From positions 1 to 30,419 of IMG/VR virus record IMGVR_UViG_3300036045_000050: 30,419 nt of DNA; one strand, written 5' to 3'. Under the pieces are notes generated by a model, which saw only the letters and a program-made list of their open reading frames with translations, did no database searches and was not told the origin of the DNA. This DNA is from a virus. Both the position numbers and the translations under genes were made by a program. Positions 1-30,419 of the stretch are shown here, in pieces. Within the stretch, counting starts at the first letter, position 1. Every line of letters begins with the position of its first letter.

Positions 1-242
1 TCCCCCGGCCGCCCCCCTCCGTCCTCACGATCGCGCCGGCGAGCACGAGCTGGGCGACCCTGCCGGGGCAAGGTCGAGTTGCACTTGAAGTGGGGCGAGG
101 TGGTCGAGGCCCGCGAGAAGTCCCAGCCACAAGGCTGCGACCGGCGGCGGCCCAATGACACTGTACTCATAATCGTATTGCTGTGACGATAAGTGCATTG
201 TCAATTTGACGGAAATCAAAACACAACTCACACATCTACAGG
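1..242. other. Left-edge segment: possible 3' end of a gene, then AT-rich intergenic region
   Basis: No complete gene is visible. Positions 3-66 show strong G/C third-position bias in rightward frame 3, and positions 67-130 show it in rightward frame 1, which then reads to a TGA at 190-192. This could be the frameshifted tail of a rightward gene entering from the left, but no family is recognisable and the bias may be chance over so short a stretch. From about 150 onward the base composition drops sharply in GC compared with the rest of the window, as expected of a control region ahead of the early operon. Confidence 0.25.
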
Positions 243-251
243 TGCTATGAT
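200..251 (+). promoter_or_regulatory. Early rightward promoter (extended -10) with upstream dyad
   Basis: An extended -10 element TGC-TATGAT lies at 243-251, five of six matches to TATAAT plus the TGN extension. No good -35 lies at the usual distance, as is typical of extended -10 promoters. A perfect short dyad GTCAA-T-TTGAC sits at 200-210, about 35 bases upstream, and could bind a regulator. Transcription would begin near 258, just ahead of the first small gene. The promoter assignment is by inspection only. Confidence 0.5.
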
Positions 252-293
252 ATGGGCGTGGACCGCTCGGAGCACACGTCACGGAGTTCAGCC

Positions 294-512
294 TTGTCAG
301 GCCGCCCCAACGCGACAGCCAGGTTCGAGTTATGGGGCGCCATGCGGAGGGGCGGCGCCGTCTCAGGCTACCGCCTGCTCGGGCGGTACGAGACGTTCCC
401 CCAGGCGGCCGCCGCCGCGCACTCGATCGGTGGCGGCCTGTACCGCGTTTGCGCCGTAGGCGGCGGCAACGTGGCTGTGATCCGCTTGGCCCGACTGGCG
501 GGTGGCGTTTGA
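294..512 (+). CDS. Small early protein, unknown function
   Basis: First gene of the rightward operon, 72 residues from TTG at 294. I chose that start because GGAG at 283-286 sits seven bases before it. The in-frame ATG at 252 abuts the -10 element and would lie outside a transcript starting near 258; ATG 342 is another option. The C-terminal half is the most protein-like part (YRLLGRYETFPQAAAAAHS, then a Gly/Val-rich segment), perhaps a small alpha/beta fold. No family was recognised. Its TGA (510-512) overlaps the TTG start of the next gene, suggesting translational coupling. Small unknown proteins at the head of an early operon are often host-takeover or regulatory factors, but nothing here shows that. 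Confidence 0.5.
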   Translation: MSGRPNATARFELWGAMRRGGAVSGYRLLGRYETFPQAAAAAHSIGGGLYRVCAVGGGNVAVIRLARLAGGV

Positions 513-793
513 GGAGGCACCACCAAGAGTACCAGACGGACGCGTACGCGAGGCTCAAGTGGCGGGCCGTCAGGCGGTACGCCCAGCAGGCCCAGCGCGG
601 CCTGCCGCTCGAATTTTTCAGCCCGGACCGTCTCGGACACGACTACCTTCACGACTGCGTTCGTTGCGGCGCGACAATTGATCACGCCGCGTGCCCGTTC
701 GAGGAAGCCTTGGAGGTGATCTATGACCACGAACAGGGCGGCTGGTTCTGCGCCGCCTGCGCGAAAGTTGGGGCGGGGCATGAGTGCAGATGA
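509..793 (+). CDS. Small zinc-ribbon-like protein
   Basis: 94 residues from TTG at 509, overlapping the previous stop. This is the most likely start, because the frame further upstream is the shadow of the preceding gene. Two CxxC knuckles are visible: C50-V-R-C53-G and C81-A-A-C84, about 28 residues apart, with further Cys and His between and after them (H59, C62, H91, C93). This spacing suits a four-Cys zinc ribbon. The N-terminal 35 residues are basic and helical. Proteins like this in phage early operons can bind nucleic acid or protein partners; no specific family was recognised. It overlaps the next gene by 14 bp. Confidence 0.6.
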   Translation: MRRHHQEYQTDAYARLKWRAVRRYAQQAQRGLPLEFFSPDRLGHDYLHDCVRCGATIDHAACPFEEALEVIYDHEQGGWFCAACAKVGAGHECR

Positions 794-1076
794 GGCCCTG
801 GAGGTGCTCATGCGCTGGGCCGAGCGGCCCGTGTCAAGACTGGCTTGGAGCGCCCAGGAGCAGGCGGACGAGCCGTCCTTGGAGGCCCTGGCTGAAGCCC
901 TGGTCGCGGGCATGGACCGGGCCGAGTTCTACCTCCTGATCGACGCGGTGGGCCTCACCGACTTCGCCGCGAAGATGTGCCTCAAGCGGGCCGTCAAAGA
1001 GGTCCGCAAGGCGTACTGGGTCGAGCAGGCGAAATCCCGTCAACAAGTGCGGAAGGTGGTGGAAAGTGAACCGTGA
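780..1076 (+). CDS. Hypothetical helical early protein
   Basis: 98 residues from ATG 780, preceded by a G-rich ribosome-binding stretch (GGGGCGGGG). An upstream in-frame ATG at 723 lies deep inside the previous gene and is less likely. The sequence appears almost entirely alpha-helical, acidic in the first half and Lys/Arg-rich at the end (LKRAVKEVRKAY). No motif was recognised. It overlaps the exonuclease start by 11 bp, so it is probably translated together with the YqaJ-RecT pair and may belong to the same recombination module, though only position supports that. Confidence 0.6.
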   Translation: MSADEALEVLMRWAERPVSRLAWSAQEQADEPSLEALAEALVAGMDRAEFYLLIDAVGLTDFAAKMCLKRAVKEVRKAYWVEQAKSRQQVRKVVESEP

Positions 1077-1911
1077 GCAATGGCTGGCCCACCGGCGCAA
1101 GGGGCTGGGCAGCAGCGACGCGGCGGCCGTCTGCAACCTGAGCGCGTGGCGGACGCCTCTACACGTCTACCTCGACAAGCTGGGCCAGCTGGCAGACTGC
1201 GACTCCGGGCCGAAGCGATGGGGCCGGCGGCTGGAGGACGTGGTGGCGCTGGCCTACCAGGAGGAGACGGGCCGGCCGGTGTACAGGCCGGCGCGGCCGA
1301 TGGAGTGGCACCCGCACATACCCTGGATGTTCGCGTCGCTCGACCGCCTGACGGAAGTCAACGGCCAGGGGCGGCTGCTGGAGATCAAGACGTCGCGGTT
1401 CGGCGACGAGTGGGGCGCGCCGGGCACGGACGACATCCCCGCGCAGTACCTCGTCCAGGTGCAGCACCAGCTGGCCGTGACGGGCGTGCGCCTGGCCGAC
1501 GTGGCCGTGCTGATCGGCGGGCAGGAGCTTCAAGTGTACGAGGTCGAGCGCGACGAGCGGCTGATCTCCAACCTCACCACCGTGCTGGCCGACTTCTGGG
1601 CGAAGGTCGAGCGGCGCGAGCCGCCGGAGCCGACCTGGCAGCACGCCGGCACGCTGGACCTGATGCACCGGCTGCACAAGGTGGAGGGCGGCCGGGAGGT
1701 GAGCCTGGGCGAGGAGTCCCTGGCCGACGTGCGCGGCTACCTGGACTACGGCGGGGAGATAAGCCGCCTGAAGCGGCTGCGCGACGAGTGCCAGGCCAGG
1801 CTCATCCACGCGATGGGCGAGGCCGAGACGGCCCGCGTGGGGGTGGCCGTGATCAGCCGCCGGGCGACACGCTCGGGGCAGAGAAGGTTCCTGTGTAAAG
1901 AGGTGATCTGA
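1066..1911 (+). CDS. YqaJ-family phage exonuclease
   Basis: 281 residues from GTG 1066. YqaJ-type (lambda-exonuclease-like) proteins resect double-stranded DNA 5'-3' to give the single strands used by RecT-type annealing proteins. The PD-(D/E)XK nuclease signature is visible: GLGSSDAA near residues 13-20, RRLE with E57, FASLD with D93, LLEIKT with E106 and K108, and QVQHQ at 131-135. The order and spacing match the family. The C-terminal 100 residues are helical and resemble the variable tail of these enzymes. The gene overlaps the upstream small gene by 11 bp, and its TGA shares a base with the recT ATG (TGATG), a classical coupled pair. Family confidence is high; the exact substrate is inferred. 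Confidence 0.9.
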   Translation: MNREQWLAHRRKGLGSSDAAAVCNLSAWRTPLHVYLDKLGQLADCDSGPKRWGRRLEDVVALAYQEETGRPVYRPARPMEWHPHIPWMFASLDRLTEVNGQGRLLEIKTSRFGDEWGAPGTDDIPAQYLVQVQHQLAVTGVRLADVAVLIGGQELQVYEVERDERLISNLTTVLADFWAKVERREPPEPTWQHAGTLDLMHRLHKVEGGREVSLGEESLADVRGYLDYGGEISRLKRLRDECQARLIHAMGEAETARVGVAVISRRATRSGQRRFLCKEVI

Positions 1912-2747
1912 TGACGACCGCGATCGAGAAGTCCGAGCGGGTCAAGGCGCTGCGATCGTTCCTCGACAACCCGTCCGTGCTGGCGGAGGTGTCCAAGGCG
2001 CTGCCGGCCGGCCTGGACGCGCGGCGCCTCGTGCGGCAGACGCTGACGCTCGTGCAGCAAAACCCCGGCCTCCTGGACTGCACGCCGATGTCCGTGCTGT
2101 CGGGCCTGATGCAGGCGGCCGAGCTTGGCCTGGAGCTGACGGGCGGCCTGGGGCACGCGTTCCTGGTGCCACGCTACGACAAGCGCGTGCGGGCGAAGGT
2201 GGCCGCCTTCCAGCCGGGCTGGAAGGGGCTTGTGAAGCTGGCGTTCCAGTCGGGCAACATCGGCACGTTCCCGGTGAGAACCGTTTACGAGCACGACGAG
2301 TTTGACATAGAGTTTGGCACGGCCAACCGCATCACGCACCGGCCGGCCAAGGGGGAGAGGGGCAAGGCGGTCGGCTACTACGCGGCCGTGCAGTACAGGG
2401 GCGGCGGCGACGACTTCGAGTACATGACTAGGGAGGAGGTGGACGCGCACCGGGCCAAGTACAGCCAGGCCGGCGAGTACAGCCCCTGGGCCACCGCCTT
2501 CGACGAGATGGCTCAGAAGACGGTCGTCCGCCGCCTGTGCCGCCGGCTGTCGCTGTGCCCCGAAGCCCAGCGCGTGGCCTCCCTGGACGAGGCCGAAGAG
2601 CACCGGCTGCGATTCGCCGGCGCCAGGACGGTCGAGGTGGCCGGGGCGATCGAGGCGCAGGCGGCGCCGTTGCTGCTGGACGGGACGCCCGGCGGCGACG
2701 CGGAGGACTACCAGCCGGCCGAGAGCGACGAGCAGGGGGGCGCGTGA
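1911..2747 (+). CDS. recT: RecT-family single-strand annealing protein
   Basis: 278 residues from ATG 1911. RecT proteins coat resected single-stranded DNA and anneal it to complementary strands, working with the nuclease encoded just upstream. Family hallmarks are clear: an N-terminal helical region with TPMSVLSGLMQAAELGLEL (about 62-80), the core GHAFLVPRYDKRV followed by KVAAFQPGWKGLVKLAFQSG (about 83-120), and the later YSPWATAFDEMAQKTVVRR (about 187-205). The C-terminal 40 residues are acidic and low in complexity, a common tail for partner contacts in single-strand DNA proteins. The start overlaps the previous stop, and its TGA overlaps the next ATG. Confidence 0.93.
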   Translation: MTTAIEKSERVKALRSFLDNPSVLAEVSKALPAGLDARRLVRQTLTLVQQNPGLLDCTPMSVLSGLMQAAELGLELTGGLGHAFLVPRYDKRVRAKVAAFQPGWKGLVKLAFQSGNIGTFPVRTVYEHDEFDIEFGTANRITHRPAKGERGKAVGYYAAVQYRGGGDDFEYMTREEVDAHRAKYSQAGEYSPWATAFDEMAQKTVVRRLCRRLSLCPEAQRVASLDEAEEHRLRFAGARTVEVAGAIEAQAAPLLLDGTPGGDAEDYQPAESDEQGGA

Positions 2748-3301
2748 TGATCGAGGTGCTGCTGGACGAGCAGGAGGTCGCCGTCGGCGCCTTCGTCGGC
2801 GCCACGCGGCAGCACATGGCCGTCGCCAAGCGGCTCAACAACAGGCTCGGGCACGTCGGCTACGGCTACGACTTGCACCTGGGGGGGGCGCTCGGCGAGC
2901 TGGCGGTGTCCAAGGCGCTGGGGCTGCACTGGCACCTTGGCGCCAGCCGCTACGGCGCGACGGACGTTGGGGAGTACCACGTCCGCACACGCTACAGCCA
3001 CGACCACGACCTGATCGTCAGGGACACCGACTCGGCCGACGGGGTGTACGTCCTCGTCACCAGCGAGTACCTGGCGACGAACCCGGCCAACGTGGCCAGG
3101 CGCAATGAGCGCGAGGCCATGAAGCAGCTGCTGCCCCTCTTCCGAATCTGGGGCTGGATCGTGGGGCAGGACGCCCGGCGTCCGGAGTGGCGCCGGAACT
3201 ACGGCGGCAAGGGGTACGCCTGGTTCGTGCCAAAGTCGGCGCTGTCGCCCGTCGAGACCTTGCTGCAAGAGAGAAAGCCAATCAAAGGGGTGACGCGATG
3301 A
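2747..3301 (+). CDS. Phage nuclease-like protein (possible PD-(D/E)XK fold)
   Basis: 184 residues from ATG 2747, overlapping the recT stop. The middle of the protein has the feel of a restriction-like nuclease fold: GALGELAVSKALGL with E51, then DVGEYHVRTR with D73 and basic residues after a beta strand, then LIVRDTD and a hydrophobic VYVLV strand. The end (WGWIVGQDARRPEW, later YAWFVP) matches proteins I associate with phage recombination and replication modules. The usual D/E-x-K is replaced by V-x-T around residues 79-81, so catalysis is uncertain. The position right behind YqaJ-RecT suggests a role in DNA processing. Its TGA overlaps the next ATG. Confidence 0.6.
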   Translation: MIEVLLDEQEVAVGAFVGATRQHMAVAKRLNNRLGHVGYGYDLHLGGALGELAVSKALGLHWHLGASRYGATDVGEYHVRTRYSHDHDLIVRDTDSADGVYVLVTSEYLATNPANVARRNEREAMKQLLPLFRIWGWIVGQDARRPEWRRNYGGKGYAWFVPKSALSPVETLLQERKPIKGVTR

Positions 3302-3537
3302 GCGAAAAGATCACGACGTCTGCCGCGCTGAGCGAAGCCTGCGCCCGCTTCGCCGGCGCTTTGCACGACGCGGTGGGTCAGGTCATGGGGGCGGACGGCC
3401 CGTGCGAGGTTAAACTGGTGGCCGCCGTCTCGCGCGACGAGGGCGGCGGGATGAAGCTGACCTTGAGCCACCAAAAGCGCGGCCTGCCTCCGCACGGGGT
3501 GACGACGGCCGCGCAGCAGAACTTCCGCTTAAACTGA
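3298..3537 (+). CDS. Small hypothetical protein
   Basis: 79 residues from ATG 3298, which overlaps the preceding stop (ATGA). The N-terminal half is helical and Ala-rich; a short strand-like segment follows (VKLVAAVSRD) and then a Gly/basic stretch. No family was recognised. It is the last gene before a 108-bp gap with two stable hairpins, so it probably ends the first translationally coupled block of the early operon. Confidence 0.6.
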   Translation: MSEKITTSAALSEACARFAGALHDAVGQVMGADGPCEVKLVAAVSRDEGGGMKLTLSHQKRGLPPHGVTTAAQQNFRLN

Positions 3538-3538
3538 G

Positions 3539-3586
3539 CGGCCAGGCCGAGTGCGCCTGGCCGTACGGCGGCTGCACGAGCCGCCG
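3539..3586 (+). terminator. Tandem stem-loops (attenuator or terminator-like)
   Basis: Two perfect hairpins lie back to back right after the TGA at 3535-3537. The first has a 9-bp stem CGGCCAGGC (3539-3547) pairing with 3555-3563 around a 7-base loop. The second has an 8-bp stem CGGCGGCT (3566-3573) pairing with 3579-3586 around a 5-base loop. Neither is followed by a T run, so they are not classical intrinsic terminators. They may protect RNA ends, reduce read-through into DUF2303, or act with Rho. No function beyond the structure is shown. Confidence 0.55.
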
Positions 3587-3645
3587 GCATCGACGCGGCG
3601 TTCACCGGAGCACGCCACATCAACAACTTCAGGGGTGCCCACACA

Positions 3646-4392
3646 ATGTTGAAGGAAGCGATCGAGTACCTGTTCGGGCTGGGCCGTGACGCATCTCGGC
3701 CCAACATCATCCGCCCCCAGCCGGAGCCGGATCACCTCTACTGGCTCCATCACGGCGACAAGCTGACGCGGGTCAAGGCTGAGCCGCCGCCCCGCAACCA
3801 CAAGCCGTCGGACATCGAAAGCCTGGTCGCCCTGACGAAGGCCCTCGACGACGAGGCGGCCGTGTCGATCTGGTACTCCCCTGTCGGCGTCGTCGCCCTC
3901 CTGGACGACAGCACGCGGCGTGACATCGCCGAGATCGAGCTTCGCGCCGGCCCCCAGTTCTCCCTGCTCAACAGCTGGGCGGGCAAGGGGCCGGCGTGGG
4001 CCGACCAGGCCACGCTGATCCGGTGGCTGCGTGTGGACCTGGCCGGCACCTTCTCGCCGAAGGTGCTGGTCGAGGCGCTCAGGCGCCTCAAGTTCCGCGT
4101 GAACCAGCAGGGCGAGTCTGTCGTCGATAGCGCCTTGCCGGACACGGTGGAGTTCAAGGTGCCCGTCTACGGCGGCAACCTCGACTGGGTCGAGGCGACG
4201 GTCGTCTGCGCCCTGGAGATCGACGCGGAGAAGCAGCGCTTCGCGCTGATGCCCGTCGGGACCAGCATCCTGGACGCCTGGGTCAGCGCGGAGGACCAGA
4301 TCGGCGACGCCATCGTCGCGTCGATGATGGCCGCCTACGGCGAGGACTGGCGGGAGCAGTTCGATATCAACGTCTACCGGGGGCGCCCGTGA
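3646..4392 (+). CDS. DUF2303 (YfdQ-like) phage protein
   Basis: 248 residues from ATG 3646, preceded by AGGGG. The sequence matches the general plan of DUF2303 proteins, found in many phage early regions: an N-terminal segment ending in HKPSDIESLVALTKAL (about 61-76), a central strand region with VGVVALLDDSTRRD, and a C-terminal SDS-like domain ending with a hydrophobic/charged strand region (VEFKVPVYGG, VVCALEIDAEK). Length is close to the family norm of about 250-280. Function is not established; the gene is usually near replication or recombination genes, as here. It starts a second coupled block after the tandem hairpins. Confidence 0.75.
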   Translation: MLKEAIEYLFGLGRDASRPNIIRPQPEPDHLYWLHHGDKLTRVKAEPPPRNHKPSDIESLVALTKALDDEAAVSIWYSPVGVVALLDDSTRRDIAEIELRAGPQFSLLNSWAGKGPAWADQATLIRWLRVDLAGTFSPKVLVEALRRLKFRVNQQGESVVDSALPDTVEFKVPVYGGNLDWVEATVVCALEIDAEKQRFALMPVGTSILDAWVSAEDQIGDAIVASMMAAYGEDWREQFDINVYRGRP

Positions 4393-4404
4393 CGGGAGGC
4401 GAGG

Positions 4405-5190
4405 TTGGCTGCCGACATCATCGAGATGCGAGCGCGGCTGCTCAGCGCGCCCCGGACGCAGGCGATGGTGCGCTACCTGCTGGCCCAGCCACGCTTCGTC
4501 AGGTGGGCCGCCCCTCACGCCCCGGAAGTGATCGCCGGCGCCCTGTCGCCCAACCTCACGGCGAGGGCGGTGATCGGGGCGCTGATGGTGGTGTGGTCGG
4601 TGGCCCGGTCGATCGCCCCGGGCGGGCTGCTGGCCGGCGCCAGCCTCCCCGACGTGGACCGCATGGCCGGCCTCCCGTGCTTCGGGGCGGCCATGCGGCA
4701 CGCCGGCTGGCTGCGCGAGGTGGAGGGCGGGCTGCTCTTGCCCAACTTCCACGAGCACAACCCGCCGCCCGCCAACGCCAGGAGGGCGGCCGCGCAGCTG
4801 GAGGAGGTCCAGGGCGGGGAGGACTTCGAGTGCTTCTGGGCGGCGTACCCCAACAAGAAGGGCAAGCTGGACGCGCTGAAGAGCTGGAAGAGGTTGCGGC
4901 CTGGCAAGCTGCTGGTCGTGAAGATCCTGAGCGCCCTGGACGCCCAGAAGCGCTCGGCGGAGTGGCTGAAGGAGCAGGGTAAATTCATACCCCACCCGGC
5001 CACATGGCTCAACCAGGGGCGGTGGGACGACGTGCCGCTCGCGCCGCCGGCCGAGAAGACGGAGGCGCGGCACCACAAGGCGCACGAGCGCGTGGCGGAG
5101 ATGAGGGCGCAGGCGCCAAGCCCGGAGGAGAGGGCCAAGGCGAAGGCCATCCTCTCCTCCGCCTTGCGCCACGTGCCCAGGGAGGGGTGA
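4405..5190 (+). CDS. Phage replication-initiator-like protein
   Basis: 261 residues from TTG 4405, chosen because GGGAGG lies at 4394-4399; an in-frame ATG at 4426 is the alternative. Residues 1-130 are helical with a hydrophobic strand pair that could be a winged-helix DNA-binding region. Residues about 140-215 hold the most recognisable part: FECFWAAYPNKKGK, then helices, then FIPHPATWLNQGRWDD. This tail occurs in many phage replication proteins of the lambda O or replisome-organiser kind. The C-terminus is charged and helical. Its position ahead of DUF1064 and behind DUF2303 fits a replication module. No helicase or loader gene was recognised in the window. The TGA overlaps the next ATG. 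Confidence 0.65.
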   Translation: MAADIIEMRARLLSAPRTQAMVRYLLAQPRFVRWAAPHAPEVIAGALSPNLTARAVIGALMVVWSVARSIAPGGLLAGASLPDVDRMAGLPCFGAAMRHAGWLREVEGGLLLPNFHEHNPPPANARRAAAQLEEVQGGEDFECFWAAYPNKKGKLDALKSWKRLRPGKLLVVKILSALDAQKRSAEWLKEQGKFIPHPATWLNQGRWDDVPLAPPAEKTEARHHKAHERVAEMRAQAPSPEERAKAKAILSSALRHVPREG

Positions 5191-5504
5191 TGGCGAGTAA
5201 GTACAGGAACGTGAAGACGGTCGTGGACGGGATCACCTTCGCCAGCAAGCGGGAGGCGGCCGCCTACCAGGCGCTCCGCCTCCTGGAGCGGGCGGGCCGG
5301 ATCTCGCACATCCGGACCCAGGTCACCTACAACCTGGTCGTCAAGAAGAAGGTCGTCACCAGGTACATCGCCGACTTCGTCTACTGGGACAAGGAGCTGA
5401 AGGTGACGGTGGTGGCCGACGCCAAGGGGTTCAAGACGCCGGTGTACAAGCTGAAGAAAAAGCTGATGAAGGTGCTGCTGGACATCGACGTCGTGGAGAT
5501 CTGA
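5190..5504 (+). CDS. DUF1064 family, nuclease-like phage protein
   Basis: 104 residues from ATG 5190, overlapping the previous TGA, with AGGGAGGGG upstream. The DUF1064 plan is clear: YRNVKTVVDGITFASKREA at the N-terminus, a helical region AYQALRLLERAGRISHI, the strand YIADFVYWD, then VVADAKGFKTPVYKLK. The acidic residues of ADF and DAKG and the early Glu of KREA match a compact restriction-like (PD-(D/E)XK) nuclease core, and family members are proposed to be endonucleases or resolvases; that activity is inference. It ends the main early operon, followed by 125 noncoding bases. Confidence 0.85.
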   Translation: MASKYRNVKTVVDGITFASKREAAAYQALRLLERAGRISHIRTQVTYNLVVKKKVVTRYIADFVYWDKELKVTVVADAKGFKTPVYKLKKKLMKVLLDIDVVEI

Positions 5505-5551
5505 ACGGGTATGAGAACCGCATGCTGCTACGTTCGAGCTTGCGGAATTCG

Positions 5552-5582
5552 ATTCAGAATTACTCCTGAATTGTGATACAAT
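5552..5582 (+). promoter_or_regulatory. Rightward promoter (extended -10) with operator-like dyad
   Basis: TGA-TACAAT at 5574-5582 is an extended -10 element with five of six matches. The -35 is weak (around 5553-5558). A dyad ATTCAG (5552-5557), 8-base spacer, CTGAAT (5566-5571) covers the -35 to -10 space, the expected place for a repressor or activator site. The surrounding 5505-5600 is AT-rich compared with the flanks. It should drive the small gene at 5630, whose start has a strong GGAGGT site. Confidence 0.55.
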
Positions 5583-5629
5583 GTCAGCGTAGTGACAGAC
5601 GCCATCCCTCTCCAACCAGGAGGTGCCTG

Positions 5630-5851
5630 ATGCTTACGCAAGACGTTGAGGCGGCGCGCGCCGCCCGGCTGTGCCGCCTGTGCGGCCAGCCGATCGAGTG
5701 GCCCGGCCCGCTCGCCGGGCTATGGATCGACGACAACGGCCCGGCCCGGCCGTTCGAGCTGGGCCAATTTAAGGGCGGCTCGGAGTTCGCCCATGTGCCG
5801 TGCCTCATCGTTCCGGGCGGCACTCGGACAGGAAGTCCTCCAGCCGCTTGA
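5630..5851 (+). CDS. Small zinc-binding-type protein
   Basis: 73 residues from ATG 5630, preceded by GGAGGT at 5619-5624. It has a CRLCG knuckle (C14, C17) followed about 40 residues later by H-V-P-C, a four-ligand set that could hold one zinc. Between them lies an IEWPGPLAG...WIDDNGPARP segment, resembling small phage proteins of unknown role that look like FmdB- or DksA-type ribbons. It has its own promoter and operator-like dyad, so it may be expressed separately from the upstream block. The last 47 bp overlap the 3' end of the leftward gene at 5805-5999, so the two mRNAs are complementary at their ends. Confidence 0.7.
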   Translation: MLTQDVEAARAARLCRLCGQPIEWPGPLAGLWIDDNGPARPFELGQFKGGSEFAHVPCLIVPGGTRTGSPPAA

Positions 5852-5999
5852 CCCTCGCTTTGTTAGTCCCAGGAACGTCCCGGTACACCACCTGCTCCTC
5901 GCCCAGATAGTCATCGCGGGCGAGGAGCAGCACTTCGTACCGCCCGCCCGCGTCCCGCCAGAACGTGTGCGGCCTGACGGCCGGCATCTCGTCGCTCAT
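5805..5999 (-). CDS. Small DUF1653-like protein
   Basis: 64 residues from ATG 5999, whose A overlaps the stop of the upstream enzyme gene (ATGA). The segment FWRDAGGRYEVLLLARDD followed by EEQVVYRDV and VKRLEDFLSE follows the DUF1653 layout: a short beta barrel of about 60 residues with a C-terminal phrase like RPLEMF. The match is by eye and imperfect. DUF1653 proteins are small, often phage- or plasmid-borne, and have no settled function. This is the last gene of the long leftward block and converges with the rightward gene at 5630-5851. Confidence 0.6.
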   Translation of the reverse strand: MSDEMPAVRPHTFWRDAGGRYEVLLLARDDYLGEEQVVYRDVPGTNKARVKRLEDFLSECRPER

Positions 6000-6838
6000 G
6001 CCTTCACCAGCTCCCCGTTGAACAGGAACTCCTCGCCCAGCTCGGCCTTTATCAGGCGCTGCTTGACGCCGGCCTCGTTCAGCATGTGGCGGCCCAGCGC
6101 CACGCTCGCGGCCCAGTCGTCGCGGGACGCGTGCAGGGGGTGGTCGTGGCCCACCACCTCCTTGACGCCCGCCTCGATGATCGCCCTGGCGCAGTCGGCG
6201 CAGGCGTACCAGGCGACGTACAGCGTGGCCCCGTGTGTCGGGTGGCCGGCGCGCGCGGCTTGGTAGATCACCTTCCGCTCGGCGTGCTCGACGTAGCTGT
6301 ACTTGAGCGGCCGCTTCCACCGCTCGTCGCTCGTCGTCACCCCTTGCGGGAAGCTGTTACAGCCCAGCCCGATGATGCCGCTATTGGCCCCCACCAGCAC
6401 CGCCCCGTTCTGGGTGCTGGTGTCGGGCGACTTCTGGGCCATGCGGTAGGCCATGCGCAGGAGATCGATGTCATCCAGCACGGTCACCCCCCTGTCGTCC
6501 AGCTCGGGCGGCAGCTGGCCACGTTTGATCCTCTCCTCGTAGGTCATGATCGCGAAGGCGTTCCACGCCACCGCCGCCATGTGGTCTTCGACCCGGTCGC
6601 CCTCCAGGTACTGGAAGGCGTGGCGGAGGAGGCTGGCCATGACCCGCATGAACGGGATGCCCCGCTCCCAGTTATGCTCGCCGTACTTCTCCGCCCCCCT
6701 GGCGTACAGCTCGGCCAGGCGCTTCAGCGCGTCTACGGGCAGCAGCTCGTAGCGCGGCTTGCCATCCTGCACGTCCCTCCTGGCGCCCGTCGCGAAGTCT
6801 TCGCGCAGGCCGGAGTCTTTTGTCACGAACTCGCTCAT
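5996..6838 (-). CDS. Fusion: DUF5664 dATP/dGTP diphosphohydrolase-like domain plus dCMP deaminase
   Basis: 280 residues from ATG 6838. Residues about 22-108 match the DUF5664 (MazG-like, all-helical) domain: GKPRYELLPVDALKRLAELY, GAEKYGEHNWERG, then SLLRHAFQYLEGDRVEDH and AAVAWNAFAIM. Databases name this domain dATP/dGTP diphosphohydrolase. Residues about 122-265 are a deoxycytidylate deaminase: NGAVLVG, the zinc and proton-shuttle motif H185-A-E187, and the second zinc motif C213-A-D-C216. The usual PC before the first Cys is AC here. Such enzymes would reshape deoxynucleotide pools for phage DNA synthesis. The gene overlaps the virion-type gene upstream by one base, so a metabolic enzyme sits at the end of the structural transcript. 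Domain calls are strong; substrate specificity is inferred. Confidence 0.85.
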   Translation of the reverse strand: MSEFVTKDSGLREDFATGARRDVQDGKPRYELLPVDALKRLAELYARGAEKYGEHNWERGIPFMRVMASLLRHAFQYLEGDRVEDHMAAVAWNAFAIMTYEERIKRGQLPPELDDRGVTVLDDIDLLRMAYRMAQKSPDTSTQNGAVLVGANSGIIGLGCNSFPQGVTTSDERWKRPLKYSYVEHAERKVIYQAARAGHPTHGATLYVAWYACADCARAIIEAGVKEVVGHDHPLHASRDDWAASVALGRHMLNEAGVKQRLIKAELGEEFLFNGELVKA

Positions 6839-9800
6839 CAGCCCCCCACCCTCACTGGCCTTTGCGACGCCTGCCGCTCACGCTGCTGCAACAGGCGCTG
6901 GAGCTGGGCCGCCTCCAGCTCGTCCGGCGTGAGCGTCCCCCAAAGCTCCGGCCGGACGTACAGGCTCTCGAACTTGCCCACCGCCGGCAGGCCCCGGAGC
7001 ACGCTCTTGATGTGCTCACGCTGGGCGATGTTCCGGTACTTGGGGATGTCCACGTCGGTCACCCTGGCGCCCGTGAGCAGGTTGAGCGGGACGCCATAGA
7101 GGTTCGTCCACTTGTCCGGGTCGGTGACCGTCCGCACGGTGCTGCCGGCGCGGGCCAACGGCGAGTTGGCGATCAGGTGGTCCAGCAGCTGGTTGCCGGT
7201 CATGGAGTACAGATCGCCCAGCTCGCGGCCGGAGAAGAACTGCCGGTCGGAGGCGTATTCGAGCGGCCCCTTGATGAGCGGGTTCAGCTGGCCCAGCAAG
7301 CCCATGAGCGTCTGCCGGGGCGTGCCCTTGATCATCTCGAACGCGGCCTCCGCCGGGGTGTCCACCTTTGTCAGGTAGCGCTGCCGCCCCTCCGGCGTCA
7401 TCTCGCCGATCGGCACCGCCAGCCCCTCGCCCATGTACGCCGGCAGGAACGTGCCCGGCTGCTGGCGGGCGTTGAGGGCCGCCTTGGCCGACACGCCGGC
7501 CAGGCCGCCGGGGTTGGTCGCCAGCTGGTTGAGCACCGCCGGGATGTTGCCTCTCTGGAAAGAATAAAAAGGGACTAGCCGCTTCATCCACGATTGCTCG
7601 AACGGCGTCAAGGACGACGGCGCGTAGTTATACTGCGTACGCAGGACGCGCGCGGCCGCCTCCGCCGGCGTGTAGCCCTCCTCCAGGCTCTTGATGAAGA
7701 GCGGCAGCCGGTTGACGCCCTCGACCACCTCGCCCATCGCGCGGCCGCCGGCGACCGGGGCGAACTTGTCGACGCTGCTGTTGACCCCCTGAATATTGAG
7801 CGCCTGGAGAGGGTTGAGGCTGGCGTCGCCTTCCAGGCCCAGGTACTTACTGGCGGCCCCCCGGACCGTCGCCGGCTGCCGGCCGGGGATCGTCGCAAGC
7901 ACGTCGTCCATCGCGCGCGGCAGCTCGACACGCCCGCCGGCCGCCCCGACGATGTCGCGCGCGTGGCCGCCCGGGTGGCCGCTCGCCCCGTAGGCCGCGT
8001 AGAGCCGCGCCACCTCGTCGGTGGCCTCCCTCGCCGTCAGGTTGCGCCCGGCGAAGATGGGCAGGTTTTCCAGGCCCTCGTAAGCCTCGCCGGCCAGTAT
8101 CCGTTTGGCGCCTGGCACATGGCCCAGCACGCCCGCGCCGGCCTCGCCGACGTTGGCCAGCTGGCCGCTCGTCAGGTTGCGCACCTGGAAGCCGGGGAAC
8201 GGGGCGGTGACGTAGGTCTTGAAGAGGTTCGTGAACCAGTCGTAGGCGCGCAGGAAAGGGTGGGCCGCTTCGGGGCTGCTGAAGGGGCGCATGTACCGGC
8301 CGATCTCGGCCATCGACTCCGGGCCGACGTAAAGGTCGGCCAGCGACGTGACCGGCCGCGCCGGCCCGAGCGCCTGCTGGGCCTTGTTGTAGCCGGCCAG
8401 GGCCATCGCCTCGCTCGCCGCGTTGGCCTCGCTCACACGGCCGCTCATCAGGCCGGCCTTTTGGAGGGCCGACGTCAACGGCGCGGCCCCTTCCGGCAGG
8501 GCGCCCGCGCCCCGCTCGAACGCCGTCTTGGCCAGCAGCTGGTGGGCCGCGTCGGCCTTGAACTGGAGGTCGATCGCTCGCTGGTGGTAGCCCATGAGGT
8601 CCGCGATCGGGTCGTGGCCGAACGCGCTCAGCGCCTTGTCCGTCCCGGCCCCCTGCCGGTACTCCGGCCCCAGGCCGTCCAGCCAGTCCACCAACGCCCG
8701 CGCCTGTTTATTCTGCCGCTTCGCCAGCTCGGCCGTCGTCGCCGCCAGCTGGCTGGCGTCGATCTCGCCCCTCGCCAGCATCGCCTGGGCGACCGCCGCC
8801 GGGTCCGACAGGTAGTTCTCCCGGATGTGCGCGGCACGCTCCATGGGCGTGCCATTATACGCCAGGGCGTCCCTGGACATCCGGTTGACGCCAGCCCGGC
8901 CCTCGTTGAAGCCCAGCAGGATTTCCTCGCGGCCGGTCATCAGTCGCGGGTCGGTCGCCTTCAACGCCGCCGTCGATTCGCCCGCGCCAGGCACGCGCTG
9001 GGCCGGCGTCAGCTGGCGCGGCAGGTAGCCGCCGCCGCTTACCGTGTACGGGTCGCGGAAGTCGCCCACGTCCACGCCACGCTCGACGAGGCCCTGCCGC
9101 CGGGCGGCCAGGTCACCTTGCAGCTCCCCCACCAGCTCCCTCGCCCGCGCGTTGACCGGCGTCGTGTACCCTTCGACGGCGCGGGCGAGGTCGTCGCCCT
9201 CCAGGCCCAGCCGCTTCAGCTCGTCGGTCTGGGTGAGCAGGCGGAAGTTGGCCGCCCCTTGCGCTTCCTTCAGCGCCTTGTCGCCCGACAGCATGATTTC
9301 CTGGCCCAGCTCGCTGGTCGACCCCTTGACCCGAGAGTCCAGCAGCGCGCGGGCGTGGCGGCCGAGCCACCGGGCGGCACCGGGCAGGTACTCCATCGCC
9401 TTCGGGGCGCCCAGAGTGAGCGTGTTGTACAGGTAGCTGCCGCCGTAGGGCAGCTTGTCCAGGTAGCGGTGGGCGCCGGCGACGGCCCGGCCCGCGCGCC
9501 CGGCCGCGTCGAGGGCCGCCAGGCCGGACGCGCCCTCGCCGATGTTCGCCTGCCACCCGGTGAACGGCACCTTAACGCCGAACAGGCCGCCGAGCGGGGC
9601 GTCGAGCATGCCGGCCAGCTGGGCCGAGCCGCCGGCCGCCGTCTCGGCCGCCTGCTGCAAGCCCGGCTCGGCCGCCAGCACCGACCGCAAGTTGCCGCCA
9701 ACCCTCGCGCTCGCCCCCTTCGGCGCTCGGCCGATCTTCTGCGCCACCTGCCCAGCCTTACTCAAGGCCCCCGCCCCGAACGTCAGGTACATCGACGGGT

Positions 9801-10203
9801 CCAGGGCCATCTCCAGGGCCAGCCCGCCGGCGAAGTTCCCCCAGTTGTCGTCCTGGCCGATCGCCCCCCAGTTGCGCAGCAGGTCGCGCCCCGAGACGCG
9901 GTCCTCCTCTTTGGTGATCCCCGCCAGGTCGCTGCCGGGCAGGACGCTGAGCAGCTCACGCGGCTTGCCGCCCAGGAGGCCGCGCACGGCCCGCCCGCCC
10001 AGCGTCTTCTCCAGCACGCTGCCGACGTAGCCCAGCCCGCCCAGGCCGGCGCCGGAGATGCGCGCGAGCATCGACTCCTCCCGCTCGGGCGTGAGCGGCG
10101 GCAGCTCCGGCTTCGGCTGGCCGAGCAGGGGCTGCTGAGCCTGGCCGAAGGCGAGGCGCTGCAAGGCGCCGGCGGGGTCCATGAAGTCGTCGTAGGTCCA
10201 CAT
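6838..10203 (-). CDS. Very large virion-type protein (putative internal/ejection protein)
   Basis: 1121 residues from ATG 10203 (a GTG directly before it is the alternative), with GAGGAGG upstream. Residues about 56-145 carry a module shared with three other proteins in the window: LEKTLGGRAVRGLLGGKP, LPGSDL, VSGRDLL and GLALEMALDPSMY. The rest is helical and Ala/Gly-rich. FPGFQVRNLTSG lies near residue 667, and TPFEQSWMKRLVPFYSFQR near 865-885; these recall large polyvalent or virion-associated phage proteins. No enzymatic motif was recognised. The gene sits at the end of the structural block, like the long ejected internal proteins of podoviruses; that role is inference. A locally AT-rich patch at 7560-7575 encodes the VPFYSFQ segment. 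Confidence 0.7.
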   Translation of the reverse strand: MWTYDDFMDPAGALQRLAFGQAQQPLLGQPKPELPPLTPEREESMLARISGAGLGGLGYVGSVLEKTLGGRAVRGLLGGKPRELLSVLPGSDLAGITKEEDRVSGRDLLRNWGAIGQDDNWGNFAGGLALEMALDPSMYLTFGAGALSKAGQVAQKIGRAPKGASARVGGNLRSVLAAEPGLQQAAETAAGGSAQLAGMLDAPLGGLFGVKVPFTGWQANIGEGASGLAALDAAGRAGRAVAGAHRYLDKLPYGGSYLYNTLTLGAPKAMEYLPGAARWLGRHARALLDSRVKGSTSELGQEIMLSGDKALKEAQGAANFRLLTQTDELKRLGLEGDDLARAVEGYTTPVNARARELVGELQGDLAARRQGLVERGVDVGDFRDPYTVSGGGYLPRQLTPAQRVPGAGESTAALKATDPRLMTGREEILLGFNEGRAGVNRMSRDALAYNGTPMERAAHIRENYLSDPAAVAQAMLARGEIDASQLAATTAELAKRQNKQARALVDWLDGLGPEYRQGAGTDKALSAFGHDPIADLMGYHQRAIDLQFKADAAHQLLAKTAFERGAGALPEGAAPLTSALQKAGLMSGRVSEANAASEAMALAGYNKAQQALGPARPVTSLADLYVGPESMAEIGRYMRPFSSPEAAHPFLRAYDWFTNLFKTYVTAPFPGFQVRNLTSGQLANVGEAGAGVLGHVPGAKRILAGEAYEGLENLPIFAGRNLTAREATDEVARLYAAYGASGHPGGHARDIVGAAGGRVELPRAMDDVLATIPGRQPATVRGAASKYLGLEGDASLNPLQALNIQGVNSSVDKFAPVAGGRAMGEVVEGVNRLPLFIKSLEEGYTPAEAAARVLRTQYNYAPSSLTPFEQSWMKRLVPFYSFQRGNIPAVLNQLATNPGGLAGVSAKAALNARQQPGTFLPAYMGEGLAVPIGEMTPEGRQRYLTKVDTPAEAAFEMIKGTPRQTLMGLLGQLNPLIKGPLEYASDRQFFSGRELGDLYSMTGNQLLDHLIANSPLARAGSTVRTVTDPDKWTNLYGVPLNLLTGARVTDVDIPKYRNIAQREHIKSVLRGLPAVGKFESLYVRPELWGTLTPDELEAAQLQRLLQQRERQASQRPVRVGG

Positions 10204-10592
10204 CACCCCGCCTCCTCGCCTAGCATCCGGCTGTGATAGTTCAACATCAGCAGGGCCGCTTCACGAGCGTCGCCGCTCAGCTTAGGCCACACCGAGCACA
10301 GATGCTCGAGGCGCTGGTAAGCGGCCTCTTCATTCCCGCTCGCGGCCGCCGTGCGCCACCTGAGCAACACCGCCAGCTCGCCGTCCGGGCGGAACCACTC
10401 GCCACGAACACGGAGGTGCGACAGTGCCGTGTGGAGCCATCGCTCGACGGCCATGCCCCCCGGCAGACAGGTGAGGAGGGTAAGCTTCTCGTGGGCGCCC
10501 GTCTGGAGGGTGGCAAGCCTCGCGTCTACGGGGTTCTCCGTGTAGCCGATCTTGACCGGCCCGCCCTCGCCGGCCTGGATGAAGTAGATCAA
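10203..10592 (-). CDS. GIY-YIG nuclease-like protein (MUG113/T5orf172 type)
   Basis: 129 residues from TTG 10592, the first start in the frame, overlapping the upstream TGA (TTGA). The N-terminal 75 residues follow the GIY-YIG plan: IYFIQAGEGGPVKIGYT places Y3-F-I5 and K14-I-G16 at the two diagnostic strands, R25 follows in DARLATLQTG, and E50 in AVERWLHTAL occupies the metal-binding position, followed by GEWFRPDGE. This is the spacing of the T5orf172/MUG113 branch. The C-terminal 50 residues are helical and specific to this protein. It sits between two virion-type genes that share a module, so it may be a free-standing mobile nuclease inserted in the operon. Its stop overlaps the next gene start. 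Confidence 0.75.
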   Translation of the reverse strand: MIYFIQAGEGGPVKIGYTENPVDARLATLQTGAHEKLTLLTCLPGGMAVERWLHTALSHLRVRGEWFRPDGELAVLLRWRTAAASGNEEAAYQRLEHLCSVWPKLSGDAREAALLMLNYHSRMLGEEAG

Positions 10593-12034
10593 AGCCTTTG
10601 CACCCAGTCGATGTTAGGGCCGATCGATTGCGCCTCTAGCGCCAGCAGCCGCTCCAGCATGGCCTGCCGCTCGGCGGCGCCAACCCCGGCGCTAGACCGG
10701 AGCCGCCGGAGCGACTCCTGCGCCATCGCCCTGGCCACCGCTTCTCTGGTGGGCGGGCCGGCCAGCTGGTAGGGCACGGCCGGGGAGGTGACCGGCGAGA
10801 ACATCGGCGGGAGCGCCGCCTGCGAGGCGAGCATGTCGGCGTCCGACAACGGCACCGGCGGCACGGGGCCTGCCGGGCGGACGCCGCCGCCGCGAACGGC
10901 GGCGAACGGCGGCAGCTGGCCGGGGCCGTAGTTCAGCGTGCCCGACAGCCGGCCGCCGGCCCGCTCCGCGTAGCTCATCCAGCCGTAGCCGGCAAGCGCC
11001 TCCTCCAGGGCCGGGTCGATAACCTTGTACCGCCTCGCGATGCCGGGGATGGGCTGGCCCAGCCGCCCGCCGCTCAGGGCCAGCTGTTCGATGCCCGGCA
11101 TGGCCTCGATCATCTCCGGCCTGTACCCGGCCATGCTCACGGCCGAAGCCTCGTCGAGGAAGGCCGGGTTCACCGCCATGCCCGTAGTCGCCCGCCTCAT
11201 CGCGTACTCCGCCGGCATCTGGCTCAAGATCTGCACCGGGTCGTCGGCCGCCGGCGACATGGCGGCCGCGAGGGGCGAGCGCGCCTGGCCGCCAAGGAAC
11301 CTCTCCGACTCCAGCGCCCTGCTGCCGGGGGCATGCCCGCCATAAATGGGCGGCGCCGGCCCGCCCGGGACATAGGCCGGCGGCGGCGGCGTGACGGCGG
11401 CCGGTCGGCGACCGGCCGCCGCCGCCAGGTCATCCAGCCTGGAGCCGCCGGTCACACCAGGCCCGGCGAGGCGGCGGCCGGCCAGCCCGCCGGCTAGCGC
11501 GCCGCCCCAGCTGAGCGGGTCGATGGCCATGCCGACGATGGCGTCGCGGGCGGCGCTGTCGCCGTAGCCGAACCGGGAGAAGAGGTCGCCCGTGTCGTAA
11601 CCGCCACCCGAGAGGATGGCGGACAGAACGCTACGCTCCTGCTGGGGCGCCAGCTCCGGTAGCGGCTCCGCCGGCCAGGCCACGTCTTCCGGGCCGATCG
11701 GCGCCGTCGTCGGCATCACCCGGCCCGGCCCGGCGGCCAGCAGCCCGGCCGAGACGGCGTCGCCCGCGCCGGCGCCCGGCAGGCCGCCGCCGGCCATGCC
11801 CATCATGCCGGCCATGCCCGTCGCCAGCTGGCGCGGCGTCGCCTGGCTGCCGGGCATCAGGGCCGCCTCGCTGCCCGGCATGGGCCGGGCCGCCTGGCCC
11901 CAGCCGAGCTGGTCGAGGCCGGCCATCAGGGCCGTCACCAGCGCGCGGCGGGGGATGCCCGCCAATTCGCCGAGCTGGCCCAAGAAGCCGCCGCCGGCGC
12001 CGCCGATCGCCCGCCCGCCGAGAGACCAGTCCAT
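10589..12034 (-). CDS. Gly/Ala/Pro-rich virion-type protein with shared module
   Basis: 481 residues from ATG 12034. The N-terminus (about 1-40) has GGGFLGQLGELAGIPRRALV, very similar to the start of the protein encoded next upstream. Residues about 135-190 carry the second half of the shared module: SVLSAILSGGGYDTGDLF then ARDAIVGMAIDPLSWGG. The remainder is low in complexity and rich in Gly, Ala and Pro, with a more ordered C-terminal 60 residues (REAVARAMAQESLRRLRSS). No enzyme motif was seen. It lies three bases after the upstream stop and overlaps the GIY-YIG gene. Likely an internal or minor virion protein; the role is inferred from module and position only. Confidence 0.6.
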   Translation of the reverse strand: MDWSLGGRAIGGAGGGFLGQLGELAGIPRRALVTALMAGLDQLGWGQAARPMPGSEAALMPGSQATPRQLATGMAGMMGMAGGGLPGAGAGDAVSAGLLAAGPGRVMPTTAPIGPEDVAWPAEPLPELAPQQERSVLSAILSGGGYDTGDLFSRFGYGDSAARDAIVGMAIDPLSWGGALAGGLAGRRLAGPGVTGGSRLDDLAAAAGRRPAAVTPPPPAYVPGGPAPPIYGGHAPGSRALESERFLGGQARSPLAAAMSPAADDPVQILSQMPAEYAMRRATTGMAVNPAFLDEASAVSMAGYRPEMIEAMPGIEQLALSGGRLGQPIPGIARRYKVIDPALEEALAGYGWMSYAERAGGRLSGTLNYGPGQLPPFAAVRGGGVRPAGPVPPVPLSDADMLASQAALPPMFSPVTSPAVPYQLAGPPTREAVARAMAQESLRRLRSSAGVGAAERQAMLERLLALEAQSIGPNIDWVQRL

Positions 12035-12037
12035 CGC

Positions 12038-13036
12038 TCACCTCCCGCCCAGGTACGCGCCCAGCCCCAACGCGCCGGCCCCGCCTGCGCCGACGAGGCC
12101 CAGGTCCAACGGCGTCAGCTCGTAGCGCGCCAGCCGCCGCATCAGGCCGGGCAGCACGCGGTCGATCTCCCGGAGGCCCTCGCGCATCGGCATCTGGCCC
12201 ATCGGCAAGGACATCGCCTCCGGCACCGCCTGGCCCAGCGTCCCTTGCGGCAGGCCGGCCGAGCCGCGCTGCATCGCCAGCGCCCGGGCGATCTCTTCCG
12301 GCGTCGCCGGCAGCCGCCCGGCGGCCGCCTCGCTCATCAGGAACTCGCGCTCCCCGGGCATGAGGGACGGCACGCCCTCATCGCCGATCGCCGGCGCCCG
12401 CCCTTGCATCACCTTCTTGGCCTTGCCGGCCTTCGTCAGCTCGCCCGTCTCGCTGAACACCGGGCGAAGCTCGCTCCCTTGCGGCAGCTGGCGGCCGAAG
12501 AGCTTCAGCCCGCCCCCCGGCGTGCCCACGCCCAGCCCGGCCTCCTCGAACGCCTGGATCACCGACGGGCTGGCCTGCTTGAAGACCTTCTCGCCGCCGG
12601 CCGCCATGCCGGCGAGGTCCGCGCGGCCCACGTCGGCCGCGACGCCCGGCAGCGCCGCCCTCGCCTCCTGCGCCAGGGCGTTGCCTTCCGCCAAAGCGGC
12701 GTTCCCCATCGTGCGGGCGCCCAGCAGCCGGTTGGCCTGGTCCTCCAGCTGCGCGCCACGCCTCATGGCGGCCGAGTACCCACGCCCCAGCAGCCCGCCG
12801 CCGACCGTGCCGGCCAGCGCCAACGGGTCGAAGATCAGCTCGGCGCCCAGCCCCAGCGCCTGGCCGAGCGCCGACTGCGAGTCGGCCAGGCGGTACTTCT
12901 CCACCAGCTCGGCGCCCGTCTCCGGCTGGCCCAACGCCGACCAGAGCGCGCGGCGAGGGGCCGACAGCACGTCGGACGCCTGGCCCAGCGCGCTGCCCAG
13001 AAAGCTGCCGCCACCCGCCCCGAGAGCCGCTAGCAT
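12038..13036 (-). CDS. Virion-type protein with shared module and hydrophobic tail
   Basis: 332 residues from ATG 13036. Residues about 1-95 form the shared module: GGGSFLGSALGQASDVLS, APRRALWSALGQPETG, then ALGLGAELIFDPLALAG. The middle is Ala-rich and helical. The C-terminal 25 residues are a Gly/Leu/Ala hydrophobic segment (LGLVGAGGAGALGLGAYLGG) able to insert in a membrane, as in ejected or pore-forming virion proteins. It begins three bases after the stop of the small secreted-protein gene. Function beyond that is unknown. Confidence 0.6.
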   Translation of the reverse strand: MLAALGAGGGSFLGSALGQASDVLSAPRRALWSALGQPETGAELVEKYRLADSQSALGQALGLGAELIFDPLALAGTVGGGLLGRGYSAAMRRGAQLEDQANRLLGARTMGNAALAEGNALAQEARAALPGVAADVGRADLAGMAAGGEKVFKQASPSVIQAFEEAGLGVGTPGGGLKLFGRQLPQGSELRPVFSETGELTKAGKAKKVMQGRAPAIGDEGVPSLMPGEREFLMSEAAAGRLPATPEEIARALAMQRGSAGLPQGTLGQAVPEAMSLPMGQMPMREGLREIDRVLPGLMRRLARYELTPLDLGLVGAGGAGALGLGAYLGGR

Positions 13037-13039
13037 AGG

Positions 13040-13408
13040 TCACTCCTTCGCCAGCTTGAACGTCCCGTCGGCCGCCTCCAGCTTGCCCGGCTTCAGCGTG
13101 AAACGGTAGGTGAACCAGAAGCCGCGCAGGCCGTCGGCAGCCACCGTCCGCTCCCTGATCACCAGCTCGTCGCCCTTCAGCGACCACTCGCCCTCGTAGC
13201 GGAGCACACCCTCCGGGTCCGCCCGCTCGGCGAAATAGCCCCCGCAATCGAGCATCAGCGTCTGCCAGGGCTGCCTGTTCCAGTAGGCCACCCAGGCGCC
13301 CGCGACCGGCGGGCGCTTCTTCTCCTTGGCCCTGGGCACGGGGGCCGCGAGCAGCGAGCAGGCGGCCACGAGCCAGGCCATGACAAGCGCCGACGTAGTC
13401 TTCCTCAA
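13040..13408 (-). CDS. Secreted or lipoprotein of planctomycete type
   Basis: 122 residues from TTG 13408, preceded by GGAGGTGATC, which matches the whole anti-Shine-Dalgarno region. The start is a typical signal: MRKTTS, a hydrophobic core ALVMAWLVAACSLLAAPVP, then RAKEKK. VAAC could be a lipobox; LLAAPVP is the alternative signal-peptidase I site and is a leader ending very common in Gemmataceae proteins. The mature part resembles small planctomycete beta-barrel proteins (GAWVAYWNRQP, LRYEGEWSLKGDELVIRE). Its stop is three bases before the next virion gene. It may be a host-derived envelope protein, for example for superinfection exclusion; that is speculation from context. Confidence 0.7.
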   Translation of the reverse strand: MRKTTSALVMAWLVAACSLLAAPVPRAKEKKRPPVAGAWVAYWNRQPWQTLMLDCGGYFAERADPEGVLRYEGEWSLKGDELVIRERTVAADGLRGFWFTYRFTLKPGKLEAADGTFKLAKE

Positions 13409-15087
13409 CGATCACCTCCTCCGGCGGCTTCCAAGGCGCGGAGCAAGTCGCCAAGCGCCGACGCCTCGCCTCTCGACCTGACCCGCGACTCGCGGCTGAA
13501 GAACGGGAGCGGGCTAGACTCGCCCGAGATCCACCGGCTGACCGCACCGAAAGGGGCCTTGCTCGTGGCGACCACCCTCCCGCCCGGCATCACCACCCTG
13601 GTCGTCCTATCGTTATCGGTCTTATCGTAGGTCAGCCCGCCTAAGGTGACCCGCCTGACGGGACGGTCGTAGCTGTCCTCCGCCTGGAGCAGGTCAGCCG
13701 CCCGCCGGCGCCACGCGCCAAGGATCGCCTCACGGATCTGCTGGGGCGTCTTGCCGCCGCCGCCCCTGGCCAGCATGGCGACGACCGCCGGGTCGGACGC
13801 CAGCGACGGGTTTTGCGACAGCGCCTCCGCCAGCACGTTCACGTTGAACGTGCCGGGCTTGCCGCCGGCGGCGGCAGGCGCGAAGCCAAGGCGCTGGCTC
13901 AACGCTTCAATATCCCGCGCACGCTTCAAGGCTTCGGCGGCCGGCCCGCCAGGCGCCCCGGCCGCCGGCCCGCCAGGCGCCCCGGCCGCCGGCCCGCCAG
14001 GCGCCCCGGCGGCCGGCTGCTCCGGTTGCACCAAAGAGCCGTCCGGCCTCCGCTCCATCACAAGTTGCGGGGCCGGCGTGTCGACGCGCACGGGGGCCGC
14101 CCCCTGGCCGCGAGCCGCGTCGTACAGGTTGTCCCCTGCCGCGATCGCCTCATTCGTCGCCTGGCCCATCGCGATCGCGGTGTTCACGTCTTTGCCCTGC
14201 TCCAGGGCGCGGGCGACGGCCTGGTTGACGGCGGTGCGGTTGCTCGCCTTGCGGGCCAGGGACGCCTGAAGCTGGGCCATCTCCCTGTCGTGCTGGCGGC
14301 CAAGGTCTCCCTGCCTGGCCTGGTGCTCCCGCGCCAGCCGCGCCTCGCCGGCCTGAAGCTCCCGCTCGGCCGGCTTCGTGACCTTCTCGCCGTACTCCTG
14401 GACGCCGGCCGCGCCGCGAGCGGTGTCGCCCTGGAAGATGCCCTGAGCCGCCTGCTGCGCCTGGCCCATCAGCGACGCCATCAGCTGCTGGTCGGGCGCC
14501 TGGCCCCCTTGCGGGCCGTGCGGCCCGTAGACCGCCCGGTTGTACAGCTGGGGCATGGTCCGCCGGACGAAGGCCAGCTGGTCCGCCGCGTTGTCGCTGC
14601 CGGCAAGGGCGCGATCATAAGCGGCCTCGCCGACGGCGAACCTGTCGCCCACCTGTCGCACCCCGGCGCCCCAGCGAACGCCGCCGACGGGGTCGTTCGT
14701 GGCCGCTTCGCGGGCGTCGGCCGCCTCCGCCTCCGCCCGGCTCCCGAAGACGCCGGCCGCCTGGCGGCCCCGCGTCAGCGTCCGCCACGACTCGTTCTGC
14801 CGCGCCTCCTTCGCCTCCTCCTCGCGGGCGAAGTCTTCCAGCATGCGGTAGCCCGCTTCAGCGACGGGGTCGGCCGGCCGCCCGCCCTGCGCCGGCGCGC
14901 CCGACCAGCTGCCGCCGGCGGCCAGGTCGCGCTTCTCGTCCTCGCTCAGCTGGTCCGGCGCCACCTCGCGGCCCTGCTCATCCTTCACCTTGCCGCCGGC
15001 GTCGATGCGCACCCGGCGCGCGCGGCCCTGGACCCTGACGGGTGGCCTGGCGGGCTGCCGGCCGTCGGCTTGCGGGTCGTAGTACAC
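13405..15087 (-). CDS. Large coiled-coil, Ala/Gln-rich virion-type protein
   Basis: 560 residues from GTG 15087, with AAGGTGATC in front. The N-terminal 60 residues are basic then acidic. Residues about 215-300 are strongly charged and heptad-like (AERELQAGEARLAREHQARQ, then MAQLQASLARK), suggesting a coiled coil. Residues about 358-385 hold three APGGPAAG units encoded by a 24-bp tandem repeat. The C-terminal 100 residues include a more ordered strand-rich segment (RRVTLGGLTYDKTDNDRTT). No family was recognised. Its TGA overlaps the TTG start of the secreted-protein gene. It is probably a structural or ejected protein, judged only from neighbours. Confidence 0.6.
   Translation of the reverse strand: MYYDPQADGRQPARPPVRVQGRARRVRIDAGGKVKDEQGREVAPDQLSEDEKRDLAAGGSWSGAPAQGGRPADPVAEAGYRMLEDFAREEEAKEARQNESWRTLTRGRQAAGVFGSRAEAEAADAREAATNDPVGGVRWGAGVRQVGDRFAVGEAAYDRALAGSDNAADQLAFVRRTMPQLYNRAVYGPHGPQGGQAPDQQLMASLMGQAQQAAQGIFQGDTARGAAGVQEYGEKVTKPAERELQAGEARLAREHQARQGDLGRQHDREMAQLQASLARKASNRTAVNQAVARALEQGKDVNTAIAMGQATNEAIAAGDNLYDAARGQGAAPVRVDTPAPQLVMERRPDGSLVQPEQPAAGAPGGPAAGAPGGPAAGAPGGPAAEALKRARDIEALSQRLGFAPAAAGGKPGTFNVNVLAEALSQNPSLASDPAVVAMLARGGGGKTPQQIREAILGAWRRRAADLLQAEDSYDRPVRRVTLGGLTYDKTDNDRTTRVVMPGGRVVATSKAPFGAVSRWISGESSPLPFFSRESRVRSRGEASALGDLLRALEAAGGGDR
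13941..14012 (-). repeat. 24-bp tandem repeat, three units
   Basis: Three units at 13941-13964, 13965-13988 and 13989-14012. The first two are identical, and the third differs only near its end. Being a multiple of three, they add the eight-residue unit AAGAPGGP to the coiled-coil protein, so copy-number change would only lengthen a flexible linker. Confidence 0.9.
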
Positions 15088-15097
15088 GGATCACCTT

Positions 15098-15886
15098 TCA
15101 GATGGCGCCCCAGATGCCGTTGAGGAGGTTCGTCAGGAAGGTGCGCTGCTGCTGCCCCCTGGCGATGTCCTCCTGGTTCAGGTTCGAGCGCTGCACCTCG
15201 CGGGCCTTCTGCCCCTCCAGCACCTGCTCGGCGTTGGCCCTGGCCGCGTCGAAGCGGAGCTGCGTCTCACCGGCCGTGTTGGCGCCCATCGCCTGGTTCA
15301 GGTTAGCTTGCTGGAGGGCCATCGCGAGCGGCGACCGCGAGCCGTAGCCGCGACCGGCCAGCTCGCGAGACAGCTGCTGGTTGCGGCTGGCCGCCTGGGC
15401 GTCGTTGCCGGCGCGCTGGAGGTTCACCTGCTCCTGGACGCGCTGCTGGCTGTACACCGGCGCGTCGGAGATGTTGCCCACCGTCCCGACGGGGCCTCCG
15501 CCGAAGTAGCCGCCCTCGCCCTGGCCGCCGGCGGAGGTGATCAAGTTCTGCGCCCAGGGCCACACCTGGCTCCATCGCTGCTGCTTCAGCTCGTGCGGGT
15601 AGCGCGACGCCGCCGCCGCGATGTGCGCCTGGTTCGTCTGGGCGGCGTAGCCTTGTAGCCGGGAGTCGTAGTCGCGCTGGCTCTCCCGCTCGCGCTGCCC
15701 CAGCAGGTCGCCCTGGAGCTGGCGCTGGAAGCCGAACTGCTGCTGCGCCAACCGGCGGCTGTTCAGCGCGTCAGCCGCGCCTTGCTGCGCCTGGAACACC
15801 GGCGACATACTGGCGCCGGGGATGTAGTTGCCGCTCCCGAAGCCCCGGTTGTAGTTCAAACCAAAGCCCTGGTCACGGATAGACAT
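15098..15886 (-). CDS. Gln/Asn/Gly-rich putative structural protein
   Basis: 262 residues from ATG 15886, with GAGGA just upstream. It is unusually rich in Gln, Asn, Arg and Gly. The N-terminus (GLNYNRGFGSGNYIPG) is glycine-rich; residues 35-90 look helical with many Gln (LAQQQFGFQRQLQGDLLG); the centre has a Gly-rich linker; the C-terminus is again helical (NAEQVLEGQKAREVQRSNL) and ends in TNLLNGIWGAI, a short hydrophobic tail. No family was recognised. The composition resembles minor tail or internal proteins of podoviruses. It follows a 58-bp AT-rich gap after the chimeric repeat gene. Confidence 0.6.
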   Translation of the reverse strand: MSIRDQGFGLNYNRGFGSGNYIPGASMSPVFQAQQGAADALNSRRLAQQQFGFQRQLQGDLLGQRERESQRDYDSRLQGYAAQTNQAHIAAAASRYPHELKQQRWSQVWPWAQNLITSAGGQGEGGYFGGGPVGTVGNISDAPVYSQQRVQEQVNLQRAGNDAQAASRNQQLSRELAGRGYGSRSPLAMALQQANLNQAMGANTAGETQLRFDAARANAEQVLEGQKAREVQRSNLNQEDIARGQQQRTFLTNLLNGIWGAI

Positions 15887-15944
15887 TCCTCACCTCACGC
15901 ATAAGAACTAACCCACTTTTAATGCTGATGAACTATTAGCGCTT

Positions 15945-16553
15945 TCATGCCGCGTGAAAACTTTTGTAAACTCTTGGCGCCTTCAGCTTTGATACATCAT
16001 GGCCGCGATCTTTGAGACTCTGCCACCAGAGTGAATACTTAAACTCTGCCAGGTCTTCATCCGCTCTCTGTCGCGCCAGCTCATTTCTCACAGCTTCCTT
16101 GTGCTTACGTTCATTCTGGTCTCGATACTGCTTAGCAGTCCAAGCTGCCATCTCGTCGCGATAGATCTCATCGTCGGTTTTCTGCTTGACTGGCGCCGGC
16201 CGAAAGCCTTGGTAGCCCTGGTCCAACGCCTGGCTCAAAGCACCCCTTCCGACAGGCTGGTCCCGATAACTCTCCAGCTGCTGGTCAGTAGCGAACTCCG
16301 GCCGGCCGCCCCAGCCGGACTGGAACGGCCCCTGCTGGTAGCCGCCCGGCGACTGGCCGCCCCAGCCGGACTGGAACGGCCCCTGCTGGTAGCCGCCCGG
16401 CGACTGGCCGCCCCAGCCGGACTGGAACGGCCCCTGCTGCTCCGGCATCTGCGAGCGGAAGGCGTTGCCCAGCGCGGACCCGTAAGGGGCGCCGGCCGGC
16501 CTGGCGCGCAGGCCGGCGTAGTTGACGTTGCTGGTGATCCTGGTCTGCGTCAT
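15945..16553 (-). CDS. Chimeric protein with 17-residue Gly/Gln repeats
   Basis: 202 residues from ATG 16553. Residues about 40-85 hold three copies of a 17-residue unit (QQGPFQSGWGGQSPGGY), encoded by a nearly identical 51-bp tandem repeat. Residues about 125-202 are charged and helical, ending WWQSLKDRGHDVSKLKAP. The 5' half has the usual GC-rich codons, whereas the 3' half (15945 to about 16250) uses many A/T-ending codons, so the two halves have different histories. The gene is the first after an internal promoter at 16585-16613. No family was recognised; the repeats suggest a flexible structural element. Confidence 0.6.
   Translation of the reverse strand: MTQTRITSNVNYAGLRARPAGAPYGSALGNAFRSQMPEQQGPFQSGWGGQSPGGYQQGPFQSGWGGQSPGGYQQGPFQSGWGGRPEFATDQQLESYRDQPVGRGALSQALDQGYQGFRPAPVKQKTDDEIYRDEMAAWTAKQYRDQNERKHKEAVRNELARQRADEDLAEFKYSLWWQSLKDRGHDVSKLKAPRVYKSFHAA
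16306..16439 (-). repeat. 51-bp tandem repeat, 2.6 copies
   Basis: Units lie at 16306-16356, 16357-16407 and a partial third at 16408-16439. They are identical to each other over the compared length. The period is in frame and encodes a 17-residue Gly/Gln/Pro/Trp unit. Perfect identity points to recent amplification or active copy-number change. Confidence 0.95.
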
Positions 16554-16574
16554 ACGTCACCCGTAGCAACAGGA

Positions 16575-16613
16575 CTGAAGTTCAATTGTAGCAAAATGGC
16601 ACTTCAGATGCAA
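16575..16613 (-). promoter_or_regulatory. Internal leftward promoter with overlapping dyad
   Basis: On the leftward strand TGC-TACAAT is an extended -10 (TACAAT at 16585-16590, TGC at 16591-16593). TTGCAT at 16608-16613 serves as -35 with a 17-bp spacer. A dyad CTGAAGT / ACTTCAG (16601-16607 and 16575-16581) brackets the -10 and would suit a regulator. Transcription would start near 16578, about 25 bases before the ATG at 16553. It lies in one of the few true gaps of the leftward block and should drive the genes from 16553 down to 5805. Confidence 0.65.
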
Positions 16614-16614
16614 C

Positions 16615-17556
16615 TCAAGGAGATTCGAAGTACGCAAGGATCGTCTCAACCGACGGGGGCCAGGCCACCCGCGCGCCGTACCCGCCCATTCCCGAGATGA
16701 CCTGGTCGGCGGCCGCGTTGGCATTGGTGGTGTACGCGACGGTTGACACCTGCCCCTCCTCGTCAGTGTCAACCGCAACGTTCTCGCCGATGGAGCCTTC
16801 GAAGCACGAGACACGCACGCGGTAAACGGCCGGGCCGGCCTCGCCGTTCGTCTCGAACCAGATCTGAAACTTGTCGAACCGCCGCGCCGCCCGTTCGAGC
16901 AGCTCCCCGTCGTCGGCGATCCTGTCACCGATCGGGCCGTTGTTCACCAGGTCGATCGCCAGCGACGTGGGGCTGGACGTTAGCACCGCCTCCGTGCCGG
17001 CGGAGAACGTCGGATCCAAGCTTTCGCACACCGCTTGACTGCCAGGCTGCGCGGCGTATTCGAAGTCGAACACCCCCTCCGTGTCGAGGTAGCCGCCGCC
17101 CACGAACGCGCCGTTCACCAGCGTGAGCACCCGGCCGCCCAGATACGTCGGCGGGTCGAGCGCTTCGGCGTCCATCTCGGCGTACTGGACCGGCACCCCG
17201 TAGAGCATGTCGGCGGCGTACGAGCCGCCGCCCCGGAAGGGCGGGATGAGGCTCGACGCATGGATGAGACCCAGCCTGTCGGCACGCTGTTTCAGCTCGC
17301 CCTCCAGCGACGAGATCAGAGACGGCTCGCCGCCGAACAGCACGCAGGGCACACACAGGGGGGCGCCGGCGCCGGCCGCGTTGGGGCTGACGTAGTGCAG
17401 CGACAGGCCCAGCTCCTGCAAATGAGCGCGCAGGTAAGCGATCGGCAGGTCTTTGTTCGCCGCCGAGATGATCTTCCCCGCCCACGTCGCCGCCTCGCCG
17501 CCCCACCTGTACGGCGGCAGCTGGATCGGGTAGCCCTTGCGGATGCGCACCGTCAT
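16615..17556 (-). CDS. Hypothetical structural-type protein
   Basis: 313 residues from ATG 17556, with GAGGTGG upstream. The sequence is a mixed alpha/beta protein with no signal peptide: IRKGYPIQLPPYRWGGEA at the start, a central part with many Gly and aromatic residues, and a strand-rich C-terminal half (FQIWFETNGE, AVYRVRVSCFEGSIGE). It reads like a tail or virion accessory protein, but no family was recognised. Its stop is immediately followed by the internal promoter, so it is the last gene of the upstream half of the leftward block. Confidence 0.55.
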   Translation of the reverse strand: MTVRIRKGYPIQLPPYRWGGEAATWAGKIISAANKDLPIAYLRAHLQELGLSLHYVSPNAAGAGAPLCVPCVLFGGEPSLISSLEGELKQRADRLGLIHASSLIPPFRGGGSYAADMLYGVPVQYAEMDAEALDPPTYLGGRVLTLVNGAFVGGGYLDTEGVFDFEYAAQPGSQAVCESLDPTFSAGTEAVLTSSPTSLAIDLVNNGPIGDRIADDGELLERAARRFDKFQIWFETNGEAGPAVYRVRVSCFEGSIGENVAVDTDEEGQVSTVAYTTNANAAADQVISGMGGYGARVAWPPSVETILAYFESP

Positions 17557-17565
17557 ATGCCCACC

Positions 17566-18150
17566 TCACGGCGGCTCGTCCATGAGCCACGTCGCCACCT
17601 GCATGAAGTAAGAGTTGCCGGCCTTGCCGACGAGCGCCCAGGTGCCGGCAGGGACGGTGGCGTCGCTGGCGATCTGGAGCTGCGTCACCGTTCGGGTCAC
17701 CGGCGCCTGGGCCAGCCCGCTCTCGTAGACAGCCACCTGGTAGGTGCTGCCTTCGCCCGAGATTACCCGGCCAGGAAAGCCGCCGCCGCCCTGCTGCTCC
17801 GGCTGGGGCCTGGGCGGCGTGCCGTCGTTGCTCGTGCCCGTCTCTACGCCGCCGAACTGGTTGATGATCGTGATGGTGAAGTTGCCGGGGCCGCCGAAGT
17901 CGAGCGGCGGGAAGCCCGGGGGCTGCACGGGCGGCTCGTCGCGCCGGTTGATGTTCACGACGCCGCCGTCGCCGCCGAACTGGTTGATCGTGAGCGGCGC
18001 GCGGCCGGTGCTGTTGTTGATGGTGACGGGGCCGTCGATCTCCAACGGCTCGTCGCTGTTGAGGATGGCGTACAGCTCCTCCATCGCCTCGTTCACGCCG
18101 CCCCACCTCTCGCGCAGGAGGCGGATCGACTGCTTGCGGAAGATGCCCAT
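17566..18150 (-). CDS. Putative fibre-like or tail accessory protein
   Basis: 194 residues from ATG 18150, whose T-end overlaps the TAA of the gene upstream. The first 35 residues are helical and basic. Then comes a section with repeated short strands: LEIDGPVTINNSTG, APLTINQFGGDG, VVNINRR and FTITIINQFGG, spaced like a small beta-helix or fibre shaft. A Pro/Gly linker leads to a compact C-terminal domain (TYQVAVYESG, VPAGTWALVGKAG). This organisation suits a short fibre or tail tip protein. No family was recognised. Confidence 0.5.
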   Translation of the reverse strand: MGIFRKQSIRLLRERWGGVNEAMEELYAILNSDEPLEIDGPVTINNSTGRAPLTINQFGGDGGVVNINRRDEPPVQPPGFPPLDFGGPGNFTITIINQFGGVETGTSNDGTPPRPQPEQQGGGGFPGRVISGEGSTYQVAVYESGLAQAPVTRTVTQLQIASDATVPAGTWALVGKAGNSYFMQVATWLMDEPP

Positions 18151-18407
18151 TACTTCTCCCAGCTCACGACCCAGCCGTTCTGGCGGTCGGACCGCATCGG
18201 GTCGGTGTTCTCCTTGTACGACGGCACCACCTTGTAGCCGAACTCCGCCTTCAGTATCTCGGCCTGGATCTCGTTCAGCTCGGCCATGGTGAATATGACC
18301 TTGAGCGCCCCGCCCTCCGCCGCCTTGCGGATGACATCGAAGACCTTCGGCAGGTCGCCCCGCGCCTTCACCTTGGCCGCCAGCCTCCTCGCCTCGCCAG
18401 CCATCAT
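18150..18407 (-). CDS. Small hypothetical protein
   Basis: 85 residues from ATG 18407, which overlaps the upstream stop; a second ATG directly follows it. It is a helix-strand-helix protein: a basic N-terminus (EARRLAAKVKARGD), a strand ALKVIFTM, a helix LNEIQAEILKAEFG and a short C-terminal strand WVVSWEK. It ends in TAA, whereas most neighbours use TGA. No family was recognised. Confidence 0.55.
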   Translation of the reverse strand: MMAGEARRLAAKVKARGDLPKVFDVIRKAAEGGALKVIFTMAELNEIQAEILKAEFGYKVVPSYKENTDPMRSDRQNGWVVSWEK

Positions 18408-20437
18408 CAGCCACGCCCCCCCGTCGCCCCGTCCAGCGTCACCTGGTAGATGACGGCCGGGTCGATGTTTGTCACGCCCTCGAACTCCCAGCTGAACAGT
18501 CGCTGCCCGTCGATGTACAGCTCCTTGTGCCCGTCCATGCGGCGCTGCATCCAGCCCCCCGTCGCGGACAGGTCGCCCGTCATGGCCGCGTCGCCCCGCT
18601 CCGTGCCAAGGCTGTTCAGCTCGGCGCCGGCGTAGGTCGCCTGCCACACCACCGGGTCGCCCGAGCGGTCGGCGTAGAAGTACGCGAGCAGGGCCTGCTC
18701 GCTGGGCGACGGCTCGAACAGAACCTCGATCCGGCGCGGCCCCTCCACCTCCGCCGGCGCCCACCGGAACCAGCCCGTGCGGTAGCGCCACCTGACCCCG
18801 CCCACCTGGTAGGTGCTCGTCCCGTCCGGCTCGACCGACCAGGGGCGGTCGACGTCCAGCCGGGCCGCGCCGGCCTGGACGACCACGCGCCATTGCCCGC
18901 GCCCCCTCCCGGTGACGATGGCGACCGGCGCGCCCGCGAGGTCGTCGCCGAAGCGCCCCGCCGAGTCCGACAGGCTGGTCGGCGTGGCGGAGGTGACCAG
19001 CCCGCGCACCTTGCCGCGACGCCCGTCCACCATGTCCAGGGAGCCGGGGCCGAGCAGGTAGACCTGCCCGCCAGGCCCGCCCAGGAACACCCGCCGCTCG
19101 CCGTCGAGGAGGCCGACGCAGCTGGCGCCGACCGGGACGGGATACTCCTCCACCCACCACCGCCTCGTGGCGATGTCCATCGCCAGCGCGTGGCGCGGCA
19201 CGCCCGTGCCGGCCAGGGTGACGAACCACCGCACCACCTGGAGGCCGGGGTCGTAGACGCAGTGCCACCACTTCGCGGACTCGAAGCGGAGGCGGTAGCG
19301 CGCCCTGGCGTTGGTGGGGTCGAAAAGATCCTGGATTGGCGCCGACACCGGTTCGACCTGGCGTGAGCCAGAGAACTGGTAGATCCCCGCCTCGTCGAGC
19401 AGGTAGGCCGCCTCGTCCACGACCGCGAAGCACCGCCCGTTGACGCAGCCCCGGTTGCAGGACAAAAACACGTAGCCGTCGTCAAGGGGGTCTTGCTGGA
19501 ACGTCAGACGGTAGACGTGGCGCCGCTCCAGGATGTACAGGAAGCTGCCCATCGGCATGAGGCCCACCACGTCGTCGCCGTCCTCCTGGACGGACAGCGC
19601 GTTGGTGGGCGGCCACGCTTCGGGCAGCCCAGGCTCGCTGAAGGCCACCAGCCGCCTTTGCGCGAGCGGCGGCCTGATGCCGTACGGCTGGTACGCGGCG
19701 GTGGGCGAGGCGTACTCCTCCAGGAGTGTGATGGTCTGAGAAACGGCATCGACGGAGTCGATCTCATAGGCTCTGTCAGCCCCGGAGACCCACAAGAACC
19801 GGCCGGCCAGCGTGCTTGGCCACTCCGTGCCGACGCCCGTGACGGTCTTGCTACCCAGCGTGACGACCACCGAGCCGTCGCGGTAGACCTCCTCGCCCGC
19901 CAGGAACATCCGGTCCAGGTGCGCCGCGATCACCGACTTGTCGCTGGGCGGCGGGTCGTTGCGGTTGGCGATCGGCAGCCCCTCGCTGTCGTAAAGGGCT
20001 ACGGCCTCGTTCGCCTGGAGGAAGGTGTCCGTGTTCGTGCTGCTAAAGCTGGTGCTCGTCAGGTCGTCCGTCTCGACGTCGACATAGAACACCTGCGCCT
20101 GGCCCGCCGTGTTGCGCAAGATCTGCCGCAACGTCACCTTGCTCTCGCTCGGCACCGGGACGTTGGCGTAGGCCACCTCGCCCCTGGCGGTGATGGTCAC
20201 CGGCCCAGCCAACGGCGACAGGTTGCTGACGTTGCCGAAGCGGTCCACGAAGCGTGTGTAGGCGTAGTAGGTGCCCGTGATACTACCCGAGCCTGCGCCG
20301 GAGAGAGTTAGCGCCGAGCTGGGCGCGACCAAGCCGGCCACGTCCATCTGGTCGGCCAGGCCGTCCCAGACGATTGGCGGGTCGATGCCGTTGACGGCGA
20401 AGAGCAGGCCGTCGGCGCTCTGCGCGAAGTGCTCCAC
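18407..20437 (-). CDS. Beta-propeller-like tail or stabilisation protein
   Basis: 676 residues from GTG 20437. Repeated strands and phrases such as DRMFLAGEEVY, RRLVAFSEPGLPEAWPPTN, VQEDGDDVVGLMPMGSFLYI and RRHVYRLTFQ resemble the propeller-like tail proteins of podoviruses (compare the P22 gp10 stabilisation family). Residues about 185-245 hold a domain (VVVTLGSKTVTGVGTEWPS) also seen in the connector-like protein at 23626-24789. The C-terminal third is strand-rich with an Asp/Gly-rich end. The protein begins abruptly in the fold (MEHFAQSADGLLFAVNGIDP) without the usual N-terminal phrase, which appears instead in the small gene at 23299-23478. Function in tail assembly is inferred. Confidence 0.65.
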   Translation of the reverse strand: MEHFAQSADGLLFAVNGIDPPIVWDGLADQMDVAGLVAPSSALTLSGAGSGSITGTYYAYTRFVDRFGNVSNLSPLAGPVTITARGEVAYANVPVPSESKVTLRQILRNTAGQAQVFYVDVETDDLTSTSFSSTNTDTFLQANEAVALYDSEGLPIANRNDPPPSDKSVIAAHLDRMFLAGEEVYRDGSVVVTLGSKTVTGVGTEWPSTLAGRFLWVSGADRAYEIDSVDAVSQTITLLEEYASPTAAYQPYGIRPPLAQRRLVAFSEPGLPEAWPPTNALSVQEDGDDVVGLMPMGSFLYILERRHVYRLTFQQDPLDDGYVFLSCNRGCVNGRCFAVVDEAAYLLDEAGIYQFSGSRQVEPVSAPIQDLFDPTNARARYRLRFESAKWWHCVYDPGLQVVRWFVTLAGTGVPRHALAMDIATRRWWVEEYPVPVGASCVGLLDGERRVFLGGPGGQVYLLGPGSLDMVDGRRGKVRGLVTSATPTSLSDSAGRFGDDLAGAPVAIVTGRGRGQWRVVVQAGAARLDVDRPWSVEPDGTSTYQVGGVRWRYRTGWFRWAPAEVEGPRRIEVLFEPSPSEQALLAYFYADRSGDPVVWQATYAGAELNSLGTERGDAAMTGDLSATGGWMQRRMDGHKELYIDGQRLFSWEFEGVTNIDPAVIYQVTLDGATGGRG

Positions 20438-20438
20438 G

Positions 20439-20555
20439 TCAGTCCTCCCGGCCGCGCTCCACGTCCAGCAGCAACTTGATGAAGAACCAGAACGCCACGC
20501 CGGAGAAGGAGCCGATGACGTAAGCCAGCACCAAGTCGTCGGCGGTGAACGTCAT
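20439..20555 (-). CDS. Small membrane protein, 38 aa
   Basis: 38 residues from ATG 20555 (a GTG directly before it is possible), with AGGAGG about ten bases upstream. Residues about 7-30 form one hydrophobic segment (DLVLAYVIGSFSGVAFWFF), followed by an acidic/basic tail (LLLDVERGRED), consistent with a single-pass inner-membrane protein with a cytoplasmic C-terminus. Tiny phage membrane proteins can be holins or spanin parts, but one helix alone does not show that. It ends one base before the propeller-protein start. Confidence 0.6.
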   Translation of the reverse strand: MTFTADDLVLAYVIGSFSGVAFWFFIKLLLDVERGRED

Positions 20556-20608
20556 CACGGCTTGCCTCCTCCTTGGCCGCCCCAAAAAGCCCCGTCTGGC
20601 GACACACG

Positions 20609-20821
20609 TCACCTCCTGTACCTGTCCGTCACGAGCGGCCCGCCCGGCAGGCTGAACCGCTCGCGCAAGATCAAAGTGTCCGTCACGTTCTCGATCACGC
20701 CGGCGTGGAAGATCGCCAGCGAGGCCGGCCGCCTCACGCGCCCGCCGTGAGGCGGCAGCTCCTGGGCGGCCGGGGCCGTCTGGGGGCACGGCAGCGACGG
20801 CAGCGTGCGCCTCCGCCTCAT
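20609..20821 (-). CDS. Small hypothetical protein
   Basis: 70 residues from ATG 20821, overlapping the upstream TGA. The first half is basic and Pro-rich and probably disordered. The second half (ASLAIFHAGVIENVTDTLIL) looks like a helix-strand unit and ends LVTDRYRR. No family was recognised. It is followed by 53 noncoding bases that hold the binding site of the membrane-protein gene. Confidence 0.5.
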   Translation of the reverse strand: MRRRRTLPSLPCPQTAPAAQELPPHGGRVRRPASLAIFHAGVIENVTDTLILRERFSLPGGPLVTDRYRR

Positions 20822-21312
20822 CCGCTACCCCCAGCCGCGCGCAGCGTGTAGGTGACCCGGAGCGACTGCCCCGCCTGGAACGACCGCGCCGCCGACAGCC
20901 GCGCGGTGGACCACAAAAGGCCGCCAGTGCCGGAACTCACCGAGCAGATGAAGATGCCGCGCACCGTGCAGCTGGCGTTGAAGACGAACTCCATCGCCGT
21001 CGCGTTGGCGATCAGCGCGCCGTTGGCCGTGAGCGGCGCCCATTGCGGGCGGTTGCCGCCGTAGCTCGTCAGCTCCGCCCAGCCGGCGTGGCTGGAGAGG
21101 GTGTCCGAGCTGGCCAGCGCCGTGAAGCCGGTGTTGTCGATCAGTCCGCAAAACCATTGCGTCTTCTGAGTGCCGGCGTTGAAGTTCACCGACAACAGGT
21201 CGGTGAGGCCCTGCGCAACCGGGGCGTTAAGGACGGTCACGCCCCAGAGCCTATTACCGTCAACGTCGAAGGCTTCGAGGTAGAACGCGCCAATCACATC
21301 CAGCTGTTCCAT
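20818..21312 (-). CDS. Beta-sandwich structural-type phage protein
   Basis: 164 residues from ATG 21312. The layout is strand-rich with conserved-looking aromatic and Gly positions: WFCGLIDNTGFTAL, AGWAELTSYGGNRPQW, a central TANGALIANATAMEFVF, then VRGIFICSVSSGTGG and LRVTYTLRA. This pattern recurs in small phage virion proteins such as decoration or tail surface proteins. The start overlaps the upstream stop, and its own stop overlaps the next ATG. Confidence 0.6.
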   Translation of the reverse strand: MEQLDVIGAFYLEAFDVDGNRLWGVTVLNAPVAQGLTDLLSVNFNAGTQKTQWFCGLIDNTGFTALASSDTLSSHAGWAELTSYGGNRPQWAPLTANGALIANATAMEFVFNASCTVRGIFICSVSSGTGGLLWSTARLSAARSFQAGQSLRVTYTLRAAGGSG

Positions 21313-21731
21313 CAGCTCCCCCTTGGGTTCCTGCCCTTGTAGATGCGCCCGGTGCTGCGAGCCTGCACGATGTGGTTCGCCTGGGGGCGAGGATAGCTGA
21401 ACATCGCGGTGACCTGGCCGGTCGGGCCGGCGCCGGGCAGCACCGTGAAGGTGAACAGGGCGGCCTTCTGCACGCCGCTAACGGCCCAGGTCACCAGCAC
21501 GGTGTACTGGCCGGCCGAGAATGCCTCGTCCAGCAGGATCTTGCCCTCGAACAGGCCGGTTATGAGCGTCCTGTCGAGCGAAGGTGTCCGCCCGCTCGAT
21601 GACTGGGTAGAGCCAAGGTAGGCGGCGAATCTCGGGGCTGAGTCCGGTAATTGTGGCTGACCAGATGAGCTGAGAGCGTGCGGCCGGAACGTCACCTCCT
21701 GGCCCAGCTGGTAGCGACCGAGATAGCTCAC
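21312..21731 (-). CDS. Small beta-rich structural-type protein
   Basis: 139 residues from GTG 21731. Strands dominate: LGRYQLGQEVTFRPHAL, APRFAAYLGS, ITGLFEGKILLD and FSAGQYTVLVTWAVSG, then a C-terminal tail with basic residues (ARSTGRIYKGRNPRG). The order resembles the protein at 22450-22962 without its inserted domain, suggesting paralogous sandwich folds. The HNH gene upstream reads through the first 254 bp of this gene in another frame. Confidence 0.6.
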   Translation of the reverse strand: MSYLGRYQLGQEVTFRPHALSSSGQPQLPDSAPRFAAYLGSTQSSSGRTPSLDRTLITGLFEGKILLDEAFSAGQYTVLVTWAVSGVQKAALFTFTVLPGAGPTGQVTAMFSYPRPQANHIVQARSTGRIYKGRNPRGS

Positions 21732-22389
21732 GATACTTCCTCCGCGCCCGTAGAAGCCGCCGCTTCAGCCGGACGATCTCTTTGTCGCGCAGCGCCGTCG
21801 TGTTACGACTGCTCTCTTCCGCCGTCTCCAGCTGGCAATTTTCTGGCGAGTAATCGCCATTATGGTCAATGCGACCAATCCTCATGCCTGGCCGCCAACC
21901 CAGCCTAGACCAATGCGCCTTGAACTTGTCGTAGTTGCAGTACCAAGCATCACAAATTTTGATACCCCTACCTGGTCTGCCGCCGTATCGACTGAAGCGG
22001 TTGTGATTGGGGTCGTAGCAACGATTATGCATGTTGAACCACGACATATACAACAGAAAGTAGTAGCTAGTACGATGCCCGTCACCGCCGCGACTAATTC
22101 GGCCCTTACCACGCTTGTCGCTGGCCCAGGGCCGCTTAAATGGTATTGTCGCCGCCCTTTTTTTCTCTCGCTCCTCCCTGGCAAAGGCCAGCGCCTTTTC
22201 ATTGGCAACACGCACAATCTCCGCGCGCTCAGTCAGCCACCCGCCGTCATCACTAAACGCCAGCATCGCCTGCCCCATCACCACCCCCGTGTCATTCCAT
22301 CGGTCATTGCCAACATATGGCGACGTTTCGACACAGCAGAATCCGGGCACAAAGCTCGGCGTAGCCGCGCCCTGTCCGGGACAGGCCAA
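21478..22389 (-). CDS. HNH homing-type endonuclease, inserted between two tail genes
   Basis: 303 residues if started at TTG 22389; ATG 22278, with GGGGGTGG upstream, is a plausible shorter start. The core follows the phage HNH pattern: YMSWFNMHNRCYDPNHN, RYGGRPGRGIKICDAWY, then GRIDHNGDYSPENCQLET and SSRN. The Gly-Arg turn before GIKICD contains an extra PGR. The segment 21740-22380 is lower in GC than its flanks, as expected of a mobile gene. The frame does not stop at the insertion edge but runs about 84 codons into the downstream gene (to 21478), in a different frame from that gene. It is also in frame with the gene upstream, separated only by that gene's TGA. Confidence 0.8.
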   Translation of the reverse strand: MACPGQGAATPSFVPGFCCVETSPYVGNDRWNDTGVVMGQAMLAFSDDGGWLTERAEIVRVANEKALAFAREEREKKRAATIPFKRPWASDKRGKGRISRGGDGHRTSYYFLLYMSWFNMHNRCYDPNHNRFSRYGGRPGRGIKICDAWYCNYDKFKAHWSRLGWRPGMRIGRIDHNGDYSPENCQLETAEESSRNTTALRDKEIVRLKRRLLRARRKYRELSRSLPAGPGGDVPAARSQLIWSATITGLSPEIRRLPWLYPVIERADTFARQDAHNRPVRGQDPAGRGILGRPVHRAGDLGR

Positions 22390-22402
22390 TGTGGAGTTAC
22401 TA

Positions 22403-22426
22403 GCCTGATGGCCTCGCGGCCCAGGC
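22403..22426 (-). promoter_or_regulatory. Stable hairpin with GCGA tetraloop ahead of the HNH gene
   Basis: On the leftward strand a 5-bp outer stem (GCCTG/CAGGC) and a 4-bp inner stem (GGCC/GGCC), with a two-base bulge on one side, close on a GCGA loop of the GNRA class. It lies between the stop of the upstream gene and the first start codon of the HNH gene. No T run follows it, so it may regulate translation, protect the upstream mRNA or mark the insertion boundary. Confidence 0.5.
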
Positions 22427-22449
22427 GCCCGCCCGTTAGTGCCCTTGGC

Positions 22450-22962
22450 TCAAGTGACCCCGAAGCTCACCAGCTGCGCGTAAGAAATCGTGCTGATTTT
22501 TCCTTGCACCAGCACCTCATAAGTCGCCCCCGCCTCGTACCCGTTGCCCGACGAGCAGGTGAGGGACACGACGTAGAGTCCCGTCACGTTCCAGGTGCCG
22601 CCCGACGTGTACGCCCCGTTGCCCGTCGAGCCGTCTAGCGAGAACGTGTCGGCGCTCAGCCTGGTGATCGTGAACGTGCCGTTGGCAGCCGTGTTGCCCA
22701 GCACGCCAGAGATCGTCACCCGGTCGCCAGTCTGCAGCCCGTGCGACGCGCTCGTGACGACGATCGGGCTTCCGTTGGTCGCGCCAGTCACCGAGCCGGA
22801 GTCGCGGAAGCTGGCGCTGCCCGTCTGCCCGGCCACCAGCCCGTCGGGGCCGTAGACGCGGTAGGTCGGCAGGGAGTCGAGGTTGACGGGCGTGCCCGAG
22901 CTGTTGGTGACCAGCACCAGCACGGGGAAGGCGTCGCCCTGGTTTACGAAGCCCTGGAACAT
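22450..22962 (-). CDS. Beta-sandwich tail-type protein with inserted small domain
   Basis: 170 residues from ATG 22962, with AAGGGGTGG upstream. The outer fold is a strand-rich sandwich: QGDAFPVLVLVTNSSGTPV, LPTYRVYGPDG at one end and LYVVSLTCSSGNGYEAGATY, VLVQGKIS at the other. Between them (about 55-125) sits the segment VTGATNGSPIVVTSASHGL with GDRVTISGVLGN and FSLDGSTGNGAY, a unit that recurs in many phage tail proteins and is often labelled FCCH-like. It overlaps the previous small gene by 19 bp. Confidence 0.6.
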   Translation of the reverse strand: MFQGFVNQGDAFPVLVLVTNSSGTPVNLDSLPTYRVYGPDGLVAGQTGSASFRDSGSVTGATNGSPIVVTSASHGLQTGDRVTISGVLGNTAANGTFTITRLSADTFSLDGSTGNGAYTSGGTWNVTGLYVVSLTCSSGNGYEAGATYEVLVQGKISTISYAQLVSFGVT

Positions 22963-23129
22963 TCGCCACCCCTTCTCAGCTCGGCGGCCGCCTCGATCCC
23001 CTCACGGCCGCCGAATGTGCGCAGCATCCGGATGATCCAATCGCGGTGCGATTCGTCAACCTTCAGGTCTTTCCGGTACGACCATAAGCACGTCGCGCGG
23101 AAGCGGTCGTATGCCTCTTGCAGCGTCAT
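22944..23129 (-). CDS. Small hypothetical phage protein
   Basis: 61 residues from ATG 23129, overlapping the upstream stop. It is all-helical and basic: MTLQEAYDRFRATCLWSYRK, then WIIRMLRTFGGREGIEAAAE. The end is formed by codons that overlap the next gene in another frame. No family was recognised. It belongs to a cluster of tiny genes (22944-23622) inside the tail region. Confidence 0.55.
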   Translation of the reverse strand: MTLQEAYDRFRATCLWSYRKDLKVDESHRDWIIRMLRTFGGREGIEAAAELRRGGECSRAS

Positions 23130-23299
23130 CAGAACGCCTCCAACTTCGCGTCGCCGGCCACGACCTCCAGCACCACCGGGTACGGGTCTTTGCCGGCCGC
23201 CACGTACTCGCCGATCTCGCCGTCGATCTCGGCGACGAACCGGCTCAGCTCGGCGTACTGCTCCTCGTTCAGCTCCAGCCGCACCGCCTTGCGGATCAT
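23129..23299 (-). CDS. Small hypothetical protein, 56 aa
   Basis: 56 residues from ATG 23299 with GAGGAG upstream. The sequence reads MIRKAVRLELNEEQYAELSR, a second helix and a short strand VVLEVVAG, acidic overall. It could be a small alpha/beta protein of the ribbon-helix-helix size class, but the pattern is not diagnostic. The stop overlaps the next start (ATGA). Confidence 0.55.
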   Translation of the reverse strand: MIRKAVRLELNEEQYAELSRFVAEIDGEIGEYVAAGKDPYPVVLEVVAGDAKLEAF

Positions 23300-23478
23300 C
23301 ACTCCTCCTCGAACGCCACCCGGTCCAGCCCGTTCCGTGAGCGCAGCTCGCCCTGGTAGCTGGAGGCCATGTTCTCTTGGAAAACAGCAGCTCCCGGCGG
23401 GATGTCCAGGCTGTCCGGCTTCGTGGCCAGGCCGGGGAAGTCGTCGATCAGCACCGCCTGCCGCGCCGGCTGGCCCAT
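23299..23478 (-). CDS. Short protein resembling the N-terminus of propeller-type tail proteins
   Basis: 59 residues from ATG 23478, ending TGA at 23299-23301. The sequence pattern DDFPGLATKPDSLDIPPGAA, then FQENM, GELRSRNGL and VAFEEE is the one I know from the start of podovirus propeller-like tail proteins, where it precedes the repeat strands. In this window the large propeller-like protein (18407-20437) begins without it. This gene may be a detached N-terminal segment, or an independent small protein. The start is clear (ATG, with neighbours a few bases away). Confidence 0.55.
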   Translation of the reverse strand: MGQPARQAVLIDDFPGLATKPDSLDIPPGAAVFQENMASSYQGELRSRNGLDRVAFEEE

Positions 23479-23481
23479 GAC

Positions 23482-23622
23482 TCACCCCCCGAACGTGTTG
23501 ATGATCAGCATCACCCCGAAGCCGATCGCCAGGCCCAGGAGGAGCATCATGAAGGCCACGATCACGATCACGCAGCCAAGGTCACGGAACGCGCCGCCGT
23601 TGCCGAATGCGCTAGGGTCCAT
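23482..23622 (-). CDS. Small membrane protein, 46 aa
   Basis: 46 residues from ATG 23622. A short polar N-terminus (MDPSAFGNGGAFRD) is followed by one long hydrophobic stretch of about 27 residues (CVIVIVAFMMLLLGLAIGFG and onward), then NTFGG. This is a single-pass, or tightly bent, inner-membrane peptide. Candidate roles are holin-like pore, assembly or superinfection factor; nothing in the sequence decides. It lies three bases before the next gene start, within the cluster of tiny genes. Confidence 0.6.
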   Translation of the reverse strand: MDPSAFGNGGAFRDLGCVIVIVAFMMLLLGLAIGFGVMLIINTFGG

Positions 23623-23625
23623 CAC

Positions 23626-24789
23626 TCATCCCTCCGATGCGTTGAAAGGCATGTCCGCGAACCGCACCGGCCAGAAGCTCGGCGACCCGGCCCGCTCCTC
23701 TTTCATGTTCCTCGCGTCCGCCTCCCTCGCCATCAGCAGCTCACGCTGGGCGGCCACCTCCAGCTCGGCGCGGTCACGCTTGTTCCTCGCGTGGCCCGTC
23801 TCCAGCTCCGCCCGCCTCAAGAGGGCCGTCAGCATGCTCCCGACGTGGATGTCCACCGGGTCGCTGATCACGTACTTCACGCCGTTGGCCACCACCGACC
23901 AGCCGCTATCGACCGTCAGCGACGTGGCGCTGGCCACCGCCGTCACCAGCCGCTCGTCCGCCGCCGGGGCGTTGCCCCACCGCGCCGTCGGCACCGTCGA
24001 GGCGTCTCCCACCCGGATCACCGACCCGACCATCGACGAGGCGAAGGCCGTCCCCGTGCCCGTCACCGCCGTGCTGCCGACGCCCACCGACACCTTACCA
24101 GAGATTTCCGACTCGACCCGCAAGGGGCGCGGGTGGCGCTTGTAGATGTAGTCCACCGCGTACACCTGGTCGGGCGGCGGGTAGAAGGCGATCGACAGCA
24201 CGTTCTGGTAATTCGTCTCGCCCAGCACCGTGTAGGTGGAAGGGATCGACGTGCCCCGGTACACACGCTGCCGGGCCAGCCAGCTGCTCGGGTGCTCCCA
24301 GCCCAGGAGCCTGGCGTGCGTCGCGATGAACAGCTCGCCCATCGACTGGAAGTTCGTTGGCAACGGGAACGTGTCACGGTAGATCGTCCAGGCGTTCGTG
24401 CTGGCGACGTCGGCGCCAGGGTTCGAGTTGGTGCTGAGCGTGATCTGAGTGTCCGACTTGCGCTCCGCAACTTCATAAGTGACGTCATTGATCATCAGCG
24501 TGCCCTGCGCCGCCCAGCTGGGCCAGGTGCCCGAAGCCAGGGCGACGAGGCGCTCGAACATGCCGCCGGTGTGGTCGTAGCTCACCGTGCCCGTCGCGTA
24601 GCTGGCGACCGTGTTCAGCCGCCCGCGCGTCAGGTAGTACGACCAGCCGTGCGCGTTGGCCGTTGCGCGGAGCGCCGACAGCGAGGCGCGCTTGGCGTCG
24701 CGCCGCGCCTCGCCGGACGGGTTGGCCCCCATCCAGTCGGTCAGGTGCTCGACCAGGTCGCTCCAGGTGATCAGCTCGACGCGGGCCAT
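23626..24789 (-). CDS. Head-tail connector or tail protein candidate
   Basis: 387 residues from ATG 24789, with AAGGAG six bases upstream. The first 60 residues are helical with WSYYLTRGRLNTVASY. The next 120 are strand-rich (TGTVSYDHTGG, LMINDVTYEVAERKSD, TIYRDTFPLPTNFQSMGE), a pattern seen in phage adaptor proteins that join portal to tail. Residues about 235-305 hold a domain with TAVTGTGTAFASSMVG, also present in the propeller-like protein. The C-terminus is helical and charged (ELEVAAQRELLMAREADAR). The role is inferred from pattern and place in the block. Confidence 0.6.
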   Translation of the reverse strand: MARVELITWSDLVEHLTDWMGANPSGEARRDAKRASLSALRATANAHGWSYYLTRGRLNTVASYATGTVSYDHTGGMFERLVALASGTWPSWAAQGTLMINDVTYEVAERKSDTQITLSTNSNPGADVASTNAWTIYRDTFPLPTNFQSMGELFIATHARLLGWEHPSSWLARQRVYRGTSIPSTYTVLGETNYQNVLSIAFYPPPDQVYAVDYIYKRHPRPLRVESEISGKVSVGVGSTAVTGTGTAFASSMVGSVIRVGDASTVPTARWGNAPAADERLVTAVASATSLTVDSGWSVVANGVKYVISDPVDIHVGSMLTALLRRAELETGHARNKRDRAELEVAAQRELLMAREADARNMKEERAGSPSFWPVRFADMPFNASEG

Positions 24790-24799
24790 CTGTAGCTCC

Positions 24800-25921
24800 T
24801 TAGCGGCATTCGTCGATGAAGGGCGGCAGGTCGCCCGATTCGTCCGGGGCGGCCGCCGGCGCCTGGCTGCTCTCCTCAACCAGGGCCGGCAGGCCGGCCC
24901 CGTTCTCGTCCAAGGCGGCCGGGCGATACGGGCAGTCGATCGTCTGTCTCGCCAGGGCCGGGTAGTCGTCCGGCGTGCGGAACGCCCTCGCCTCCACCAG
25001 CAGCTGGCCGAAGCCGGCTCCTTCGGCCACGCGCCTGATCGGCACCCCGCCGGCCTGATCGACCGGCGCGAACTGGGGGAACCGCCTTGGCGTCCGGTAC
25101 GCCCTGCCGACCAGCGCCTCGACCGGAGTGGCCCTGTCGCCGGCCACCACCCGCACCGGCAGGTTGCCCGGCGCGTCGGCCGCCGGCCGCTTTCGCGGCG
25201 TCCTCCAGCTGGAGGGCCGGAACGCGGCCAAGTCGCCCAGCCAGCCACCCGCCCGCCGCCGGCCCGGCGCCGAACCGGCCGCGTCGGGCGCCTGCCACGA
25301 GAGCGGCGTGCGCCTCACGGAGGCGAAGTTCGTCAGGAGGTCCGTGTCCCGGTCCACCAGCTTGCGCCGGGGCGGCACGTTGCCAGCCTGGCCGGCCGCC
25401 GGCCACCTCCGGGGCGTGCGCCAGCTGGAGGACCGGAACAGGGCGAAGGCGCCGTGCAAGTCCCTGGAGAACCGCCTCTCCGGCACGCCGCCCGCCTCGT
25501 TCGCTGGCACCGGCTGGAGCTTGTCCGGCGGGTGTCGCCACGCCCTGGCCAGCAGCAGCGACTCCGCCTCGCCGCGAGGCCGCACGGCCCTCCTCTCCGG
25601 CACGCCGCCCTCGCCAGGAGGGGCGGCCCAGGAGAGCGGCGTCCTCCGCGTGACGACGCTGTACACGCGGAGGAACGTGTCGATGTCGCACAGCTGGCGC
25701 CGCCTTGGCACGCCCCCTGCCGACGGCGCCGGCGGCATGCGCGCCGGCGTGCGCCTCACGCGCGCGCGAGGCTCCTCCATCGCCGCGTCGGCGCGCCAGC
25801 CGTCGGCCGCGAAGCGGCGCCGCGCCGGCGTGTTGTCCCCCGCCGGCGGGTCCAGCCCAGCCAGGATGAGCGGGCGGTGCGGCTGCTTGCGCGTGAGCCG
25901 CGTTCGCGCTGGCAGGGACAA
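24800..25921 (-). CDS. Novel Arg/Pro-rich 36-residue repeat protein
   Basis: 373 residues from TTG 25921. GGAGGG lies seven bases upstream, and a TGA lies two codons before that start in the same frame, so the start is well placed. From about residue 55 to 350 the protein is a tandem array: the phrase x-[WRYF]-R-[TH]-P recurs with Pro at 59, 95, 131, 170, 206, 242, 278 and 317, spacing 36, 36, 39, 36, 36, 36, 39. A second phrase GG-[VL]-P-x-R-R recurs with Pro at 32, 72, 108, 147, 183, 219, 255 and 294. Each unit ends with a helix-like Leu-rich segment (for example DLLTNFASV). The array is very rich in Arg, Pro and Ala. The C-terminal 20 residues are acidic. No known repeat family matches by eye. 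Confidence 0.65.
   Translation of the reverse strand: MSLPARTRLTRKQPHRPLILAGLDPPAGDNTPARRRFAADGWRADAAMEEPRARVRRTPARMPPAPSAGGVPRRRQLCDIDTFLRVYSVVTRRTPLSWAAPPGEGGVPERRAVRPRGEAESLLLARAWRHPPDKLQPVPANEAGGVPERRFSRDLHGAFALFRSSSWRTPRRWPAAGQAGNVPPRRKLVDRDTDLLTNFASVRRTPLSWQAPDAAGSAPGRRRAGGWLGDLAAFRPSSWRTPRKRPAADAPGNLPVRVVAGDRATPVEALVGRAYRTPRRFPQFAPVDQAGGVPIRRVAEGAGFGQLLVEARAFRTPDDYPALARQTIDCPYRPAALDENGAGLPALVEESSQAPAAAPDESGDLPPFIDECR
24872..25759 (-). repeat. Degenerate 108/117-bp repeat array inside the Arg/Pro-rich gene
   Basis: Eight diverged in-frame units of 36 or 39 codons encode the [WRYF]-R-[TH]-P ... GG-V-P-x-R-R pattern of the protein at 24800-25921. DNA identity between units is low, so this is an old protein-level duplication rather than a recent DNA repeat. 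Confidence 0.7.
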
Positions 25922-25942
25922 GGCTCAGCCCTCCGGCCGTCA

Positions 25943-26389
25943 TCACTCCTCGCCGGCCACCCGCGTCACCGAGTTCACGTCGGCGCCGGCCGTGACGCGG
26001 ACGCCCAGCCGGTCGCCGCCGCCGATGGCGACGCCCCGGCCGAACGGCGCCTGCCACGTGTAGCCCGTCTGGGGGTGGACGTACTCGCGCATCAGCACGT
26101 CGCCCGCCGTCGGCTCCGCCGTCGCCGTGTGCTGGAACGTCGTCTGGAGAGTCTCGTCCCAGTCGTCGGGGTCTTTGACGCCCGTCAGCGAGGACATCGT
26201 GCCGGCCGTCGTCTGGCGGAGGATCTCCACCAGGATTGGCGCCGCCGTGTTCGACGTGCCCTGGAAGCTGATGGAAATCTCGTCGATCACCGCCTTGTGG
26301 TTGATCGCCGCGACGACCTGGAGCAGCGTCTTCGCGCTCGTGCCCGTCGCCACCGCCGCCGTCGTCGCCTTGAACCGGTTGCCAGACAT
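25943..26389 (-). CDS. Small structural-type protein
   Basis: 148 residues from ATG 26389, with GGAGGGG upstream. It is strand-rich: MSGNRFKATTAAVATGTSA, KTLLQVVAAINHKAVIDEIS, ISFQGTS, AAPILVEILRQ, a central YVHPQTGYTWQAPFG and a final RLGVRVTAGADVNSVTRV. The plan resembles phage minor virion or decoration proteins of about 150 residues. Its TGA lies 21 bases before the repeat-protein start, a gap filled by that gene's ribosome-binding site. Confidence 0.6.
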   Translation of the reverse strand: MSGNRFKATTAAVATGTSAKTLLQVVAAINHKAVIDEISISFQGTSNTAAPILVEILRQTTAGTMSSLTGVKDPDDWDETLQTTFQHTATAEPTAGDVLMREYVHPQTGYTWQAPFGRGVAIGGGDRLGVRVTAGADVNSVTRVAGEE

Positions 26390-26442
26390 CTGTCCCCTCC
26401 GTCAGACGTGAATAACGCCCCTGTTGCCGCCGAGATTCCGCC

Positions 26443-26451
26443 ATGTTACCA
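26443..26451 (-). promoter_or_regulatory. Weak leftward promoter candidate
   Basis: On the leftward strand TGG-TAACAT fits an extended -10 (TAACAT at 26443-26448). No convincing -35 was found. It lies over the stop codon of the 45-aa gene and about 50 bases before the ATG at 26389, in one of the more AT-rich gaps of the block. Confidence 0.25.
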
Positions 26452-26583
26452 GAAATACTCAAAGGTCGGCTCGGCCCAGCCCGCCACATGCCGCCGCCGC
26501 GCGACCGGCCCGCCCGGCACCTCGCCGCCGGCCGCCGCCAACGCCGAGATCGGCGCGAAGCTCAGCCCGTTGAACGAGTGCAT
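26446..26583 (-). CDS. Small protein with a GG-VP-RRR phrase, 45 aa
   Basis: 45 residues from ATG 26583, ending TAA at 26446-26448. The centre contains AGGEVPGGPVARRRHV, close to the GG-V-P-x-R-R phrase of the repeat protein two genes downstream; the end is aromatic (PTFEYFW). It overlaps the sulfotransferase 3' end by 22 bp. No family was recognised. It may be a single-unit relative of the repeat protein, or the resemblance may be chance in Gly/Arg-rich sequence. Confidence 0.45.
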   Translation of the reverse strand: MHSFNGLSFAPISALAAAGGEVPGGPVARRRHVAGWAEPTFEYFW

Positions 26584-27422
26584 GACTCACCCCCCGTCAC
26601 CGAACCCAGCCGCGACAGCGCCTGGATGTCCCCGAACTGGCCGTCGATCCACGCCGCCAGGCCCGCCGGCAGCGACGAGCGCCAGCCGTCGTCCTCGCGA
26701 TGCACCACCTCCGGCCCCACCGCGTGGAGCGGCAGCCCCCACACGTCGATGTCCCGCTCCGGGCTGGGGTGCCTCACCGCCTTGTGGTTCACCTCCGCCG
26801 GCTTCAGACCCAGCGCCAGGAACACCTGTAGGCACGCCAGCGCCGGCATGGCCGTCAGGTGCGAGTACGGCACGATCACCAGACGCCCCGCCAGCCCCCT
26901 GTCGAAGGCGTCAAGCAGGCGCCGCGCCGCCAGCCCGACCGCCCCGCCGTCGCCCAGCAGCTGCTCCGCCCGCCCACGCATCGACTGGCCCGCCAGGTAC
27001 TGATCCCCCTGCCCGTGCGGCGCCGTGAGCGGGCTGCCGGCGCGAAGCCGCTCGAAGCTGGCGAACACCGACCGCACGTCCCTGACCGTGCAGACGACCC
27101 GCACCTCCCGGCCCAGCACGTCCTCCATCAGCTCGATGTACGCCGGCCACGCCCTGTTCTTGTCCAGGACCGCACGCCCCGCCGCCAGCTCCGCCTCGTA
27201 GAAGCCCCGCACCAGGCCCCGGATGGCCGAGCGCACGCGCGGCGCCACCGACCCCAGCCCCTGCGCCCGGAACCCGTCCAACGCCGGCCACGAGTTGCGG
27301 GCCGACGCCACCAGCTCCACCAGGTCGTTGGTGGCCGTGACGTGCAGGTCCGGGTGCTGGCTCAACAGCGAGGCCAGCAGGGTCGAGCCGGATCGCGGAA
27401 GCCCCGCCAGGAAGTGGATCAC
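26562..27422 (-). CDS. Sulfotransferase-family protein
   Basis: 286 residues from GTG 27422, overlapping the upstream stop. It has the PAPS-binding signature at the very N-terminus: FLAGLPRSGSTLLASLLSQH with P9-R-S-G-S-T14, the 3'-phosphate motif TVRDVRSVFASFERL with R114 and S118, and the intervening VLDKNRAWPAYIELM. This is the cytosolic/Stf0-like P-loop sulfotransferase fold, which moves a sulfuryl group from PAPS to an alcohol or amine. Length is normal for the family. The gene lies directly behind the tail-fibre gene and ahead of small tail-type genes, so its acceptor could be a virion protein or a host surface glycan; the acceptor cannot be read from sequence. Confidence 0.85.
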   Translation of the reverse strand: MIHFLAGLPRSGSTLLASLLSQHPDLHVTATNDLVELVASARNSWPALDGFRAQGLGSVAPRVRSAIRGLVRGFYEAELAAGRAVLDKNRAWPAYIELMEDVLGREVRVVCTVRDVRSVFASFERLRAGSPLTAPHGQGDQYLAGQSMRGRAEQLLGDGGAVGLAARRLLDAFDRGLAGRLVIVPYSHLTAMPALACLQVFLALGLKPAEVNHKAVRHPSPERDIDVWGLPLHAVGPEVVHREDDGWRSSLPAGLAAWIDGQFGDIQALSRLGSVTGGESCTRSTG

Positions 27423-28675
27423 CCGGTCACCTCCACCGTTCTAACGAAGGCCACCCAGTTGATCGTCTTCGACCCCTCGCCCGTCACCGTGATCACCAGC
27501 GCTCCGTTGGTCGAGTCCGCCGTCACCGCCGCCGCCCACGCCGCCGTGTCCTCCGCGATCACCGTCTCCGTCACCGACCCCACCAGCGCCGTCGTGCCGG
27601 CGGTGGCGTTCCGGTCGATACAGCCAACGTACCGGTACGCCGCCGACTCGTCGTTGGCGTCCGCCCGCCGCGCGACCAGCAGGATCTCGAAGGCGTACGT
27701 CGTGTCGTTCGCCAGCGTGATCCGCTCCGAGCTGCCGTTGAGGAACATCTCGGCCGGGGTGGCGTTCGTCGTCTGGCGCCGGACGACGTACTGCGAGGTC
27801 TGCGCGTCGCCGTTGGCCGCGAACCGCCCCGACGCGTGCGCCAGCTGCGCCCGCTTACTCGCCGTCGCCTGGTGGCCCGCCGGGACGCCCGAGTACAGGC
27901 CGGAGGCCGTGTTGGCCGCCCCGGCGCCGACGAACGACGAGCCGCCGGAGGCCGTGTTGGAGGCGCCAGCCACCACCGCCGCGCGGGCCGCCAGGGCGCT
28001 GTTGCTCGAGCCGCCGCCGACGAAGCTGTACGTGCTCCCCCCCGCCGTGTTGCCGTAGCCGCCCACCACCGACGCGTAGTTCTGTGACGCCGTGTTGGCC
28101 CGGCCGCCGCCGACGACCGTGTGAACCGCCGACGCGATGTTGTTCCGCCCGGCGCCGATGAACGCGCCGGTGTTGCTGGCCCGGCTGTTCAAGCCCGAGA
28201 CGACAGCTGAGTAGTTGCCGCTCGCCACCTGGTTTGCGGCCGTGCGCGAGGACTGGGCGTCGAAGGCGCCGGTGCCCCGCGCGTCGCCGACCGTCGCCAC
28301 CAGGGCGTTCTCACGCTCGCGCCTGACGGCGTGCGTCGTCGGCAGCGCGATCAGGGGCAGGCCGTAGTGGGCCGGCGCCACCACGAACACGTCCTTGGTC
28401 CCGGCGCTCAGGTTCACAACGCTGCCGCCGTTGGAGCTGGCCAGGACGGTCGTGCGCGACAGCGTGTCCGTCGCCGCGTCGGTGACCGTCCCGATCCCCA
28501 CCTCCCACTCGTTGGCGGTGAGGTGGGAGATGCAGTAGTAGCAGGTGTTGGCGTTGCCGACGCCGGCCACGAAGGAGATGGCCCCGTCCGGCACGGCCGC
28601 CTCCAGGTTGAGGGTGCCCGTGCCGGAGGTCGTCGTCTGCTGCTTGACGCGGTCGGCCGCGATCGGGCCTGGCAT
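27419..28675 (-). CDS. Tail fibre with left-handed beta-roll-like repeats
   Basis: 418 residues from ATG 28675. The first 100 residues match a common phage fibre adaptor: ADRVKQQTTTSGTGTLNLEA, then ANEWEVGIGTV, LSRTTVLASSNGG and LSAGTKDVFVVAPA. Residues about 145-285 are a run of 14-16-residue units of the form V-V-[GS]-G-x-x-N-x-A (SVVGGYGNTAGG, SFVGGGSSNSALAA, AVVAGASNTASGG), the pattern of trimeric YadA-type beta-roll heads. The C-terminal 110 residues are a strand-rich domain (SERITLANDTTYAFEILLVA) that could bind the receptor or trimerise. Its TGA overlaps the sulfotransferase start. Confidence 0.8.
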   Translation of the reverse strand: MPGPIAADRVKQQTTTSGTGTLNLEAAVPDGAISFVAGVGNANTCYYCISHLTANEWEVGIGTVTDAATDTLSRTTVLASSNGGSVVNLSAGTKDVFVVAPAHYGLPLIALPTTHAVRRERENALVATVGDARGTGAFDAQSSRTAANQVASGNYSAVVSGLNSRASNTGAFIGAGRNNIASAVHTVVGGGRANTASQNYASVVGGYGNTAGGSTYSFVGGGSSNSALAARAAVVAGASNTASGGSSFVGAGAANTASGLYSGVPAGHQATASKRAQLAHASGRFAANGDAQTSQYVVRRQTTNATPAEMFLNGSSERITLANDTTYAFEILLVARRADANDESAAYRYVGCIDRNATAGTTALVGSVTETVIAEDTAAWAAAVTADSTNGALVITVTGEGSKTINWVAFVRTVEVTG

Positions 28676-28676
28676 G

Positions 28677-29198
28677 TCACTTCTCCCAGTGCGGCTTCAT
28701 CTCGTTCACCACCTTCTCCCGCACACCTTCCACGTCCACCTTCTCGCCGGCCGGAACGGACGCCAGATGTTCGAGCACCCGCTCCCGCACCAGGTCTTCA
28801 GCCACCGGCACAGGCTTCCGCTCCACACCGAGCGGCCGCGACTTGACGTTGACGCTGCCCTCGCAGCCCCACCCGCGCGACTCGACCACCCTTTTCACGT
28901 CGCCTCGCCCGGACACCCACGCCTCCGGGTCGCCGGGGTAGCGGGCCAGGCCGCCCAGGTAGACTTTGCCTTTCGGGTCCACCCCCGCCGCCAGCGCCTC
29001 ACGCCTGTAGCGGTCGGCGATGTAGTCCTGCCCCTCGAACTGGCTGCCGTTGCAATGCCCCTCCAAAAACTCGCGGTCGGTGCTGCTCATCGGCGGCGTG
29101 CGCGACAGGACCATCTCGTCGAAGCGGGCCTTGGCGGCCGCCTCGTCGCCCCTGAACTCCAGCTCGCTGACCTCGCGGCCGTTGATGTACCGCCTCAT
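28677..29198 (-). CDS. Hypothetical protein, 173 aa
   Basis: 173 residues from ATG 29198 with AAAGGGG upstream. It begins MRRYINGREVSELEFRGDEA, followed by helices and a central part with EGQDYIADRYRREALAAG and KVYLGGLARYPGDPEAWVSG that looks well ordered; the C-terminal 50 residues are charged and helical. No family was recognised. It lies between a coiled-coil small gene and the fibre gene, so an assembly or fibre-attachment role is possible but unsupported. Confidence 0.55.
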   Translation of the reverse strand: MRRYINGREVSELEFRGDEAAAKARFDEMVLSRTPPMSSTDREFLEGHCNGSQFEGQDYIADRYRREALAAGVDPKGKVYLGGLARYPGDPEAWVSGRGDVKRVVESRGWGCEGSVNVKSRPLGVERKPVPVAEDLVRERVLEHLASVPAGEKVDVEGVREKVVNEMKPHWEK

Positions 29199-29431
29199 GG
29201 CACGCCCCTTTTCTTGAGGCCGACCGCCGCCTCCGCGAACCGCCGCTCCGCCTCCGCCCTGGCCGCCGACGCCAGGGCCACACGCTCGCGCAGGCCGATG
29301 GCCTCCTCCCTGGCGCCCTCCAGCGCCAGCTCGGCGGAAGCCAGCAGCGCTCGCAGCGAGGACTCGGCCGCGACGGCAGCCTCCACCTCGCCGAGCAGTT
29401 TCGTCGCCGCCTCGTCCAGCTCCATCGTCAC
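29195..29431 (-). CDS. Small coiled-coil protein
   Basis: 78 residues if started at GTG 29431; ATG 29425, two codons later, has better spacing to GGAGGAGGGG and is as likely. Almost the whole protein is one amphipathic helix with heptad-like Leu/Ala (LGEVEAAVAAESSLRALLAS, then LRERVALASAARAEAERRF), ending in LKKRGVP. It is probably a coiled-coil assembly or scaffold-type protein. The stop overlaps the next ATG. Confidence 0.6.
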   Translation of the reverse strand: MTMELDEAATKLLGEVEAAVAAESSLRALLASAELALEGAREEAIGLRERVALASAARAEAERRFAEAAVGLKKRGVP

Positions 29432-30402
29432 CCCTCCTCCACGCCCTGGTTGAGCCGCCCGGCCACGCCAAGCCCCAGCCCGCCGGCCGCCAGCCCGCCG
29501 AGCGCGTGCGGCGCGTAGCCGGCCGCCTGGTACAGCCGCGCCGCGCCGGGCGACAGCTCCCGGAACGCGTCCGCGTAGACCCGCCGCACCCTTTGCTGGG
29601 CCGGGTCGAACGGGTTGTCGAACAGGAAGCGGGCCGCCCCGCGCAGCTGCTCCAGCAGCCCCTTCTTCTCCAGCGTCTGGGCCGCCAGCTCCTCCGCCAC
29701 CGCGCCCAGCCCCGACCGGAACGAAATCTCGCCGGGGGCCGTGCCCTGCTTCAGCCAGGCGGCCGGCCGGGCGACGGCCGGCAGGCCGGCCATGTCCCCC
29801 GTCTTCGCCGCCTGGTCGATCAGGCCGTGAACGTTCTCGTGGCGCCTGGTGGTCGCCGACGCGCCACGCCTGAGCCAGCCGGCGTTCAGCCCCGGCAGGT
29901 AACCGCCAGCCGCACCGGCCAGCTCAGGCAGCGTCGACAAGACCGCCAGCTGCTTCTGCTCCGACCGGCCGACCGGCGTGAACTCCGGCGCGCGGAGGGT
30001 GCCCCTGCCGGGCACGCCGGACGGCTCCACCTCCACGAAGCCGAACCCACGCCGCTTGTCCATCAGCCGGGCCGCGCGGCCCGGCGACGCCCCGGCGCCG
30101 GCGCCGAGAAGTCGGCCGGCCCCTTTGACCACGCCGTAGATGCTGAGCGGGTCCGCCAACGTCTCCGTCGCCAGCCCGCCCAGCCAGTTCGACCAGGTGT
30201 CCTCGTCACCGGCCAACCCGTACATGCGGTTGAGGTCGCGACCCGAGACCTTCCGCTCGGGGTCGAGCAGCCCCATCGACTCCGAGCCTGGCAGCAGGTT
30301 GTACAGCTGGTCGGGGCGCCCGGCGAGCAGGCCGCGAACGGCCGCGCCGGGGCGGCCGACCGTGTCGCCCACGAAGCCCAACGCATCGAGCAGGTAGCTC
30401 AT
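29428..30402 (-). CDS. Virion-type protein with shared module and HExxH motif
   Basis: 324 residues from ATG 30402, with GGGGGG upstream. Residues about 7-95 are the shared module: AAVRGLLAGRPDQLYNLLPG, KVSGRDLNRMYGLAGDEDTW and GGLATETLADPLSIYG, close to residues 56-145 of the 1121-residue protein. Residues 188-192 are H-E-N-V-H, the zinc-binding HExxH motif, in the helix-like context TTRRHENVHGLIDQ; AEELAAQTLE at about 236-245 could give the third ligand. The C-terminus has a Gly/Leu/Ala-rich hydrophobic segment (ALGGLAAGGLGLGVAG). It may be a virion-borne metallopeptidase or an inactive relative. The motif is seen; the activity is inferred. The gene is complete; its operon continues beyond the right edge. 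Confidence 0.65.
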   Translation of the reverse strand: MSYLLDALGFVGDTVGRPGAAVRGLLAGRPDQLYNLLPGSESMGLLDPERKVSGRDLNRMYGLAGDEDTWSNWLGGLATETLADPLSIYGVVKGAGRLLGAGAGASPGRAARLMDKRRGFGFVEVEPSGVPGRGTLRAPEFTPVGRSEQKQLAVLSTLPELAGAAGGYLPGLNAGWLRRGASATTRRHENVHGLIDQAAKTGDMAGLPAVARPAAWLKQGTAPGEISFRSGLGAVAEELAAQTLEKKGLLEQLRGAARFLFDNPFDPAQQRVRRVYADAFRELSPGAARLYQAAGYAPHALGGLAAGGLGLGVAGRLNQGVEEG

Positions 30403-30419
30403 GGCGGCGGCCCCCCTTC

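Follow-up and report, generated by a model that had tools for sequence, protein, structure and literature searches.

An unnamed protein family was defined in the virion-building operon of uncultured phages. It comprises an Arg/Pro-repeat protein of an uncultured short-tailed phage (IMG/VR virus record IMGVR_UViG_3300036045_000050, positions 1 to 30,419; this whole stretch of 30,419 nt is here called the window) and its uncharacterised positional orthologues in four other phage lineages, all of which were found by synteny. As judged from the alignments, related phages share the conserved ends of the protein, while the repeats enclosed by these ends turn over very rapidly. The identification of the positional orthologues by synteny, the conserved ends and the common period of 16-19 residues are new, and no literature on a protein like this one was found. 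The family offers a test case for the role of fast-changing repeat proteins in short-tailed phages.

Reading frame and repeat architecture

The G+C content at codon positions 1, 2 and 3 of the repeat gene is 0.74, 0.63 and 0.93, respectively, and the excess at the third position spans the entire open reading frame and ends where the frame ends. Since this excess tracks the ORF 24800-25921, the 373-aa frame was taken as coding instead of a 537-aa ORF overlapping it. The possibility that the repeat is a wrong-frame artefact, given the 70% G+C of the DNA, was ruled out by the codon-position G+C and by the conserved ends. The protein consists of 15% arginine and 13% proline and has a pI of 11.3.

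Eight [WRYF]R[TH]P motifs were located at residues 56, 92, 128, 167, 203, 239, 275 and 314, i.e. with spacings of 36, 36, 39, 36, 36, 36 and 39 residues, while composition shuffles of the protein contained on average 0.08 such motifs and at most 2 (2000 shuffles). The series is exactly that described in the initial annotation, the absolute residue numbers of which (59 to 317) were 3 too high. The second phrase claimed there, GG-V-P-x-R-R, was recovered as GxVPxRR-type phrases at seven positions (residues 69, 105, 144, 180, 216, 252 and 291), in register with the first motif. Self-similarity of the protein peaked at lags of 147, 111, 36 and 75 residues. The two units of 39 residues are offset by four units, and their 3 extra residues are placed between the R[TH]P and the GxVPxRR phrases.

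Pairwise identity of the units reaches up to 47%. No tandem array across the gene was detected at the DNA level by Tandem Repeats Finder, and the conserved residues are encoded by mixed synonymous codons (for arginine CGC, AGG, CGA and CGG), which is in line with selection at the amino-acid level; pN/pS among the units is close to saturation and hence uninformative. The proposal that the units had diverged in their DNA under selection for the spacing agrees with the absent array and the mixed codons, but not with the orthologues, in which the 36/36/39 series is missing.

Table 1. Coordinates in the window of the repeat gene, its parts and the neighbouring genes
Feature	Position	Strand	Remark
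Arg/Pro-repeat protein CDS	24800..25921	-	373 aa, TTG start
Shine-Dalgarno-like GGAGGG	25929..25934	-	7 nt before the TTG of the repeat gene
N-terminal motif RLTRKQPHRP	25871..25900	-	residues 8-17; counterpart of [RK][RK]SRKQ[FQ] of the relatives
Repeat unit 1	25655..25762	-	36 aa
Repeat unit 2	25547..25654	-	36 aa
Repeat unit 3	25430..25546	-	39 aa
Repeat unit 4	25322..25429	-	36 aa
Repeat unit 5	25214..25321	-	36 aa
Repeat unit 6	25106..25213	-	36 aa
Repeat unit 7	24989..25105	-	39 aa
Repeat unit 8	24881..24988	-	degenerate, runs into the conserved C-terminus
Conserved acidic C-terminus	24803..24940	-	IDCPYRPAALDE...LPALVEES...DECR
Beta-sandwich protein, RQTTAGTM family	25943..26389	-	148 aa; immediate upstream neighbour
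Adaptor-like gene	23626..24789	-	about 388 aa; next gene downstream of the repeat gene in each of the five lineages
Fibre-like protein	27419..28675	-	same module
Sulfotransferase-like gene	26562..27422	-	same module
Podophage nozzle-like / 'phage stabilization' protein	18407..20437	-	

Positional orthologues and the common period

The window protein had no match in Pfam or PHROG, nor did any of the five orthologues in PHROG, and a profile built from the five retrieved no PDB sequence, including those of solved fibre shafts; this confirmed the earlier statement of no recognised family. As a direct query against viral contigs the protein found no relative. Its single match among isolated phages was judged to be due to chance. 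An HMM built from the window units and run on every ORF of the loci gave nothing above shuffled controls, and among 199 genomes from the phylum to which L090 (a Planctomycetota MAG) belongs, the orthologue profile had no match, an empty result of little weight in a search run without a positive control; to this extent the suggested profile search of phage and planctomycete proteins was realized. A nucleotide pattern for SRKQF[HQ] of the N-terminus, covering some of the codons only, had 61 matches in viral contigs, none of them in an Arg/Pro-repeat gene, and the divergence of the orthologue alignment was too great for a pattern scan.

As in the window, an Arg/Pro-repeat gene directly precedes the 388-aa adaptor-like gene in L028, L004/L005, L006 and L096. 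The family is further marked by an N-terminal [RK]x[ST]RKQ motif (weakened to TKRTR in L096; in L006 a motif of this type, RKSRKQFHRP, is located internally), by an acidic C-terminus CPxRP...PAxVEES...DEC, which is looser in L006 and L096, and by the period, which exceeds shuffles in all five proteins. The window protein shares the gene position, the conserved termini and the Arg/Pro period with its orthologues, whereas the 36/36/39 doubled unit occurs in the window only and the window middle can hardly be aligned to theirs. When the window is compared to L028 and L004, the proteins encoded next to the repeat gene show 47-75% identity with very high z-scores, in contrast to the repeat middle, the scores of which are close to those of shuffles (z 3.6 and 0.9); between L028 and L004 the middle can still be aligned (z 16.1). 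Similarity search alone misses the family link because the repeats turn over almost completely between such well-conserved neighbours. From the sequences, re-amplification of the repeats in the window lineage appears to be the simplest reading, and replacement of the middle by recombination is an alternative one.

In order to analyse the period, spectra of Arg/Lys, Pro, hydrophobic and Gly positions were computed with 200 shuffles per protein. The best or near-best periods of the five proteins were 18.5 (window, beside 37.75), 18.75, 18.0, 17.25 and 16.25 residues, and each maximum exceeded every shuffle (0/200 each); no comparable peak was present in four other genes of the window. A joint motif search in the five proteins returned xPx-hydrophobic-xxG[KR]VxRR with a log-likelihood score of 435 compared to 318-354 in shuffles, and in the window this motif is spaced mostly by 16 and 20 residues. 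Since all five proteins show the period of 16-19 residues, the 36/39 unit, exact as it is in the window, is probably a doubled element of about 18 residues. Likewise, the 36/36/39 series looks like a lineage-specific re-amplification instead of a strictly kept length, because the orthologues keep the shorter period only. This suggests that the identity of the family is carried by its period and ends, and not by its sequence.

Near the starts of ORFs beside the 148-aa gene, the [RK]x[ST]RKQ motif was also found in L007/L033, L024, L034/L035 and L036. These apparent relatives have shorter repeat segments; in L024 and L033 the segment precedes a long C-terminal region of globular appearance, and the protein of L034 has about 75 aa in total. 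Arg/Pro-containing repeats like those of the window occur at the same locus in L080, L076, L090 and L059, with a significant period of about 17-18 in L059, L076 and L090. Unlike the window protein, these segments belong to proteins that also contain LamG (L080, L076) or other regions; they have no significant motif-profile link to it and are at most candidate homologues. In L055, L060 and L049 the 148-aa gene is followed, at the corresponding locus, by genes for different repeat proteins with a short period (16 or 20 residues).

Virion module and possible roles of the repeat protein

The order of genes along transcription in L028 is major capsid protein, terminase, 651-aa, 319-aa, 215-aa, fibre-like, sulfotransferase-like, 148-aa, repeat and 388-aa protein. 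The major capsid protein and the terminase were identified by PHROG matches, and the 651-aa protein is in portal position without a PHROG match. In the window, a 676-aa protein is similar to a protein annotated as phage stabilization protein in MW202462 and has a weak likeness to 8jov_A, a virion-associated phage protein. The 388-aa gene may be adaptor-like, as its profile aligned weakly (E 0.0014 in a single comparison, probability 17.5%) to a gene of MW202462 located between capsid and stabilization protein; an alignment-based search yielded ten relatives, and a pattern search with the single protein found nothing. The 148-aa protein has 61 relatives in viral contigs and 3 in genome contigs (2 Planctomycetota MAGs and 1 Gemmatimonadaceae MAG), and neither it nor the 388-aa protein matched isolated phages. 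It was predicted confidently as a beta-sandwich (pLDDT 92, pTM 0.85), the fold resembling uncharacterised phage proteins, e.g. one of podophage LIMEzero, with weak PDB matches. The placement among tail genes had been taken as a hint of a new fibre or scaffold; the virion/tail module, with its fibre-like, beta-sandwich, adaptor-like and nozzle-like genes, was recovered, but not the identity as fibre or scaffold.

The fibre-like protein shares an N-terminal module with L006, L041, L012 and others, after which GxNxA-type repeats resembling trimeric adhesin heads follow, with a sub-threshold Pfam match only. Between the fibre and 148-aa genes, as also in L028, a member of the sulfotransferase family (PF13469 above cut-off) is encoded.

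For the repeat protein, we tentatively favour a reading, given somewhat below even chances, as a virion-associated, extended multi-motif tether or stalk of the head-tail/fibre module of a podovirus-like phage. The protein would be an accessory of this module, consistent with the distant 388-aa relatives L072, L097 and L099, in which other genes occupy the place of the repeat gene, so that the latter is accessory. Its chain would be extended and mostly unfolded, carrying the Arg/Pro motif (roughly xPx-hydrophobic-xxG[KR]VxRR) every ~18 residues between the basic N-terminus and the acidic C-terminus. Both ends would probably dock on the virion, and the repeated motifs would act as a multivalent tether whose exact sequence and copy number are free to change quickly. 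Synteny with conserved ends in four lineages, the period, the fast middle, the disorder-like composition, at or near the boundary in the charge-hydropathy analysis, and the low pLDDT argue for this reading, as do the apparent relatives with the same N-terminal motif and locus, the repeat segments of which differ in length. Against it, the motif has recurring hydrophobic and aromatic positions, which could mean beta structure, and two orthologues are just on the folded side of the charge-hydropathy line.

The structure prediction proposed as a check was performed with AlphaFold2 as a monomer from five diverged sequences only; it gave no regular fold (mean pLDDT 39, pTM 0.14, zero strands), a result compatible with disorder or with an oligomeric fibre. 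The main rival, which we consider somewhat unlikely, is a trimeric or otherwise oligomeric fibre shaft resembling the triple-beta-spiral shafts of adenovirus/reovirus type, with a strand-turn formed by each ~18-residue element and folding restricted to the oligomeric state. The repeats of triple-beta-spiral shafts are likewise short, comparable in length, and carry hydrophobic and Gly/Pro positions, and the window protein resembles these shafts in its short regular period with alternating hydrophobic, Gly and Pro positions. Moreover, L055 and L060 place other repeat proteins with periods of 16 or 20 residues after the 148-aa gene, and LamG domains accompany the Arg/Pro repeats in L080 and L076. 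However, the motif spacing varies inside one protein (mostly 14-24 residues), strands were absent from the AlphaFold2 model, the family has no PDB sequence match, and, to our knowledge, a composition as rich in Arg and Pro is unusual for known fibre shafts, those of the triple-beta-spiral type being without it.

The arginine content and the basic pI could also point to a polyanion binder attached to packaged DNA or to an anionic cell-surface polymer. The net charge outside the C-terminus is +30 in the window and +19 to +23 in three orthologues, but about zero (+1) in the L096 orthologue, in which arginine motif and period are kept nevertheless, and this role is regarded as unlikely. A morphogenesis factor, i.e. 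a chaperone or scaffold that assists the assembly of adaptor or fibre and then leaves the particle, would fit the position directly 5' of the adaptor-like gene in 5/5 lineages and the absence beside the distant adaptor relatives; the occurrence of similar repeats elsewhere in one polypeptide with LamG domains favours a structural part instead, making such a factor improbable. A further, quite doubtful, reading is that the ~18-residue motif might serve as a molecular ruler, each copy binding one equivalent site on a symmetric virion part and one chain stapling several subunits, for which the adaptor ring, the tail or the 148-aa beta-sandwich protein may be partners. If true, a phage tail or head surface would be built with selection only on spacing and a few residues.

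Further repeats and shared segments in the window

In the virion region, a perfect 51-bp tandem repeat with 2.7 copies (16304-16439) lies in the gene 15945-16553 (-) and encodes repeats of 17 residues, GPFQSGWGGQSPGGYQQ, unlike the Arg/Pro repeat with its diverged units. A 24-bp tandem repeat with 3.5 copies at 96% (13935-14017) in the gene 13405-15087 (-) encodes AGAPGGPA-type repeats. Additionally, residues ~55-164 of a 1122-aa protein (6838-10206) match the same stretch of L004/L039 as a 324-aa protein (29428-30402 (-)), and therefore these two genes of the window share a segment.
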